Source: Streptomyces misionensis | Lineage (GTDB): Bacteria; Actinomycetota; Actinomycetes; Streptomycetales; Streptomycetaceae | Direction: 5' to 3' | Assembly: GCF_007896895.1 (NCBI RefSeq) | Contig: NZ_VOGW01000161.1 | Location: forward strand, 1 to 64,000 | Length of the DNA stretch: 64,000 nt | Shown: positions 1 through 64,000 of the stretch, piece after piece | How the letters are laid out: every line of letters begins with the position of its first letter | Numbering within the stretch: the first letter of the stretch is position 1 | Notes under the pieces: generated by a model | Told to the model about the DNA's origin: nothing | The model's database searches: none | Seen by the model: the letters and a program-made list of their open reading frames with translations, nothing else | Translations under genes and position numbers: made by a program

Positions 1-318
1 CGCATGCGCGGTGACGGTCACCTCGACCTTCACCGTCTTCGTCGCGGTGACCGTGGGCGCGGGCTCGGGCGCCGCCGTCTCCGTGGCCGTCGCGGTCACC
101 GTGGCGGTGGCGGTGACCGTGGCGGTCGGCCGCACCTTGGCGGCCGCCGGCTGCGCGTCGGTCCCGCCGCCCTGGCCGCCGGCGCCGGCTCCGATGCCGA
201 GGCAGAAGGCGAGTCCGATCGCCGGCAGCACGTACCGCTTCCGCGCCCATCGCGCAGACGTGCGCACGGGCGGCCGGGGCGGTTGTGGCGGCATGGCGTA
301 CGGATACGGACTGCTCAT
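1..318 (-). CDS. Membrane-anchored Thr/Val-rich protein, C-terminus cut by window edge
   Basis: The reverse strand is open from an ATG at 318 to the window edge, giving 106 visible residues and no stop. The start is supported by a GGGGGAAC ribosome-binding stretch just upstream. The protein begins with a short Pro-rich cytoplasmic segment (residues 1-28), then a hydrophobic membrane segment (about 29-46, VLPAIGLAFCLGIGAGAG), then an extracytoplasmic low-complexity stretch of TVTAT-type repeats. Streptomyces proteins with this architecture often carry a C-terminal excalibur or other small extracellular domain, but that part lies outside the window, so no function is assigned. A PHO-box-like set of 11-nt repeats lies just upstream (358-390). 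Confidence 0.75.
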   Translation of the reverse strand, partial: MSSPYPYAMPPQPPRPPVRTSARWARKRYVLPAIGLAFCLGIGAGAGGQGGGTDAQPAAAKVRPTATVTATATVTATATETAAPEPAPTVTATKTVKVEVTVTAHA

Positions 319-357
319 GCGTTCCCCCAAGGTGAGTAGAAGGTAAGACAGTAGCTC

Positions 358-390
358 CGGTCGTGATGTTCATGTGAAGTTTCCGTGAAG
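358..390 (-). promoter_or_regulatory. Candidate PHO box (three 11-nt direct repeat units)
   Basis: Read on the reverse strand, three contiguous 11-nt units begin CTTCACGG, CTTCACAT and CATCACGA. This is the spacing and TTCAC core of the direct repeat units bound by the response regulator PhoP in Streptomyces (consensus GTTCACC plus four bases). It sits about 40 bp upstream of the ATG at 318, a plausible -35 position. The third unit is weak and no binding data exist, so this is a sequence match only. Confidence 0.4.
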
Positions 391-459
391 CAGTCGCCTG
401 TTCGTGATGGAGTGGGGGTGGCGCTGCGAAACAGGCGTCGAACGGCCAAAGAGCGCAGT

Positions 460-477
460 TCCGGCGCATGCGCCGGA
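460..477. repeat. Perfect 18-bp palindrome between divergent genes
   Basis: TCCGGCGCATGCGCCGGA is a perfect palindrome without a spacer, lying in the 258-bp gap between the divergent genes starting at 318 and 577. It could be a regulator site or could form a small hairpin. Nothing in it identifies the binding protein. Confidence 0.4.
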
Positions 478-576
478 TTCCCGCGATGTGGGCCCGTGTT
501 GCCTCGAAAGCCGCAACAGTGATCGAATGAACCTTCGACAGCAGAAGATGTCGAGGCGTACAGGGGTGTGTCGTAG

Positions 577-1458
577 ATGTTCGGCCGCTGGCTGGGTGAT
601 CGGACGAACCGGATGCAGCAGGCGGGCCCCCTGGGGGCGGTTCGGACACCGCCCGGCGCGGGGGTGCTCGGCTGCCGGGTGGTCGACCCGGTCGACCACC
701 CGGTCGCCGGGGCCGAGTTCACGGTGAGCGACCCGATGGGCCGCAAGGTGGTGGCGGGCGGCACGGACCCGTACGGGACGTTCCTGACGACCGTGCCGGC
801 CGGGGAGTACCGGCTCGCGGTGTCCGCCGAGGGGTACGCGCCCTACCGGGCCACCGCGCTGGTCGCCGAGGGCACCCTCGCCTCGCTGGGCGACGTCACC
901 CTCCAGCTCGCCCCGCCGCCCGAGCCGCCGGCGCCGGGCGAGTGGGAGGTGGACCCCGCGCACTCCTCGATCGCCTTCACCGCCCGGCACATCGGACTGG
1001 CCCGCGTCCACGGCCGGTTCGACTCCTTCGCGGGAGCCGTGCGGATCGCCGAGCGGATCGAGCGGTCGGCGATGCACGTGGTGATCGACGCGGCGTCCAT
1101 CGACACCGGGGTCCGGATGCGCGACGACCACCTGCGCTCGGGAGACTTCCTGGACGTACAGCGGTTCCCGACGCTGGAGTTCTACAGCGACCGGTTCGCG
1201 CACAAGGGCGGCAACCGCTGGGCGGTCACCGGGGCGCTGTCGCTGCACGGCGTGACCCGCACGGTGACGCTCGACACCGAGTACCTGGGGGTCGGCAACG
1301 GCATCGAGGGCGAGACCCGGGCCGCCTGCCGGGCCACCACCGAACTGCACCGCGACGACTTCACGGTCAGCTGGCAGTCGATGCTGGCCCGGGGGATCGC
1401 GGTGGTGGGCCCGAGCATCCGCGTCGACCTGGACGTGCAGATAGTGCCCAAGGGCTGA
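577..1458 (+). CDS. YceI family protein with N-terminal carboxypeptidase-regulatory-like domain
   Basis: This 293-residue protein has two parts. Residues about 25-108 resemble a carboxypeptidase regulatory-like (transthyretin-type) beta-sandwich (VVDPVDHPVAGAEFTVSDP, then YGTFLTTVPAGEYRLAVSAEGY). Residues about 118-290 are a YceI lipocalin-like domain, which binds isoprenoid-type lipids in characterised members; its hallmarks WEVDPAHSSIAFTARH, GDFLDVQRFPTLEF and LSLHGVTRTVTL are all present. No signal peptide is visible, so it is predicted cytoplasmic. The beta-sandwich plus YceI fusion is common in Streptomyces. The ATG at 577 is the first plausible start, although it has only a weak ribosome-binding site. 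The lipid ligand is unknown. Confidence 0.85.
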   Translation: MFGRWLGDRTNRMQQAGPLGAVRTPPGAGVLGCRVVDPVDHPVAGAEFTVSDPMGRKVVAGGTDPYGTFLTTVPAGEYRLAVSAEGYAPYRATALVAEGTLASLGDVTLQLAPPPEPPAPGEWEVDPAHSSIAFTARHIGLARVHGRFDSFAGAVRIAERIERSAMHVVIDAASIDTGVRMRDDHLRSGDFLDVQRFPTLEFYSDRFAHKGGNRWAVTGALSLHGVTRTVTLDTEYLGVGNGIEGETRAACRATTELHRDDFTVSWQSMLARGIAVVGPSIRVDLDVQIVPKG

Positions 1459-1499
1459 CCTGGCGAATCGCTCCCGGACGGGTGCCGGACAATGGCGGC

Positions 1500-1745
1500 G
1501 TGAGCGATGTGAGACACGTGCTGGTGCTGCCCGACCGGGACGCCGCCGAGGAGGCGGCCGAGGCGCTCGGGGAGCGGTTCGGCCTGGACGAGGAGCCCCG
1601 GCTGCTCCGCGACGCCCTGGCCGGTGAGGACGACGCCGAGGACGCGCAGTGGCTGGTCGTACTGGCCGACGAGGAGGAGCGGCTGGACCCCCGGGAGCTG
1701 GACGCCTTCGCGGGGGAGTGGGACGGCTGGCGCGAGGAGCCGTAG
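1500..1745 (+). CDS. Small acidic conserved protein (81 aa)
   Basis: A GTG start at 1500 opens an 81-residue, strongly acidic protein (VSDVRHVLVLPDRDAAEEAAEALGERF at the N-terminus, given here only to anchor the frame in two pieces: VSDVRHVLVLPDRDAAEE then AAEALGERF). It predicts as a compact alpha/beta fold with an LVVLADEEERLDP segment. It lies between the YceI gene and holA on the same strand with short gaps. I do not recognise a characterised family. The codon bias is typical Streptomyces coding sequence, which supports a real gene. Confidence 0.7.
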   Translation: MSDVRHVLVLPDRDAAEEAAEALGERFGLDEEPRLLRDALAGEDDAEDAQWLVVLADEEERLDPRELDAFAGEWDGWREEP

Positions 1746-1820
1746 GCCGCCGGGGCCCCGGGGGCGCGGTGCGGACCGTGGCCGGGGGCGTTGTCGGTGG
1801 GGCGTGGGATGCTTGGTGCG

Positions 1821-2810
1821 ATGGCCAGGAAGACTGCGAATGACGACCCTCTCGCCCCGGTGACCGTTGCCGTGGGCCAGGAGGACCTGCTGCTCGACCG
1901 TGCGGTGCGGGAGGTGGTGGCCGCCGCCCGGGCCGCCGACCCCGACACGGACGTCCGGGATCTGACCCCGGACCAGTTGCAGCCCGGCACCCTCGCCGAG
2001 CTGACCAGCCCCTCGCTGTTCGCCGAGCGCAAGGTCGTCGTCGTGCGCGGCGCGCAGGACCTGTCGGCCGACACCGTCAAGGACGTGAAGGCGTACCTCG
2101 GCTCGCCCGCCGAGGAGATCACGCTCGTGCTGCTGCACGCGGGCGGCGCCAAGGGCAAGGGCCTGCTGGACGCCGCGCGCAAGGCGGGGGCGCGCGAGGT
2201 GGCCTGCCCGAAGATGACCAAGCCGGCGGACCGGCTGGCGTTCGTGCGCGGGGAGTTCCGCACGGCGGGGCGGTCGGCGACCCCCGAGGCGTGCCAGGCG
2301 CTGTGCGACGCCATCGGCAGCGATCTGCGCGAGCTGGCGTCCGCCGTGACCCAGCTGGTCGCGGACATCGAGGGCACGATCGACGAGGCCGTCGTCGGGC
2401 GCTACTACACCGGCCGGGCCGAGGCCTCCAGCTTCACGGTCGCGGACCGCGCGGTGGAGGGGCGTACCGCCGAGGCGCTGGAGGCGCTGCGCTGGTCGCT
2501 GGCGACGGGGGTGGCCCCGGTGATGATCACCAGTGTGCTGGCCCAGGGCGTGCGGGCGATCGGGAAGCTGTCCTCCGCGCGCGGGGGGCGCCCCGCGGAC
2601 CTCGCCCGGGAGCTGGGGATGCCGCCGTGGAAGATCGACCGGGTGCGCCAGCAGATGCGGGGGTGGACGCCGGACGGCGTCTCGGTCGCCATGCGGGCGG
2701 TCGCCGAGGCGGACGCGGGCGTGAAGGGCGGAGGGGACGACCCCGAGTACGCGCTGGAGAAGGCGGTCGTGGTGATCGCGCGGGCCGCCCGCTCGCGCGG
2801 CCGGGGATAG
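1821..2810 (+). CDS. holA: DNA polymerase III subunit delta
   Basis: The product (329 residues) is the delta subunit of the DnaX clamp-loader complex, which opens the beta sliding clamp for loading onto primed DNA. The N-terminal domain carries the AAA+-like fold without a functional Walker A, as is normal for delta; LFAERKVVVVRG is the characteristic clamp-contact region motif. The C-terminal collar domain includes RAIGKLSSARGG and PPWKIDRVRQQ. The ATG at 1821 (MARKTANDDPLAPVTVAV) was chosen because homology begins there; in-frame starts at 1791 and 1809 add a few residues. A strong bidirectional terminator follows at 2873. Confidence 0.93.
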   Translation: MARKTANDDPLAPVTVAVGQEDLLLDRAVREVVAAARAADPDTDVRDLTPDQLQPGTLAELTSPSLFAERKVVVVRGAQDLSADTVKDVKAYLGSPAEEITLVLLHAGGAKGKGLLDAARKAGAREVACPKMTKPADRLAFVRGEFRTAGRSATPEACQALCDAIGSDLRELASAVTQLVADIEGTIDEAVVGRYYTGRAEASSFTVADRAVEGRTAEALEALRWSLATGVAPVMITSVLAQGVRAIGKLSSARGGRPADLARELGMPPWKIDRVRQQMRGWTPDGVSVAMRAVAEADAGVKGGGDDPEYALEKAVVVIARAARSRGRG

Positions 2811-2872
2811 CCGCTTCCCCGCTCCGGAGGCCGAAAGCCGAAAACACCGGGTCGGAAACCGAGGGCCGAACG

Positions 2873-2924
2873 CCGAAAACCCCGCCACCCGCCCTGGGGA
2901 AGGGAAGGGTGCCGGGGTTTTCGG
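2873..2924. terminator. Bidirectional hairpin terminator between holA and rpsT
   Basis: Arms 2873-2890 and 2907-2924 are complementary over 17 of 18 positions (CCGAAAACCCCG against CGGGGTTTTCGG at the base) with a 16-nt loop. The A run in one arm and T run in the other make it usable from both sides. It lies between the convergent holA and rpsT genes. Confidence 0.8.
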
Positions 2925-3050
2925 TGCAAAGCTGTCGAGCCCGTTCCCGCGTGGCGAACGCAGGCCGCGAACAGGCTCTGGGTGCCGGTCGGGAGCGGAT
3001 GAGAGAGGGCCCGCTCTGGGTCCTTCCGGCGGTCAGATCAAAGGGAGAAC

Positions 3051-3317
3051 TCAGCCCTTGAGGGTCGCGACCTTGGAAGCAAGCGCCGACTTCTTGTTGG
3101 CGGCCTGGTTCTTGTGGATGACGCCCTTGGAGACGGCCTTGTCGAGGGCACGCGCGGCGGCGCGCTGCAGCTCGGTGGCCTTCTCGAGGTCACCCGCGGC
3201 AGCGGCCTCACGGGCCTTGCGGATCGCGGTCTTCAGGGAGGACTTGACGGCCTTGTTGCGCAGCCGAGCCTTCTCGTTGGTCTTGATCCGCTTGATCTGG
3301 GACTTGATGTTCGCCAC
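3051..3317 (-). CDS. rpsT: 30S ribosomal protein S20
   Basis: The 88-residue, Lys/Ala/Arg-rich protein is bS20, which binds the 5' domain and helix 44 of 16S rRNA early in small-subunit assembly. It starts [20 protein letters not shown] and is all-helical, with the usual length of 85-90 residues. The gene is transcribed away from lepA, from a shared 225-bp divergent region, and converges on holA with a hairpin terminator between them. In many bacteria S20 represses its own translation; nothing here shows that directly. Confidence 0.97.
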
Positions 3318-3542
3318 GAAGGAGCCTTTTCAGGTTCAGGCACGGGGCCGCACGGGTCCCGCACCGGTGATCCAAAATTTCTCTGACGTGCCTCGGCCGA
3401 GAGGGCATGAGGCACAGCCATCTACAGTACCAGTGGCCCCGCGACCGGCCCAAAACGCCCCTCGGTCCCTCCGCGTGGGACCATGGAGACTACGTATCGA
3501 TCCGACCCGAGGCATAAGGCGCCTCAAGAGACAGGACCCTGC

Positions 3543-5417
3543 GTGCCCGCGACCCCTAACCATGTGCCCGAGCCGAGCCGTACCGACCCGGCTCTGATCC
3601 GCAACTTCTGCATCATCGCGCACATCGACCACGGCAAGTCCACGCTCGCCGACCGGATGCTCCAGCTGACCGGTGTGGTCGAGCAGCGGCAGATGCGTGC
3701 TCAGTACCTCGACCGGATGGACATCGAGCGCGAGCGCGGCATCACGATCAAGTCCCAGGCGGTGCGTCTGCCCTGGGCCCCGACCGAGGGCCCGGACCAG
3801 GGCACGACGCACATCCTCAACATGATCGACACCCCGGGGCACGTCGACTTCACCTATGAGGTCTCGCGGTCGCTGGCCGCCTGCGAGGGGACCATCCTCC
3901 TCGTCGACGCCGCCCAGGGCATCGAGGCGCAGACCCTCGCCAACCTCTACCTGGCGATGGAGAACGACCTCACGATCATCCCCGTGCTCAACAAGATCGA
4001 CCTGCCGGCCGCCCAGCCGGAGAAGTTCGCCGAGGAGCTGGCGAACCTGGTCGGCTGCGAGCCGGACGACGTGCTCAAGGTCTCCGCGAAGACCGGTCTC
4101 GGCGTCGACGCGCTGCTCGACAAGGTCGTCAAGGAGATCCCGGCCCCGGTCGGCGTCGCCGACGCGCCCGCCCGCGCGATGATCTTCGACTCGGTCTACG
4201 ACTCCTACCGCGGCGTCGTGACGTACGTCCGTGTCATCGACGGCCAGCTCAACAAGCGCGAGCGCATCAAGATGATGTCGACCGGCGCCACCCACGAGCT
4301 GCTGGAGATCGGCGTCAGCTCGCCCGAGATGCTGCCGGCCGACGGCCTCGGCGTCGGCGAGGTGGGCTATCTGATCACCGGTGTGAAGGACGTCCGTCAG
4401 TCCAAGGTCGGTGACACCGTCACCAGCCAGCACAAGGGCGCCACCGAGGCCCTCGGCGGCTACAAGGACCCCAAGCCGATGGTGTTCTCGGGCCTGTACC
4501 CGCTGGACGGCTCGGACTACCCGGAGCTGCGCGAGGCCCTGGACAAGCTCCAGCTCAACGACGCGGCCCTGGTCTACGAGCCGGAGACCTCCGCCGCCCT
4601 CGGCTTCGGCTTCCGCGTCGGCTTCCTCGGCCTGCTGCACCTGGACGTGATCCGGGAGCGCCTGGAGCGCGAGTTCGGCCTCGACCTGATCGCCACCGCC
4701 CCCAACGTGGTCTACCGCGTGGTCATGGAGGACGGCAGCGAGCACACGGTCACCAACCCGAGCGAGTTCCCCGAGGGGAAGATCGACGAGGTCTTCGAGC
4801 CGGTCGTGCGGGCGACGATCCTCGCGCCCACCGAGTTCATCGGCGCGATCATGGAGCTGTGCCAGACCCGGCGCGGCACCCTGCTCGGCATGGACTACCT
4901 CTCCGAGGACCGCGTCGAGATCCGCTACACCCTCCCGCTCGCGGAGATCGTCTTCGACTTCTTCGACCAGCTGAAGTCCAAGACCCGCGGCTACGCCTCG
5001 CTCGACTACGAGCCCACCGGCGAGCAGGCCAGCAGCCTCGTCAAGGTCGACATCCTGCTGCACGGCGACAAGGTCGACGCCTTCTCGGCGATCACCCACA
5101 AGGACCAGGCGTACGCGTACGGCGTGCGGCTCGTCGCCAAGCTCAGGGAGCTGATCCCGCGGCAGAGCTTCGAGGTGCCGGTGCAGGCCGCCATCGGCTC
5201 CCGGGTCATCGCCCGCGAGACCATCCGCGCCATCCGCAAGGACGTCCTCGCCAAGTGCTACGGCGGTGACATCTCCCGTAAGCGGAAGCTGCTGGAGAAG
5301 CAGAAGGAAGGCAAGAAGCGGATGAAGATGGTGGGTTCGGTGGAGGTTCCGCAGGAGGCCTTCATCGCCGTCCTGTCCAGCGATGACAGCGCGGGGTCGG
5401 GCAAGGGCAAGAAGTAA
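3543..5417 (+). CDS. lepA: Elongation factor 4 (LepA) GTPase
   Basis: This 624-residue translational GTPase acts on stalled or mis-translocated ribosomes. The G domain (residues about 17-205) shows G1 [10 protein letters not shown]3 DTPGHVDF and G4 NKID. EF-G-like domains II, III and V follow, and the LepA-specific C-terminal domain ends [16 protein letters not shown], all family hallmarks. The GTG at 3543 was chosen; the upstream ATG at 3483 would add 20 residues without homology. A hairpin terminator at 5458 separates it from the acyl-CoA synthetase gene. Confidence 0.97.
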
Positions 5418-5457
5418 CCGGGGCCGGTATCCGGTCAGCCGCCCAAAACGGACACCA

Positions 5458-5491
5458 GGGGGCCCGTCGTGCGAAAGCGCGGCGGGCCCCC
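5458..5491 (+). terminator. Hairpin terminator after lepA
   Basis: GGGGGCCCG (5458-5466) pairs perfectly with CGGGCCCCC (5483-5491). There is no U tract, as is usual for Streptomyces terminators. It lies 40 nt after the lepA stop codon. Confidence 0.65.
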
Positions 5492-5594
5492 GCGTGTACA
5501 CGGCGTCACCCGGCGGGGCGAGCGCGGGGAAAGAGACAGGCCGAAGCCCCTTACGCAGCGGGCACTCGCGCCTTACCCTGATGCCTGCTCGATA

Positions 5595-5611
5595 GTTACT
5601 CGCGAGTTAAA
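5595..5611. promoter_or_regulatory. Palindromic operator candidate upstream of acyl-CoA synthetase
   Basis: ACTCGCGAGT (5598-5607) is a perfect 10-bp palindrome within GTTACTCGCGAGTTAAC, and a second half-site GAGTTAAC occurs at 5631-5638. The region is markedly richer in A and T than its surroundings, as expected of a promoter. A TetR-type lipid regulator is a reasonable guess, but no regulator gene lies alongside. Confidence 0.45.
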
Positions 5612-5687
5612 CAAGCCCGAACACCACCGTGAGTTAACCCAGCCGCACCGAGTACCAGCCGCGCTGTCGCGGGCCCCGGAGGATGTC

Positions 5688-7562
5688 GTGAGCGACACAC
5701 AGACCCTGATCGAGAACCGTCCGCCGTCCGTCGCGGCCCTCTTCCTGGAGCGCGTGGCGGCCACACCGGACGCCGAGGCCTACCGCTACCCGGTGCCCCC
5801 CGCGTCCGGCCAGGGCCCCGACGACTGGAAGTCGCTGAGCTGGGCGGAGGCGGCCGAGCGGGTCCACGCCATCGCGGCCGGCCTGATCGAGCTGGGCATC
5901 CGGCCCGAGCAGCGGGTGGCGCTCGCCTCCTCCACCCGTGTGGAGTGGATCCTCGCCGACCTCGGCATCATGTGCGCCGGCGGCGCCACCACCACGATCT
6001 ACCCGCAGACCAACGCCGACGAATCCGCGTTCATCCTCTCCGACTCCGAGAGCCGGGTGCTGATCGCGGAGGACGCCGCCCAGGTCGCCAAGGCCGCCGA
6101 GAAGCGCGCCGAGCTGCCCGAGCTGACCAAGGTCGTCGTCATCGACCCGGCGGGCGTGGAGGGCGACGACTGGGTGATCACCCTGGACGAGCTGGAGAAG
6201 CGCGGCGCGGCCCATCTGGAGCAGCACCCGCAGCTGATCAAGGAGCGGGTCGGCGCCCTCACCAAGGACCAGCTCGCCACCCTCATCTACACCTCCGGCA
6301 CCACCGGCCGCCCCAAGGGCGTGCGCCTGCCGCACGACAACTGGTCGTACATGGCCAGGGCCATCTCCGCGACCGGGCTGCTCGGGCCCGACGACGTGCA
6401 GTACCTGTGGCTGCCGCTCGCGCACGTCTTCGGCAAGGTGCTCACCTCCGGGCAGATCGAGATCGGGCACGTCACCGCCGTGGACGGGCGCGTCGACAAG
6501 ATCATCGAGAACCTGCCGGTGGTGCAGCCGACGTACATGGCCGCGGTGCCGCGCATCTTCGAGAAGGTCTACAACGGCGTCGCCGCCAAGGCCCGCGAGG
6601 GCGGCGCGGCCAAGTACAAGATCTTCCAGTGGGCCGCCGAGGTCGCCCGCGAGTACGCCAGGACGGAGCAGGACAACTTCCGGCGCACCGGCAACCGCGC
6701 CGTGCCCTTCGGCCTCGCCGCCAAGCACAAGGTCGCCGACACCCTCGTCTTCGCCAAGATCCGCGAGGCCTTCGGCGGCCGGCTGCGCGCCTGTGTCTCC
6801 GGCGCCTCCGCGCTCGCCCCGGAGATCGGCTACTTCTTCGCCGGTGCCGGCATCCACGTCCTAGAGGGCTACGGCCTCACCGAGTCCTCCGCGGCCTCCT
6901 TCGTCAACCCCGGCGAGGCCTACCGCACCGGCACGGTCGGCAAGCCGCTGCCCGGCACCGAGGTGCGCATCGCCGACGACGGCGAGATCCTGCTGCGCGG
7001 CCCCGGCATCATGCAGGGCTATCACAAGCTGCCCGACAAGACCGCCGAGGTGCTGGAGTCCGACGGCTGGTTCCACACCGGCGACATCGGCGAACTCTCG
7101 CCCGACGGCTATCTGCGCATCACCGACCGCAAGAAGGACCTCATCAAGACCTCCGGCGGCAAGTACGTCGCCCCGGCGGAGGTGGAGGGCCAGTTCAAGG
7201 CGGTCTGCCCGTACGTCTCCAACATCCTCGTGCACGGCGCCGACCGGAACTACTGCACCGCCCTCATCGCCCTCGACGAGATCGCGATCATGGAGTGGGC
7301 GAAGGAGAACGGCCTGGAAGGCAAGGCGTACGCCGAGGTCGTGGCCGCGCCGGCGACGGTCGAGATGGTCGACGGCTACGTCCAGCAGCTCAACGCCGGG
7401 CTCCAGCGCTGGCAGACCATCAAGAAGTTCCGGCTGCTGCCGCGGGACCTCGACGTGGAGCACGGCGAGATCACGCCGAGCCTGAAGCTGAAGCGGCCGG
7501 TGGTGGAGCGGGAGTACAAGGGGCTCATCGACGAGATGTACGCGGGGGCGCGGGAGAAGTAG
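5688..7562 (+). CDS. Long-chain fatty acid-CoA ligase (FadD15-like)
   Basis: The 624-residue enzyme belongs to the ANL adenylating superfamily and activates fatty acids to acyl-CoA through an acyl-AMP. The AMP-binding P-loop YTSGTTGRPKG, the EGYGLTESSA motif, GWFHTGDIG and the C-terminal ITDRKKDLIKTSGGKY hinge motif are all intact. The length and order match the FadD15/FAA1 group. The GTG at 5688 follows a GGAGGAT ribosome-binding site with good spacing, which decides the start against longer in-frame options. The preceding AT-rich region holds an operator-like palindrome. Chain-length preference cannot be read from the sequence. Confidence 0.93.
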   Translation: MSDTQTLIENRPPSVAALFLERVAATPDAEAYRYPVPPASGQGPDDWKSLSWAEAAERVHAIAAGLIELGIRPEQRVALASSTRVEWILADLGIMCAGGATTTIYPQTNADESAFILSDSESRVLIAEDAAQVAKAAEKRAELPELTKVVVIDPAGVEGDDWVITLDELEKRGAAHLEQHPQLIKERVGALTKDQLATLIYTSGTTGRPKGVRLPHDNWSYMARAISATGLLGPDDVQYLWLPLAHVFGKVLTSGQIEIGHVTAVDGRVDKIIENLPVVQPTYMAAVPRIFEKVYNGVAAKAREGGAAKYKIFQWAAEVAREYARTEQDNFRRTGNRAVPFGLAAKHKVADTLVFAKIREAFGGRLRACVSGASALAPEIGYFFAGAGIHVLEGYGLTESSAASFVNPGEAYRTGTVGKPLPGTEVRIADDGEILLRGPGIMQGYHKLPDKTAEVLESDGWFHTGDIGELSPDGYLRITDRKKDLIKTSGGKYVAPAEVEGQFKAVCPYVSNILVHGADRNYCTALIALDEIAIMEWAKENGLEGKAYAEVVAAPATVEMVDGYVQQLNAGLQRWQTIKKFRLLPRDLDVEHGEITPSLKLKRPVVEREYKGLIDEMYAGAREK

Positions 7563-7619
7563 CGGGCGCGGGAGCCGCCGGCGAGCGCGGGAGACGCGAC
7601 GCGGCATGGGAGAGCCGCG

Positions 7620-7643
7620 GGACCCCGGACGGCCGCGGGGTCC
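7620..7643 (+). terminator. Hairpin after acyl-CoA synthetase gene
   Basis: GGACCCCG (7620-7627) pairs with CGGGGTCC (7636-7643) over an 8-nt loop. It lies about 60 nt past the stop codon at 7562 and has no U tract, so it is a plausible Streptomyces terminator. Confidence 0.45.
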
Positions 7644-7774
7644 GGGAGGCGCGGGGGAAGGGAGTGCTCGAAAGGCGTCGCCTTTCAGTCCTGTCGTAGC
7701 ACGGTTCTCGGCCAGGAGTGGGCAGTTCGGTGACTTCACGCTTATGCGTGACACCCGTCTGTCACCCTGGCCGC

Positions 7775-9601
7775 ATGGACATGGCGGCCATACCCACGCA
7801 GTGGGAGACCGAGGGCCGGGGCGCCGGGGCGCGCGGCCACGTCACGCTGCCCGGCAGCCCGCTCGCGCCGGGTTCGGCGCGGGCCCTGGTGCGGGCCGCG
7901 CTGACCGAGGTGCCCGGGGTCGCGCCCCGGCTGCTGGACGACGCCCTGGCCGTCGTCAGCGAGCTGGTCACCAACTCCGTGGTGCACGCCGGCACGGAGA
8001 TGGACCTGGACTGGTGCCTGGAGGAGAGCGGCGCGTTCGTGGTCGAGGTCGGCGACCGGCACCCGGCCCGGCCGCCGCGGGACGCGACCGCGGGCGAGCC
8101 GCCGTACGAGATCCCCGAGTACGGCCGGGGGCTGCGGCTGGTCGGCGCGCTCGCCGAGTCCTGGGGCGTCACCTACCGCACCGGTGCCAAGTCGGTGTGG
8201 GCCAGACTGCCGCCGGGCGGCAGCGAGACCCCGCCCGGCCCCCGGGCACCGGACGCCCTGGAGGTGGCCGAGGACCTGGCCCCCCAGCCGCGGCGCGCCG
8301 GCGGCGACCGGGACTGGCTCGGCCGGGGCGCGCTGTCCTTCCTCGCCGAGGCCTCCGACCTGCTCGCCGGGCAACTGGACGAGAACCTGGTCACGGCCCT
8401 CACCGGCCAGCTGATCGTGCCCCGGCTCGCCGACTGGTGCGCGGTCTGGCTGGAGGACGAGGCGTCCGCGCGCGGCGGGTCGTACGACGGCCCCGCCCGG
8501 GTCTGGCACGCCAGCGAGAACCGCATCGAGGAGCTGCGCGGCGTGCTGGAGAAGGAGCCGCCGCGGACGGGGGACGGGCTGGGCTTCGGCCCCGAGCCGT
8601 ACCCGTGGCCCGGCGCCGCGCTCGGCCCGCGGGACGCCGACGGCACGGCGCTGGCGTACCGGCTGGTCGCGGGCGGCCGGCCGCTCGGCACGCTGGTCAT
8701 CGGGCGGTGCGGGCTCGCGCGCTTCCCCGACGAGATCACCGGGCTGGTCGAGGACCTGGCCCGCCGGGTGGCGCTCGCGATCGGCGCGGCCCGGCAGTAC
8801 GCCCGCCAGGCCACCATCAGCGCGGTGCTCCAGCGGGGCCTGCTGCCCGGCGCGGTCGCGCAGATCCCCGGGATGAGCAGCGCGCTGGTCTACGAGCCCT
8901 GCGACAAGAGCGGACCCAGCGGCGACTTCTACGACCTGTTCCCGGCGGGTGACGGCCGCTGGTGCTTCGCCATCGGCGATGTGCAGGGCAAGGGCCCGGA
9001 GGCGGCGGTCGTCATCGGCCTGGCCCGGCCCTGGCTGCGGCTGCTGGCCCGCGAGGGCTACCGGGTGGCCGACGTGCTGGACCGCCTCAACCAGCTCCTC
9101 CTGGACGACGCCACCGAGGCCGCCGACGCCGCGGCCCGCGCGCTGGTGGCCGCCGACGGCCTGGCCGTGACGCCCGGGGACGGCCCGCAGACCCGCTTCC
9201 TGTCCCTGCTCTACGGCGAGCTGACCCCGTACGACGGCGGGGTCGGCTGCACCCTCGCCTCCGCCGGGCACCCGCTCCCGCTGGTCCTCGGCCCCGACGG
9301 CACCGTGCGCACCGCGGCCCGACCGCAGACGCTGCTCGGCGTGGTCGAGGACGAGACGTACGTCAGCGAGACGCTGGACCTGCTGCCCGGAGACAGCCTG
9401 CTGTGCGTCACCGACGGGGTGACCGAGCGGCGCTGCGGCTCCCGCCAGTTCGACGACGCGGACGGTCTCGCCGAGGCCCTCGCCTCCTGCGCCGGCCTCA
9501 CCGCCGAGGAGATCGCGGAAAGGATCCGCCACCTGGTGCACACCTTCGGCGAGGCCCCGCCGGAGGACGACCTGGCACTGCTGGTGCTCCAGGCGGAGTG
9601 A
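7775..9601 (+). CDS. Fused HATPase (anti-sigma kinase-like), GAF and SpoIIE/PP2C phosphatase
   Basis: The 608-residue protein joins three signalling domains. Residues about 20-145 form an RsbW/SpoIIAB-type HATPase (VVSELVTNSVVHAG is the N box; PEYGRGLRLVGAL is the G box). Residues about 190-345 look like a GAF sensor. Residues about 365-605 form a PP2C/SpoIIE phosphatase with GDFYDLF, IGDVQGKGPEAA, ASAGHPLPL, CVTDGVTER and EDDLALLVL. Such proteins control anti-sigma factor antagonists: the kinase half phosphorylates and the phosphatase half dephosphorylates STAS-domain partners. No sigma factor or STAS gene is adjacent, so the partner is unknown. An ATG at 7781 is an equally possible start. 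Confidence 0.88.
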   Translation: MDMAAIPTQWETEGRGAGARGHVTLPGSPLAPGSARALVRAALTEVPGVAPRLLDDALAVVSELVTNSVVHAGTEMDLDWCLEESGAFVVEVGDRHPARPPRDATAGEPPYEIPEYGRGLRLVGALAESWGVTYRTGAKSVWARLPPGGSETPPGPRAPDALEVAEDLAPQPRRAGGDRDWLGRGALSFLAEASDLLAGQLDENLVTALTGQLIVPRLADWCAVWLEDEASARGGSYDGPARVWHASENRIEELRGVLEKEPPRTGDGLGFGPEPYPWPGAALGPRDADGTALAYRLVAGGRPLGTLVIGRCGLARFPDEITGLVEDLARRVALAIGAARQYARQATISAVLQRGLLPGAVAQIPGMSSALVYEPCDKSGPSGDFYDLFPAGDGRWCFAIGDVQGKGPEAAVVIGLARPWLRLLAREGYRVADVLDRLNQLLLDDATEAADAAARALVAADGLAVTPGDGPQTRFLSLLYGELTPYDGGVGCTLASAGHPLPLVLGPDGTVRTAARPQTLLGVVEDETYVSETLDLLPGDSLLCVTDGVTERRCGSRQFDDADGLAEALASCAGLTAEEIAERIRHLVHTFGEAPPEDDLALLVLQAE

Positions 9602-9644
9602 GAGGGCGGCCGGGGGAGCGCGGCGGTGCTGGACAATGGGTCGT

Positions 9645-10877
9645 ATGCCTTCCGCACTCCCCGACGGCGAGCCCGTCCCCGACGACGGCGCGCTGCCCGC
9701 GCACGCGCTCGCCGGGGCGCTGGAGCGTCCGCTCGGTTTCTACCTGCACGTGCCGTACTGCGCGACCCGCTGCGGCTACTGCGACTTCAACACCTACACC
9801 GCGACCGAGCTGCGCGGCACCGGCGGTGTGCTCGCCTCCCGCGACAACTACGCGGACACCCTCACCGAGGAGATCCGGCTCGCCCGCAAGGTGCTAGGCG
9901 ACGACCCGCGCCCGGTCCGCACGGTCTTCGTCGGCGGCGGTACGCCCACGCTGCTGGCCGCCGGCGACCTCGTACGGATGCTGGCCGCGATCCGCGACGA
10001 GTTCGGGCTGGCGCCGGACGCCGAGGTCACCACGGAGGCGAACCCCGAGTCCGTGGACCCGGCCTACCTCGCCACCCTCCGGGAGGGCGGCTTCAACCGG
10101 ATCTCCTTCGGCATGCAGAGCGCGAAGCAGCACGTGCTGAGGATCCTGGACCGCACCCACACCCCCGGGCGCCCCGAGGAGTGCGTGGCGCAGGCGCGGG
10201 CGGCGGGCTTCGACCACGTCAACCTCGACCTGATCTACGGCACCCCGGGCGAGAGCGACGACGACTGGCGGGCCTCCCTGGACGCGGCGATCGGCGCCGG
10301 CCCCGACCACGTCAGCGCCTACGCGCTCATCGTGGAGGAGGGCACCCAGCTCGCCCGCCGCATCCGCCGGGGCGAGGTCCCGATGACCGACGACGACGTG
10401 CACGCCGACCGCTACCTGATCGCCGAGGAGACCCTCTCCGCGGCGGGCTTCGCCTGGTACGAGGTCTCCAACTGGGCCACCTCCGACGCCGGCCGCTGCC
10501 TGCACAACGAGCTGTACTGGCGCGGCGCGGACTGGTGGGGCGCGGGGCCGGGCGCCCACTCGCACATGGGCGGCGTCCGCTGGTGGAACGTCAAGCACCC
10601 CGGCGCCTACGCCGCCGCCCTGGCCGCGGGCCGCTCCCCGGGCGCGGGCCGCGAGCTGCTGTCCGCCGAGGACCGCCGCGTGGAGCGCATCCTGCTGGAG
10701 CTCCGCCTGCGCGAGGGCGCCCCGCTGGACCTGCTGAAGGAGGAGGGCCTCGCGGCCGCGCGCCGGGCCGTGGCGGACGGACTCCTCCAGGAGGGCCCCT
10801 ACGCCGAGGGCCGCGCCGTGCTCACCCTGCGCGGCCGGCTGCTCGCGGACGCGGTGGTACGGGACCTGGTGGACTGA
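9645..10877 (+). CDS. hemW: Radical SAM heme chaperone HemW (coproporphyrinogen III oxidase-like)
   Basis: A 410-residue radical SAM protein. The cluster motif CATRCGYCDF (CxxxCxxC, about residue 40) is followed by FVGGGTPTLL, which is typical of the HemN/HemW group. True HemN has an N-terminal extension and other residues; this shorter form fits HemW, which delivers heme to membrane respiratory enzymes, rather than a coproporphyrinogen dehydrogenase. The N-terminal 30 residues are Pro/Asp-rich and without homology. The ATG at 9645 is preferred, with an alternative at 9636. In many bacteria the gene neighbours lepA and hrcA, as it does here. Confidence 0.92.
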   Translation: MPSALPDGEPVPDDGALPAHALAGALERPLGFYLHVPYCATRCGYCDFNTYTATELRGTGGVLASRDNYADTLTEEIRLARKVLGDDPRPVRTVFVGGGTPTLLAAGDLVRMLAAIRDEFGLAPDAEVTTEANPESVDPAYLATLREGGFNRISFGMQSAKQHVLRILDRTHTPGRPEECVAQARAAGFDHVNLDLIYGTPGESDDDWRASLDAAIGAGPDHVSAYALIVEEGTQLARRIRRGEVPMTDDDVHADRYLIAEETLSAAGFAWYEVSNWATSDAGRCLHNELYWRGADWWGAGPGAHSHMGGVRWWNVKHPGAYAAALAAGRSPGAGRELLSAEDRRVERILLELRLREGAPLDLLKEEGLAAARRAVADGLLQEGPYAEGRAVLTLRGRLLADAVVRDLVD

Positions 10878-10898
10878 TCCGCCCGGACCCGCGGCGGG

Positions 10899-11708
10899 TC
10901 AGGCCCCGCCGCCCGTGACGAAGTCGATCAGCTCCTCCACCCGCCCCAGCAGCTCCGGCTCCAGGTCCTTGTAGGAGCCGACCCGCTTGAGGATCGCCTG
11001 CCACACCGCGCCGGTGTTGTCCGACGGCCAGCCGAGGGCGCGGCACACGCCCGTCTTCCAGTCCTGGCCGCGGGGGACGGCCGGCCAGGCGGCGATGCCC
11101 AGGCAGGCGGGTTTCACCGCCTCCCAGATGTCGATGTAGGGGTGGCCCACGACCAGCGCGTGCTCGCTGGTCACCGACTGGGCGATGCGCCATTCCTTGC
11201 TGCCGGGCACCAGGTGGTCCACCAGGATGCCGAGCCGGGCGTCGGGGCCGGGCGCGAAGTCGGCGACGATCGAGGGCAGGTGGTCCACGCCCTCCAGGTA
11301 CTCCACGACCACGCCCTCGATGCGCAGGTCGTCGCCCCAGACCTTCTCGACCAGCTCGGCGTCGTGCCGCCCCTCGACGTAGATGCGGCCGGCGCGGGCC
11401 ACGCGGGCGCGGGCGCCGGGCACCGCGACCGAACCGGAGGCCGTGCGGGCGGGGCGGGCCGGGGCGGCCGAGGGGCGTACGAGGGTCACCGGGCGGCCCT
11501 CCAGCAGGAAGCCGCGGGGTTCCAGCGGGAAGACCCGGTGCTTGCCGAAGCGGTCCTCCAGGGTGACCGTGCCCGCCTCGCAGCGGATCACCGCGCCGCA
11601 GAACCCGGTGCCGGGCTCCTCCACGACCAGGCCCGGTTCCGCGGGCACCTCCGGCACCGGCTGGGACTTCTTCCAGGGCGGGGTCAGGTCGGGGGAGTAC
11701 TGGCGCAT
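10899..11708 (-). CDS. DUF3097 protein with Toprim-like C-terminal half
   Basis: The 269-residue protein begins [16 protein letters not shown] and matches the actinobacterial DUF3097 family as I know it. The N-terminal half is small beta strands ([20 protein letters not shown]). The C-terminal half contains [16 protein letters not shown], then [17 protein letters not shown], then [16 protein letters not shown]. This order of an early Glu, a D-H-L segment and a later acidic strand resembles a Toprim fold (primase, topoisomerase, OLD, RNase M5), which is inference. No ribosome-binding site is seen, so the mRNA may be leaderless. The function is unknown. Confidence 0.85.
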
Positions 11709-11742
11709 TCGGATGACGATAGGAGAAGAGCGGAGCGGGCGC

Positions 11743-12465
11743 TCACGACACGCCGAAACGCGCGGCCAGGGCGTCCCGTTGGCGCCGTACGAAGGCCGCG
11801 TCCACCACCGCACCGTGACCGGGCACGTACAGCGCGTCCTCGCCGCCGAGCGCCAGCAGCCGGTCCAGCGCGGCCGGCCAGCGGGACGGTACGGCGTCCG
11901 GGCCCGCCTGGGGCTCGCCGGACTCCTCGACCAGGTCGCCGCAGAACACCACCTCACGCTCGCCCGGCACCAGGACCACCAGGTCATGGGCGGTGTGACC
12001 GGGGCCGACGTTGGCCAGCAGCACCTGGCGGCCCCCGCCGAGGTCCAGGGTGCGCTCCCCGGAGACCAGGTGCCGCGGCGGGACCGGCGCCAGCGCCGCC
12101 TCCTCCGCGTCCGCCGCCGGCAGCCCGTGGTGGACGGCGTCGTGGCGCAGCGCGTCGCGCTCGCCGGCGAGCACCGCCTCCGCCCCCACCGCCGCGTACA
12201 CCGCCGCCCCCGCGAACGCGGCGGCGCCGAAGACATGGTCGAAATGGGCGTGGGTCAGCGCGAGATGGGTCACACGGCCGCCCGCCAGCTCCTCCGCCGC
12301 CGCCCGCAGCCGCGCCCCCTCCGCCAGGCTCGACCCGGCGTCCACCATCAGGGCCGTGTCCGCGCCCAGGACCAGCCCCGCCGTGCAGTCCCAGCCCGGC
12401 AGCCGGCACCGTCCGACCCCCGTGGCCAGCCGCTCCCATCCCCGCTCTTCCCAAGTCACCGTCAT
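11743..12465 (-). CDS. MBL fold metallo-hydrolase
   Basis: The 240-residue protein has the metallo-beta-lactamase fold with the zinc motif THAHFDH (residues about 90-96), further ligands at VGPGHTAHD and CGDLVE, and the terminal [10 protein letters not shown]. All metal ligands expected for a di-zinc hydrolase are present. The compact single-domain form resembles glyoxalase II-like and quorum-quenching-type hydrolases, but the substrate cannot be assigned. It lies head to head with hrcA across the CIRCE region and just upstream of the DUF3097 gene on the same strand, 34 bp apart, so the two may be cotranscribed. Confidence 0.85.
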
Positions 12466-12550
12466 ACCGCGACGCTAGCCCCACGAGCGGTCACGGGGGC
12501 ACCGACCTTGCCCGGTGCGTACCCCACGGCCGTACACTGGGCCGGGGACG

Positions 12551-12577
12551 CTGGCACTCGCACGCGAAGAGTGCCAG
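12551..12577. promoter_or_regulatory. CIRCE operator (HrcA-binding)
   Basis: CTGGCACTC, nine spacer bases, GAGTGCCAG form the classical CIRCE inverted repeat (consensus TTAGCACTC-N9-GAGTGCTAA). It lies 50 bp upstream of the hrcA start, implying that HrcA represses its own operon and that heat shock relieves it. Confidence 0.93.
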
Positions 12578-12627
12578 GCGGTCGAACCGAGGGCCAGAAG
12601 GGGACGACGTGCTGGAGGTGCGCGCGA

Positions 12628-13644
12628 ATGCTGAGTGAACGCAGGCTTCAGGTGCTGCGCGCCATCGTCCAGGACTACGTCGGCACCGAGGAGCCGGTCG
12701 GGTCCAAGGCCCTGACCGAGCGGCACAACCTCGGCGTCTCCCCGGCGACGGTGCGCAACGACATGGCGGCCCTGGAGGACGAGGGGTTCATCGCCCAGCC
12801 GCACACCAGCGCGGGGCGCATCCCCACCGACAAGGGCTACCGGCTGTTCGTCGACAAGCTCGCGGGCGTCAAGCCGATGACCGCGCCCGAGCGGCGCGCC
12901 ATCCAGAACTTCCTGGACGGCGCCGTCGACCTCGACGACGTGGTGGCGCGCACGGTACGGCTGCTCGCGCAGCTGACCCGGCAGGTCGCCGTCGTGCAGT
13001 ACCCGTCCCTGACCCGGTCCACCGTGCGGCACGTGGAACTGCTCGCGCTCGCCCCGGCGCGCGTGATGCTCGTGCTGATCACGGACACCGGCCGGGTCGA
13101 GCAGCGGATGGTGGACTGCCCGGCGCCGTTCGGCGAGGCCTCCCTGGCGGATCTGCGCGCGCGGCTGAACAGCCGGGTCGCGGGCCGCCGGTTCACGGAC
13201 GTGCCGACACTGGTCGAGGACCTGCCGGACGCCTTCGAACCCGAGGATCGCGGTACGGTCTCCACGGTGCTCTCCACCCTTCTGGAGACACTGGTCGAGG
13301 AGAACGAGGAGCGGCTGATGATCGGCGGCACCGCCAATCTCACCCGTTTCGGACACGACTTCCCCCTGACGATCCGGCCCGTCCTGGAGGCGCTGGAGGA
13401 GCAGGTCGTGCTCCTCAAACTCCTCGGCGAGGCGAAGGATCCGGGCATGACCGTGCGCATCGGGCACGAGATCGCCCACGAAGGACTCAACTCAACCTCC
13501 GTGGTGTCGGTGGGCTACGGTTCGGGCGGCGAGGCGGTTGCCAAGCTCGGCGTGGTCGGACCGACCCGCATGGACTACCCGGGAACGATGGGAGCGGTAC
13601 GCGCAGTGGCACGGTACGTCGGACAGATCCTGGCGGAGTCGTAA
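12628..13644 (+). CDS. hrcA: Heat-inducible transcriptional repressor HrcA
   Basis: The 338-residue repressor binds CIRCE and controls chaperonin genes. The N-terminal winged helix ([18 protein letters not shown], then [23 protein letters not shown]) is followed by [17 protein letters not shown], the family signature, then a dimerisation and GAF-like domain ending in [11 protein letters not shown]. The ATG at 12628 is preferred because homology starts at MLSERR. The gene abuts dnaJ with no gap (stop 13642-13644, GTG at 13645), indicating translational coupling. The CIRCE just upstream implies autoregulation. Confidence 0.97.
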
Positions 13645-14781
13645 GTGGCCACGGACTACTACGCCGTTCTCGGCGTGCGCCGCGACGCGTCGCAGGATGA
13701 GATCAAGAAGGCGTTCCGCCGGCTCGCGCGCGAGCTGCACCCGGACGTCAACCCCGACCCGAAGACCCAGGAGCGGTTCAAGGAGATCAACGCCGCTTAC
13801 GAGGTGCTGTCGGACCCGCAGAAGAAGCAGGTCTACGACCTCGGCGGAGATCCCCTCTCGCAGTCCGGCGGCGCCGGCGCGGGCGGCTTCGGGGCCGGTG
13901 GCTTCGGCAACTTCTCCGACATCATGGACGCGTTCTTCGGTACGGCGTCGCAGCGCGGGCCGCGCTCGCGCACCCGGCGCGGCCAGGACGCGATGATCCG
14001 GATCGAGGTGGAACTGGACGAGGCGGCCTTCGGGACCACCAAGGAGATCCAGGTCGACACCGCGGTCGTCTGCAACACCTGCAACGGCGAGGGCGCGGCT
14101 CCGGGCACGTCCGCGCAGACGTGTGACATGTGCCGGGGCCGCGGCGAGGTCTCCCAGGTCACCCGGTCCTTCCTGGGCCAGGTCATGACCTCGCGGCCGT
14201 GCCCCCAGTGCCAGGGCTTCGGCACCGTGGTGCCGACCCCGTGCCCGGAGTGCGCCGGCGACGGCCGCGTCCGCTCGCGGCGCACGCTGACGGTGAAGAT
14301 CCCGGCCGGTGTGGACAACGGCACGCGGATCCAGCTCGCCGGGGAGGGCGAGGTCGGCCCCGGCGGCGGCCCGGCCGGCGACCTCTACGTCGAGATCCAC
14401 GAGCTGCCGCACTCGACCTTCCAGCGCCGCGGCGACGATCTGCACTGCACGGTGACGATCCCGATGACCGCGGCGGCCCTCGGCACCAAGGTGCCGCTGG
14501 AGACGCTGGACGGCATGGAGGAGGTCGACATCCGGCCCGGCACCCAGTCCGGCCAGTCGATCCCGCTGCACAACCGGGGCGTCACGCATCTGCGCGGCGG
14601 CGGCCGGGGCGACCTGGTCGTCCACGTCGAGGTCCAGACACCGACCAAGCTGGACCCCGAACAGGAGCGCCTGCTGCGCGAACTCTCCAAGCTGCGCGGC
14701 GAGGAACGCCCCCAGGGCCAGTTCCAGCCGGGCCAGCAGGGGTTGTTCTCGCGGCTGAAGGACGCGTTCAACGGGCGGTGA
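13645..14781 (+). CDS. dnaJ: Molecular chaperone DnaJ (second actinobacterial copy)
   Basis: A full-length type I Hsp40 of 378 residues: J domain at 1-68 with the HPD motif (ELHPDVNPD), a Gly/Phe-rich linker (GGAGAGGFGAGGFG), four zinc-finger repeats (CNTCNGEG, CDMCRGRG, CPQCQGFG, CPECAGDG) and the C-terminal substrate-binding domain. It stimulates DnaK ATPase and hands on unfolded clients. Location behind hrcA marks it as the DnaJ2 type of actinobacteria; the other copy is usually in the dnaK operon elsewhere. Its last 35 bases recur 115 bp downstream, after the stop codon. Confidence 0.97.
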   Translation: MATDYYAVLGVRRDASQDEIKKAFRRLARELHPDVNPDPKTQERFKEINAAYEVLSDPQKKQVYDLGGDPLSQSGGAGAGGFGAGGFGNFSDIMDAFFGTASQRGPRSRTRRGQDAMIRIEVELDEAAFGTTKEIQVDTAVVCNTCNGEGAAPGTSAQTCDMCRGRGEVSQVTRSFLGQVMTSRPCPQCQGFGTVVPTPCPECAGDGRVRSRRTLTVKIPAGVDNGTRIQLAGEGEVGPGGGPAGDLYVEIHELPHSTFQRRGDDLHCTVTIPMTAAALGTKVPLETLDGMEEVDIRPGTQSGQSIPLHNRGVTHLRGGGRGDLVVHVEVQTPTKLDPEQERLLRELSKLRGEERPQGQFQPGQQGLFSRLKDAFNGR

Positions 14782-14892
14782 CGCCGCCGGCCGGAGCCGT
14801 GGCCGCCGGCCCGGGGGCCGTCCCCCGGACCGGCGCGGCCGGCCGGGTCGGCAGGGGTTGTTCTCGCGGCTGAAGGACGCGTTCAGCGGGCG
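14736..14892 (+). repeat. Duplicated 3' end of dnaJ (two 42-bp copies)
   Basis: Bases 14736-14777, which encode the last residues of DnaJ (GLFSRLKDAFNGR), recur at 14851-14892 with one difference in 42 (41 of 42 identical, including an exact 35-bp block). The second copy lies in non-coding sequence after the stop. It looks like a small tandem duplication or an old terminal extension of the gene lost by a frame change. Confidence 0.85.
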
Positions 14893-14993
14893 TGGTGGCG
14901 GGTGTCCGCGGCGCGCTGACCGGGCGCTTGGCGGAATATGCCGATGGGAATACCCGATTCGGACTTGTTCGCAGGACGTGACACCATGCGGTC

Positions 14994-16067
14994 ATGTCCT
15001 CCGCACTGACCGATCTTCTCCTCCATCCGATCGTGCAGGCCCCCATGGCGGGCGGCGTCTCCGGCCCGGAGCTCGCCGCCGCGGTGTCCGAGGCCGGTGG
15101 GCTCGGGTTCCTGGCGGCCGGGTACAAGACCGCCGACGGCATGTACCAGGAGATCAAGCGGCTGCGGGGACTCACCGACCGCCCCTTCGGCGTCAACGTG
15201 TTCATGCCGCAGCCGGAGCACGCGGAGAGCGGCGCGGTGGAGGTCTACGCCCACCAGCTCGCCGGCGAGGCCGCCTGGTACGAGACCGAGCTGGGCGACC
15301 CGGACAGCGGCCGCGACGACGGCTACGACGCCAAGCTCGCCGTGCTCCTGGACGACCCGGTGCCGGTGGTCTCCTTCCACTTCGGTGTGCCGGGCCGGGA
15401 GGTGCTGGAGCGGCTGCACCGGGCCGGGACCCGCACGCTGGTCACCGCCACCACCGTCGAGGAGGCCCTCGCGGTGGAGGCGGCCGGCGCCGGCGCGGTG
15501 ATCGCCCAGGGCGTGGAGGCCGGCGGCCACCAGGGCACCCACCGGGACGTCGCGGAGCACGACGGCACCGGCATCGGCCTGCTGTCGCTGGTCACGCAGA
15601 TCCGCGAGGCCGTGGGCATCCCGGTCGTGGCCGCGGGCGGCATCATGCGCGGCGCCCAGATCGCCGCCGTCCTCGCGGCGGGCGCGAGCGCGGCCCAGCT
15701 GGGCACCGCGTTCCTCGCCACCCCCGAGTCCGGCGCCCCGGACGTGCACAAGGAGGCGCTGACCAACCCGCTGTTCGCGCGTACCGAGCTGACCCGTGCG
15801 TTCTCCGGGCGCCCGGCACGCGGACTGGTCAACCGCTTCCTGCGCGAGCACGGCCCGTACGCGCCCGCCGCCTACCCCGAGGTCCACCACCTCACCTCCC
15901 CGCTGCGCAAGGCCGCCGCCAAGGCGAAGGACGCGCAGGGCATGGCGCTGTGGGCGGGCCAGGGCCACCGGCTGGCCCGGGACCTGCCCGCCGGACGGCT
16001 GGTCGAGGTGCTGGCGGCCGAACTCGCCGAGGCCCGCGCCGCGTCGGCGAAGGGCGGTGCCCGGTGA
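14994..16067 (+). CDS. Nitronate monooxygenase family flavoenzyme
   Basis: The 357-residue protein is a FMN-dependent TIM barrel of the NMO/2-nitropropane dioxygenase family. The N-terminal HPIVQAPMAGGVSGPELAAA and the phosphate-binding parts GVEAGGHQGTH and VVAAGGIMRGAQIAAVLAAG are intact. Members detoxify nitronates such as propionate-3-nitronate, though the family is also annotated as enoyl-ACP reductase-like, so the substrate is uncertain. The stop overlaps the rsmE start by 4 nt (GTGA), showing cotranscription and translational coupling. The ATG at 14994 is the first start consistent with family length. Confidence 0.87.
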   Translation: MSSALTDLLLHPIVQAPMAGGVSGPELAAAVSEAGGLGFLAAGYKTADGMYQEIKRLRGLTDRPFGVNVFMPQPEHAESGAVEVYAHQLAGEAAWYETELGDPDSGRDDGYDAKLAVLLDDPVPVVSFHFGVPGREVLERLHRAGTRTLVTATTVEEALAVEAAGAGAVIAQGVEAGGHQGTHRDVAEHDGTGIGLLSLVTQIREAVGIPVVAAGGIMRGAQIAAVLAAGASAAQLGTAFLATPESGAPDVHKEALTNPLFARTELTRAFSGRPARGLVNRFLREHGPYAPAAYPEVHHLTSPLRKAAAKAKDAQGMALWAGQGHRLARDLPAGRLVEVLAAELAEARAASAKGGAR

Positions 16068-16810
16068 CCGCGCCCGTCTTCGTCGTGCCCGACTTCCACG
16101 CGGACGGCGGCCGGTACGTCCTGGACGGCCCCGAGGGCCGGCACGCGGTCTCCGTGAAGCGGCTCCAGCCCGGCGAGGAGGTCGTGCTCACCGACGGCGC
16201 CGGGCGCTACGCGGTGTGCGAGGTGATCGGCAGCGAGGGCAAGGACCGGCTGGTCGTCCACATGAGCGGGATCAGCGAGGAGGCCGCGCCCAACCCCCGG
16301 ATCACCGTCGTCCAGGCCCTGCCCAAGGGCGACCGGGGGGAGCTGGCCGTCGAGACGATGACCGAGGTCGGCGTCGACGCGATCGTGCCGTGGCAGGCCG
16401 CGCGGTGCATCACGCAGTGGAAGGGCGACCGGGGCCTCAAGGCGCTCGGCAAGTGGCGGGCCACCGCGCGCGAGGCCGGCAAGCAGTCCCGGCGGGTGCG
16501 CTTCCCCGAGGTCGCGGACGCGGCGACGACCAGGCAGGTGGCCGCGCTGCTGGCCGGGGCGGACTTCGCCGGGGTGCTGCACTCCGACTTCGAGCACGTC
16601 AGCGAGCCGCTGGCCACGGCCGAACTCCCCGCCGAGGGCGAGATCGTACTGGTCGTCGGGCCCGAAGGGGGCGTCTCCCGCGACGAGTTGACGCTGTTCG
16701 AGGAGGCGGGCGCGAAGGCGTACGTGCTGGGCCCCAGCGTGCTGCGCACCTCCACCGCCGGCACCGCCGCGGCGGCCCTCCTGCTGGGACGCACCGGCCG
16801 CTGGTCCTGA
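16064..16810 (+). CDS. rsmE: 16S rRNA (uracil(1498)-N3)-methyltransferase
   Basis: The 248-residue SPOUT methyltransferase modifies U1498 of 16S rRNA. The N-terminal PUA-like domain (residues about 1-70) carries GRHAVSVKRLQPGEEV; the knotted C-terminal domain has VVGPEGGVSRDE and LGPSVLRTSTAGTAA, which bind S-adenosylmethionine. The GTG at 16064 overlaps the preceding stop codon. The gene's usual neighbour in actinobacteria is dnaJ, here separated by the nitronate monooxygenase gene. Confidence 0.95.
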   Translation: MTAPVFVVPDFHADGGRYVLDGPEGRHAVSVKRLQPGEEVVLTDGAGRYAVCEVIGSEGKDRLVVHMSGISEEAAPNPRITVVQALPKGDRGELAVETMTEVGVDAIVPWQAARCITQWKGDRGLKALGKWRATAREAGKQSRRVRFPEVADAATTRQVAALLAGADFAGVLHSDFEHVSEPLATAELPAEGEIVLVVGPEGGVSRDELTLFEEAGAKAYVLGPSVLRTSTAGTAAAALLLGRTGRWS

Positions 16811-16829
16811 ACCTCACCTGGGAGACCCC

Positions 16830-17222
16830 GTGGAACTCGCCCAAGTACGCCTGCTGGTCACCGACTTCGCCGCCTGCTACCGCTTCTACGCGGACGTCCT
16901 CGGCCTCACGCCGCAGTCCGGCGCGTCCGAGGGGCCGTACGAGAAGTTCAGCCCGCACACCGGCTCGGCCGGCATCGCCCTTCAGGACCGCGCCATGATG
17001 GCCGACGTCCTGCCCGAACTGGCCGGCTCCACGACGGGCCACCGCTCCCTGGTGGTCCTGCGGGTGGACGACCTCGACGCCTACTGCGCCGGCCTCGTCT
17101 CCCGGGGCGCCGCCCTCCTGCACGGGCCCGCCCCGATGACCGACCGCATGCGCGTGGCCCACCTCAAGGACCCCGAGGACAACCTGGTCGAACTCCAGGA
17201 GTGGCTGCTGCTGCGCGGCTGA
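16830..17222 (+). CDS. VOC family (glyoxalase/dioxygenase fold) protein
   Basis: The 130-residue protein has two beta-alpha-beta-beta-beta units typical of vicinal oxygen chelate proteins (MELAQVRLLVTDFAACYRFY and HLKDPEDNLVELQEW). The C-terminal Glu of DNLVELQ is the usual metal ligand. The first His ligand, normally near the first strand, is not clearly present. The function is unknown; relatives include glyoxalases and drug-binding proteins. It starts 19 bp after rsmE on the same strand. Confidence 0.8.
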   Translation: MELAQVRLLVTDFAACYRFYADVLGLTPQSGASEGPYEKFSPHTGSAGIALQDRAMMADVLPELAGSTTGHRSLVVLRVDDLDAYCAGLVSRGAALLHGPAPMTDRMRVAHLKDPEDNLVELQEWLLLRG

Positions 17223-17303
17223 CACCCGGGCCGGGCCGCCGAACGGGTGAGTGGCGCCGTGCGGGCTTCCCGTGCGGCCGGCCGCGGTGGCACTCTGCCG
17301 TGC

Positions 17304-17858
17304 ATGGGGGCATTCCTGTGGATTCGGGCCCGGTGCCGGGCGGTTGGCGTCGCCGGGCTCGTGCTCGCGGGCGCGGGCGTCCTGGTGGCCTGCGAGCCCG
17401 ATCAGCTCGGGCCGGCGACCGTCGCCTACACCACCGACGGCACGGCGACCGCGGAACTGACCCGGCAGCACGTGGACGTCGGCTGGCTGACCTGCGGCGG
17501 TGACCGGGGCGGCGGTACCGTGGCGGCGTCCGCGCCGGGCGCGAGCGCCGTGGTCGCCGTCGACTGCCAGGGCGAGACCAGGGACCGCCGGAGGATCACC
17601 GTCAACGGAGAGGTGACCAGGGCCGTCGACGGGGTCTGCGTGCGCGGGGACCTGCGGGCCAGGGTGGGCGGCAGACAGGTGTTCCACGTCAGCGGGCTCG
17701 GCGACTGCGGCGCCACCCCCGGCCCGGCGTACCGGCCGTCCGGGCGCGCCCCCGCCGCTCGTGCACCCGCCGTCCCCCGCCCCGTCGTGACGGTCACCGT
17801 CACCCGCACCGTCTGGTGCACGGGCGATCCCGCCTGCCCGCCGGCCCAGGGCAAGTGA
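17304..17858 (+). CDS. Putative lipoprotein (184 aa)
   Basis: From the ATG at 17304 the protein has a lipoprotein signal with hydrophobic core VAGLVLAGAGVLVAC, giving a lipobox L-V-A-C. The mature part has four further Cys in two likely disulfides (LTCGGDRG, VDCQGE, GVCVRGD, GDCGAT) and a C-terminal Pro/Thr-rich tail with VVTVTVTRTVWC. An in-frame start at 17247 gives a longer N-terminus that would bury the signal peptide, so it was not chosen. No characterised family is recognised. Its Thr/Val tail recalls the protein cut off at the left window edge. Confidence 0.7.
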   Translation: MGAFLWIRARCRAVGVAGLVLAGAGVLVACEPDQLGPATVAYTTDGTATAELTRQHVDVGWLTCGGDRGGGTVAASAPGASAVVAVDCQGETRDRRRITVNGEVTRAVDGVCVRGDLRARVGGRQVFHVSGLGDCGATPGPAYRPSGRAPAARAPAVPRPVVTVTVTRTVWCTGDPACPPAQGK

Positions 17859-17903
17859 TCGGAAAAGGACCCGTGGACGGCGTGCGCTGCGTATGGTGAC
17901 GGG

Positions 17904-20900
17904 GTGACTCAGGGCGCTTCGACAGGAACCTCCGGCTACCTCCGATTCCCGCACCTGCACGGCGACTTGGTGACCTTCGTCGCCGAGGACGACGTCTGGC
18001 TGGCCCCCCTCGACGGGGGCCGCGCCTGGCGGGCCAGTGCGGACAACGTGCCCGTGGACCACCCCCGCATCTCGCCCGACGGCACCACCCTCGCCTGGAC
18101 CTCCACCCGCGACGGCGCCCCCGAGGTGCACATCGCCCCCGTCGCCGGCGGACCCGCCGAACGCCTGACGTACTGGGGCAGTCCGAGGACCCAGGTGCGC
18201 GGCTGGACCCCCGAGGGGCAGGTCCTCGCCCTGAGCACCGCCGGCCAGCCCAGCCTGCGCCGCACCTGGGCCCGCGCCGTCCCGCTCGACGGCGGACCCG
18301 CGGCCACCCTGCCGTACGGCCCCGTCGGCGACGTCGCGTACGGCCCGCACACCGTGCTGCTGTCCGCCCCCATGGGCCGCGAGGCCGCCTGGTGGAAGCG
18401 CTACCGGGGCGGCACCGCGGGCAAGTTGTGGATCGACCGGGAGGGGAGCGGCGAGTTCGTCCGGCTGCACGAGGAGCTGGACGGGAACATCGAGCACCCC
18501 GGCTGGGTCGGCGACCGCATCGCCTTCCTCAGCGACCACGAGGGCACCGGCGCCCTGTACTCCTCCCGTGCCGACGGCTCCGACCTGCGCCGCCACTCGC
18601 CGCTCGGCGGCTTCTACGCCCGCCACGCCACCACCGACGGCACCCGCGTCGTCTACTCCAGCGCCGGCCGGCTCTGGCTGCTCGACGACCTCGACGGCGC
18701 CGACCCGCGCCCCCTGGACATCCGCCTCGGCGGCCCCCGCGTGGACCTCCAGCCCTTCCAGGTGGGCACCTCCCGCTGGTTCGGCTCGGCCGCGCCCGAC
18801 CACACCGCCCGCGGCAGCGCGGTCGCCCTGCGCGGCACCGTCCACTGGGTCACCCACCGCGCCGGCCCGGTGCGCGCCCTCGCCGCCGAACCCGGCGTCC
18901 GCGCCCGGCTGCCCCGCACCTTCCGCGCCGACGGCGAGGAGTGGGTGGTGTGGGTGACCGACGCGGAGGGCGAGGACGCCCTGGAGTTCGCGCCCGCCAC
19001 CGGCCTCGCCCTCGGCGCCACCCCGCGCCGGCTGGCCGCCGGACGGCTCGGCCGGGTCCTCTCGCTCGCCATGGCGCCCGACGGCAGCCGCGCCGCCGTC
19101 GCCTCCCACGACGGCCGGCTGCTGCTGGTCGAACGGGAGACCGGCGACGTCCGCGAGGTCGACCGCAGCGAGGACGGCGACGTCCGCGACCTCACCTTCT
19201 CGCCCGACTCCGCCTGGCTCGCCTGGAGCCACCCCGGCCCGCGCCCGCTGAGCCAGCTGCGCCTCGCCCACACCACCGACCTGACCGTCAGCGAGGCCAC
19301 CCCGCTGCGCTTCCAGGACCACGCGCCCGCCTTCACCCTCGACGGCAGGCACCTCGCCTTCCTCTCCAACCGCTCCTTCGACCCGGTCTACGACGAACAC
19401 GCCTTCGACCTGGCCTTCGTGGAGGGCACCCGCCCCTACCTGATCACGCTCGCCGCCACCGCCCCGTCCCCGTTCGGACCGCAGCGCCACGGCCGCCCCT
19501 TCGAGACCTCCGACAAGGAGGAGACCCCGGACAGCGAGGGCGTGCCCACCACCCGGATCGACCTCGACGGGCTCGCCGACCGCATCGTGCCCTTCCCGGT
19601 GGAGACCGCCCGCTACTCCCACCTGCGCGCCGCCAAGGACGGCGTGCTCTGGCTGCGGCACCCGCTGCGCGGCGTCCTCGGCGTCTCCCGCGCCACCCCG
19701 GACGACCCCGACCCGCACACCGAGCTGGAGCGCTACGACCTCGTCCAGCAGCGCCTGGAGCACCTGGCCGCCGACGCCGACCGGATCGAGGTCAGCGGCG
19801 ACGGCAAGCGGGTGCTGCTGTGGACCGACGGCAAGCTGAAGGTCGTCCCCAGCGACCGGCGCGCCTCCGCCGACGAGGACAGCGACTCGAACATCACCGT
19901 CGACCTCGGCCGCATCCGGCAGACGATCGACCCCGCCGCGGAGTGGCGGCAGATGTACGAGGAGACGGGCCGCATCATGCGGGACAACTTCTGGCGGCCC
20001 GACATGGGCGGCGTCGACTGGGACGGCGTCCTCGACCGCTACCGCCCCGTCCTCGACCGCCTCGCCACCCACGACGACCTGGTGGACCTCCTGTGGGAGG
20101 TGCACGGCGAACTCGGCACCTCGCACGCCTACGTCATCCCGCGCGGCGGCTACGGCGGCGGCCCCCGCCAGGGCCTGCTCGGCGCCGACATCTCCCGCCA
20201 CGAGGACGGCAGCTGGCGCGTCGACCGCATCCTGCCCGGCGAGACCTCCGACCCCGGCGCGCGCAGCCCGCTCGCCGCGCCCGGCGTCGCCGTACGCCCC
20301 GGCGACGCGATCCTCGCCGTCGCCGGCCGCCCGGTCGATCCGGTGACCGGCCCCGGCCCGCTGCTGACCGGCACGGCCGGGCGCCCCGTGGAACTCACCG
20401 TCTCCCCCTCCGGCGGCGGCGAGGCCCGCCACGTCGTCGTGGTCCCGCTCGCCGACGAGGAGCCGCTGCGCTACCACGCCTGGGTCGCCGGGCGCCGCGC
20501 CCACGTCCACGAGCGGTCCGCCGGCCGCCTCGGCTACCTCCACGTGCCCGACATGCAGGCGCCCGGCTGGGCCCAGCTCCACCGCGACCTGCGCGTCGAG
20601 GTCGCCCGCGAGGGCCTGATCGTGGACGTGCGCGGGAACCGGGGCGGCCACACCTCCCAGCTCGTCGTGGAGAAGCTGGCCCGCCGGATCATCGGCTGGG
20701 ACCTGCCCCGCGGCATGCGCCCCGAGAGCTACCCGAGCGACGCCCCGCGCGGCCCCGTCGTCGCCGTCGCCAACGAGTTCTCCGGCTCCGACGGCGACAT
20801 CGTCAACGGCGCGATCAAGGCCCTCGGCATCGGCCCGGTCGTCGGCACCCGCACCTGGGGCGGTGTCATCGGCGTCGACAGCCGCTACCGCCTGGTCGAC

Positions 20901-21113
20901 GGCACCCTGGTCACCCAGCCCAAGTACGCCACCTGGCTGGAGGGCCAGGGCTGGAACATGGAGAACCACGGCGTGGACCCGGACGTGGAGGTCGTCCAGC
21001 GCCCCCAGGACTGGGCGCGGGACACGGACACCCAGCTGGACGAGGCGATAAGGCTGGCGCTCCAGGCGCTGGCGGCCTCGCCCGCGAAGACACCGCCGGC
21101 CCTGCCCGACTGA
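17904..21113 (+). CDS. Tricorn-type protease, S41 family
   Basis: This 1069-residue protease is a tricorn homologue, degrading oligopeptides released by the proteasome or other proteases. Residues about 10-660 are beta-propeller blades made of WD/PD40-like repeats (LAWTSTRDGAPEVHIAPVAG, ISPDGTTLAWTS). Residues about 680-760 carry the helical C1 domain with the catalytic His in ELGTSHAYV, then a PDZ (about 765-850) and the C-terminal Ser protease domain with ANEFSGSDGD (catalytic Ser) and WNMENHGVDPDVEV (Glu). All catalytic residues of tricorn are present. No signal peptide is seen. The GTG at 17904 sets the start. Confidence 0.92.
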   Translation: MTQGASTGTSGYLRFPHLHGDLVTFVAEDDVWLAPLDGGRAWRASADNVPVDHPRISPDGTTLAWTSTRDGAPEVHIAPVAGGPAERLTYWGSPRTQVRGWTPEGQVLALSTAGQPSLRRTWARAVPLDGGPAATLPYGPVGDVAYGPHTVLLSAPMGREAAWWKRYRGGTAGKLWIDREGSGEFVRLHEELDGNIEHPGWVGDRIAFLSDHEGTGALYSSRADGSDLRRHSPLGGFYARHATTDGTRVVYSSAGRLWLLDDLDGADPRPLDIRLGGPRVDLQPFQVGTSRWFGSAAPDHTARGSAVALRGTVHWVTHRAGPVRALAAEPGVRARLPRTFRADGEEWVVWVTDAEGEDALEFAPATGLALGATPRRLAAGRLGRVLSLAMAPDGSRAAVASHDGRLLLVERETGDVREVDRSEDGDVRDLTFSPDSAWLAWSHPGPRPLSQLRLAHTTDLTVSEATPLRFQDHAPAFTLDGRHLAFLSNRSFDPVYDEHAFDLAFVEGTRPYLITLAATAPSPFGPQRHGRPFETSDKEETPDSEGVPTTRIDLDGLADRIVPFPVETARYSHLRAAKDGVLWLRHPLRGVLGVSRATPDDPDPHTELERYDLVQQRLEHLAADADRIEVSGDGKRVLLWTDGKLKVVPSDRRASADEDSDSNITVDLGRIRQTIDPAAEWRQMYEETGRIMRDNFWRPDMGGVDWDGVLDRYRPVLDRLATHDDLVDLLWEVHGELGTSHAYVIPRGGYGGGPRQGLLGADISRHEDGSWRVDRILPGETSDPGARSPLAAPGVAVRPGDAILAVAGRPVDPVTGPGPLLTGTAGRPVELTVSPSGGGEARHVVVVPLADEEPLRYHAWVAGRRAHVHERSAGRLGYLHVPDMQAPGWAQLHRDLRVEVAREGLIVDVRGNRGGHTSQLVVEKLARRIIGWDLPRGMRPESYPSDAPRGPVVAVANEFSGSDGDIVNGAIKALGIGPVVGTRTWGGVIGVDSRYRLVDGTLVTQPKYATWLEGQGWNMENHGVDPDVEVVQRPQDWARDTDTQLDEAIRLALQALAASPAKTPPALPD

Positions 21114-21186
21114 CCGGCCACCCCGCGCGCGTCACCCGAACGACTACCATGCCCCCGTAACGATCACCGGCACAGAGGAGCGGCGC

Positions 21187-21540
21187 ATGCCCGGAGAACC
21201 GCAAGACGACTGCCTGTTCTGCGAGATCGTCGCGGGTCGCGTCCCGGCGACCATCGTCCGCGAGACGGACACCACCGTCGCCTTCCGGGACATAAACCCC
21301 CAGGCGCCCACCCATGTCCTGGTGATCCCCAAGGCCCACTACGCGAACGCCGCCGAACTCGCCGCGGGCGCCCCGGAGATCGCCGCCGACGTGCTGCGCG
21401 AGACCAAGGCCGTGGCCGACGAGGAGAAGCTCGACAGCTACCGCCTCGTCTTCAACACCGGCAGCGGCGCCGGCCAGACCGTCTGGCACGCCCACGCGCA
21501 CGTCCTCGGCGGCCGTGGTCTGCAGTGGCCGCCCGGATAG
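21187..21540 (+). CDS. HIT family nucleotide-binding protein
   Basis: A 117-residue histidine-triad protein with the motif HAHAHVLGGRGLQWPPG, which gives the HxHxHxx active site for hydrolysis of nucleoside phosphoramidates or phosphates such as AMP-lysine. The N-terminal DCLFCEIVAGRVPATIV includes a CxxC that often binds zinc in Hint-like proteins. The length and ending match bacterial Hint. The gene starts 73 bp after tricorn and 7 bp before rnz, so it is probably in the same operon as rnz. Confidence 0.92.
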   Translation: MPGEPQDDCLFCEIVAGRVPATIVRETDTTVAFRDINPQAPTHVLVIPKAHYANAAELAAGAPEIAADVLRETKAVADEEKLDSYRLVFNTGSGAGQTVWHAHAHVLGGRGLQWPPG

Positions 21541-21546
21541 ACAGCC

Positions 21547-22452
21547 GTGTCCGTCCGTGAACTGGTGGTGCTCGGCACCGCCAGCCAGGTCCCGACCCGG
21601 CACCGCAACCACAACGGCTATCTGCTGCGCTGGGACGGCGAGGGCATCCTGTTCGACCCCGGCGAGGGCACCCAGCGGCAGATGCTGCGCGCCGGGGTCG
21701 CCGCCCACGACCTGAACCGCCTCTGCGTCACCCACTTCCACGGCGACCACTCCCTCGGCCTCGCCGGGGTCATCCAGCGGATCAACCTGGACCAGGTGCC
21801 GCACGAGGTCACCGCGCACTATCCGGCCTCCGGGCAGCGCTTCTTCGACCGGCTGCGGTACGCCACCGCCTACCGGGAGACGGTCCGCCTCACCGAGGCC
21901 CCGGTGGCCGCCGACGGCACCCTCGCGGTGACGCCCTCGTACACCCTGGAAGCCCGGAAGCTGTCGCACCCGGTGGAGTCCTACGGCTACCGGCTGACCG
22001 AGCCCGACGGGCGCCGGATGCTGCCCGAGCGGCTCGCCGCGCACGGGATCAAGGGCCCGGACGTGGGCGTGCTCCAGCGCGAGGGACGGCTCGGGGACGT
22101 GACACTGGAGCAGGTCAGCGAGGTACGGCGCGGACAGCGGTTCGCGTTCGTCATGGACACCCGGCTCTGCGAGGGCGTGCACGCGCTCGCCGAGGGCTGC
22201 GACCTGCTCGTCATCGAGTCCACCTTCCTGGACGAGGACGAGCGACTGGCCGTGGAGCACGGGCACCTGACGGCCGGTCAGGCCGCGGCCGCGGCGCGCG
22301 ACGCGGGGGTGCGGCACCTGGTGCTCACCCACTTCAGCCAGCGCTACCCGGAGCCGGAGGAGTTCGAGCGGCAGGCGCGGGCCGCCGGCTTCGCGGGGGA
22401 GCTGACCGTGGCGTACGACCTCCAGCGAGTGCCGGTTCCGAAACGACGGTGA
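21547..22452 (+). CDS. rnz: Ribonuclease Z
   Basis: The 301-residue enzyme is RNase Z, the endonuclease that trims tRNA 3' ends. The N-terminal [22 protein letters not shown] and the zinc motif [11 protein letters not shown] are diagnostic, with later ligands at [10 protein letters not shown] and [10 protein letters not shown]. The exosite typical of the RNase Z short form lies between. In Streptomyces RNase Z is expected where tRNA genes lack an encoded CCA. The GTG at 21547 follows the HIT stop by 6 nt. Confidence 0.9.
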
Positions 22453-22472
22453 AGGGCCCGTACCATGCTCGG

Positions 22473-23462
22473 ATGCCCCTCCCGAAAGCAGAACTGCACC
22501 TCCACATCGAAGGCACGCTGGAGCCGGAGCTGGCCTTCGAGCTGGCCGCCCGCAACGGCGTGGAGCTGGCGTACGCCGACACCGACGAGCTGCGCGAGGC
22601 GTACCGGTTCCAGGACCTCCAGTCGTTCCTGAACCTGTACTACGAGCTGATGGCCGTGCTGCGCACCGAGCGCGACTTCGAGGACCTGGCCAACGCCTAT
22701 CTGGCCCGTGCCGCCGCGCAGGGCGTGCGGCACGCGGAGATCTTCTTCGACCCGCAGGCCCACCTCGCCCGCGGCCTGACCATGGGCACGGTCGTGGAGG
22801 GGCTGTGGCGGGCGCTCGGCCGCAGCGAGGAGAACCACGGTGTCTCCACCCGGCTGATCCTGTGTTTCCTGCGCGACGAGTCGGCCGAGTCCGCGCTGGA
22901 GACCCTGCGGGCCGCGCGGCCGTACCTGGACCGGATCACCGGCATCGGCCTGGACTCCGCCGAGGTCGGGCACCCGCCGGTGAAGTTCCGCGAGGTGTAC
23001 GAGGCCGCCGCCGCGCTCGGGCTGCGCCGGGTGGCGCACGCCGGCGAGGAGGGGCCGCCGGAGTACATCACCGAGGCCCTGGACGTGCTCGGCGTCGAGC
23101 GCGTCGACCACGGGCTGCGCTGCATGGAGGACCCGGCGCTGGTGGAGCGGCTGGTGCGGGAGCGGATTCCGCTCACCCTGTGCCCGCTGTCCAACGTCCG
23201 GCTGCGCGCCGTGGACAACCTGGCCGACCACCCGCTGCCGGCCATGCTGGACGCCGGGCTGCTGTGCACGGTCAACTCCGACGACCCGGCCTACTTCGGC
23301 GGGTACGCCGACGACAACTTCCGGGCCGTGGACGAGACCCTGGGCCTGGGCGAGGACCGGCTGCGCGAACTGGCCCGCAACTCCTTCCTCGCCTCCTTCC
23401 TGGAGGACGACGAGGAGCGCCGCGCCCACTGTCTCGCCGAGGTCGCGGACTACGTGTTCTGA
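22473..23462 (+). CDS. add: Adenosine deaminase family protein
   Basis: A 329-residue amidohydrolase: the N-terminal metal-binding KAELHLHIEGTLEPE, RVAHAGEEGPPEY with the catalytic His and Glu, ERVDHGLRCMED, TLCPLSNVRL and NSDDPAYFGGY are the standard adenosine/adenine deaminase motifs. It converts adenosine or adenine to inosine or hypoxanthine; TLCPLSN and the overall length are typical of the fungal-type adenine deaminase subgroup, so the base rather than the nucleoside may be the substrate. The ATG at 22473 follows the rnz stop by 21 nt. Its 3' end is followed by the RNA candidate at 23493. Confidence 0.88.
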   Translation: MPLPKAELHLHIEGTLEPELAFELAARNGVELAYADTDELREAYRFQDLQSFLNLYYELMAVLRTERDFEDLANAYLARAAAQGVRHAEIFFDPQAHLARGLTMGTVVEGLWRALGRSEENHGVSTRLILCFLRDESAESALETLRAARPYLDRITGIGLDSAEVGHPPVKFREVYEAAAALGLRRVAHAGEEGPPEYITEALDVLGVERVDHGLRCMEDPALVERLVRERIPLTLCPLSNVRLRAVDNLADHPLPAMLDAGLLCTVNSDDPAYFGGYADDNFRAVDETLGLGEDRLRELARNSFLASFLEDDEERRAHCLAEVADYVF

Positions 23463-23486
23463 GCGGTCCCCGGCATGGGATATGCT
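23457..23486 (+). promoter_or_regulatory. Weak promoter candidate for the small RNA
   Basis: TTCTGA at 23457 and TATGCT at 23481 are separated by 18 bp, with the -10 element close to consensus and the -35 weak. It overlaps the last codons of the adenosine deaminase gene and would start transcription near 23493. Confidence 0.35.
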
Positions 23487-23492
23487 TGATCA

Positions 23493-23640
23493 TGTCGAGG
23501 TCGCCGGGGCAACTCCCGGAGCCCGGCAATGCGTTGGTGGTCCAAGGAAAGACGCCCCACTTCCTGTGGGGAGATGCAGGTGCAAGGCCTGCCCGGCGCT
23601 CGAACGAGCCCCATCCCGCTGTGTGCGGGGTGGGGCTCTT
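23493..23640 (+). ncRNA. Structured RNA candidate with own terminator (unknown class)
   Basis: The 264-bp gap between the adenosine deaminase and PfkB genes has no ORF but a dense set of hairpins ending in a strong terminator. CCGGG/CCCGG folds at 23504-23519 (loop GCAACT), TTGG/CCAA at 23534-23545, CCCCAC/GTGGGG at 23555-23571, and GCAGG/CCTGC with a 7-nt loop at 23576-23592. A closing 7-bp helix CGCCGGG (23502) with CCCGGCG (23592) is possible, which would give a tRNA-like outer shape. I searched memory for known riboswitch cores (cobalamin, TPP, FMN, SAM, glycine, ydaO, SAH) and found no convincing match. The transcript would end at 23640, so it could be a small RNA or a leader that attenuates the downstream kinase gene. 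Confidence 0.6.
23606..23640 (+). terminator. Intrinsic terminator of RNA candidate
   Basis: GAGCCCCATCCCGC (23606-23619) pairs with GCGGGGTGGGGCTC (23625-23638) over 14 bp including one G-U pair, with a 5-nt loop and a short T run (CTCTTG). The adenosine deaminase stop is 144 bp upstream, so the terminator may serve the RNA, that gene, or both. Confidence 0.85.
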
Positions 23641-23726
23641 GCCGTGCGCGGACCCGGCCGTATGCCCGTGCGCGACGCCCGCCGTGGTGCACACTGGCCA
23701 GATCCGCACACGTCAGGGAGCGCACC

Positions 23727-24869
23727 GTGACCTCGTCGCACACCCTCACCGGAGAGGAACCCGAACACCTCACCCAGGCCGGACGCAGGCAGGCCCAGGT
23801 CGATCCGCTCGCCGCGCTGCGCGAGCCCGGCGACCCGCCCTGGGACGTCTACCTCACGGGCACCGTCTTCCTCGACATCATCTTCACCGGCCTGGACTCG
23901 GCGCCCGTGCGCGGCACCGAGTCCTGGGCCCGCGGCATGGGCTCCAGCCCCGGCGGCGTCGCCAACATGGCCAGCGCCCTGGCCCGCCTCGGGCTGCGCA
24001 CCTCGCTCGCCGCGGCCTTCGGGGACGACCACTACGGGGAGTACTGCTGGGACGCGCTGGCCCAGGGCGAGGGCATCGACCTCGCCGCGTCGCGCACGGT
24101 GCCCGGATGGCACTCGCCGGTGACGGTCTCCATGGCGTACGAGGGCGAGCGGACCATGGTCTCGCACGGGCACGAGCCGCCGCCGGAGGAGCCGGCCCCC
24201 GACTGCCCGCCGCGCGCCCGGGCCGCCGTCGCCTCGCTCACCCCGGGGCGGCGGGCGCCGTGGATCGCGCAGGCCGCGCGGGAGGGCACCCGGATCTTCG
24301 CCGACGTCGGCTGGGACGAGACCGGCGCGTGGGACCTCGCCGGGCTGCCCGACCTGGAGCACTGCGAGGCGTTCCTGCCCAACGCGGAGGAGGCCAAGCG
24401 GTACACCGGCGCCGACTGCCCGCGGCTCGCGGCGCACGCGCTGACCGAGTACGTGCCGGTGGCCGTGGTCACCCTCGGGTCCGAGGGGGCGTACGCGGTG
24501 GACCGGCGCACCGGGGAGGCGGCGGAGGTGCCCGCCATCGCGGTGGAGGCGCTGGACCCCACGGGCGCGGGCGACGTGTTCGTCGCCGGGTTCGTGACCG
24601 GGTCCCTGGCGGGGTGGCCGCTGGCGGACCGGCTGGCGTTCGCGGGGCTGACGGCGGCGCTGTCGGTGCAGGAGTTCGGGGGGTCCCTGTCGGCGCCGGG
24701 GTGGTCGGAGATCGGGGCGTGGTGGCGCCGGGTGCAGTCCGTGGAGGGGCAGGACCGCGCGGCGCTGCGCCGGTACGCCTTCCTCGACCGGCTGGTGCCC
24801 GAGGAACTGGACCGGCCCTGGCCGCTGCGGCGGGCGGTGCCCACGATCGGGTTCCGCCGCTCCGGCTGA
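23727..24869 (+). CDS. PfkB/ribokinase family carbohydrate kinase
   Basis: The 380-residue protein is a PfkB-family sugar or nucleoside kinase. SSPGGVANMASALARLGLR and the GVANMA substrate site, FADVGWDETGA, and the signature DPTGAGDVFVAGF with its catalytic Asp and anion hole are intact. Family members phosphorylate ribose, fructose, 2-keto-3-deoxygluconate, adenosine and others; the sequence does not decide which, although the neighbouring adenosine deaminase hints at nucleoside or ribose metabolism. The GTG at 23727 is preceded by AGGGAG at good spacing. The 45-residue N-terminal extension is unusual for ribokinases. Confidence 0.88.
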   Translation: MTSSHTLTGEEPEHLTQAGRRQAQVDPLAALREPGDPPWDVYLTGTVFLDIIFTGLDSAPVRGTESWARGMGSSPGGVANMASALARLGLRTSLAAAFGDDHYGEYCWDALAQGEGIDLAASRTVPGWHSPVTVSMAYEGERTMVSHGHEPPPEEPAPDCPPRARAAVASLTPGRRAPWIAQAAREGTRIFADVGWDETGAWDLAGLPDLEHCEAFLPNAEEAKRYTGADCPRLAAHALTEYVPVAVVTLGSEGAYAVDRRTGEAAEVPAIAVEALDPTGAGDVFVAGFVTGSLAGWPLADRLAFAGLTAALSVQEFGGSLSAPGWSEIGAWWRRVQSVEGQDRAALRRYAFLDRLVPEELDRPWPLRRAVPTIGFRRSG

Positions 24870-25023
24870 CGGGGCCCCGGGGAGGGGGCCGGCCGGCCCG
24901 GAAGGCACACGCCAGAAAAGTCCTACGGGCTTGTCAGCCGTCCGGCGTACCCTTGAGACGACGAGGCCGCCCTGCGTTGTGCGGCCGTGATCAGGAGGAA
25001 GCGCAGGCCTTCAGCGCCGGCCC

Positions 25024-26103
25024 ATGACACAGACACCCACAGCTCACACCCCCGCGCAGGAGCAGGCGAGAGCGCAGTTCACCGTCCCCGCCCAGCACCC
25101 CATGGTGACCGTGCTGGGTTCCGGTGACTCCCTCCTGCGCGTGATCGAGAGGGCCTTCCCGGCGGCCGACATCCACGTCCGGGGCAATGAGATCAGCGCG
25201 GTCGGCGACCCCGTCGACGTCGCCCTGATCTCACGCGTGTTCGACGAGATGATGCTGGTGCTCCGCACCGGGCAGCCGATGACGGAGGACGCAGTGGAAC
25301 GCTCGATCGCCATGCTCAAGGCGAGCGAGAACGGTACGAGCGACGGACCGGAGACCCCGGCCCAGGTGCTGACGCAGAACATCCTGTCCTCGCGTGGCCG
25401 CACCATTCGCCCGAAGACCCTCAACCAGAAGCGCTACGTCGACGCCATCGACAAGCACACCGTCGTCTTCGGCATCGGCCCCGCCGGTACCGGCAAGACC
25501 TACCTGGCCATGGCCAAGGCCGTGCAGGCCCTCCAGTCCAAGCAGGTCAACCGGATCATCCTGACCCGTCCGGCGGTCGAGGCGGGCGAGCGGCTCGGCT
25601 TCCTGCCCGGCACGCTCTACGAGAAGATCGACCCGTACCTGCGCCCGCTGTACGACGCGCTGCACGACATGCTCGACCCGGACTCCATCCCGAAGCTGAT
25701 GGCCTCCGGCACCATCGAGGTCGCGCCGCTGGCGTACATGCGCGGACGCACGCTCAACGACGCCTTCATCATCCTGGACGAGGCCCAGAACACGAGCCCC
25801 GAGCAGATGAAGATGTTCCTCACCCGGCTCGGCTTCGACTCGAAGATCGTGATCACGGGTGACGTGACGCAGGTCGACCTGCCGAACGGGCAGAAGTCGG
25901 GTCTGCGGCAGGTGCAGGAGATCCTGGAGGGCGTCGAGGACGTCCACTTCTCCCGGCTGTCGTCCCACGATGTCGTCCGGCACAAGCTGGTGGGCCGTAT
26001 TGTCGACGCGTACGAGAAGTACGACAGCAAGAACGGCACCGAGAACGGCACCCCCAAGGGCGGCCGTGGCAGGACCGGCGCCAAGGGCACCCAGGGGAAG
26101 TAG
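25024..26103 (+). CDS. PhoH-like ATPase
   Basis: The 359-residue protein has an N-terminal KH-like/alpha-beta region (residues about 25-110) followed by a PhoH P-loop ATPase domain with Walker [14 protein letters not shown], Walker [11 protein letters not shown] and [11 protein letters not shown]. PhoH proteins act in RNA metabolism together with YbeY and Era, all of which are encoded downstream. A strong AGGAGGA motif at 24992-24998 lies too far upstream (about 25 nt) for this ATG, so either the ribosome uses another element or the initiation site is unusual. It begins the phoH-ybeY-CorC-MmcQ gene string. Confidence 0.92.
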
Positions 26104-26115
26104 ACCGGCACGAGC

Positions 26116-26613
26116 ATGTCGATCGACGTCAACAACGAATCCGGCACCGAGGTCGACGAGCAGGCGATCCTCGACATCGCCCGCTACGCGCTCGCGCGGA
26201 TGCGCATCCACCCGCTCTCCGAGCTCTCGGTGATCGTCGTGGACGCCGACGCCATGGAGCAGCTGCACATCCAGTGGATGGACCTGCCCGGGCCCACCGA
26301 TGTCATGTCCTTCCCGATGGACGAGCTGCGTCCGCCGGGCAAGGACGACGACGAGCCGCCGCAGGGGCTGCTCGGCGACATCGTGCTGTGCCCGGAGGTC
26401 GCCGCCAAGCAGGGGGCCGACGCGCCCACCAAGCACTCCATGGACGAGGAGCTCCAGCTGCTCACCGTCCACGGTGTGCTGCACCTGCTCGGCTACGACC
26501 ACGAGGAGCCCGACGAGAAGGCCGAGATGTTCGGGCTCCAGGCCGCCATCGTGGACGGCTGGCGGGCCGAGCAGGGCCTGACCGGGCCGTCCCCGGCGCC
26601 GACCGTCTCGTAA
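26116..26613 (+). CDS. ybeY: rRNA maturation endonuclease YbeY
   Basis: The 165-residue single-strand endoribonuclease matures the 3' end of 16S rRNA. The zinc motif [16 protein letters not shown] (HxxxHxxxxxH) is intact, and [16 protein letters not shown] is the other family hallmark. The protein starts 12 bp after the phoH-like gene and 9 bp before the CorC-like gene, so it is an operon member. The last 15 residues ([14 protein letters not shown]) are a variable tail. Confidence 0.95.
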
Positions 26614-26622
26614 GCGAGCCGT

Positions 26623-27918
26623 ATGTCCCCGCAGATCGTGATCGGCGCGGTCGCGCTGGTCGTCGTCGCCTGGCTCGCCGCCTGCGCGGAGGCGGGCCTC
26701 GCCCGCGTCTCCAGCTTCCGGGCGGAGGAGGCCGTGAAGTCCGGGCGGCGCGGCGGCGCCAAGCTGGCGCAGGTCGCCGCCGACCCCACCCGCTACCTGA
26801 ACGTGGCCCTGCTGGTCCGCGTCGCCTGCGAGATGGCGGCCGCGGCCCTGGTCACCTACGCCTGCCTCGCGGCCTTCGCGGCCACCTGGCAGGCCCTGCT
26901 GGTCGCCATCGCCGTGATGGTCCTGGTGTCGTACGTCGCCGTCGGCGTCTCGCCGCGCACCATCGGCCGCCAGCACTCGCTGAACACCGCGACCGCCGCC
27001 GCGTACGTCCTGGTGCCGCTGGCCCGGGTGATGGGCCCGATCCCGTCGCTGCTGATCCTCATCGGCAACGCGCTGACCCCCGGCAAGGGCTTCCGGCGCG
27101 GCCCGTTCGCCTCCGAGGCGGAGCTGCGCGCGCTGGTCGACCTCGCCGAGAAGGAGTCGCTGATCGAGGACGAGGAGCGCCGTATGGTGCACTCCGTCTT
27201 CGAGCTGGGCGACACCCTGGTGCGCGAGGTCATGGTGCCGCGCACCGATCTGGTGACCATCGAGCGGTTCAAGACCATCCGGCAGGCCCTCACCCTCGCC
27301 CTGCGCTCCGGGTTCTCCCGCATCCCGGTGACCGGCGAGAGCGAGGACGACATCGTCGGGATCGTGTATCTGAAGGACCTGGTCCGCAAGACGCACATCA
27401 GCAGGGAGGCGGAGAGCGACCTGGTGTCCACCGCGATGCGCCCCGCCGTGTTCGTGCCCGACACCAAGAACGCCGGCGACCTGCTGCGCGAGATGCAGAA
27501 GGAACGCAACCACGTCGCCGTCGTCATCGACGAGTACGGCGGCACCGCGGGCATCGTCACCATCGAGGACATCCTGGAGGAGATCGTCGGCGAGATCACC
27601 GACGAGTACGACCGGGAACTCCCGCCCGTCGTCGACCTCGGCGACGACCGCTACCGGGTCACCGCCCGCCTCGACATCACCGACCTCGGCGAGCTGTACG
27701 GCCTGGAGGAGTACGACGACGAGGACGTGGAGACCGTCGGCGGACTGCTCGCCAAGGCCCTCGGCCGGGTGCCCATCGCGGGCGCGTCCGCACAGGTCGA
27801 ACTCCCCGACGAGCGGCGGCTGAAGCTGACCGCGGAGGCGTCGGCCGGACGCCGGAACAAGATCGTCACGGTCCTGGTGGAACCCGCCGGGGCCGACGAG
27901 GAGGAGAAGCCCGAGTGA
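26623..27918 (+). CDS. CNNM/CorC-like membrane protein (HlyC/CorC family)
   Basis: A 431-residue membrane protein. An N-terminal DUF21/CNNM domain (residues about 1-170) has four membrane segments, including IVIGAVALVVVAWLAACAEA and ALLVAIAVMVLVSYVAVG. Two CBS domains follow (about 200-320; MVPRTDLVTIERFKTI and VVIDEYGGTAGIVTIEDILEEIVG), then a CorC_HlyC C-terminal domain (RYRVTARLDITDLGELYG). Family members are linked to magnesium and cobalt transport or efflux, and in bacteria the gene is often between ybeY and era, as it is here. Exact substrate is not shown. Confidence 0.9.
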   Translation: MSPQIVIGAVALVVVAWLAACAEAGLARVSSFRAEEAVKSGRRGGAKLAQVAADPTRYLNVALLVRVACEMAAAALVTYACLAAFAATWQALLVAIAVMVLVSYVAVGVSPRTIGRQHSLNTATAAAYVLVPLARVMGPIPSLLILIGNALTPGKGFRRGPFASEAELRALVDLAEKESLIEDEERRMVHSVFELGDTLVREVMVPRTDLVTIERFKTIRQALTLALRSGFSRIPVTGESEDDIVGIVYLKDLVRKTHISREAESDLVSTAMRPAVFVPDTKNAGDLLREMQKERNHVAVVIDEYGGTAGIVTIEDILEEIVGEITDEYDRELPPVVDLGDDRYRVTARLDITDLGELYGLEEYDDEDVETVGGLLAKALGRVPIAGASAQVELPDERRLKLTAEASAGRRNKIVTVLVEPAGADEEEKPE

Positions 27919-28274
27919 CCCCCGGAGAGCTGCGCGCCTTCTGCCTGTCCTTCAACGCGGCGGTGGAGGACTTCCCGTTCGACACGCAGACCTCCGTCTT
28001 CAAGGTGCTGGGCAAGATGTTCGCCCTGACGAACCTGGGCGCGCGGCCCCTGACGGTCAACCTCAAGTGCGACCCGGAGGACGCGGTGCGGCTGCGCGCC
28101 GACCACGAGGGCCTGATCGTCCCCGGCTGGCACATGAACAAGCGCCACTGGAACACCGTCACCGCCGACGGCCCCCTGCCGGACCGGCTGCTGCGGGAGC
28201 TGGTCGAGGACTCCTACGACCTCGTCGTGGCGGGACTGCCGAGGGCGGAGCGGCTGCGGCTGGACCGGCCGTAA
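27915..28274 (+). CDS. MmcQ/YjbR family DNA-binding-like protein
   Basis: The 119-residue protein has the small double-wing MmcQ/YjbR (CyaY-like) fold: TPGELRAFCLSFNAAVEDFP, VFKVLGKMFALT, LTVNLKCDPEDAVRLR and PGWHMNKRHWNTV. The GTG at 27915 overlaps the preceding stop by 4 nt, so it is coupled to the CorC-like gene. Some relatives are thought to bind DNA, but for this subgroup the role is unknown. Confidence 0.85.
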   Translation: MTPGELRAFCLSFNAAVEDFPFDTQTSVFKVLGKMFALTNLGARPLTVNLKCDPEDAVRLRADHEGLIVPGWHMNKRHWNTVTADGPLPDRLLRELVEDSYDLVVAGLPRAERLRLDRP

Positions 28275-28314
28275 TCCCGTTGTCCGGGGCGGTCGTTCTC
28301 CGGGAGCATTCCGT

Positions 28315-29334
28315 ATGACCATTCGCTACCCGCGCCCCCTGCGCCCCGGTGACCGTGTCGGTGTGACCTCTCCGTCCTCGGGCGTGGCCGGCCCCCTCAG
28401 GGCGCGCCTCGACGCCGCCATCAAGGTGATCGAGGCGCACGGCTACGAGGTGGTCGTCGGCCGGTGCATGGACGGCGCCACCCACATCAGCGCCCCGGCC
28501 GCCGAACGCGCCGCCGAGCTGACCGGGATGCTGACCGACCCCGCCGTCCGGGCCGTGGTGCCCCCGTGGGGCGGCGAGACGGCGATCGACCTCATGCCCC
28601 ACCTGGACTTCGAGGCGATCGGCCGGGCCGAACCCACCTGGCTCGTCGGCTACTCGGACATGTCGACCGTGCTCGCCCCGCTGACCCTGCTGACCGGGAT
28701 GGCGACCGTGCACGGCAACTGCCTCATGGAGACCCCGTACCGGACGCCCGAGGGGCTGCTGTCCTGGCTGGACATCGTGGCCGCGCCCCAGGGCGGGCCG
28801 TTCGCCCAGACCCCGCCCGGCCGGCACTACGCCGGCGGCCGGCCCGACTGGGTCGGCGACCCCGGGATGCGCGAACTGCCCCTGGAGGGCAAGGGCGGCT
28901 GGCGGCGGCTCGACGGCGACGGTGACGTGGACGTCGAGGGACGGCTGATCGGCGGCTGCATCGAGACCGTCGCCCCGCTCGCCGGCAGCCGCTACCTCGA
29001 CACGGCGCGCTTCGCGGCCGACGAACCGCTGCTCGTCTACGTCGAGGCCTGCGAGGACGACGCGCTCGTCATCGCCCGCCATCTGCACGGCATGCGCCTC
29101 GCCGGGTTCTTCGACCGCGCCGCCGCCGTCCTCGTCGGCCGCACCCGCGCCCCCGACGCGCCGACCCTCACCCAGGACGAGGCCGTCCTCGACGCCCTCG
29201 GGCCGCTGGGCGTGCCCATCGTCGCCGACGTCGAGTGCGGGCACGTGGCGCCGTACCTTCCGTTGGTCAACGGCGCGCGCGGCCGTGTCCGTCACACGGC
29301 CGCGCGCAGCGAGGTCGTTCAGACCCTGGACTGA
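28315..29334 (+). CDS. LD-carboxypeptidase family protein (S66, MccF-like)
   Basis: A 339-residue serine peptidase of the LD-carboxypeptidase/MccF family. The N-terminal RPGDRVGVTSPSSGVAGPL and the nucleophile elbow VGYSDMSTVLAP are typical; the Glu and His of the triad are in LVYVEACEDDALV and DVECGHVAPYLPL. Relatives cleave the L,D bond of murein tetrapeptides or the amide bond of microcin C and other acyl-adenylates (self-immunity). No signal peptide is visible, favouring a cytoplasmic role. Its 3' end overlaps the convergent MFS gene by 16 bp. Confidence 0.88.
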   Translation: MTIRYPRPLRPGDRVGVTSPSSGVAGPLRARLDAAIKVIEAHGYEVVVGRCMDGATHISAPAAERAAELTGMLTDPAVRAVVPPWGGETAIDLMPHLDFEAIGRAEPTWLVGYSDMSTVLAPLTLLTGMATVHGNCLMETPYRTPEGLLSWLDIVAAPQGGPFAQTPPGRHYAGGRPDWVGDPGMRELPLEGKGGWRRLDGDGDVDVEGRLIGGCIETVAPLAGSRYLDTARFAADEPLLVYVEACEDDALVIARHLHGMRLAGFFDRAAAVLVGRTRAPDAPTLTQDEAVLDALGPLGVPIVADVECGHVAPYLPLVNGARGRVRHTAARSEVVQTLD

Positions 29335-30773
29335 CCGCGGCGCAGCCCCAGCCCGATCAGCGCCGCGGCGGCGAGGACGATCGCCGCGTCCAGGGCGACC
29401 ACGGTGTGCACGCCGGACAGCAGGTCGCCGGAGGTGGTGGCCAGTACGCCCAGCAGCGGGATGCCGATCGTGATGCCGACCTGCTGGGTGGAGGTCACCA
29501 GGCCGGTGGCCAGGCCCTGTTCCTCGTCCGGGACGCCCGAGGTGACCGTCAGGCCGTAGGAGATGATCGCGCCCAGGTGGCACATGCTGGCCAGGGCGAC
29601 CGCGGCGGTGGCGAGCCATGCCGACCAGCCGTGGGTGTCCAGCAGGAGCAGGGTCGCGATCAGGGCGCCCTGGCCGGTCAGTGAGCAGACCAGGGTGCGG
29701 CGGGCGCCGAGGCGGCCGATGACCTTCGGCGCGAGCGTGCCGGCCACGACGGACAGCAGGCCCTGGACGCCGAAGACCAGACCGGTCTCGAAGGCGGACA
29801 GATGCAGGATCTCCTGGAGGTACAGGGTCAGGACGAAGACGATGGTGGACATCATCGAGAAGGTGACCAGACCGCCCAGGTTGCCCCACGCCACCGTGCG
29901 CCGGCGCAGCATCGGCAGCGAGACCAGGGGCGCGGCCGAGCGGGACTCCACGATCGCGAACGCGGTCATCAGCACCGCACCGGCGATCAGGGCCGTGATG
30001 ACGTCGGCGCGCCCGAAGCCGTGGTCGGCGGCCGTGGACAGGGCGTAGATCAGGGACAGCAGGCCGGTGGTGACGGTGACCGCGCCGGGCACGTCCAGGC
30101 GCGGGCGCTCCGGGGCGGGGGCGCCCGTGACGCCGTGCGGGCCGTGCGGGAGGGACTTCGGCAGCAGGCCCGGCGCCGACGGCAGCACGATCAGCGCGAA
30201 GACCGTCAGCAGGGCCATCGTGGAGCGCCAGCCGAAGGCGTCGGTGAGGGTGCCGCCCGCGACCATGCCGATGGTGAAGCCCAGCGACAGCAGGGTGCCG
30301 GAGATGCCGAGGGCGCGGTCGCGGGCCGGGCCCTCCGGGAAGGTGGTGGTCAGCAGGGACATGCCGGTCGGTACGATCGCCGCCGCGCCGATCCCCTGGA
30401 GGGCGCGCCCGGCGAGGAAGGAGGCCGGGTCCCAGGCGAGGGTGGACAGCAGCGAGGCCGCGCCGAACAGGGCCAGGCCGGCCAGGAACAGTCCGCGGCG
30501 CCCGAACAGGTCGCCGACGCGTCCGAACAGCAGCAGGAAGCCGCCGGAGGGCAGCGCGAACGCGGTGACGGCCCACTGGAGCGCGGACTGGCTCATGCCG
30601 AGGTCGCGGCCGAGGTCGGGCAGCGCCACGTTGAGTACGGAGAAGTCCAGCGCGACCATGAACTGGGCCGCGCACAGCACGAACAGGACGAGCTTGTCAC
30701 GCGTCGACAGCCGGGGGACGCCGGGTGGGGTGGCCGTCGCGGGGGAGGTCTTGGTGGTGGTGTCGATCGCCAT
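29319..30773 (-). CDS. MFS transporter, DHA2 (EmrB/QacA) type
   Basis: The 484-residue transporter has 12-14 membrane segments. The N-terminal KLVLFVLCAAQFMVALDFSV and the motif A-like RVGDLFGRRGLFLAGL are characteristic of drug:H+ antiporters of the DHA2 group, as is the motif C-like GFTIGMVAGGTLTDAFGWR region. It probably exports a hydrophobic compound. The ATG at 30773 (MAIDTTTKTS) is preferred over the GTG/ATG extension to 30848, which would cover the promoter. It is divergent from an XRE regulator gene, with an operator-like palindrome between, so regulator and pump are probably linked. Confidence 0.87.
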   Translation of the reverse strand: MAIDTTTKTSPATATPPGVPRLSTRDKLVLFVLCAAQFMVALDFSVLNVALPDLGRDLGMSQSALQWAVTAFALPSGGFLLLFGRVGDLFGRRGLFLAGLALFGAASLLSTLAWDPASFLAGRALQGIGAAAIVPTGMSLLTTTFPEGPARDRALGISGTLLSLGFTIGMVAGGTLTDAFGWRSTMALLTVFALIVLPSAPGLLPKSLPHGPHGVTGAPAPERPRLDVPGAVTVTTGLLSLIYALSTAADHGFGRADVITALIAGAVLMTAFAIVESRSAAPLVSLPMLRRRTVAWGNLGGLVTFSMMSTIVFVLTLYLQEILHLSAFETGLVFGVQGLLSVVAGTLAPKVIGRLGARRTLVCSLTGQGALIATLLLLDTHGWSAWLATAAVALASMCHLGAIISYGLTVTSGVPDEEQGLATGLVTSTQQVGITIGIPLLGVLATTSGDLLSGVHTVVALDAAIVLAAAALIGLGLRRGQSRV

Positions 30774-30823
30774 GGCAAGAGCTTCGGCCGGGCGGAATAC
30801 CGGTGGGGAGTCGCAACTTATGG

Positions 30824-30840
30824 TGGTGGTGGCACCACCA
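30824..30840. promoter_or_regulatory. Operator candidate between divergent MFS and XRE genes
   Basis: TGGTGGTG, one central base, CACCACCA form a perfect 17-bp inverted repeat. It sits 51 bp upstream of the MFS start and 29 bp upstream of the regulator start, so one bound protein could control both. The AACTTAT sequence beside it (30815-30821) resembles a -10 element. The regulator encoded at 30869 is the obvious candidate binder. Confidence 0.6.
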
Positions 30841-30868
30841 GACAGCACCGACGGGGGAGGGGCGCTCG

Positions 30869-31747
30869 ATGCCCGCTGCTGAGGCGACGCGCAGTCACCG
30901 GCGTGACGAACTGCGGGAGTTCCTGATGAGCCGGCGCGCCCGGGTCAGTCCCGAGGAGGCCGGGCTCCCGGCCGGCGGCGGCAGGCGCCGTACGCCCGGA
31001 CTGCGCCGGGAGGAGGTCGCGGTGCTCGCCGGGGTGGGCGCCTCCTGGTACCAGTGGCTGGAGCAGGGGCGGGAGATCTCCGTCTCGCCGCAGGTGCTGG
31101 ACGCGGTCGCCCGGGTGCTGCGGCTCAGCGACGCCGAGCGGCGGCATCTGTACCTGCTGGCCGGGATGAACCCGCCCGCGCCCCAAGTGGCGCCCGGCAA
31201 GCGGGACATGTGCGACGGCCTGCGCAGGCTGATCGACACCTGGATGCCGTACCCGGCGCACATCATGGACCTCTACTACAACTGCGTGGTGTACAACGAC
31301 GCGGCCGCGATCGTGCTCGGCATGCGCCCCGGCATCACCCAGAACTGCCTGCTCGACTTCTTCACCGACCCGCTCTACCGGGAGCGCAGCCACAGCTGGG
31401 AGCGCAACGCGCGCACCGTCGTGGCGCAGTTCCGGGCCGCGTGCGCGGCGCGCCCCGAGGACGAGGGCTTCCGGGAGGTGCTCGCGCGGGCGAGGGCCGC
31501 CAGCGAGGAGTTCGCGGCGCTGTGGGCCGAGCGGGACATCGAGGACCAGGGGCAGGTGCGCAAGGAGCTCTCGCACCCGCTGGCCGGGCTGCTGGTCGTG
31601 GAGTCGACGGTGCTGAAGGTCCCCGCCCGGCCCGATCTGATGATCGTGTTGCACGCCCCGCTGGACGAGGCGAACACCGCGGAGAAGCTGGAGTGGCTGG
31701 CCTCCCCGGAGGGCCGGCGGGGCGCGATGTACCCCGTGGCGGGGTGA
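30869..31747 (+). CDS. XRE family regulator with MmyB-like C-terminal domain
   Basis: The 292-residue protein has an N-terminal helix-turn-helix (residues about 10-80: [38 protein letters not shown]) and a C-terminal MmyB-like ligand-binding domain (about 110-285: YPAHIMDLYYNCVVYNDAAA). The group is common in Streptomyces, usually divergent from transporters or oxidoreductases, and is thought to sense a small hydrophobic ligand. A GGGGGAGGGG ribosome-binding site precedes the ATG at 30869. The perfect palindrome upstream suggests autoregulation and control of the MFS pump. Confidence 0.87.
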   Translation: MPAAEATRSHRRDELREFLMSRRARVSPEEAGLPAGGGRRRTPGLRREEVAVLAGVGASWYQWLEQGREISVSPQVLDAVARVLRLSDAERRHLYLLAGMNPPAPQVAPGKRDMCDGLRRLIDTWMPYPAHIMDLYYNCVVYNDAAAIVLGMRPGITQNCLLDFFTDPLYRERSHSWERNARTVVAQFRAACAARPEDEGFREVLARARAASEEFAALWAERDIEDQGQVRKELSHPLAGLLVVESTVLKVPARPDLMIVLHAPLDEANTAEKLEWLASPEGRRGAMYPVAG

Positions 31748-31785
31748 GCGTCGTACGCCGTGGTACGGCTTCGTATGCTCGGGGC

Positions 31786-32139
31786 ATGACCGAGAGCAGC
31801 GCGCTTGACCCCGAGGACCGCAAGATCGTGACCCTGGCCCGTTCCGCGCGGGCCCGCAACGGTGTGCCCGAGGGCGCGGCCGTACGGGACGACACCGGGC
31901 GCACCTACGTCGCCGGGACGGTGGACCTGGCCTCCCTGAAGCTCAGCGCGCTGCGCACCGCCGTCGCCATGGCGGTGGCGTCCGGGGCGGCCTCGCTGGA
32001 GGCGGCTGCCGTGGTCGGCGACGCGGAGTCGGTGCCGGCCGAGGACCTGGCCGCGGTGGCCGACCTCGGGGGCGCGGGCACGCCGGTGCTGCTCGCGGGC
32101 GCGGACGGCGCCGTGCGGGCCACCCTCGCCGCGGGCTGA
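31786..32139 (+). CDS. Cytidine deaminase-like protein lacking zinc ligands
   Basis: The 117-residue protein shows the core of the CDA fold (LARSARARNGVPEGAAVRDD and SALRTAVAMAVASG), matching a region of cytidine deaminase where C/HAExxA normally lies. The catalytic Cys/His-Ala-Glu is replaced by S-A-L, and no PCxxC segment follows. It is therefore predicted to be inactive as a deaminase. Such genes are found just upstream of era in Streptomyces and are commonly annotated as cytidine deaminase. Role unknown. Confidence 0.8.
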   Translation: MTESSALDPEDRKIVTLARSARARNGVPEGAAVRDDTGRTYVAGTVDLASLKLSALRTAVAMAVASGAASLEAAAVVGDAESVPAEDLAAVADLGGAGTPVLLAGADGAVRATLAAG

Positions 32140-32276
32140 GCCACCGGACCGGGACCGGTGTTCCTGGTGCCCCCGCCGGTCGTCGGGGCGGTGCGTCCGC
32201 GTGTCGGCTCGGCGACGCTGCGTCACCGGATGTCCGCGGTACGGCGGGGGCTTCGGGATCAGGGACAATGAACGGC

Positions 32277-33230
32277 ATGAGCGTTCGCACCCAGTCATCC
32301 GAGCAGCCGGCGGAAACCGTCCACCGCGCCGGCTTCGCCTGCTTCGTGGGCCGCCCCAACGCGGGCAAGTCCACCCTCACGAACGCTCTGGTCGGGCAGA
32401 AGGTGGCGATCACCTCGAACCGGCCGCAGACCACCCGGCACACGGTGCGGGGCATCGTGCACCGGCCGGACGCCCAGCTGATCCTGGTCGACACCCCCGG
32501 GCTGCACAAGCCGCGCACGCTGCTGGGCGAGCGGCTGAACGACGTCGTGCGCACCACGTGGGCCGAGGTCGACGTGATCGGGTTCTGCCTGCCGGCCGAC
32601 CAGAAGATCGGGCCCGGCGACCGGTTCATCGCCAAGGAACTGGCCGGGATCAAGAAGACGCCCAAGGTCGCCGTCGTCACCAAGACCGACCTCGTGGACT
32701 CCAAGACCCTCGCCGAGCAGCTGATCGCCATCGACCAGCTGGGCAAGGAGCTGGGCATCGAGTGGGCGGAGATCGTGCCGGTGTCGGCGGTCGGCGACAA
32801 GCAGGTGGAGCTGCTGGCCGACCTGCTGGTCCCGATGCTGCCCGAGGGGCCCGCGCTCTACCCCGAGGGCGACCTCACGGACGAGCCCGAGCAGGTGATG
32901 GTCGCCGAGCTGATCCGCGAGGCGGCGCTGGAGGGCGTGCGCGACGAGCTGCCGCACTCCATCGCGGTGGTCGTCGAGGAGATGCTGCCGCGCGAGGACC
33001 GGCCGGCGGACCGGCCCCTGCTGGACATCCACGCGAACGTCTATATCGAGCGCCCCAGCCAGAAGGGCATCATCATCGGGCCGAAGGGCAAGCGGCTCAA
33101 GGACGTCGGGATCAAGTCCCGCAAGCAGATCGAGGCGCTGCTGGGCACGCCGGTCTTCCTCGACCTGCACGTCAAGGTGGCGAAGGACTGGCAGCGGGAC
33201 CCGAAGCAGCTGCGCAGGCTGGGCTTCTGA
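32277..33230 (+). CDS. era: GTPase Era
   Basis: The 317-residue protein is Era, an essential GTPase for 30S subunit assembly that binds the 3' end of 16S rRNA. G1 GRPNAGKST, G3 DTPGLHKP and G4 TKTD are present in residues about 24-180, and the C-terminal KH domain carries IIIGPKGKRLKDVG. Era works with YbeY, encoded 6 kb upstream. Two ATGs exist, 32268 and 32277; the AGGGA at 32261 is too close to the first (2 nt), so the second is preferred. Confidence 0.96.
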   Translation: MSVRTQSSEQPAETVHRAGFACFVGRPNAGKSTLTNALVGQKVAITSNRPQTTRHTVRGIVHRPDAQLILVDTPGLHKPRTLLGERLNDVVRTTWAEVDVIGFCLPADQKIGPGDRFIAKELAGIKKTPKVAVVTKTDLVDSKTLAEQLIAIDQLGKELGIEWAEIVPVSAVGDKQVELLADLLVPMLPEGPALYPEGDLTDEPEQVMVAELIREAALEGVRDELPHSIAVVVEEMLPREDRPADRPLLDIHANVYIERPSQKGIIIGPKGKRLKDVGIKSRKQIEALLGTPVFLDLHVKVAKDWQRDPKQLRRLGF

Positions 33231-33277
33231 CGCCTGCCGCTTGACCTCGAGCGGGCTTGAGGAAGCAGCCTTCCGGC

Positions 33278-33787
33278 ATGGACACCGAAGAGATGCGGCG
33301 ACAGCTGCGGACCCTGACCGACCGTGCCGAGATCACCGATCTGCTCGGCCGCTACCTGCGCTCCCTGGACGACGGCGTCCTCGACGAGGAGTGGGCGCGC
33401 GCGTTCCACACCGAGGACGTCACCGCGCAGATGCCCATCGGCACCGTGCACGGCCGCGACGCCCTGCTGGCCCGGGTCCGGCGGGGCATGGCGCTGTTCG
33501 ACCGTACCGTGCACCTGGGCACCAACGCCGTCATCGAGGTCGACGGAGACCGGGCCACGGCCCGTGGCGCCCAGTTGAGCACCCACGTCCTGGCGGACGG
33601 CGCGGGCGGCGTCTTCGTCTCCGCCGGCCACGCCGACACGGAACTGGCGAGGACGGCCGACGGCTGGCGGATCTGTGCGACGGCGCTGCGGGTGGTGTGG
33701 ACGCAGGGCACCCCGCCGCGGCTGCCGGACGAGTTCACCGCCGTCGCGGCGGGCGGTGCAACCGGCGAGGCCGCCGGAGAGTCGTAG
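33278..33787 (+). CDS. SnoaL/NTF2-like protein
   Basis: The 169-residue protein is an NTF2-like alpha+beta barrel of the SnoaL group: TDRAEITDLLGRYLRSLDDG, a helical region containing FHTEDVTAQMPIGTVHGRDALL, then strands ADGWRICATALRVVW. Members include ring cyclases, isomerases and dehydratases, but no catalytic motif identifies this one. The start at 33278 follows a TTGAGGAAGC ribosome-binding region. The C-terminus is Ala/Gly-rich and variable. Confidence 0.8.
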   Translation: MDTEEMRRQLRTLTDRAEITDLLGRYLRSLDDGVLDEEWARAFHTEDVTAQMPIGTVHGRDALLARVRRGMALFDRTVHLGTNAVIEVDGDRATARGAQLSTHVLADGAGGVFVSAGHADTELARTADGWRICATALRVVWTQGTPPRLPDEFTAVAAGGATGEAAGES

Positions 33788-33792
33788 GCGGC

Positions 33793-34302
33793 ATGACGTA
33801 TCCCCGCGCACGGCGCGCGCTCGGTGCCTCCATGCTCGTCGTGGCCTCGGCGGCACTGCTGCTCTCCTGCTCCGCCGGTACCGGCACGGCCCCGAGCGCG
33901 TCGGCGCCGCCCGCCCGCGCCGTGCGTACGCCGGCGCCCGTCCCCACCACCGAGGAGCCGGCCGCCCCGGACACGGCGGCGCCCTCACCGGGCCCGGAGA
34001 AGGTCCGCGACGCCTTCGCCGAACTCCAGGCCACCTACCACGACGGCTGCACCACTCCCGGGAACTGCGCGTACTTCCTGGGCCGCGTGCGCGACAACCT
34101 CGACGGCCTCGACGCCGCGATGAAGGCGGACCCCCAGGGCCCCGCGCACTTCGAGCGGCCCCTCGCCTGGATCGCGGGACTGCGCCGCGAACTCGGCGAC
34201 GACCGCTCCTTCGAGAACCTCAAGAAGCACCAGGACCGGCTCACCGGAGTCCGGGACGAGATCAACGCCTGGATGCAGGGGCACCCGGAGGACTATCGCT
34301 GA
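33793..34302 (+). CDS. Putative lipoprotein with helical C-terminal domain
   Basis: The 169-residue protein has an N-terminal lipoprotein signal (ASMLVVASAALLLSC, lipobox LLSC), a Pro/Ala/Thr-rich spacer (about 25-65) and a C-terminal all-helical domain with two Cys (GCTTPGNCAYFLGRVRDNL) likely to form a disulfide. It starts 6 nt after the SnoaL-like gene, so the two are probably an operon. I do not recognise a family. It converges on the GH1 gene with 28 bp between the stops. Confidence 0.75.
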   Translation: MTYPRARRALGASMLVVASAALLLSCSAGTGTAPSASAPPARAVRTPAPVPTTEEPAAPDTAAPSPGPEKVRDAFAELQATYHDGCTTPGNCAYFLGRVRDNLDGLDAAMKADPQGPAHFERPLAWIAGLRRELGDDRSFENLKKHQDRLTGVRDEINAWMQGHPEDYR

Positions 34303-34330
34303 CCGGGACCGCCCGGCCGCCGCGCCCCCG

Positions 34331-35644
34331 TCAGCCCTGCGCCCGCAGCACGTCCCGGAACCACCGGTACGACGCCTTCGGGGTGCGCTCCAGGGTGTCG
34401 TGGTCCACGTGCACCAGCCCGAAGCGGCGCGCGTACCCCTCGGCCCACTCGAAGTTGTCCAGCAGGGACCAGACGAAGTAGCCGCGCACGTCCACGCCCG
34501 CCTCCAGTGCGGCGTGCAGCGCGCGCAGATGGGCGTCCAGGTAGGCGATGCGTTCCTGGTCGTCCAGGCCCTCGTAGGAGCAGCCGTTCTCGGTGATGAC
34601 GACCGGCGGCAGCCGGTCGCCGTAGCGGTCGCGGAAGCCGCACAGCAGCTCGGTCAGCCCCTCCGGGACCACCGGCCAGCCGAAGTCGGTCAGCGGACGG
34701 CCCTCGATCTCCCTGACGGAGAAGGGCAGTTCGGCGGGGATCGGCAGACCGCCGAACTCCGACCCCGTGCCCAGCGGGGCGCCCACCCGGGTCGGCGCGT
34801 AGTAGTTGACGCCGTACCAGTCGAGCGGCTCCGCGATCACCCGCAGATCGGCGGCGACGTCGCCGGGCATCGACTCGCCCAGCCCGTCCGGGTACTCGCC
34901 GAGCAGCACCGGCTCCGCGAAGAGGCGGTTGAGCAGCGTGTCGTAGAAGCCCGCGGCCGCCACGTCGTCCGGGTCGCCGGAGGCCGGCCAGGTGGGCCCG
35001 TGGGAGTTGGCGATGCCGATGTCGCGGGCGCCCGCCGCGCGCAGCGCCCGGACCGCGAGGCCGTGGGCGAGGAGCTGGTGGTGGGCGACCGGGAGGGCGT
35101 CGAACAGCAGCCGCCTGCCGGGGGCGTGGGCGCCCAGGGCGTGGCCCAGGAGGGTGTGTTCGGCGGGCTCGTTGAGGGTGATCCACTTGGTGACCCGGTC
35201 GCCCAGCCGGCCGGCGACCACCGCCACGTGGTCGGCGAAGCGGTCCGCCGTGTCCCGCTCCAGCCAGTCGAGGCCGGCGGGCAGGTCCCAGTGGAACAGG
35301 GTCGGCACCGGCCGTACGCCCGCCGCGCACAGCGCGTCCACCAGCCGGTCGTAGAAGTCCAGGCCGCCCGGGGAGGCGACCCGGGGCCAGGAGACCGAGA
35401 ACCGGTAGGCGTTCACGCCGAGACCGGCGAGCAGGGCCACGTCCTCGGGGTAGCGGTGGTAGTGGTCGCAGGCCACCGCCGCCGTGGAGCCGTCCTTCAC
35501 CCGGCCCGGCTCGGCGGTGAACTCGTCCCACACGGACGGCCCGCGCAGCTCGGCCGCCCCCTCGATCTGATGGGCGGAGGTGGACACACCCCACAGAAAG
35601 CCGGCCGGGAACCGGGGGAGCGGATCGCCCGTGTCAGTCGCCAT
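34331..35644 (-). CDS. Beta-glucosidase, glycoside hydrolase family 1
   Basis: A 437-residue GH1 enzyme. LPRFPAGFLWGVSTSAHQIEG is the family start, split here as FPAGFLWGVSTSAHQIEG. The acid/base Glu lies in TLNEPAEHTLLGH and the nucleophile Glu in VITENGCSYEG; GVNYYAPTRVG and VRGYFVWSLLDNFEW complete the set. It has no signal peptide, so it acts on imported beta-glucosides or related sugars. The ATG at 35644 (MATDTGDPLPRFP) fits family length; upstream in-frame starts add unrelated sequence. The nearby gene at 35775 is divergent. Confidence 0.92.
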   Translation of the reverse strand: MATDTGDPLPRFPAGFLWGVSTSAHQIEGAAELRGPSVWDEFTAEPGRVKDGSTAAVACDHYHRYPEDVALLAGLGVNAYRFSVSWPRVASPGGLDFYDRLVDALCAAGVRPVPTLFHWDLPAGLDWLERDTADRFADHVAVVAGRLGDRVTKWITLNEPAEHTLLGHALGAHAPGRRLLFDALPVAHHQLLAHGLAVRALRAAGARDIGIANSHGPTWPASGDPDDVAAAGFYDTLLNRLFAEPVLLGEYPDGLGESMPGDVAADLRVIAEPLDWYGVNYYAPTRVGAPLGTGSEFGGLPIPAELPFSVREIEGRPLTDFGWPVVPEGLTELLCGFRDRYGDRLPPVVITENGCSYEGLDDQERIAYLDAHLRALHAALEAGVDVRGYFVWSLLDNFEWAEGYARRFGLVHVDHDTLERTPKASYRWFRDVLRAQG

Positions 35645-35774
35645 GGCCGGATCATCCGTACCCCCGGTAACGAAGTCAACGGCCGTGCACGGCACGGTTC
35701 CAGAGCGCATCGGTGTGGGCCGCTTGGCCCAATCGACTGGCATGCGGAGGCACGCCGTTCCGAGACTGTCCCGC

Positions 35775-36788
35775 ATGACTCTCCATCAGCTGACCACCGG
35801 GAGCCGCGGACGCCTGCTCGCCGTGCTCGCGGCCTGCCTGTTCGCCGTCCTGGGCACCGCACCGGGCGCGCTCGCCGACGCCCGCCCGGCCGGGGCGGCC
35901 GACTGCGTCTCCACCCCGGCCGAGTACCGGGCCGCCTGGGACGCGCGCGAGGTGCGCTGTGTGGCGCCGACCCTGTTCGGCACCACCCACACCCGGGGCG
36001 ACACCACCCTCTACCCGAGCGGCTTCTGGTACGCGTGGGCCGGCTCGAACACCAATCTGGAGCGGTATCTGCAACTGCGCAGCCGGTACGGGGACCAGCC
36101 GCCGAAGACCGGGGTCGGCGTGCTGTCCTTCGTCGGCTACCCCGGCCTCGACGGCTGGGACACACCGACCGACCTCGCCGTCTACACCGTGCCCCCGGGG
36201 GTCCGGGCGCAGGTGCCCGCCTTCGAGACCTGGTTCCGGCTGCTGGACGAGGAGTTCGGGAACACCGGCGCCTATCCGCTCGCCGCGCAGCGGGACCTGG
36301 TGCTCGCCTACTCGCGCCTGCGCAAGGGGGAGGACGTGGTCGGCGCCTTCCAGGACGTGACCGGGTGCAGGCGCGCCCAGCTCCTGAAGGGGGCGGCGCC
36401 CTCGGCGGCGATCGGCTGCAACCGGTCCTTCCTCGACGCGCTGGCCGCCGCCGGACCCTCCCCGTACGACGGCGCCTCCTCGCTGGACTGCTTCGCCCGC
36501 TTCCAGTCCCGCTACACCGGCCCGCGCGACGCCGCCGCGCTGCGGGCCGCGCTGTACCAGTGCCAGGACGCCGGGTTCCTCAACACCGGCGTGGGGCTGG
36601 GCTACAACACGTACGCCAACCCGTTCGTGTGCCGGCCCGCCGCCGCGCAGACGGTCCGGCAGCGGTACACCGGGCGGGAGTTCATCCTCCCGAACGCGTC
36701 CTTCGCCGATCTGCCGAGCCATGTGGACATCCCGCTCGACCTCGGCACGCCGGGCCGACGGGCCTTCCTCACGAGGGGCTACTGCTAG
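35775..36788 (+). CDS. Secreted protein of unknown function, Cys-containing
   Basis: The 337-residue protein has a signal peptide (RLLAVLAACLFAVLGTAPGALA, cleavable after ALA-DA). The mature part starts GAADCVSTPAEYRAAW and contains six to eight Cys, probably in disulfides (EVRCVAPTL, VTGCRRAQL, IGCNRSF, LDCFARFQ, YQCQDAGF, FVCRPAA, RGYC). It has no recognised catalytic motif. An ATG at 35742 in frame would lengthen the N-terminus by 11 residues. The stop codon is embedded in the hairpin terminator at 36785. Confidence 0.75.
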   Translation: MTLHQLTTGSRGRLLAVLAACLFAVLGTAPGALADARPAGAADCVSTPAEYRAAWDAREVRCVAPTLFGTTHTRGDTTLYPSGFWYAWAGSNTNLERYLQLRSRYGDQPPKTGVGVLSFVGYPGLDGWDTPTDLAVYTVPPGVRAQVPAFETWFRLLDEEFGNTGAYPLAAQRDLVLAYSRLRKGEDVVGAFQDVTGCRRAQLLKGAAPSAAIGCNRSFLDALAAAGPSPYDGASSLDCFARFQSRYTGPRDAAALRAALYQCQDAGFLNTGVGLGYNTYANPFVCRPAAAQTVRQRYTGREFILPNASFADLPSHVDIPLDLGTPGRRAFLTRGYC

Positions 36789-36831
36789 TGCTGCGCCCGG
36801 ACTTTCCAGCCACAGCACTAGGCGCGGAGGA
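36785..36831. terminator. Bidirectional hairpin containing the secreted-protein stop codon
   Basis: CTAGTGCTG (36785-36793) pairs perfectly with CAGCACTAG (36823-36831). The TAG stop of the gene at 35775 is inside the left arm. It lies between convergent genes and could stop transcription from both. Confidence 0.6.
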
Positions 36832-36837
36832 CACCCG

Positions 36838-37104
36838 CTAGGCGCCCTCCTTGAGCACCCGGGAGACCAACTCCCGCTGCTCGTCGGTCAGTCGGGGGTC
36901 GGCCGCGTACACCGTGCGGCCGTCCACCGTGATCTCGTAGCCGAAGCCGTCCGGGACACCGGCCGGCGGGGTGTCCTGGCCGGACGCGAGCACGCGCGTG
37001 GCCAGGGCCTCCCAGTCCGGGGCGTCGGGCCGGGCCGAGGTGTCCACCTCGGCCCGGCGCTCGATGCCGGCGAAACCGCCTGTGCGCCTCACCTGAATCC
37101 GCAT
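36838..37104 (-). CDS. Emfourin-like protealysin inhibitor
   Basis: The 88-residue protein begins MRIQVRRTGGFAGIERRAEV and ends LTDEQRELVSRVLKEGA, matching the emfourin family, small inhibitors of M4 proteases of the protealysin type. In other bacteria the inhibitor gene sits beside the protease gene, exactly as here, where it is downstream of an M4 protease gene on the same strand with a 25-bp gap. Emfourin inhibits by contacting the protease active-site cleft. The protein has no signal peptide. Confidence 0.85.
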   Translation of the reverse strand: MRIQVRRTGGFAGIERRAEVDTSARPDAPDWEALATRVLASGQDTPPAGVPDGFGYEITVDGRTVYAADPRLTDEQRELVSRVLKEGA

Positions 37105-37129
37105 GGGTCCAGTGTCGCAGTGCGCGGCG

Positions 37130-38200
37130 CTAGCGTGTGTGCACCCCGACCTGTTCCCAGGCCTTCTGGACGGCCTCCAGTTCGTCCCCGCCGCCGTAGC
37201 GGTGGCGGGCCGCCTTCAGGGTGAGCTTGGCGAAGTCGGCGAACTGGGCGTCGGACTTCAGGTCGCCGCCGGTCACCGTGTCGTACCAGATCTGCCCGGC
37301 CTTCTCCCAGGCGTGCCCGCCGAGGGCCTTGGCGGCCAGGTAGAACGCGTGGTTCGGGATGCCGGAGTTGATGTGCACGCCGCCGTTGTCGCGGCCGGTG
37401 CGCACATAGTGGTCCATGCTGCCCGGCTGCGGGTCCTTGCCGAGGTTCGGGTCGTCGTACGCGGTGCCCGGCGCCTTCATCGAGCGCAGCGCGGTGCCGT
37501 GCACGCCCGGGGCGAGCAGTCCGGCGCCGATCAGCCAGTCGGCCTCGGCGGCGGTCTGGCCCAGCGCGTACTGCTTGATCAGCGAGCCGAAGACATCGGA
37601 GATCGACTCGTTGAGCGCGCCGGACTGGCCGAAGTACTCGAGGTTCGCGGTGTGCTGGGTGACGCCGTGGGTCAGTTCGTGGCCGATGACGTCGACGGGG
37701 ATGGTGAAGTCCTGGAAGATCTTGCCGTCCCCGTCGCCGAACACCATCTGCTCGCCGTTCCAGAAGGCGTTGTCGTAGCCCTCGCCGTAGTGCACGGTGG
37801 CGTCGAGCGGGAGGCCGTTGCCGTCGATGGACCGGCGGCCGTAGACCTTCAGGTACAGCTCGAAGGTGGCGCCGAGGCCGGCGTAGGCGCGGTTGACGGA
37901 GGCGTCCGGGCCCGGGTCGGAGCCCTCCTCGCGGACCTTGGTGCCGGGCAGGTCCTGGGTGTGGTGGGTGTCGTAGACGGTGCGGTGCGGACGGTCGGCG
38001 GCGGCACCCTCCGGCGGGGCGACGGCGGTCGCGCCCAGCACCGTGGTCAGGCGGCGCCGGGTGCGCTGGGCGGCGTCGTGCTCCAGGGAGCGGCGGGCGG
38101 GTGCCGACAGGTCCGGGTCCTCGGCCTGGGATAGCCGGTCGAGTACGTGCGGCGGGACGATCGTGCAGAAGACGGGCTCGAAGCCCCCGTTCGTCGTCAT
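37130..38200 (-). CDS. M4 family metalloprotease, protealysin type
   Basis: The 356-residue zinc metalloprotease has the HELTHGVTQHTANLEY motif and GALNESISDVFG with the third ligand Glu, and a catalytic His in HINSGIPNHAFYLA. It lacks a signal peptide; its short N-terminal propeptide starts with the FCTIVPPHVLDRL motif characteristic of protealysin-like M4 enzymes, unlike secreted thermolysins. The ATG at 38200 was chosen because homology starts at that motif (the in-frame ATG at 38320 adds unrelated sequence). A 6-bp-arm inverted repeat AGTGAC/GTCACT lies just upstream at 38219. Confidence 0.93.
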   Translation of the reverse strand: MTTNGGFEPVFCTIVPPHVLDRLSQAEDPDLSAPARRSLEHDAAQRTRRRLTTVLGATAVAPPEGAAADRPHRTVYDTHHTQDLPGTKVREEGSDPGPDASVNRAYAGLGATFELYLKVYGRRSIDGNGLPLDATVHYGEGYDNAFWNGEQMVFGDGDGKIFQDFTIPVDVIGHELTHGVTQHTANLEYFGQSGALNESISDVFGSLIKQYALGQTAAEADWLIGAGLLAPGVHGTALRSMKAPGTAYDDPNLGKDPQPGSMDHYVRTGRDNGGVHINSGIPNHAFYLAAKALGGHAWEKAGQIWYDTVTGGDLKSDAQFADFAKLTLKAARHRYGGGDELEAVQKAWEQVGVHTR

Positions 38201-38218
38201 GTACCGACCATCGCACTG

Positions 38219-38236
38219 AGTGACGTCGATGTCACT
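38219..38236. repeat. Inverted repeat upstream of M4 protease gene
   Basis: AGTGAC (38219-38224) and GTCACT (38231-38236) form a perfect 6-bp-arm repeat with a 6-bp spacer, 19 bp upstream of the protease start. It is a candidate operator for that gene; nothing else identifies it. Confidence 0.35.
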
Positions 38237-38404
38237 ACTCGCAACCATCATTGGTGAAATACCGGGACAGTGGGCGCGACGCGGCGTGACGATGTGGTAG
38301 GGCGATGTGATGCGCTGCACTTTTTGTCCCTATTAATCCCTCGGTCCCGCATACTGGAACGCGTCCCCGGATGCTGGAAGGCATCGGCTAGGCTGCGCTG
38401 CATC

Positions 38405-38433
38405 ATGCGTTTCGGGCTGCTTCTCCTTAGCTG

Positions 38434-38452
<19 letters not shown>
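38405..38452 (+). CDS. leuA leader peptide (15 aa, four consecutive Leu)
   Basis: The ORF ATG CGT TTC GGG CTG CTT CTC CTT AGC TGC CGC GGC GAG GGT CTG TAG encodes MRFGLLLLSCRGEGL. Four adjacent Leu codons, two of them the rare CTT, lie 91-138 bp upstream of leuA. This is the arrangement of a leucine attenuator. No ribosome-binding site is apparent; a TAGGCT element at 38389 could be a -10 placing the start within a few bases, so the leader mRNA may be leaderless. Leader peptides of this type have been described for actinobacterial leuA; this particular copy is seen directly in sequence. Confidence 0.75.
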
Positions 38453-40264
<1,812 letters not shown>

Positions 40265-40287
40265 CCCGTCTCCACCGGCGGTTTCCC

Positions 40288-40319
40288 GGCCCCGGTCGCC
40301 TCGCACGGCGGCCGGGGCC
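40288..40319 (+). terminator. Hairpin after leuA
   Basis: GGCCCCGG (40288-40295) pairs with CCGGGGCC (40312-40319). It lies 24 nt past the leuA stop codon, with a CGTCGTTTCT stretch after it. Confidence 0.5.
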
Positions 40320-40447
40320 CCGTCGTTTCTCGGCCACAGGGCCGGACAGGTCACGGATTGGTCTCGTACGGGGTACTGACTCCGCCGCGCGATGTGGCTA
40401 ACATCACGCCAGCGCGGCGATGGTGCCGTGCTCTAGGGAGGTGCGAC

Positions 40448-41143
40448 GTGCTGCCAGTACGGGGACGAGACGGCCGTGACTCCAGGGCTCTGCGCGTCCT
40501 GGGCACCCGCACCGCATGGACTGCCGTGGGCGACGGCGAGTTCTACTGCCCGGGCTGCGGGGGCGACCGCAACTACCAGCGGCTCACCGGGCGCCGCAGG
40601 CTCACCGTGTTCGGGGTGCCCGTGCTGCCGCGCGGGACGACCGGGCCCGTGGTGGAGTGCGCCGACTGCGGCCACCACTACGGCACCGAGGTCCTCGACC
40701 ACCCCACCACCCGCCGCTTCTCCGCGATGCTCCGCGACGGTGTGCACACCGTGGCCCTCGCGGTGCTCGCCGCGGGCGGCACCGGTTCCCGGGCGCCTCT
40801 GGAGACGGCCTGCGCGGCGGTCCGCGCGGGCGGCGTGGACGACTGCACGGAGGAGCAGCTCGCCGCGCTCGTCGACGCCCTGGCCGCCGACACCGGCCGG
40901 GTGCTGGGCGAGCCCTGCGGCGCCAGCCTGACCATAGAGCTGCACGAGGCGCTGGACCCGCTCGCCCCGCACCTCGCCCCGGCGGGGCGCGAGGCCCTGC
41001 TCCTCCAGGGCGCCCACATCGCCCTCGCCGACGGCCCCTACACCCCCGCCGAGCGCGACGCCCTCACCACGGTCGGCGCGGCCCTGACCCTCCCTGCCGA
41101 CGACGTCACCCGGCTGCTGGCGGCCGCCCGCACGCCCTCCTGA
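40448..41143 (+). CDS. Zinc-ribbon and TerB-like domain protein
   Basis: The 231-residue protein starts with GTG at 40448 after a GGGAGG ribosome-binding site. The N-terminal part (residues about 20-75) has a CxxC...CxxC zinc-ribbon (FYCPGCGGDRNY, CADCGHHYG). The C-terminal part is a TerB-like helical domain (TEEQLAALVDALAADTG, EALLLQGAHIALADGPY). TerB-type proteins occur in tellurite resistance and stress or envelope-linked signalling complexes, but this zinc-ribbon form is uncharacterised. It stands alone between leuA and the sialidase gene. Confidence 0.8.
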   Translation: MLPVRGRDGRDSRALRVLGTRTAWTAVGDGEFYCPGCGGDRNYQRLTGRRRLTVFGVPVLPRGTTGPVVECADCGHHYGTEVLDHPTTRRFSAMLRDGVHTVALAVLAAGGTGSRAPLETACAAVRAGGVDDCTEEQLAALVDALAADTGRVLGEPCGASLTIELHEALDPLAPHLAPAGREALLLQGAHIALADGPYTPAERDALTTVGAALTLPADDVTRLLAAARTPS

Positions 41144-41213
41144 GCACCGGGGCGCCGGATCATTGGCTCGAACGGAGTAAGGCGCACCCGTCCCGGGCGG
41201 GCAGCATCACGGC

Positions 41214-42419
41214 GTGACCCTGCCGCGCCGCGCCCTCCTCACCGGCCTCCCGCTCCTCACCGGCCTCATGACCCCGGCACCCGCCCACGCCAGGCCCCCC
41301 GAGCCCGCCGCGAGCACCTCCTCGCGGCCCTACGTCTCGGGCCGAGGCGGTTACGCCGCCTACCGCATCCCCGCACTGGCCCGCACCCGGCGCGGCACGG
41401 TCCTCGCCTTCGCCGAGGGCAGGCGCGACGGCCCCGGCGACAGCGGGGACATCGACGTGGTGCTGCGCCGCTCCGCCGATGGTGGCCGCACCTGGGGCCC
41501 GCTCGCCGTGGTGGCCGCGGGGCACGGGAACACCCGGGGCAACCCGGCGCCCGTCGTCGATCCGCGTACCGGTGACATCATCCTGGTGACCTGCGGGAAC
41601 GCCGGGGATGTGACGGAGGCGCAGATCATGCGCGGCGAGGTGCCGGCGGCGCGGGGCCGCCGGGTGTACGTGCAGCGCAGCACGGACGACGGCCGCACCT
41701 TCACCCCGCCGCGGGACATCACGGACGCGGTCAAACGGCCCGGCTGGCGCTGGTACGCGACCGGGCCCGGTCACGCCGTCGCCCTCACCCGGGGCCCGCA
41801 CCCCGGCCGCCTCCTGGTCCCCGCGAACCACTCCACCGCCCCGGCCGAGGGCTCGAAGGACACCGGCAGGGAGGCCCGGCACTACGCCGGTCACGCCCTC
41901 CACAGCGACGACGGCGGCACCACCTGGCACCTCGGCTACCAGGCCACCGGCCCCGCCGGGACCGTCAACGTCAACGAGACCAGTGCCACCCAACTCCCCG
42001 ACGGGCGCGTCTACTTCAGTGCCCGCGATCAGAACGGCAGCGCCCCCGGCAACCGCCTCGACAGCTACTCCTCGGACGGCGGCGCCACCCTCGACCGCCC
42101 CTACGGCCCCCAGCCCACCCTGAAGGACGTGCCCGTGGTCCAGGGCAGCGTGCTCCAGCTCCGGGGGGCCGGCGCCCCGCTGCTGTTCTCCGGGCCCTCC
42201 GTGCCGACCGCCCGCCGCGCCATGGCGCTGTGGTCCAGCGCCGACGCCGGCCGCACCTTCACCCGCCTGGCCACCCTGTCCGAGGGCCCGGCGGCCTACT
42301 CCGACCTGGTCCAGCTCGGCCCCGGCACGGTCGGCGTCCTGTTCGAGACGGGGCCCTACGACGCCCTGGAGTTCCGCCGGGTGACCGGGATCGGCGCTCA
42401 CTCTCCCGGCGGCCGGTGA
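41214..42419 (+). CDS. Secreted exo-alpha-sialidase (GH33)
   Basis: The 401-residue enzyme cleaves terminal sialic acid. It has a short signal peptide (ALLTGLPLLTGLMTPAPAHA), the YRIPALAR motif (sialidase FRIP), and four Asp boxes of the S-x-D-x-G-x-T-W/F form: SADGGRTW, STDDGRTF, SDDGGTTW and SADAGRTF. This is the six-bladed propeller of GH33. It precedes a HAD phosphatase and a NanA/DapA-type lyase, but the ScbR-like gene overlaps its 3' end convergently (22 bp), so they are not one operon. Whether sialic acid or a similar nonulosonic acid is the natural substrate is unknown. Confidence 0.88.
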   Translation: MTLPRRALLTGLPLLTGLMTPAPAHARPPEPAASTSSRPYVSGRGGYAAYRIPALARTRRGTVLAFAEGRRDGPGDSGDIDVVLRRSADGGRTWGPLAVVAAGHGNTRGNPAPVVDPRTGDIILVTCGNAGDVTEAQIMRGEVPAARGRRVYVQRSTDDGRTFTPPRDITDAVKRPGWRWYATGPGHAVALTRGPHPGRLLVPANHSTAPAEGSKDTGREARHYAGHALHSDDGGTTWHLGYQATGPAGTVNVNETSATQLPDGRVYFSARDQNGSAPGNRLDSYSSDGGATLDRPYGPQPTLKDVPVVQGSVLQLRGAGAPLLFSGPSVPTARRAMALWSSADAGRTFTRLATLSEGPAAYSDLVQLGPGTVGVLFETGPYDALEFRRVTGIGAHSPGGR

Positions 42420-43006
42420 GCCCCGGGCGCGGGCCGCAGCGAGGGCAGGGTCAGCTGCCACCAGTCGGTGAGCCGGTCGGTGACGGTGGCCGCGCCCTCC
42501 AGCGCCTCGGTGAGCGAGCACAGGCCGAAGAAGGCGCGCACCAGGGCCCGCGCGGTGGCGGCGGGCCGGACGTGCGCGGCCACCTGGCCGGCCAGCCGGG
42601 CCTCCGCCAGCAGCCGGGTGGCGGCGGCGGTCCAGAGCGCGAACGGGTCGGGCAGCGGGGCGTCGATGACGGCGCGCTCGGCCCACAGCCGTGCGCCGGC
42701 GCGGGTCACCGGGTCCTCGGCGAGGGCGCGGGCGATGTCGTAGCTGAGGGCGACCAGGCGCTCCACCGGCGGCACCGCCCGGTCCGCGTACGCCGGGGTG
42801 AGCTGCGGCCAGGTGGCGAACCGGTCCCGGACGACGGCGAGCGCGATGCCCTCCTTGCTGGCGTAGTGGAAGTAGACCGCGCCGCTGGTCCGGCCCGACC
42901 GGGCGCTTATGTCGTTGACGCTGGTCCCCGCGTAGCCCTGTTCCGCGAAGAGCTGGGCCGCCGCCTCCAGGAGTGATCTGCGGGTTGCCTTGGCCCGTTT
43001 CTGCAC
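42398..43006 (-). CDS. ScbR-like TetR regulator (gamma-butyrolactone receptor family)
   Basis: The 202-residue protein starts at the GTG at 43006 (VQKRAKATRRSLLEAAAQLF). The N-terminal helix-turn-helix is EQGYAGTSVNDISARSGRTSGAVYFHYASKEGIAL, given in the two halves EQGYAGTSVNDISARSG and RTSGAVYFHYASKEG, typical of ScbR/ArpA-type receptors rather than generic TetR. The C-terminal ligand domain includes a Trp (WAERAVID) common to the group. No ScbA-like synthase is in the window, so it would be an orphan or pseudo-receptor. The longer in-frame start at 43078 lies before the conserved start and is rejected. Confidence 0.8.
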   Translation of the reverse strand: MQKRAKATRRSLLEAAAQLFAEQGYAGTSVNDISARSGRTSGAVYFHYASKEGIALAVVRDRFATWPQLTPAYADRAVPPVERLVALSYDIARALAEDPVTRAGARLWAERAVIDAPLPDPFALWTAAATRLLAEARLAGQVAAHVRPAATARALVRAFFGLCSLTEALEGAATVTDRLTDWWQLTLPSLRPAPGAHRPPGE

Positions 43007-43400
43007 CGTTTCCCGCCCGCCCTCGTTCGGCTCTTCTGACTGCCACGAATGTAATGCGCCCGCGTACGCCCGGAGCAAACAGGAACCACCCTCGTGCGGT
43101 AATTACGTATTTCTTTCGAGGGTGAACGCGGTCGAGTGGTAAAGGGCGTGCGCCGCGGGGGCGTCGCATGTCTCGCGCATATGCGCCAACTGCCGTGCGA
43201 ACAAGTCGATTTGGCGACACCCGGGGGTCTGTGCGGCCGTGCTGCCATACACCTGAAAGCGCTCGCAGTCGAGTCGCTCTATGGGGTTATTGCCTGACTT
43301 ACCGCCGCGAAAATAACGTAGTCATCGCTATCTTTCCGCTTCTTGCGGACAGCCGGGAATGTCGCACATCCCTTTCAAGCGAGGTGCATAGGAGGCCACT
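43007..43400. other. 394-bp divergent intergenic region, AT-richer than surroundings
   Basis: This gap separates the divergent ScbR-like and HAD genes. It holds an inverted repeat CACCCTCG (43087-43094) / CGAGGGTG (43117-43124) around an AT-rich core with the 8-bp palindrome GTAATTAC (43099-43106), and an AT-rich block near 43300. A short ORF at 43168-43404 looks non-coding. The region probably contains the promoters for both genes. Confidence 0.5.
43087..43124. promoter_or_regulatory. Inverted repeat around AT-rich core (operator or terminator candidate)
   Basis: Eight-base arms CACCCTCG and CGAGGGTG are perfect complements flanking a 22-nt loop that contains palindrome GTAATTAC. As a loop of this size is large for a terminator, an operator is equally possible. 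It is about 80 bp upstream of the ScbR-like start, where a self-binding receptor would act. Confidence 0.4.
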
Positions 43401-44084
43401 GTGACCACCACGGCCCAACTGCTCGACTGGTCGCCGCGAGCCGTCGTCTTCGACTGCGACGGCACCCTGATGGACAGCGAACGTCATTGGCAGGAAGCCC
43501 GAAACCTGGCCTTCCGGGAATTCGGGCTCCAAGCTCCACCCGGCTTCGCGGAACAGGCCAAGGGAGTGCACTACGCGGACTGCGGCCGGCTGATGGCCGA
43601 GTCGGTGCACAAGCCCGAGCTGACGGACGGCCTGACGGCGGCGCTCCTCGACCACTTCCTGGAACTGGTCACCGACGACCCGGTGACCATGCCGGGCGCC
43701 GCCCACCTCGTCCGGCTGCTGGCCGGCCGGATGCCGCTGGCGGTGGCCAGCAACTGCCCGATGGTCGTGGTGGAGGGGAGCCTGGAGCGGGCCGGGCTGC
43801 GCGCCTACTTCCAGCACATCGTCGTCCCGGACACGGGGGACGCGGAGGTGCGCCCCAAGCCGTGGCCGGACGTCTACGCCCTCGCGGCCCGCCTGTGCGG
43901 TGTCCCGCCGGAAGAGACGCTGGCCGTCGAGGACTCCCTGACCGGCGTCGAGGCGGCCCGCACCGCCGGACTGCGGGTGCTCGGAGTCGGCCCCCGCCCA
44001 CCCGGCGACGGCGCCGAGCGGGCCGACCTGTGGCTGCCCTCGCTGCACACCCCCGAGCTGCTGACCTGGGCAGAGGCGCACTGA
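43401..44084 (+). CDS. HAD superfamily phosphatase (Cof/PGMB-like)
   Basis: The 227-residue HAD hydrolase has the nucleophile motif FDCDGTLMDSERHW, motif II ASNCPM, motif III RPKPWPDVY and motif IV LAVEDSLTGVEAARTAG. A small alpha-helical cap sits at residues about 25-90 (subclass IA, beta-phosphoglucomutase/phosphoglycolate phosphatase-like). The substrate is not clear; nearby genes for a sialidase and a lyase suggest a sugar or acylneuraminate phosphate, but this is inference. The GTG at 43401 follows TAGGAGGCC at good distance. It is convergent with the lyase gene (7 bp between stops). Confidence 0.85.
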   Translation: MTTTAQLLDWSPRAVVFDCDGTLMDSERHWQEARNLAFREFGLQAPPGFAEQAKGVHYADCGRLMAESVHKPELTDGLTAALLDHFLELVTDDPVTMPGAAHLVRLLAGRMPLAVASNCPMVVVEGSLERAGLRAYFQHIVVPDTGDAEVRPKPWPDVYALAARLCGVPPEETLAVEDSLTGVEAARTAGLRVLGVGPRPPGDGAERADLWLPSLHTPELLTWAEAH

Positions 44085-44091
44085 AGCGGGG

Positions 44092-45018
44092 TCACAGCAG
44101 CCCGGCGCAGGCGAGGAACTTGGCGACCTTCTCCGTCTCCTCGCCGGACAGCGGCACCTGCGGCTCGGCCGTGACCGGACAGTCGATCACGCCCCGCAGG
44201 TGCAGGGCCGCCTTGAACGCGCCGAGCGCCGAGGAACCGGCGCCCATCCGCGCCGGATCACCGACCGCCGTCAGCCCGAACAGGGCGCACAGCCGCTCCT
44301 GTTCGGCCCGCGCCCCCTCCCAGTCGCCCGCCCGGCACTGCCGGTACAGCCGTACGTACCCGTGCGGATCGACATTGGCGAGCCCCGGCACCGCCCCGTC
44401 CGCGCCCAGCGCCAGCGCGGCGTCGGCGATCAGCTCCGAGCCGGTCAGCACGCCGAAGCCGGGGTGGGCGCGGGCACCGGTGACCAGCTCCCGGAAGGCC
44501 GCCAGGTCCCCGCTGGAGTCCTTGATCCCGGCCAGCACCCCGTCCCCGGCGAGGCCGAGGACCAGCTCGGCCGGGAGCTTGGTGTGCACGGCGACCGGGA
44601 TGTCGTAGGCGATCACCGGCACCGGGCTCAGGGCCGCGATCCGCCGGTAGTGGTGCACGATCTCCGAGGGGTGGGTGCGGGCGTAAAACGGCGCGGTGAC
44701 CACCACCGCGTCGGCTCCGGCCGCCGTGACCGCCCGGACGTGGTCGAGGACCCGGGGGGTGGTCATGTCGATGGCCCCGGCCAGCACCGGCAGCTGCCCG
44801 CCCAGGTGCCCGGCGACCGTCTCCACCACCCGCCGCCGCTGCGCGTCCGTGAGGAAGGCCGCCTCCGATGTCGAGCCGAGCACGAACAGCCCGTGCACTC
44901 CCGCCCCCACCAGATGGTCCACCAGCCGCAGCAGCGAGGGCGCGTCCACCTCGCGCTCGGGCGTCAGGGGCGTGCAGACGGGCGGGACGACTCCGGTGAG
45001 CGGCGCGGGGAAGGTCAT
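44092..45018 (-). CDS. DHDPS/NanA family lyase
   Basis: The 308-residue TIM-barrel enzyme is a class I aldolase of the dihydrodipicolinate synthase/N-acetylneuraminate lyase family. The Schiff-base Lys is in LAGIKDSSGD and the active-site Tyr in VIAYDIPVAVHTK. The DHDPS carboxylate-binding Arg after the Tyr is absent, arguing against lysine synthesis, and GSTSEAAFLTDAQRR resembles neuraminate or 2-keto-sugar aldolases. The neighbouring sialidase favours a sialic acid or other 2-keto-sugar acid substrate, but this is inference. The ATG at 45018 is preferred over the extension to 45114. Confidence 0.82.
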   Translation of the reverse strand: MTFPAPLTGVVPPVCTPLTPEREVDAPSLLRLVDHLVGAGVHGLFVLGSTSEAAFLTDAQRRRVVETVAGHLGGQLPVLAGAIDMTTPRVLDHVRAVTAAGADAVVVTAPFYARTHPSEIVHHYRRIAALSPVPVIAYDIPVAVHTKLPAELVLGLAGDGVLAGIKDSSGDLAAFRELVTGARAHPGFGVLTGSELIADAALALGADGAVPGLANVDPHGYVRLYRQCRAGDWEGARAEQERLCALFGLTAVGDPARMGAGSSALGAFKAALHLRGVIDCPVTAEPQVPLSGEETEKVAKFLACAGLL

Positions 45019-45152
45019 CGACGGCTCCTGCGGGGTGGGTCGGGGTCGGGGGTCCTCGTGTCCAGGATGGTGACAGCGGCGGCGGTGTGCCGGGTGCGAC
45101 GCGGCCGACCGCACGGGACGGGCTCGTCAACCCACCCCTCTCCCGCCCCCTG

Positions 45153-45198
45153 GCCAACGCGCGTAGAAGCGAGCATCATTGGCAGGCGCCAACGCGCG
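45153..45198. repeat. Direct repeat GCCAACGCGCG x2
   Basis: GCCAACGCGCG occurs exactly at 45153-45163 and 45188-45198, with 35 bp between start points (3.3 helical turns). It is in the gap upstream of the cysteine-rich gene and could be a regulator site. Confidence 0.45.
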
Positions 45199-45245
45199 AT
45201 CCCCGCACCGTTTCGTTCGTCGTTTTGTCATGTGCGTGTCATGTC

Positions 45246-45265
45246 GCACCACGCGTCCGTGGTGC
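45246..45265 (+). promoter_or_regulatory. Perfect 8-bp hairpin in leader of cysteine-rich gene
   Basis: GCACCACG (45246-45253), loop CGTC, CGTGGTGC (45258-45265) form a perfect stem, 33 nt upstream of the ATG at 45299 and 20 nt upstream of its AAGGGA ribosome-binding region. It could be an mRNA stability or regulatory element, or a protein-binding palindrome. Confidence 0.5.
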
Positions 45266-45298
45266 CTGCGATCTCCCCGTCGACGAAGGGACACAGCA

Positions 45299-45721
45299 AT
45301 GGCTTGCGGATCCACCAGTCTTTGGGCAGGAGAGACCTCCTGGTTCTGCTGCGGCAGTTCCTGGGGCCCCTGCGGCAGCACCGGAACCGGCGCCTGCGGC
45401 ACCTGCCAGTCCGGCAAGAACATGGCCGCCTGGCCCAATCTCTCGGCGGCCTGCTGGAGCGTCACCAACCCGGCGGCCTGCGGCGAGAACATGCCCAGAC
45501 GCGGCTGCGGTTCGGTCGTCAACGTCAAGCACCAGTGCTCCGGCGCCACGGTCTGCGTCACCCTCGCCGACTGCGGCCCCAACACCCAGATGTGGTGCAG
45601 CGAGCAGACCTGCTGCAACGGCGCCTGCCGCACCCACCGGGTCCTCGACCTGACCCCCGCCGCCTACTCCGCCATCGGCAGCCTCAGTTCCGGCCTGCTT
45701 CCCGTCTACATCTACGAGTGA
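45299..45721 (+). CDS. Cysteine-rich double-psi-barrel-like protein (140 aa, 16 Cys, no signal peptide)
   Basis: The 140-residue protein (start MACGSTSLWAGETSWFCCGS) has 16 Cys and 6 Trp. The N-terminal half is Cys/Gly/Trp-rich (GPCGSTGTGACGTCQSG). The C-terminal half looks like a double-psi beta barrel of the RlpA/expansin type: a CGSVV strand, VTLADCGP, then VLDLTPAAYSAIGSLSSGLL and PVYIY. No signal peptide is visible, although 16 Cys are hard to keep reduced or oxidised correctly in the cytoplasm. The next gene encodes a Tat-exported protein and the one after a MauE-like redox membrane protein, so export together with the Tat partner is a reasonable idea. AAGGGA precedes the ATG at 45299. 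Methylamine dehydrogenase light chains are also Cys/Trp-dense and MauE-dependent, but the C-terminal part here differs. Confidence 0.7.
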   Translation: MACGSTSLWAGETSWFCCGSSWGPCGSTGTGACGTCQSGKNMAAWPNLSAACWSVTNPAACGENMPRRGCGSVVNVKHQCSGATVCVTLADCGPNTQMWCSEQTCCNGACRTHRVLDLTPAAYSAIGSLSSGLLPVYIYE

Positions 45722-45735
45722 GGAGGAACCCCGTC

Positions 45736-46344
45736 ATGAGCGAACGCAACGGACTCGGCCGGCGCCGTCTGCTGACCAGCGCGGCACTCGGCGGTGCCAC
45801 CATCGTGGGCGCCTCCGCGCTCGGCGGCCTGGACGCGGACGCCGCCTTCGCCGCACCGATGCCCTCCCTCGACCCGGCGGTCTCCACCTCGGTGTTCGTC
45901 GACGGCCGCGTCGGCCAGATCAGACGCGGCGTCCTCGACGTCGTCGAGGCGGACGGCACGCACAAGCTGATCCAGCTCACCAACGCGACCAGCATCTGGA
46001 AGCTGGAAACCGTCACCGCCGAGGCCGTCGAGGTCGGCGACGGCCTGTACGCGCGCGGTGTGCAGATGCCCGACGGCAGCGTGGCCGCCGACGCGGTCTG
46101 GGTGAACATCGTCAACCTCTACGTCACCATCCGCGGCATCGAACGCTCCCGGCTGCACCTGAGCCACGGCCGCAACGCCATGGTCGGCAACATCGTGGAG
46201 AAGAAGACCACCGCCTCCTTCCGGGGCGGCGCCCTCACCTCCAACCTCTCCCAGCTGCGGATCGGGCACCACGCCCAGGTGCTCGGCGCCTGGCGGCCCG
46301 CCGACGACAGCGTGGACATCGCCCGTATCAGCGTCGGGCACTGA
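45736..46344 (+). CDS. Tat-exported protein with two DUF5666-like OB-type repeats
   Basis: The 202-residue protein carries a twin-arginine signal (GRRRLLTSAALGGATIVGAS, cleavage near AFA-AP). The mature part has two related beta-rich units: RVGQIRRGVLDVVEADGTHK to AADAVWVN, then RGIERSRLHLSHG to IARISVG, resembling DUF5666-like OB folds. The start is set by AGGAGGA immediately after the preceding stop, so the gene is translationally coupled to the cysteine-rich gene. No catalytic residues are recognisable. It may act as carrier or partner for the cysteine-rich protein. Confidence 0.75.
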   Translation: MSERNGLGRRRLLTSAALGGATIVGASALGGLDADAAFAAPMPSLDPAVSTSVFVDGRVGQIRRGVLDVVEADGTHKLIQLTNATSIWKLETVTAEAVEVGDGLYARGVQMPDGSVAADAVWVNIVNLYVTIRGIERSRLHLSHGRNAMVGNIVEKKTTASFRGGALTSNLSQLRIGHHAQVLGAWRPADDSVDIARISVGH

Positions 46345-46360
46345 GACAGGGGGTACGGAA

Positions 46361-47242
46361 GTGAGCGCATCGCTCGCCATGAACCTCGCCCCGCTGCTGC
46401 TGGGCGTCCTGCTCGCCGGCACCGGGGCGGCCAAGGCGTTCGGCCGGCAGGTCGCGGGGCAGGCGGCCGGCACCGTGCTGGTCCGCGTCCTGAACGACGG
46501 CCGTCGTGCCACGCTCGTCCTGCGGGCCACCGGAGTGCTCGAACTCGCCGTCGCCGGGGGCCTGTTGGCAGCCCCGACCACCCCGGTACCCGGCGTCGCC
46601 GCCCTGGTCCTGGGCGTCGGCTTCCTCGGTTACCTCGGGTACGCCCGGGTCACCGCCCCGCAGTCGTCCTGCGGGTGCACCGCCCGCGGCAACGGCCCGA
46701 TCACCTGGCGGGCCTTCGTCCGCGCGGGGCTGGTCGCGGTGGGCGGTGCCACGGCGGCCGGGGCCCGAACGGCCTGGTGGGGCCAGGTGGTCCGGGACCC
46801 GGTGGCGTCGGTGCTCCTCCTCGCCGCCGTCACCGCCGTCCTCGTCGCGGTCTCCAGCGACCTCGACCACCTCTGGCTGGTCCCGCTGCGCCGGACGCGG
46901 CTGAAGGTCTTCGGGCACCCGCTCGTGCCGGGCCGGGACGACGAGGTACCGGTGGCCGCCTCCGTCGAACTGCTGGAGCGCTCGCTGGCCTGGGTGGCCG
47001 CCGCCCCCGTCGTCCGCTCCGGGCTGATCGACCACTGGGAGTCCGACGGCTGGCGCTTCCTCCAGTACGCGGGCGTCCACGACCCGGAGGGGGCGGCGCG
47101 TCCGGTCACCGTGCTGTTCGCGGTGGACCCGCGCCAGACCAGGGACACCACCGACAACCCGGCGATCCGCGTCACCCTGATCGACGACCGGACCGACGAA
47201 CCGGTGGCGGCCGACCTGCTCGGCGCCCTGCCCACGGGCTGA
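46361..47242 (+). CDS. MauE/DoxX family redox-associated membrane protein
   Basis: The 293-residue protein has about four to five membrane segments in its first 160 residues (APLLLGVLLAGTGAAKAF; ELAVAGGLLAA; VAALVLGVGFLGYLGY; FVRAGLVAVGG; VASVLLLAAVTAVLVAV) with a periplasmic SSCGCTARGNGPITWR motif, the CGC of MauE-like proteins. In methylotrophs MauE serves the disulfide maturation of methylamine dehydrogenase light chain. The last 130 residues form a hydrophilic domain not in MauE. The gene follows the Tat gene by 16 nt, making it the third member of the cassette. The CGC pair may provide oxidising or isomerising equivalents. Confidence 0.8.
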   Translation: MSASLAMNLAPLLLGVLLAGTGAAKAFGRQVAGQAAGTVLVRVLNDGRRATLVLRATGVLELAVAGGLLAAPTTPVPGVAALVLGVGFLGYLGYARVTAPQSSCGCTARGNGPITWRAFVRAGLVAVGGATAAGARTAWWGQVVRDPVASVLLLAAVTAVLVAVSSDLDHLWLVPLRRTRLKVFGHPLVPGRDDEVPVAASVELLERSLAWVAAAPVVRSGLIDHWESDGWRFLQYAGVHDPEGAARPVTVLFAVDPRQTRDTTDNPAIRVTLIDDRTDEPVAADLLGALPTG

Positions 47243-47272
47243 GCCGCGAGGCGCCGTCGGGCGCGACCGCAC

Positions 47273-47308
47273 GGGCCGCCCGCCTCCGACGCCGGAAGCG
47301 GGCGGCCC
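47273..47308. terminator. Bidirectional hairpin after MauE-like gene
   Basis: GGGCCGCCCGC (47273-47283) pairs perfectly with GCGGGCGGCCC (47298-47308), between the convergent MauE-like and TetR genes. Confidence 0.65.
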
Positions 47309-47315
47309 CCGCGGG

Positions 47316-47999
47316 TCAGTGGGGCAGGCCGATGTACTGGCCCATGGCCGTCGCCGCGTGCGTGAAGAAGGCGGCCGGGTCCGCGGCCACGCCCGCGATG
47401 TGGCCGTTGACCTCGAAGCCGACCATGCCGTGCAGCTGGGTCCAGATGATCAGCATGCGGGTGATGACGGGGGTGGGCAGGCCGCTCAGCATGCCCTGGG
47501 ACAGCGGCTCGATCGTGCGGGCCATGCCCTCGGACAGCTCCGGCATGGGCACGTGGTCCACCGCGAGCCGTCCGGCCGCGAGCGCCTCGCGCACCAGGCC
47601 GAGCAGGACGAGCACGGTACGGGCGCCCGCGACCATCGTCTCCGGCGGGGCGTCGTAGCCGGGCACGGGCCGGCCCCAGATCAGCACGTACTCCTCCGGG
47701 TGGGCGAGCGCCCACGCGCGTACGCCCTCGCACGTGGCGACCCAGCGGCCCAGCAGGTCGGCGCCCGCCTTCTCCGCCTCGGCCGCGGCCCGCTCCGCGC
47801 TGTCGCCCATGGCGTTGTAGGCGGCCAGGACGAGATCGGTCAGCAGGCTGTCCCGGTCGGGGAAGCGCTCGGTTATCGACGCCGGGTCGAGCCCGGCGTC
47901 CCGGGCCAGTCCGCTCGGGTCGAGATCGACCTGGTGACGAGCCGCCAGGCGACGGCCCGCCTCGGTCTTCAGGAGGTCGTGAGCATCGGAAGTCGTCAT
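47316..47999 (-). CDS. TetR/AcrR family regulator (TetR_C_13/WHG type)
   Basis: The 227-residue protein has an N-terminal helix-turn-helix (GLARDAGLDPASITERFPDRDSLL) and a C-terminal domain with the WVATCEGVRAWALAHPEEYVLIWG signature of the WHG group, split here as WVATCEGVRAW and ALAHPEEYVLIWG. The degenerate recognition helix spacing (QVDLDPSGLARDAGLDPAS) makes the first helix weaker than usual. It is divergent from nothing nearby: its start at 47999 lies 124 bp from the ADH stop, which is the next gene on the same strand. The target is unknown. Confidence 0.8.
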   Translation of the reverse strand: MTTSDAHDLLKTEAGRRLAARHQVDLDPSGLARDAGLDPASITERFPDRDSLLTDLVLAAYNAMGDSAERAAAEAEKAGADLLGRWVATCEGVRAWALAHPEEYVLIWGRPVPGYDAPPETMVAGARTVLVLLGLVREALAAGRLAVDHVPMPELSEGMARTIEPLSQGMLSGLPTPVITRMLIIWTQLHGMVGFEVNGHIAGVAADPAAFFTHAATAMGQYIGLPH

Positions 48000-48122
48000 G
48001 ATCCCGACCCTGCCAGAGGTCTTCGGGCGCGTCGATTACGTCCGGGGTAATGCGGCGCGAATGCGCCCAGTTCTGGCCGGTGCCGGGACCAGCGGGCGGT
48101 GGCCGGCGGCGAGGGCGGATGG

Positions 48123-49151
48123 TCAGGGACGGATGAGGGCCTTGAGGACCTGGCGGTCGGCCATGGCCCGGTAGGCGTCCGGGGTCTGGTCGAGGGGGAA
48201 GGCCCGGTCGAAGACGCGGCCGGGGGTGATGGTGCCGTCCAGGACGTCGGCGAGCAGTTCCGGGATGTAGGCGCGGGCGGGGCAGGCGCCGCCGGTCAGG
48301 GTGAGGTTGCGCAGGAACTGCGCCGGGCCGATCGGACCCTGCTCGTACTGGGGGACGCCCAGGCGGCTGATGGTGCCGCCGTCCAGGACCGCGCCGAGCG
48401 CGGTGTCGAGGGCCTGGCGGGTGCCGACGGCCTCGATGACCTTGTCCACGCCGCCGGTCAGCTCGCGGATGCGGGCGATGCCCTCCTCGCCGCGCTCGGC
48501 GACCACGTCCGTGGCGCCGAACTCGCGGCCCAGACCGGTGCGGGCCTCGTGACGGCCGGCGAGCACGATCCGCTCGGCGCCGAGCCGCTCGGCGGCGATG
48601 ACCGCGCACAGGCCGACCGCGCCGTCCCCGAGGACCAGGACCGTGTCGCCGGTGCCGACGCCGGCGGTGACGGCGCCGTGGTGGCCGGTGGCCATCACGT
48701 CGGAGAGGGCCAGCAGCGACGGCAGCAGCGCGGAGTCGGCGGCCACCGGCAGCTTCACCAAGGTGCCGTCCGCGTGAGGGACGCGAACGGCTTCGCCCTG
48801 GCCGCCGTCGACACCGTCGAAGCCGTACCGCCCGCCGTCGCGGCACGAGAAGTGCAGGCCCTTGGCGCAGTAGTCGCAGGTGTTGTCGCTGTAGGTGAAC
48901 GGGGCGACGACCAGATCACCGGCCTTCAGGCCGGTCACGTCCGCGCCGGTCTCCTCGACGACGCCGAGGAACTCGTGGCCCATGGGGCGACCGGTGTCGA
49001 TTACGGGCATGGACGCGTAGGGCCACAGGTCGCTGCCGCACACGCACGCGGCCAGCGTGCGCACCACCGCGTCGGTGGGCCGGGCGATCTTCGGATCGGG
49101 CCGGTTCTCGACGCGGACGTCGCCGGCTCCGTACATCACTGCTGCGCGCAT
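48123..49151 (-). CDS. Zinc-dependent alcohol dehydrogenase-like (MDR) protein
   Basis: The 342-residue medium-chain dehydrogenase has catalytic-zinc ligands in CGSDLWPY and GHEFLGVVEE, structural-zinc cysteines in NTCDYCAKGLHFSC (three of four visible), and the nucleotide-binding GDGAVGLCAVIAAERLG. Family members act on alcohols or aldehydes with NAD(P). The ATG at 49151 is chosen because homology starts at MRAAVMYGAGD. The aldo/keto reductase gene is the next gene on the same strand, 49 bp upstream of it, so the two are probably an operon controlled by the divergent XRE regulator at 50396. Confidence 0.88.
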   Translation of the reverse strand: MRAAVMYGAGDVRVENRPDPKIARPTDAVVRTLAACVCGSDLWPYASMPVIDTGRPMGHEFLGVVEETGADVTGLKAGDLVVAPFTYSDNTCDYCAKGLHFSCRDGGRYGFDGVDGGQGEAVRVPHADGTLVKLPVAADSALLPSLLALSDVMATGHHGAVTAGVGTGDTVLVLGDGAVGLCAVIAAERLGAERIVLAGRHEARTGLGREFGATDVVAERGEEGIARIRELTGGVDKVIEAVGTRQALDTALGAVLDGGTISRLGVPQYEQGPIGPAQFLRNLTLTGGACPARAYIPELLADVLDGTITPGRVFDRAFPLDQTPDAYRAMADRQVLKALIRP

Positions 49152-49153
49152 GA

Positions 49154-51307
<2,154 letters not shown>

Positions 51308-51520
51308 TCAGGGCCGGGAGCTCGTCTCTCCGACGGCGCCGATGAAGCGCGTCCACGCCGCCGGACCGATGAGCAGCACCGGCCCGGCGGCCAGCTTGCT
51401 GTCGCGGACGGGGACGATGTCGGGGACTCCGTCGGCGACCTCGACGCATTCATTCGAGCTGTCACCGCTGCTGTAGCTGCTCTTGCGCCAGCGGGCGTTC
51501 GTCAAGTCGTGGTCGTGCAT
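51308..51520 (-). CDS. DUF397 protein (copy 1)
   Basis: A 70-residue acidic protein with the DUF397 motifs RWRKSSYSSGDSSNECVEVA and PVRDSKLAAGPVLLIGPAAW. DUF397 proteins are small partners of XRE regulators in Streptomyces (Scr2/WhiJ-type systems) and influence their activity. It begins 28 bp after the second copy, both on the same strand as the XRE gene at 51743, and forms the end of that gene set. Confidence 0.9.
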   Translation of the reverse strand: MHDHDLTNARWRKSSYSSGDSSNECVEVADGVPDIVPVRDSKLAAGPVLLIGPAAWTRFIGAVGETSSRP

Positions 51521-51655
51521 GGTCTGGAGACCTCCGTCGCCGACGCGATCAGGACTGGGAGTTCATGGCTCCGATGGTGTCGATGAAGTGCGTCCACGCG
51601 TCCGGGCCGATGAGCAGCACCGGCCCGGCGGCCAGCTTGCTGTCGCGGACGGGGA
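51366..51655 (-). repeat. 49-bp identical block in the two DUF397 genes
   Basis: Bases 51366-51414 and 51607-51655 are identical over 49 bp (encoding PVRDSKLAAGPVLLIG), offset 241 bp, with high similarity outside. This indicates recent tandem duplication or gene conversion between the two DUF397 genes. Confidence 0.9.
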
Positions 51656-51761
51656 TGACACCGGGGACTCCGTCGGCGACTTCGACACAATCCTCGCTGG
51701 CGTCGCCGGTGCTGTAGGTGCTCTTGCGCCAATGTGCTTTGGTCAGCTCGTACTCACGCAT
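51549..51761 (-). CDS. DUF397 protein (copy 2)
   Basis: A 70-residue paralogue of the preceding gene (MREYELTKAHWRKSTYSTGD; PVRDSKLAAGPVLLIGPDAW). Its start codon lies inside the 3' end of the XRE gene (19-bp overlap), so it is coupled to it. Two DUF397 genes in tandem behind one XRE gene is a common Streptomyces arrangement, where each partner may tune the regulator differently. Confidence 0.88.
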   Translation of the reverse strand: MREYELTKAHWRKSTYSTGDASEDCVEVADGVPGVIPVRDSKLAAGPVLLIGPDAWTHFIDTIGAMNSQS

Positions 51762-52576
51762 CGTCTGTAATCCTCCGCCGCCGACTCGATCAGGGCCAGG
51801 GACGCCTCCGGTGACAGCGCGGCGGCCCTGATGTGATCGTAAGACGCCCAGGTCCGCCTAACCAGCGTCGGATCGTCCAGGAGACTTCCCGAAGCCACGC
51901 CTTCTGTATAGATAGTTGGCGGGGCGTCCTCGAAGTTCATCAGCTTCATCATCTTGCCCATGCGGGGGTGCGCCCCTGCCGCGAAGGGCAGCACCTGCAT
52001 CGCCACCTTGCGCTCCCGCATCAGAGACGCGATGTACTCCAACTGGTGTGCCATGACCGCCGGGCCGCCGACTGGGATGCGCAGGGCCGTTTCGTGGAGC
52101 ACCGCCCAATACTTCGGGCGTGTAGCGTCCTTCAGGAGCCGTGTCCGGTCCATTCGTACGTTGACCAGATCCTCGATGTACTCGTCGGTGGCGAACGGAT
52201 TGCCCGCCAGGAACACGGCTCGTGCGTACTCGGGGGTCTGGAGGAGTCCCGGGATCACCGTCGGTGCGTACTCGTAGATTTCCGTCGCGAGTCGCTCCAG
52301 CTCAACCACGTGTGCGAAGTAAGCCGCGTACGGCTGCTCCTTGATGAGCTTCTTCCACAGCCGATCGAAAAAGCCGTCGGTTTGTAGGATCTCGTCGATC
52401 CGCTGGGCCACGTCCAACTGTGGTTTCCTGATCGCCTGCTCGAACTGGCCGATGTAGCCGCCGGAGACGAATACCCGCGCTCCCAGCTCCGCCTGGGTGA
52501 GCGCCGCGTTCTCCCGCCGCCGTTTCAGTTCCGCGCCGAAGAACTCCCATGCCGCCTGCCGTGAACCGTTGGCCAT
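51743..52576 (-). CDS. Scr1-type XRE regulator with DUF5753 domain
   Basis: The 277-residue protein has an XRE helix-turn-helix (GAELKRRRENAALTQAELGA, VFVSGGYIGQFEQAIRKP) and a DUF5753-like C-terminal domain (TEIYEYAPTVIPGLLQTPEYA, WAVLHETALRIPVGG). AAAGGGGG precedes the ATG at 52576. With the two DUF397 genes downstream and short acidic genes divergent, this resembles the Scr1-Scr2 / WhiJ developmental regulator systems of Streptomyces. Such systems influence sporulation and antibiotic production; this member's target is unknown. The in-frame ORF upstream to 52930 is not coding. Confidence 0.87.
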   Translation of the reverse strand: MANGSRQAAWEFFGAELKRRRENAALTQAELGARVFVSGGYIGQFEQAIRKPQLDVAQRIDEILQTDGFFDRLWKKLIKEQPYAAYFAHVVELERLATEIYEYAPTVIPGLLQTPEYARAVFLAGNPFATDEYIEDLVNVRMDRTRLLKDATRPKYWAVLHETALRIPVGGPAVMAHQLEYIASLMRERKVAMQVLPFAAGAHPRMGKMMKLMNFEDAPPTIYTEGVASGSLLDDPTLVRRTWASYDHIRAAALSPEASLALIESAAEDYRRCVSTS

Positions 52577-52691
52577 GGCCAACCCCCTTTGACTGACTCG
52601 TACTTGTAGGGCCCGGATGGTCGCCGAGTGTAGAGCCGGAGCGTCACCATGGATGTGCGAAGCGTGAAATCCGAAAGAAAAGGGGAGCGAT

Positions 52692-52907
52692 ATGGCGAAG
52701 CATTCGGCGATGTGTGTCCAGGAGGCGGAGGACGCAGTGCAGGAATTGCGGGGCGCGCTCGCGAGCGCCGGGATTGTGTTGCCGTCGCTCGGTCTCGACC
52801 CGGTGATGCTCGCCCGGGAGTCGCCCTGCCCGCTGGTGGAACTGGGACGGTGTTCCGTGGACGTCGCACGGCGGCTCGCCGTCGTGGTCGCGGGGGTGGC
52901 GGGGTGA
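52692..52907 (+). CDS. Small conserved protein divergent from XRE-DUF397 set (71 aa)
   Basis: The 71-residue protein (MAKHSAMCVQEAEDAVQELRG) has a short helical N-terminus and a hydrophobic C-terminal end (CPLVELGRCSVDVARRL). It belongs to a small, uncharacterised family often found divergently beside Scr1-type XRE genes in Streptomyces, from memory of such neighbourhoods. GAAAAGGGGAG upstream is a good ribosome-binding site. It overlaps the next gene by 4 nt (GTGA). Confidence 0.7.
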   Translation: MAKHSAMCVQEAEDAVQELRGALASAGIVLPSLGLDPVMLARESPCPLVELGRCSVDVARRLAVVVAGVAG

Positions 52908-53122
52908 AACTGCCGCCGGTCGGGAGCCACGCCGTCGACACCGGGTCCGGACGGGTGGGGATCGTGATGGCGTACGAGGGGGCCGGCGTGTGGCTGCGGC
53001 CCTACGGGGGCGGACGGGAGTGGGAGGCCGAGGTGGGAGCCGTGCGGGCGGCCAGTCCCGCTGAGCGCATCCGGACGGAGACGGCGTACGTCAACGCCCG
53101 CAGCCGGGGCGAGGTGCCCTGA
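52904..53122 (+). CDS. Small conserved protein (72 aa), coupled to previous gene
   Basis: The 72-residue protein begins VKLPPVGSHAVDTGSGRVGI and predicts as a small beta-rich domain (MAYEGAGVWLRPYGGGREWE) with a basic helical end. The GTG at 52904 overlaps the preceding stop codon. This pair of small genes is a recurrent companion of Scr1/DUF397 regulators. No function is assigned. Confidence 0.75.
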   Translation: MKLPPVGSHAVDTGSGRVGIVMAYEGAGVWLRPYGGGREWEAEVGAVRAASPAERIRTETAYVNARSRGEVP

Positions 53123-53177
53123 TCCGCGCCCGCGCGCTCACCCCGGGGAAGAGGCGATCCGGCTCCCCGGCCCGCCG

Positions 53178-53218
53178 CGCGGGCGCCCGGCACCGCCACC
53201 GGCGGCCGGGCGCCCGCG
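53178..53218 (+). terminator. Strong hairpin between small-protein genes and recO
   Basis: Arms 53178-53191 and 53205-53218 are perfectly complementary over 14 bp (CGCGGGCGCCCGGC) around a 13-nt loop. It has no U tract. It lies 22 bp upstream of the recO start and terminates the upstream pair or shapes the recO leader. Confidence 0.6.
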
Positions 53219-53240
53219 CCCCATGGGGGAGAATGGGGGC

Positions 53241-53990
53241 ATGAGTCTGTTCCGCGACGACGGCATCGTGCTGCGCACCCAGAAGCTGGGCGAGGCGGAC
53301 CGGATCATCACCCTGCTCACGCGGGGGCACGGGCGGGTGCGGGCCGTGGCGCGGGGCGTGCGGCGCACGAAGTCGAAGTTCGGGGCCCGGCTGGAGCCCT
53401 TCTCCCACGTGGACGTGCAGTTCTTCGCGCGCGGCAGCGAGCTGGTCGGACGCGGGCTGCCGCTGTGCACGCAGAGTGAGACCATCGCCCCCTACGGCGG
53501 CGGGATCGTCACCGACTACGCGCGCTACACCGCCGGCACGGCCATGCTGGAGACCGCCGAGCGGTTCACCGACCACGAGGGGGAGCCGGCCGTGCAGCAG
53601 TACCTGCTGCTGGTCGGCGCGCTGCGGACGCTGGCCCGCGGCGAGCACGCCCCGCACCTCGTGCTCGACGCCTTCCTGTTGCGCTCGCTCGCGGTCAACG
53701 GGTACGCGCCGAGCTTCGGCGACTGCGCCAAGTGCGGCATGCCCGGTCCGAACCGGTTCTTCTCGGTCGCCTCCGGCGGCTCCGTGTGCGCCGACTGCCG
53801 GGTGCCCGGGAGCGTCGTACCCTCGCCGGGGACCCTGGTACTGCTGGGCGCGCTGCTTACGGGAGACTGGGAGACGGCCGACGCCGCCGAGGCGCGGTAC
53901 GTCCGCGAGGGCAGCGGACTCGTCTCCGCGTACCTGCACTGGCACCTGGAGCGCGGGCTGCGGTCGCTGCGCTACGTGGAAAAGTCCTGA
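53241..53990 (+). CDS. recO: DNA repair protein RecO
   Basis: The 249-residue protein of the RecFOR pathway loads RecA on gapped DNA. An N-terminal OB fold (MSLFRDDGIVLRTQKLGEAD), central helices and a zinc finger (FGDCAKCGMPGPNRFFSVA, VCADCR, with four Cys) are present. The ATG at 53241 gives the usual length; the upstream in-frame ATG at 53223 adds six residues. recO and uppS are separated by 41 bp and are probably cotranscribed, as in other Streptomyces. Confidence 0.95.
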   Translation: MSLFRDDGIVLRTQKLGEADRIITLLTRGHGRVRAVARGVRRTKSKFGARLEPFSHVDVQFFARGSELVGRGLPLCTQSETIAPYGGGIVTDYARYTAGTAMLETAERFTDHEGEPAVQQYLLLVGALRTLARGEHAPHLVLDAFLLRSLAVNGYAPSFGDCAKCGMPGPNRFFSVASGGSVCADCRVPGSVVPSPGTLVLLGALLTGDWETADAAEARYVREGSGLVSAYLHWHLERGLRSLRYVEKS

Positions 53991-54031
53991 AGGCCGTAGA
54001 GAGTCACACGTCGTAAGGGGAGTCGGAGCAC

Positions 54032-54871
54032 ATGGTGGTACGCGGGATCCTGGGGCGCCAGCGGCGCGAGTACACGGCACCGGAGCCGCACCCCTCGGGC
54101 GCCCGTCCGCCGAAGCTGCCCGACGAGCTGGTCCCGGAGCACGTGGCGATCATCATGGACGGCAACGGACGGTGGGCCAAGAAGCGGGGCCTGCCGCGCA
54201 CGGAGGGGCACAAGGTCGGCGCCGAGCAGGTGCTCGACGTGCTCCAGGGGGCGATCGAGATCGGCGTGCGCAACGTCTCGCTGTACGCCTTCTCCACCGA
54301 GAACTGGCGGCGCTCGCCCGAAGAGGTCCGCTTCCTGATGAACTTCAACCGCGACTTCATCCGCAAGAGCCGGGACCAGCTCGACTCGCTGGGCGTGCGG
54401 GTGCGCTGGGTCGGCCGGATGCCCAAGCTGTGGAAGTCGGTCGCGAAGGAGCTCCAGGTCGCGCAGGAGCAGACGCGGGACAACGACCGGATCACGCTGT
54501 ACTTCTGCATGAACTACGGCGGCCGGGCCGAACTCGCGGACGCGGCACGGGCGTTGGCCGAGGACGTGAAGGCCGGCCGGCTGGACCCGTCCAAGGTGAG
54601 CGAGAAGACGATCCAGAAGTACCTGTACTACCCGGACATGCCGGACGTCGATCTCTTCCTGCGGCCCAGCGGCGAGCAGCGGGTGTCCAACTACCTGCTG
54701 TGGCAGAGCGCCTATGCCGAGATGGTCTTCCAGGACGTGCTGTGGCCGGACTTCGACCGGCGCGACCTGTGGCGCGCCTGCGTCGAGTTCGCCTCCCGCG
54801 ACCGGCGGTTCGGCGGGGCCATCCCGAACGAGGAACTGCTGGCGATGGAGGGCAACACCCCCGAGTCGTAG
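54032..54871 (+). CDS. uppS: Isoprenyl transferase (undecaprenyl diphosphate synthase-type)
   Basis: The 279-residue cis-prenyltransferase makes a polyprenyl diphosphate used as lipid carrier for cell-wall synthesis. Motifs are IIMDGNGRWAKKRGL (catalytic Asp), SLYAFSTENWRRS, RVRWVGRMPKL, MNYGGRAELADA and LFLRPSGEQRVSNYLLWQ. The final residues are a short basic-acidic tail (EELLAMEGNTPES). Chain length, C50 or C55, is not certain from sequence. Confidence 0.95.
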   Translation: MVVRGILGRQRREYTAPEPHPSGARPPKLPDELVPEHVAIIMDGNGRWAKKRGLPRTEGHKVGAEQVLDVLQGAIEIGVRNVSLYAFSTENWRRSPEEVRFLMNFNRDFIRKSRDQLDSLGVRVRWVGRMPKLWKSVAKELQVAQEQTRDNDRITLYFCMNYGGRAELADAARALAEDVKAGRLDPSKVSEKTIQKYLYYPDMPDVDLFLRPSGEQRVSNYLLWQSAYAEMVFQDVLWPDFDRRDLWRACVEFASRDRRFGGAIPNEELLAMEGNTPES

Positions 54872-54912
54872 GGGTGTCGCCGGGGGCGCGGCCGGGACAG
54901 GGTCTTTCGTTT

Positions 54913-54983
54913 GGATCAGGCCGGATCAGGGAGCGGGGTCGCGGCAGATGTGCGTGCCGGGCTTCGCGAGCCCGGCCTGATCC
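54913..54983. terminator. Nested hairpins after uppS / before zur
   Basis: GGATCAGGCCGG (54913-54924) pairs perfectly with CCGGCCTGATCC (54972-54983). A tighter inner hairpin uses GCCGGGCT (54956-54963) and AGCCCGGC (54969-54976). It lies between the convergent uppS and zur genes and probably terminates both. Confidence 0.65.
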
Positions 54984-54990
54984 GAGCGAG

Positions 54991-55012
54991 AGGTCCTAGT
55001 AGAGGTCCTAGT
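54991..55012. repeat. 12-bp tandem duplication over zur stop codon
   Basis: AGGTCCTAGT occurs at 54991-55000 and 55003-55012, a 12-bp period duplication; the zur stop (CTA on this strand, 55008-55010) is inside the second copy, and a matching CTA in the first copy would be out of the coding frame. A local slippage event is the likely origin. Confidence 0.6.
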
Positions 55013-55424
55013 CGCTCCGGTCCGCGCACTCCGCGCACGTACCGAAGATCTCGACCGTGTGGGCCACGTTCACGTAGCCGTGTTCGGAGGCGATCGCCTC
55101 GGCCCACTTCTCCACCGCCGGGCCCTCCACCTCGACCGCCTTGCCGCAGGTCCGGCAGACGAGGTGGTGGTGGTGCTCGCCGGTGGAGCAGCGGCGGTAG
55201 ACGGACTCGCCGTCGGACGTGCGCAGGACGTCGACCTCGCCGGCCTCGGCGAGGGACTGGAGGGTGCGGTAGACCGTCGTGAGGCCGACGGAATCGCCCT
55301 TGTGCTTGAGCATGTCGTGGAGCTCCTGCGCGCTGCGGAACTCGTCCACCTCGCCCAGCGCCGCCGCCACTGCTGCCCGCTGCCGGGTCGCGCGGCCCTT
55401 CACGGGCGGTCCAGCGGTCGTCAC
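55008..55424 (-). CDS. zur: Zinc uptake regulator (Fur family)
   Basis: The 138-residue Fur-family repressor has a winged-helix domain (residues about 5-80, TRQRAAVAAALGEVDEFRSA) and a metal domain with EHHHHLVCRTCGK and FGTCAEC, the structural zinc cysteines. A GTG at 55424 follows AGGAGGC. It is encoded beside the zinc ABC transporter operon, which is the expected Zur target, and candidate Zur boxes lie in front of the substrate-binding protein gene. The genes are on the same strand, zur downstream of the operon by 60 bp, so they may be partly cotranscribed. Confidence 0.93.
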   Translation of the reverse strand: MTTAGPPVKGRATRQRAAVAAALGEVDEFRSAQELHDMLKHKGDSVGLTTVYRTLQSLAEAGEVDVLRTSDGESVYRRCSTGEHHHHLVCRTCGKAVEVEGPAVEKWAEAIASEHGYVNVAHTVEIFGTCAECADRSD

Positions 55425-55483
55425 CGTTGCCTCCTCACGTCACACCCTGACCGGGCCATTGTGCCAGCCCGGACCGCCCCGGG

Positions 55484-56377
55484 TCAGACGCCGATCTCCT
55501 CGCCGGCGCCCCGCGCGGCCGGAATCACGCACTCCGCCGGGTCCCCCGGGGAGCCGTCCGCACGGGCGCGCCGCCGGGCCACCGGCGTGGCGAGCGCGGC
55601 CAGGACGACGAACGCGGCGATGGTCAGCAGGACGATCGTCGCGCCCGGCGGCACGTCCTGGTAGAACGACGTGATCGTGCCGCTCACCGTCACCGTCACG
55701 CCGATCGCCACCGCGATCGCGAACGTCGCGGCGAAGCTGCGGGTGAGCTGCTGGGCCGCCGCCACCGGCACCACCATCAGCGCGGAGACCAGCAGCAGGC
55801 CGACGACGCGCATGGCGACCGTGACCGTGACCGCCGCCGTGACCGCCGTCAGCAGGTTCAGCGCGCGCACCGGCAGGCCCGTCACCCGCGCGAACTCCTC
55901 GTCGTGGCTCACCGCGAACAGCTGGCGGCGCAGGCCCACGGTGACCGCGACCACGAACGCGGCCAGCAGGCAGATCGCCAGGACGTCGGACCGGGAGACC
56001 GTGGACAGGGAGCCGAAGAGGTACGTCGTCAGGTTCGCGTTGGAGCCCGTCGGGGCCATGTTGATGAACATGACGCCGCCCGCCATGCCGCCGTAGAAGA
56101 GCATGGCGAGGGCGATGTCGCCGCGGGTCCTGCCGTACCAGCGGATCAGCTCCATCAGGACGGCGCCCAGCACGGAGACCGCCGTCGCCATCCAGACCGG
56201 GGAGGTGGACAGGAGGAAGCCGAGGCCGACGCCGGTCATCGCCACATGGCCGATGCCGTCGCCCATCAGGGCCTGGCGGCGCTGGACGAGGTAGATGCCG
56301 ATGGCGGGCGCGGTGACGCCGACCAGGACGGCGGCGAGCAGGGCCCGCTGCATGAAGGCGTAGTTGAGGAAGTCCAT
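55484..56377 (-). CDS. znuB: Zinc ABC transporter permease
   Basis: The 297-residue permease has eight or nine membrane segments (AAVLVGVTAPAIGIYLVQ; LGAVLMELIRWYG; GVTAPAIGIYLVQRRQALMGDGIGHVAMTG region, quoted here only as GDGIGHVAMTG), belongs to the ABC-3 metal transporter family and couples to the ATPase encoded just upstream. Its start (56377) overlaps the ATPase stop by one base (TGATG), showing coupling. The 10-residue tail after the last segment is short and variable. Confidence 0.93.
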   Translation of the reverse strand: MDFLNYAFMQRALLAAVLVGVTAPAIGIYLVQRRQALMGDGIGHVAMTGVGLGFLLSTSPVWMATAVSVLGAVLMELIRWYGRTRGDIALAMLFYGGMAGGVMFINMAPTGSNANLTTYLFGSLSTVSRSDVLAICLLAAFVVAVTVGLRRQLFAVSHDEEFARVTGLPVRALNLLTAVTAAVTVTVAMRVVGLLLVSALMVVPVAAAQQLTRSFAATFAIAVAIGVTVTVSGTITSFYQDVPPGATIVLLTIAAFVVLAALATPVARRRARADGSPGDPAECVIPAARGAGEEIGV

Positions 56378-57153
56378 CAGCTCAGCAGTCCCGTGCGGAT
56401 CGGATCGGTGGTCCCGGGGGCGTGCGGGTGCACGTGGTCGTGGCCGGGCAGGGCGTGCTGGCCCACGGCCCGAGGGGGCGGGCCGTCGTGCAGCACGCAG
56501 CCGTCGCGCAGCACGACCGCCCGGTCGATCAGGGGTTCCAGGGGGCCCAGCTCGTGCAGCACGAGGAGGACCGTCGTACCCGCCTCCACCTGGTCCTTCA
56601 GCGTCCGCGCCAGGATCTCCTGGCTGGCCAGGTCGACGCCCGCCATCGGCTCGTCCATGATCAGCAGCTCGGGCCGGCCGACGAGCGCGCGGGCGATCAG
56701 GACGCGCTGGTGCTGGCCGCCGGAGAGGGCGGTCACCGCGTCCTTGGCCCGGTCCGCCATGCCGACCCGCTCCAGGGCGTCCCGCACGGCCCGGCGGTCG
56801 CCGCCGCGGAAGAGGCCGAAGCCGGTGCGGGCGAGGCGGCCGGAGGAGACGATCTCGGTGACCGTCGCCGGGACGCCGCCCGCGGCCGTGGTGCGCTGCG
56901 GCACGTAGCCCACGCGGGCCCAGTCGCGGAAGGCGCGCCGGGGGGTGCCGAAGAGTTCGACGGTGCCGGCGGTGACGGGCACCTGGCCGATGACGGTGCG
57001 GACCGCCGTGGACTTGCCGGAGCCGTTGGCGCCGAGCAGGGCGACGACCTCGCCGCGGCGGACGCCGAGGTCGATGCCGCGCAGGACGGGACGGCCGCCG
57101 AGGTCGGCCCGGACGCCGCGCAGGGATATGACGGGTTCGCCGGTGTTCTCCAT
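56377..57153 (-). CDS. znuC: Zinc ABC transporter ATP-binding protein
   Basis: The 258-residue ATPase has Walker A GANGSGKSTAV, signature LSGGQHQRVLIARALVG, Walker B LLIMDEPMAGVD and switch His in LLVLHELGP. It drives zinc uptake with the permease and the binding protein encoded on either side. The C-terminal His-rich tail (GQHALPGHDHVHPHAPG) may bind or sense zinc. The ATG at 57153 follows the substrate-binding protein gene by 17 bp. It is the middle gene of znuA-znuC-znuB. Confidence 0.94.
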   Translation of the reverse strand: MENTGEPVISLRGVRADLGGRPVLRGIDLGVRRGEVVALLGANGSGKSTAVRTVIGQVPVTAGTVELFGTPRRAFRDWARVGYVPQRTTAAGGVPATVTEIVSSGRLARTGFGLFRGGDRRAVRDALERVGMADRAKDAVTALSGGQHQRVLIARALVGRPELLIMDEPMAGVDLASQEILARTLKDQVEAGTTVLLVLHELGPLEPLIDRAVVLRDGCVLHDGPPPRAVGQHALPGHDHVHPHAPGTTDPIRTGLLS

Positions 57154-57170
57154 GATCTCTCCCGTGCCGG

Positions 57171-58130
57171 TCACTTGGTGCCCAGCGCCTGCTGGAGCGC
57201 CTTGAGGTTGGCGTTCTGGACGGAGAAGTAGTCCTTGCCGCGGGACTTGGCCGTGATGCCCTCGATCGGGTCCAGGACGTCGGTCTTCAGGCCCGCGTCG
57301 TGCGCGATGGTCTTCGCGGTCTTGTCGCTGACGAGCGTCTCGTAGAAGACGGTGGAGACGTGGTCGGCCTTCGCCATGTGCTCCAGGTCCCGCACGCGCG
57401 CGGCGCTGGGCTCGGAGTCCGGGTCGAGGCCGTTGATGGCCTCCTCGGTGAGGCCGTAGCGCTCGGCGAGGTAGCCGAAGGCGGCGTGCGTGGTGATGAA
57501 GACCTTGGACCCGGTGTGCGCGAGGCCGTCGCGGAACCGCTGGTCCAGCTCGTTCAGCTGCTCGACCAGGGCGGCGGTGTTCTTCTTGTAGTCGGCCGCG
57601 TGGTCGGGGTCGGCCTTCTCGAAGGCCTTGCCGACGCCCTGGGCGACCTGCGCGTAGCGCACCGGGTCCAGCCAGATGTGCGGGTCCTTGCCCGCCGACT
57701 CCTCGTTCGGCCGGCCGTCGTGCGCGGCCGCGTGGCCGCCGACCTCGTTGCCGTGCGTCTCCAGGGAGGTCAGGGAGGCGGCGTCGATCTTCGTCGGCAC
57801 CGAGGACTGGGCGACCGCGTCGTCCACGGAGGGCTGGAGGTTCTTCAGGTAGAGGACGGCGTCGGACTCGTCGATCGCGGCGATCTGCTTGGGGCTGATC
57901 TCCAGGTCGTGCGGCTCCTGGCCGGGTGTGGTGAGACTGGTGACGTGGACGTGGTCGCCGCCGATGCGCTCGGCGAGGAAGGACATCGGATAGAAGGACG
58001 CGATGACGTCGAGCCTGCCGTCGCCGGTCGCCGCGGAGCTGTTCCCCGAGCAGGCGGTGAGGGTGCCGGCGCCGAGGGCGGTGACGGCGGCGAGGGCGGC
58101 GGCGGACAGCAGGCGGCGACGTATGTTCAT
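57171..58130 (-). CDS. znuA: Zinc ABC transporter substrate-binding lipoprotein
   Basis: The 319-residue lipoprotein has a signal with lipobox TLTAC, a cluster A-1 fold with the first zinc His in HVHVTSLTTPGQEPHDLE and later His in HIWLDPVRYAQ and TTHAAFGYLAERYG, plus a His-rich loop (HGNEVGGHAAAHDGRP) typical of zinc-specific ZnuA. Starts at 58139 and 58148 are also in frame, but the MNIRRR start at 58130 gives a normal signal peptide. Two Zur-box-like sequences overlap and precede this start, so the operon is probably repressed by Zur when zinc is plentiful. Confidence 0.93.
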   Translation of the reverse strand: MNIRRRLLSAAALAAVTALGAGTLTACSGNSSAATGDGRLDVIASFYPMSFLAERIGGDHVHVTSLTTPGQEPHDLEISPKQIAAIDESDAVLYLKNLQPSVDDAVAQSSVPTKIDAASLTSLETHGNEVGGHAAAHDGRPNEESAGKDPHIWLDPVRYAQVAQGVGKAFEKADPDHAADYKKNTAALVEQLNELDQRFRDGLAHTGSKVFITTHAAFGYLAERYGLTEEAINGLDPDSEPSAARVRDLEHMAKADHVSTVFYETLVSDKTAKTIAHDAGLKTDVLDPIEGITAKSRGKDYFSVQNANLKALQQALGTK

Positions 58131-58144
58131 GACAGTCATTTTCA
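58130..58144. promoter_or_regulatory. Candidate Zur box 1
   Basis: TGACAGTCATTTTCA matches the symmetric Zur core TGAAAATGATTTTCA at 13 of 15 positions (read on the reverse strand). It covers the znuA start region, where a bound repressor would block expression. Confidence 0.6.
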
Positions 58145-58151
58145 ACAAAAA

Positions 58152-58166
58152 TGGAAACCGTTGTCA
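58152..58166. promoter_or_regulatory. Candidate Zur box 2 with -35 element
   Basis: TGGAAACCGTTGTCA matches the actinobacterial Zur palindrome form TGAAAACCGTTTTCA at 13 of 15 positions. On the reverse strand, TTGACA (58162-58167) inside it resembles a -35 box, 17 bp before TGAAAA of box 1, so Zur binding to the two boxes would cover the znuA promoter. The glyS gene starts 125 bp away in the other direction. Confidence 0.6.
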
Positions 58167-58291
58167 ACAATCGGTCGTGCGGGGTCCCAGGCGGGGGCCG
58201 ATTTGGTCGTGGGGGAGCCTGCGCCGGTAACCTGAATCATTCGCTGGAAGCATCTCGCTTCAACGCCCGTCGTCGTAATGAAGAGAGCACC

Positions 58292-59674
<1,383 letters not shown>

Positions 59675-59693
59675 TCCCGGTCTCCTCCGGCCC

Positions 59694-59738
59694 CGCCCGC
59701 CCCCCGGCCGACCCGTTCGGCCGGGGGGCGGGCGTTTT
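59694..59738 (+). terminator. Perfect 18-bp intrinsic terminator after glyS
   Basis: CGCCCGCCCCCCGGCCGA (59694-59711) pairs perfectly with TCGGCCGGGGGGCGGGCG (59717-59734), loop CCCGT, followed by TTTT. This is the strongest intrinsic terminator in the window. Confidence 0.92.
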
Positions 59739-59755
59739 CGCGCACCCCGCGCCGG

Positions 59756-61036
59756 TCAGGAGGTGCCGGTCGCCTCGCCCCGCGGCACCCCGCCGAGCGG
59801 GCGGGCGCGGTCCGGGCCGGTCTCGCGGGGCCGTTCGAGGCGCAGGTTCCGCACACCCGGCGCCAGCGCGGTACCGGCGCAGACGACGGCGACCAGGACG
59901 GCCGCGGCCGCGAAGGGCGCCTCGGCGCCCCAGGCGTGCAGCGCGATCGGGGCCAGGATCACGCCGAGGGGCTGCGCGGCGAGCGAGACCAGCCAGTCGT
60001 AGGAGGCGACCCGGGCGAGCACGTGCTGCGGAACGGCCGTCTGCACCGCGGTCTGCCAGGTCGGGTTCAGGAAGCCGAGGCCCGCCATGGCGATGCCGTA
60101 CCCGGCCACGAGCAGGGGCACCGGTGCCGCGACGGCGAACAGGGCCAGCGGTACGGCGTAGCTCGCCAGGACCAGGTTTCCGGCCAGGATCGGGCGCCGG
60201 GGACGGGCCCGTCCGGCCACCAGCGACCCGGCCAGCAGCCCGATGCCGCCCGCCTGGGTCACCGCGATCCACGTGCCCGGTCCGCCCAGTTCGGTGACCG
60301 CGACGAGCGGGCCGAGGGTGAGCAGGACGTTGGCGGCGAAGTTCCAGGTCGCGTGCGCGATCAGGCTGATCCAGTACCAGTCCCGGGCGCGCACCTCGGC
60401 CCAGCCCTCGGCCAGCCCGGCGAGGACCGGACGCCGGGCACCGGCCGGTGCCGCCTCCCCGCTCAGCCGGACCATCAGCATCATGGCCGCGCTGACGGCG
60501 AAGGCGGCGGAGTCGAGCACGAACACCCAGCCGGTGCCGACCGCCCAGATCGACGCGCCGGCCAGGGCGGGGCCCGCCAGCTGGGAGATGCTCTTGGCCA
60601 CCCCCATGAGCGAGTTGGCCTTCTGCCGCTCCGGTCCGGAGCCGGGCACCGCGCGGATGACCAGCGGCGAGAGGTTGGCGAGGCCGACGGCCGAGGCGGC
60701 CCCCGCCACCGCCTGGACCACGGCGATCAGCGCGATCGAGGGGTGCGGGCCGATCAGCTGGACGGCGACGAGCGCCTGCGTCAGCACCCGGACCAGATCG
60801 GCGCCGAGGGCCACCCGGCGGGTGTCGTAGCGGTCGGCCACCACGCCGGCCACGGGCAGCGTGAGCAGCCGGGCCCCCAGGGCACAGCCGAGCACCACGG
60901 CCAGCGAGGTCGCCGAACCGGTCGCCTCCACCACGGCGAGACTCAGCGCGGTGGGCACCAGCGCGTCACTGAGCGTGGACATGGTGCGGCTGACGAAGAG
61001 CAGCCGGAAGTCGCGTAGGCGAAGAGGGTGAGTCAC
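59756..61036 (-). CDS. MFS transporter (MFS_3/EntS-like)
   Basis: The 426-residue transporter has 11-12 membrane segments. RDFRLLFVSRTMSTLSDALV at the start and GRARPRRPILAGNLVLA between halves are typical of the MFS_3/EntS group, often linked to siderophore or drug export. The GTG at 61036 is preferred; the GTG at 61051 in frame adds five residues, and neither has a clear ribosome-binding site. It converges on glyS with 18 bp between the glyS terminator and the MFS stop, which is why the strong terminator matters here. Confidence 0.83.
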   Translation of the reverse strand: MTHPLRLRDFRLLFVSRTMSTLSDALVPTALSLAVVEATGSATSLAVVLGCALGARLLTLPVAGVVADRYDTRRVALGADLVRVLTQALVAVQLIGPHPSIALIAVVQAVAGAASAVGLANLSPLVIRAVPGSGPERQKANSLMGVAKSISQLAGPALAGASIWAVGTGWVFVLDSAAFAVSAAMMLMVRLSGEAAPAGARRPVLAGLAEGWAEVRARDWYWISLIAHATWNFAANVLLTLGPLVAVTELGGPGTWIAVTQAGGIGLLAGSLVAGRARPRRPILAGNLVLASYAVPLALFAVAAPVPLLVAGYGIAMAGLGFLNPTWQTAVQTAVPQHVLARVASYDWLVSLAAQPLGVILAPIALHAWGAEAPFAAAAVLVAVVCAGTALAPGVRNLRLERPRETGPDRARPLGGVPRGEATGTS

Positions 61037-61101
61037 CCCGTAACTAAACACCTGGGCGTCACGGAGCAGGTCTCACCCACCGGCCGCGGACCTCCGGACG
61101 G

Positions 61102-62148
61102 TCACCGGCCTTGCAGCGCCTTGACGTTGTCGCCGAAGGTCCAGTTCTTGGAGCCGTCCCAGTTGACGGACCAGTCCATCAGGCCCTTGAGGGACGTGCC
61201 GTAGTGCTGCCAGGCCTGGGACACCAGGGACGGGGACATGTAGCCGCCGCCCGCGCCGGGCTGGGCGGGCAGGCCCGGGACCTGCTTGTCGTAGGGGACC
61301 TTGATCGTCGTGCCCTGCACCACCAGGCCCTTGTTCAGGCAGTCGGTCTGGGCGGTGAAGCCCGCCACCGTGCCGGCCCCGTAGGAGTCGCCGGAGCAGC
61401 CGTACATGCTGCCGTTGTAGTACTGCATGTTCAGCCACCACAGCCGGCCGTTGTCGGCGTACTTCTTGACGATCGGCAGATAGGCGCCCCAGATCGAGCC
61501 GTAGGTGATGCTGCCGCCGGTGACGTACGCCGTCTCCGGGGCCATCGTCAGGCCGAAGCCGGCCGGCATCTGGGCGAGGACGCCGTCGATGATGCGGATC
61601 AGGTTGGACTGGGACGCGGACAGCTGGTTGATGTTGCCGCTGCCCGTCAGGCCCGTCTCGATGTCGATGTCGATGCCGTCGAAGTTGTACTGCTTCAGGA
61701 TCGGCACGATCGTCGAGACGAACTTGTCCGCCACCGCGGTGGAGTTGAGGTCGATGCCCGCCGTCGCGCCGCCGATGGACAGCAGCACCGTCTCGCCGGC
61801 GGCCTTCGCGGCGCACATCTCCGCGGGCGTCGGCACCTTCACCCCGGAGTCCATGCCGTCCTGCCACAGGGCCGTGCCGTCGGAGAGGATCACCGGGAAG
61901 GCCGCGTTGATCACGTTGTAGCCGTGGGCGGGGATGCGGGAGTCGGTGATCGGGGTCCAGCCGAAGGGCGGGTGGACGCCGTTGGCGGCGCCGTCCCAGT
62001 TCTCCCAGTAGCCCTGGAGCACCTTGCCGGCCGGGCGGGACTTCACCGCGCAGGTGTCGGCGGCCGAGGCGGTGGTGGCGGCGGGGAGCTGGGTGAGACA
62101 GGCGGTCGCGAGCGCGGCGGCGAGCAGGGACAGGGTGCGACGGATCAT
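61102..62148 (-). CDS. Secreted GH18 chitinase
   Basis: The 348-residue enzyme has a signal peptide (SLLAAALATACLTQLPAA) and a GH18 catalytic domain with the DGIDIDIE active-site motif (the last Glu is the acid/base), SIGGATAG and the Tyr/Trp-lined groove (MQYYNG, MDWSVNWD). It ends with DWSVNWDGSKNWTFGDNVKA. No chitin-binding or fibronectin domain is attached; the length fits small Streptomyces chitinases. The promoter region holds chitinase-type repeats. A six-unit 8-bp tandem repeat lies in its leader. Confidence 0.93.
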   Translation of the reverse strand: MIRRTLSLLAAALATACLTQLPAATTASAADTCAVKSRPAGKVLQGYWENWDGAANGVHPPFGWTPITDSRIPAHGYNVINAAFPVILSDGTALWQDGMDSGVKVPTPAEMCAAKAAGETVLLSIGGATAGIDLNSTAVADKFVSTIVPILKQYNFDGIDIDIETGLTGSGNINQLSASQSNLIRIIDGVLAQMPAGFGLTMAPETAYVTGGSITYGSIWGAYLPIVKKYADNGRLWWLNMQYYNGSMYGCSGDSYGAGTVAGFTAQTDCLNKGLVVQGTTIKVPYDKQVPGLPAQPGAGGGYMSPSLVSQAWQHYGTSLKGLMDWSVNWDGSKNWTFGDNVKALQGR

Positions 62149-62190
62149 GCGGGGCCTCCCGGTGGGGTGCGGTGAGGTGCCGGAGTCGTG

Positions 62191-62238
62191 GTCCTCGGTG
62201 TCTCGGAGTCTCGGTATCTCGGTGTCTCGGTGTCTCGG
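62191..62238. repeat. Six-unit 8-bp tandem repeat in chitinase leader
   Basis: Six consecutive 8-bp units (GTCCTCGG, TGTCTCGG, AGTCTCGG, TATCTCGG, TGTCTCGG, TGTCTCGG) occupy 62191-62238, with period 8 and only the first three bases varying. It lies between the chitinase start (62148) and its promoter repeats, within the transcribed leader. No CRISPR-like unit or spacer structure is present. Confidence 0.9.
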
Positions 62239-62266
62239 AAGCGCGGGGCTGTCCTGCTCATGACAG

Positions 62267-62304
62267 TGGTCTGGTCCACGTCGTACGTCAATAGGTCTGG
62301 ACCA
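62267..62304 (-). promoter_or_regulatory. Chitinase promoter direct repeats (DasR-like)
   Basis: Read on the reverse strand, TGGTCCAGACCT (62304-62293) and TGGACCAGACCA (62278-62267) are 12-bp repeats 26 bp apart, closely resembling the direct repeats found in front of Streptomyces chitinase genes and the GGTCTAGACC core bound by DasR. TTGACG lies between them as a possible -35. This suggests induction by chitin-derived sugars. Confidence 0.75.
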
Positions 62305-62320
62305 AAGAGCCGTCGAGACT

Positions 62321-62354
62321 GACAGCTGACAAATATTGAAATCTGTCAGCTGTC
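62321..62354. promoter_or_regulatory. TetR-type operator, perfect 11-bp arms
   Basis: GACAGCTGACA (62321-62331) and TGTCAGCTGTC (62344-62354) are perfect inverted arms with a 12-bp AT-rich spacer. Each arm itself centres on CAGCTG. It lies directly in front of the aldo/keto reductase gene (ATG 62371), whose downstream neighbour encodes a TetR regulator. It would cover the promoter of the reductase gene. Confidence 0.75.
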
Positions 62355-62370
62355 ATGTCACTCTGGAGGC

Positions 62371-63387
62371 ATGACGACGACGATGCGAACCCGCTCCCTC
62401 GGTACCACCGGCCCCCAGGTCTCCGCCCTCGGCCTCGGCTGCATGGGCATGTCCGCGCTGTACGGCGACGCCGACCGCGCCGAGTCCATCGCGACCATCC
62501 ACGCCGCCCTGGAGGCCGGCGTCACCCTGCTGGACACCGGCGACTTCTACGCCATGGGGCACAACGAGATGCTGATCGGCGAGGCCCTGCGCGCCGCCCC
62601 CGCCGCGCGCCGTGAACAGGCCCTGACCAGCGTGAAGTTCGGCGCCCTGCGCGACCCGGACGGCGGCTGGAGCGGCTACGACGGCCGGCCCGCCGCCGTG
62701 AAGAACTTCGCCGCCTACTCCCTCCAGCGCCTCGGCGTCGACCACATCGACGTCTACCGGATCGCCCGGATCGACCCGGACGTGCCGATCGAGGAGACCG
62801 TCGGCGCCATCGCCGAACTGATCGAGAAGGGGTACGTCCGGCACGTCGGCCTCAGCGAGGTCGGCGCCGAGACCATCCGCCGGGCCGCCGCCACCGCGCC
62901 GATCTCGGACCTCCAGATCGAGTACTCGCTGATCTCGCGCGGCATCGAGCGGGAGATCCTGCCCACCGTCCGCGAACTGGGCATCGGCGTCACGGCGTAC
63001 GGCGTGCTGTCCCGGGGCCTGATCTCCGGCCACTTCAGCCGCGACCGGCAGCTGGCCGCGAACGACTTCCGCGCCCACTCGCCCCGCTTCCAGGGCGAGA
63101 ACCTCCAGCACAACCTGAACCTGGTCGACGCGCTGCGGGCGATCGCCGAGCGCACGGGCGTCACCGTCGCGCAGACCGCCATCGCCTGGGTGCTCTCGCG
63201 CGGCGCGGACATCGTGCCGCTGATCGGCGCCCGCACCCGCGAGCGGCTCGCCGAGTCGCTCGGCGCGCTGGAGGTGACCCTGGACGCGGCCGACCTGGCG
63301 GCGATCGAGGAGGCCGTGCCGGCGGACGCGGCGGCCGGCGACCGCTACCCGGGCGCGCAGATGGCACACCTCGACAGCGAGCGCTGA
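62371..63387 (+). CDS. Aldo/keto reductase, variant with catalytic His replaced
   Basis: The 338-residue TIM-barrel reductase has AKR features: LLDTGDFYAMGHNEMLIG (Asp and Tyr) and TSVKFGAL (Lys). At the position of the tetrad His (YYQHRVDP in the AKR at 49201) the sequence reads YRIARIDP, so the His is missing. This replacement is shared by a Streptomyces subgroup as I recall, suggesting altered chemistry rather than a dead enzyme. GGAGGC precedes the ATG at 62371. It is followed by a TetR gene 26 bp downstream. Confidence 0.87.
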   Translation: MTTTMRTRSLGTTGPQVSALGLGCMGMSALYGDADRAESIATIHAALEAGVTLLDTGDFYAMGHNEMLIGEALRAAPAARREQALTSVKFGALRDPDGGWSGYDGRPAAVKNFAAYSLQRLGVDHIDVYRIARIDPDVPIEETVGAIAELIEKGYVRHVGLSEVGAETIRRAAATAPISDLQIEYSLISRGIEREILPTVRELGIGVTAYGVLSRGLISGHFSRDRQLAANDFRAHSPRFQGENLQHNLNLVDALRAIAERTGVTVAQTAIAWVLSRGADIVPLIGARTRERLAESLGALEVTLDAADLAAIEEAVPADAAAGDRYPGAQMAHLDSER

Positions 63388-63413
63388 TTCCGCCGCCGGG
63401 TACGGTCTAGGAC

Positions 63414-64000
63414 ATGGCACCGACCAGCGAGACCCTGACCGCCGAGCGCATCCTCGAAGCGACCGAGGAGGTGCTGCGCCGCCACGGCCCGGCCAAGGCC
63501 ACCGTGGTGGACGTGGCCCGCGCGCTCGGCGTCAGCCACGGCAGTGTCTACCGGCACTTCCGCACGAAGGCCGCGCTGCGCGAGGCGGTCACCAAGCGCT
63601 GGCTGGACCGGACCTCCGGGAAGCTCGCCCGGATCGCCGAGGCGAGCGACCGGGACCCCGCGGCCCGGCTGCGGGACTGGCTCACCGCCCTGTTCGAGGC
63701 CAAGCGGCACAAGGCGGGCGACGATCCGGAGCTGTTCGCCACGTACACGGTGCTGACCGACGAGAACGGCGCGGTCGTCGGCGAGCACATAGCCGAACTG
63801 ACCGCGCAGCTGACGCGCATCATCACGGAAGGAGCCGGGTCGGGCACCTTCGCGGTGCCCGACCCGGCGGTTGCGGCCCGGGCCGTCTTCCAGGCCACCG
63901 GTCGTTTCCACGATCCCTGCTACGCCAGGGAGTGGACCCGGCCGGGGGTCGGCGAGGAGTTCACGGCCTTGGTGGACCTGTTGGTGCGGGGTCTCAGCTG
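63414..64000 (+). CDS. TetR/AcrR family regulator, cut by window end
   Basis: About 195 residues are visible, ending at LVRGLS with a final TG at the edge that is probably the start of a TGA stop, so the gene is essentially complete. The N-terminal helix-turn-helix (KATVVDVARALGVSHGSVYRHF) and a helical C-terminal domain (ARLRDWLTALFEAKRHKAGD) are typical. It follows the aldo/keto reductase by 26 bp on the same strand, and the inverted repeat at 62321 upstream of that gene is its likely operator, giving a self-controlled two-gene operon. Confidence 0.87.
   Translation, partial: MAPTSETLTAERILEATEEVLRRHGPAKATVVDVARALGVSHGSVYRHFRTKAALREAVTKRWLDRTSGKLARIAEASDRDPAARLRDWLTALFEAKRHKAGDDPELFATYTVLTDENGAVVGEHIAELTAQLTRIITEGAGSGTFAVPDPAVAARAVFQATGRFHDPCYAREWTRPGVGEEFTALVDLLVRGLS

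Follow-up and report, generated by a model that had tools for sequence, protein, structure and literature searches.

Many actinobacteria carry a three-gene cassette that appears to build and export a small cysteine-rich protein. In the window, the 64,000-nucleotide stretch of Streptomyces misionensis DNA analyzed here, its genes lie on the forward strand and encode P0001 (45299..45721), a cysteine-rich, double-psi beta-barrel-like protein of 140 residues with 16 cysteines, of which 14 are invariant across the family, and no signal peptide; P0002 (45736..46344), a cysteine-free partner of 202 residues that bears a Tat signal motif and is possibly DUF5666-like; and P0003 (46361..47242, GTG start), a MauE-type membrane protein of 293 residues with a C-terminal soluble domain. 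The intergenic gaps are 14 bp (P0001-P0002) and 16 bp (P0002-P0003). A previous sequence-only reading of the window gave the same three frames, with the same coordinates and lengths and the same 16 cysteines and 6 tryptophans in P0001.

We propose that the cassette may be a single assembly-and-export unit, in which P0001 and P0002 would be co-exported through Tat and P0003 would handle the thiols of P0001; we regard this proposal as evenly balanced between right and wrong. P0001, compact, rich in disulfides, and double-psi beta-barrel-like, would fold in the cytoplasm and bind the soluble domain of P0002, and the pair would leave via Tat using the P0002 signal, in the way that MelC2 rides on MelC1. 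P0003, of MauE/DoxX type and with a CGC motif, would make or exchange the disulfides of P0001 and so control the export competence of the complex, and the exported protein would probably act in the cell wall or extracellularly. The computed support consists of gene conservation, 14 invariant cysteines, a signal-less P0001, the Tat motif of P0002, and a natural fusion of the first two proteins; from it we infer complex formation, co-export, the thiol chemistry of P0003, and the final function.

The cassette and its two soluble proteins

The earlier reading would have been refuted had the three genes failed to co-occur in other genomes. The Tat partner is present in all 33 named loci and the MauE gene in 32, the remaining locus stopping at a contig edge, and a complete cassette was found in Nonomuraea in addition to these 33. 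Streptomyces griseofuscus DSM 40191 (locus L008) is a laboratory strain among the carriers. Since it recurs in the 33 named loci, the cassette is not a product of chance. The genes around it vary between loci, with the next most shared family found in 8 of 34. The weak relatives (12 of 394) include five strong split forms and three fused forms (L045, L046, and L049); L048 and L051 were left out of this sorting. We rejected L047 as a relative, since by eye it reads as an ordinary RlpA-like protein, and also L050 and L006, which read as chance matches. PADLOC, searched for an anti-phage role, gave no match for P0001 to P0003 or for one fused protein, nor did P0001 match anything in a phage collection. 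Plasmid carriage was discarded because the sole match is an 11.85-Mb Nonomuraea record, which is chromosome-sized. A search of the open-licence literature that did not extend to the name Streptosporangiaceae found no account of this cassette.

Fourteen cysteines are invariant across all 37 distinct P0001 homologs, and such an even count would suit seven disulfides. That P0001 has no signal of its own, as the earlier reading held, is borne out by eight loci (L011, L012, L020, L025, L027, L029, L031, and L032) in which a stop 4 to 15 codons 5' of the start closes the frame. The simple gene caller used here does not place the start of the Cys-rich gene correctly, and it probably errs in the same way for some of the partner genes. 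The double-psi-barrel-like C terminus is suggested for the family, with DPBB_1 listed for 34/34 members searched at E values up to 1 (best, 2.3e-8), but P0001 itself, at 27.1 bits, falls just below the Pfam cut-off of 28.8. This likeness to RlpA and to expansin domain 1 is accompanied by a weak alignment of P0001 (E = 0.035; DLTPAAY opposite DLSEEAF) with a solved "cellulose binding protein," 4jcw, which we take to be a bacterial expansin. Unlike RlpA and expansins, P0001 lacks a signal peptide, and most of its homologs have 14 to 16 cysteines; with 140 residues, one domain, and no second (cellulose-binding) domain, it does not qualify as an expansin. Pfam gave no match to the methylamine dehydrogenase light chain in P0001. 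An AlphaFold2 model of P0001 built from 34 sequences was of too low quality (mean pLDDT, 43.6) for its fold or its cysteine pairs to be read and was discarded as evidence; compared with 62 chains, it gave no structural match at Z of 2 or above.

The N terminus of P0002, RRRLLTSAALGGATIVG..., is read as a Tat signal from its motif alone, with the signal region at residues 1 to 40 (45736..45855, + strand) and a putative cleavage near AFA/AP. The RR motif is shared among the partners, the RR-x-hydrophobic pattern matching all 42 entries, a set that includes a fragment (L036_6547, a spurious match) and a broken copy with an intact start (L036_6176); by motif, the Tat signal proposed earlier is thus upheld. 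In distant partner pairs, the signal region is more conserved than the mature part, and 37/42 entries are free of cysteine. The two OB-like repeats that had been read into P0002 are weaker than stated, amounting to faint DUF5666 matches in 19/27 family members at E values up to 1 (best, 0.0013) and none for P0002 itself.

A fused form in family f19

A profile with P0002-like and P0001-like domains fused was matched in 189/200 genomes of the family that we label f19, and all 39 f19 matches in the class sample cover both domains within one open frame. Profile comparison recovered both halves, the P0002-like one with a probability of 97.4 (E = 1e-11) and the P0001-like one with a probability of 93.5 (E = 2.3e-7). 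Because the two domains are naturally fused, a physical pairing of P0001 and P0002 is likely, and the fusion, together with the signal-less P0001 and the Tat motif in P0002, makes co-export a good hypothesis. The fused form and its sigma-gene neighbor were absent from the earlier reading.

Family f19 is probably Streptosporangiaceae in the broad sense, a named Nonomuraea carrying the fused gene at 70.7% identity. An assignment to Micromonosporaceae was rejected on the same Nonomuraea match and because the Actinocatenispora and Fodinicola locus genomes had no match. At E values up to 1, no Pfam domain had matches in two or more of the 16 fused-family members searched, and three fused proteins had no match in NCBIfam, so that this near-core f19 gene may gain a role. 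All 20 fused loci examined have a divergent ECF sigma gene and, 3' of the fused gene, a MauE gene; in Nonomuraea, the sigma gene is likewise divergent from the fused gene, and two sigma proteins tested from fused loci were SigE-family or sigma-70.

The fused protein keeps the twin-arginine motif while its hydrophobic signal core is absent. This counts against the co-export model, because without a usable signal the Cys-rich domain may stay inside in f19. It also has fewer cysteines than P0001 and lacks the N-terminal cysteine cluster, so a conserved set of seven disulfides does not hold for both forms. An alternative that we consider unlikely, yet the strongest of the rivals, is that P0001 is a cytoplasmic metal-binding or thiol-sensing protein at the inner membrane face together with P0003, with the Tat protein acting separately outside and the f19 fused protein and its sigma factor forming a redox-responsive regulatory unit. 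It would account for the missing signal in both P0001 and the fused form, for the sigma gene divergent from the fused gene in 20/20 loci and in Nonomuraea, and for the predicted cytoplasmic position of the P0003 CGC and C-terminal domain discussed below. It leaves unexplained, however, the strict linkage to a Tat-signal, mostly Cys-free partner, while the fusion implies one common compartment for both domains, and among the split-form loci no sigma gene is widely shared.

P0003 and its orientation in the membrane

The assignment of P0003 to the MauE type holds, PF07291 scoring 48.3 bits against a curated cut-off of 27 over residues 7 to 130 (46379..46750, + strand). The CGC motif (residues 104 to 106; 46670..46678, + strand) is invariant in a 12-row alignment of split and fused forms and falls between the third and fourth helices (75 to 98 and 116 to 133) of the P0003 model. 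The C-terminal domain, at approximately residues 196 to 276 (46946..47188, + strand), is modeled by AlphaFold2 as two helices and four strands (mean pLDDT, 79.5) and resembles only weak, common cystatin/NTF2-like arrangements, with Z of about 4 to 5. The best solved match to the P0003 model is NACHO/TMEM35A (Z = 10.3, rmsd 3.1, 119 aligned residues), within possible reach of chance for helical bundles; we take NACHO to be DoxX-related. Foldseek with the same model returned nothing at E ≤ 0.001.

P0003 shares with the MauE of methylamine dehydrogenase a membrane family and a CxC motif, but its model has in addition a fifth helix and the C-terminal domain. As the earlier reading noted, no dehydrogenase large chain, MauD, or TlpA accompanies it: a Pfam scan of ten window neighbors (40526-51520) found no dehydrogenase or thioredoxin/TlpA-type gene. 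Other actinobacterial MauE genes served as controls, from which L136 and L158 were dropped because their helices could not be placed and the two TlpA-linked loci, L143 and L150, were treated separately. An outward-scoring CxxC protein lies near 23/33 of these genes; five of the 33 loci have no CxxC neighbor listed, and five inward-scored partners (L135, L155, L157, L160, and L175) may be gene-caller errors. Both CxxC neighbors tested, L132 (scored outward) and L135 (scored inward), match Thioredoxin_4. MauE is therefore credible as a thiol-redox family. The cassette resembles these pairs of MauE with a DsbA-like Thioredoxin_4 neighbor in placing a MauE protein beside a thiol-active gene, but no thioredoxin-fold partner was found in it, the Cys-rich protein standing in that place.

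The CGC motif had been described as periplasmic, a placement that the charge distribution contradicts. The net charge of the 33 control MauE proteins is positive in 31, zero in 2, and negative in none, as for an N-in protein with the CGC outside, whereas by the same routine the P0003 family has a negative net score in 62/64 (mean, −5.3 versus +4.1 in the controls), so that P0003 shows a net charge pattern opposite to that of ordinary actinobacterial MauE. With model helices, 73 distinct cassette MauE proteins (39 of the split and 34 of the fused form, leaving out truncated copies of the same gene) are negative for K+R in 73/73 and for net charge in 67/73. Charge thus predicts a cytoplasmic position for the CGC loop and for the C-terminal domain. 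Charge is not decisive for orientation, however, since K+R alone, without the N-tail, leans weakly the other way in the same controls (20 negative, 10 zero, and 3 positive). By K+R alone the controls are not clearly apart from zero, while net charge separates them, and the two sets are far apart.

A CGC that appears to face the cytoplasm is a further point against the co-export model; the bacterial cytoplasm is usually not where disulfides form. A bolder form of the model, which we offer tentatively and consider improbable, would turn this around: P0003 would be a MauE reversed in the membrane, with its CGC and C-terminal domain inside, and would oxidize P0001 before or during docking to the Tat partner; Tat would then export the disulfide-bonded complex, and the fused f19 form would be a version retained in the cytoplasm. 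If true, the cassette would be a natural counterpart of engineered cytoplasmic-disulfide-plus-Tat systems. Its logic is that of CyDisCo with Tat in Escherichia coli, where, in the excerpted text of PMC9995818, disulfides are formed in the cytoplasm before Tat export; that system is engineered with Erv1p and PDI, whereas P0003 is a natural membrane protein and a candidate for such a role.

P0003 could instead work on the outer side, like canonical MauE with DsbA-like partners, P0001 being co-exported with free thiols and oxidized afterwards. Membrane domains that are homologous generally share one orientation, the 33 controls score by net charge with the CGC outside, 23 of them have the outward-scoring CxxC neighbor, and charge is indecisive given the lean of K+R alone. 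We nevertheless find this doubtful, as the P0003 family and the controls clearly differ in the sign of their net charge, the C-terminal domain would need to be outside too, and misfolded cargo tends to be rejected by Tat (PMC9995818, in excerpt).

Precedents and the upstream region

Co-export of the kind proposed for P0001 and P0002 has precedents. According to the excerpted text of PMC2758597, the signal-less MelC2 hitchhikes on the Tat-tagged MelC1, the signal regions of MelC1 are relatively conserved, and the MelC1/MelC2 and MelD1/MelD2 tyrosinase operons of Streptomyces likewise set a signal-less cargo beside a small Tat-signal helper. As with melC/melD, a putatively exported version is sporadic and an unexported one widespread, and this exported/retained split would be a built-in control. 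The cassette differs from the Mel operons described there in its cargo, which is Cys-rich where theirs is a copper enzyme, and in the attached MauE gene; in the PDB, the sole MelC matches of P0002 are insignificant and confined to the signal region. PaoABC is a further precedent for Tat co-export (PMC4273604, in excerpt). Tat tends to reject incorrectly folded proteins (PMC9995818, in excerpt). It prefers folded cargo, and how disulfide-rich proteins could use it is both a practical and a biological question, which a compact native cassette of cargo, carrier, and membrane protein from a thiol-handling family would make directly testable.

The perfect hairpin previously reported upstream (45246..45265, + strand) does exist, with an 8-bp stem and a 4-nt loop, but shows no conservation and is probably incidental: no hairpin at that place is among the matches listed for the 33 other upstream regions, the listing taking in four entries each for L007, L025, and L032, and folding of the region is no stronger than that of shuffled sequences (z = −0.53). 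On these grounds we rejected a role for it in regulation or termination. A scan of 45000-47400 gave neither a sigma-70 promoter pattern nor a terminator pattern. The 11-bp direct repeat is likewise exact in the window, but of 34 regions only the window has the exact second copy (45188..45198, + strand); copy 1, GCCAACGCGCG (45153..45163, + strand), occurs as an 11-mer in 13/34 regions and sits in a conserved block, block A.

It is very unlikely that the cassette is a loosely linked set whose three products (expansin-like, wall, and membrane proteins) make no direct contact and whose genes travel together on account of a common promoter, since, although its neighborhoods are many and different and the upstream blocks move with it, the fusion of the two domains, beside which the MauE gene persists, and the conservation in several families point to a joint function. 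Block A, TGGCCAACGCGCGTAG...GCATCATTGG (45151..45182, + strand), contains GCATCAT at 45173-45179, a motif found in 27/34 upstream regions against a mean of 0.22 over 500 mononucleotide shuffles. Block B, TTGTCATG...TGTCATG (45224..45243, + strand), is the other conserved upstream block, and its TGTCATG is found in 28/34 regions against a mean of 0.17 over 500 such shuffles.

The cassette and its genomic context

The three genes lie close together on the + strand: the gene for P0001 (45299-45721), a 140-residue protein that contains 16 Cys and 6 Trp; that for P0002 (45736-46344), which has a Tat signal motif at its start; and that for P0003 (46361-47242), a MauE-type membrane protein (PF07291, 48.3 bits against a cut-off of 27). 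The gaps between them are 14 bp and 16 bp, respectively. The sequence-only reading had described this trio, and its coordinates, Cys and Trp counts and MauE match were all confirmed. A Pfam scan of the ten flanking genes (40526-51520) returned ordinary kinds throughout (TerB-like, BNR repeat, two TetR-type, HAD hydrolase, DHDPS, zinc dehydrogenase, aldo/keto reductase, MmyB-like regulator, and DUF397), and none of the ten encodes a methylamine dehydrogenase subunit or a thioredoxin-type protein, in agreement with the earlier remark that no dehydrogenase lies nearby. At 50396-51761, the gene for the MmyB-like helix-turn-helix regulator is followed by two similar 70-aa ORFs on the opposite strand, the first of which is DUF397.

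The three cassette genes belong together. Scanning genome contigs, we found P0001 relatives encoded at 33 loci, 28 of them in Streptomyces, one in Streptantibioticus and one in a Micromonosporaceae MAG, with Fodinicola, Actinocatenispora and a Catenulispora MAG as the remaining hosts. The Tat partner is present at 33/33 loci and the MauE gene at 32/33, and Nonomuraea gerenzanensis also has a complete split cassette (P0001 and P0002 as separate genes), bearing out the expectation that the trio would co-occur in other genomes. The only locus without a MauE gene is L038, where the contig ends; at L030 the MauE match is partial and close to a contig end. The surrounding genes vary between groups, the commonest non-cassette family occurring at 8 of 34 loci with the window counted in. 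P0001 was matched in 5 of 61 relatives, so its distribution is patchy; in a class sample, its profile matched 12 of 394 genomes, five of them strongly. Fodinicola feengrottensis carries the cassette as a tandem array (L036, 5684-10420): each gene is present twice, and a third copy of P0001 lies downstream of these, close to where the contig ends. Three of the copies are each broken across two frames, namely the first of P0001, the first of the Tat partner and the second of the MauE gene.

Upstream of P0001, the 11-bp direct repeat reported earlier is present, and the hairpin exists, although its conservation was not seen when upstream regions were compared. GCATCAT and TGTCATG occur in 27 and 28 of 34 upstream regions (mononucleotide shuffles average 0.22 and 0.17, respectively), counts that are inflated by closely related regions. 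Both are missing in L027, L033, and L035-L038, and L015 also lacks GCATCAT.

The cysteine-rich protein and its Tat partner

P0001 has no export signal, as had been proposed: at eight loci the frame is closed within 4-15 codons upstream of the start. Once duplicate rows and fragments below 125 residues had been set aside, 37 distinct family sequences remained, and 14 Cys are invariant across them. DPBB_1 was listed at E values up to 1 for 34/34 relatives tested, with P0001 itself slightly under the cut-off, and the protein is likely to be a barrel of the expansin/RlpA kind; AlphaFold2 gave no usable model of P0001.

An RR-x-hydrophobic motif was matched in all 42 P0002-type entries, which include one fragment with a spurious RR match and one broken copy with an intact start, and by this motif the start of P0002 is a predicted Tat signal. 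Most partners (37/42 entries) are Cys-free, and matches to DUF5666 are weak (19/27). In distant pairs, conservation is higher in the signal region (45736-45855) than in the mature part, with a mean signal identity of 0.60 across 234 pairs of 0.40-0.50 mature identity, while in close pairs (mature identity 0.80-0.95) the gap vanishes (0.88 versus 0.87). This conservation in distant pairs may point to a second role for the signal region.

A fused form in the family f19

In the bacterial family f19, a profile of the fused protein, in which P0002-like and P0001-like domains share one chain, found matches in 189 of 200 genomes, often, among the matches listed, as two adjacent pieces at one place. 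In the class sample it matched 40 of 394 genomes; 39 are f19, with both domains within one open frame without stops, and the 40th belongs to the window's genus and is matched through the Tat partner alone. The two forms are tied together because the profile reaches that Tat partner; in the L016 genome, too, it matches the Tat partner only. Profile comparison paired the fused N-terminal part with P0002 (probability 97.4, E 1e-11) and the C-terminal part with P0001 (probability 93.5, E 2.3e-7).

All 20 f19 loci fetched show the order opposite-strand sigma gene, fused gene, MauE gene, the first two being immediate neighbors in 18, with one predicted ORF in between at L086 and L088. One f19 sigma protein belongs to the SigE family (TIGR02983, 193.2 bits versus 141.55) and another has sigma-70 domains. 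Nonomuraea has the same order, and its fused protein shares 70.7% identity with that of L098; f19 is therefore probably Streptosporangiaceae in the broad sense. Split and fused forms occur together in Nonomuraea and in the genomes G181 and G373. A family of ~395-aa genes, with a P-loop-like motif seen by eye, follows the MauE gene at 15 of the 20 loci (L083-L102) and is directly beside and convergent with it at 12.

The fused form retains what reads as a signal remnant. RR-x-hydrophobic is kept near the start in 48 of 53 distinct fused sequences, and in profile alignment the RR motifs of the fused form and P0002 are in register, with most of the hydrophobic core omitted from the fused form. 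Measured over the most hydrophobic 15 residues in a row, fused proteins average 0.66 versus 1.58 (minimum 1.47) for 41 Tat partners; a single fused sequence, L108, reaches 1.57 through residues probably upstream of the true start. Given the low hydrophobicity and the missing core, the fused protein is unlikely to leave the cell on its own signal.

Orientation of P0003 and a candidate mechanism

The model of P0003 (mean pLDDT 79.5) shows five long helices; its C-terminal domain is built from two helices and four strands. A second aligner placed NACHO/TMEM35A nearest among solved structures (119 aligned, rmsd 3.1, Z 10.3), a likeness that may reflect only a common bundle. K and R cluster in loops 1 and 3 across the 73 distinct relatives, of which 39 are of the split form and 34 of the fused form once truncated copies are left out; the N-in score is negative in 73/73 by K and R and in 67/73 by net charge. 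By charge rules, themselves inferential, the CGC motif would lie on the cytoplasmic side, opposite to the periplasmic placement of the sequence-only reading, whose interpretation holds for co-occurrence, the signal-less P0001 and the Tat motif.

The same routine was applied to 33 ordinary actinobacterial MauE proteins from outside the family and to 64 family members with placeable helices. The net score was positive in 31 controls, zero in two and negative in none (mean +4.1), against negative in 62/64 family members (mean -5.3). With K and R only and without the N-tail, the controls leaned slightly negative as well (20 negative, 10 zero and three positive; mean -1.2), against a family mean of -8.3. 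Homologous domains usually keep their membrane orientation, which weighs against a flipped P0003.

The most economical reading of these sequences would be that P0001 pairs with P0002, that Tat carries the complex out as a unit, and that P0003 works on the P0001 thiols. Published work describes Streptomyces MelC2, a signal-less protein that hitchhikes on Tat-tagged MelC1, with MelD2 staying inside (PMC2758597), and PaoABC, a three-part example of co-export (PMC4273604); MelC2/MelC1 resembles P0001/P0002 in joining a signal-less cargo to a Tat-tagged helper. A cytoplasm-facing P0003 would be attractive because disulfide-bonded cargo is problematic under Tat quality control and engineered cytoplasmic oxidation relieves the problem (PMC9995818). 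The cassette parts are individually of known kinds, and we found no description of the P0001-P0002-P0003 combination in the literature searched; together, the split and fused forms offer a clear set of tests.

Other actinobacterial MauE genes (L132-L136, L152-L181) commonly sit beside a gene whose product has a CxxC motif and a membrane helix at its N-terminus. Near the 33 controls, a CxxC protein scored outward at 23, inward at five, perhaps through miscalled starts, and was absent at five; the two tested both match Thioredoxin_4, including one that had scored inward. A MauE protein and such a neighbor are likely to be a DsbB-like/DsbA-like pair. At L150 (1113-2551) and L143 (1501-2643), a MauE-type gene (CLCF or CQCF) is followed by a TlpA-like CEPC gene and an apparent ABC transporter gene. 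These MauE proteins score as the P0003 family does and their partners look inward; Pfam gave no match for the CEPC protein of L150. A gene for a short Cys-rich peptide lies immediately upstream of the L150 set, and L150/L143 could possibly represent a further MauE set with a Cys-rich substrate.
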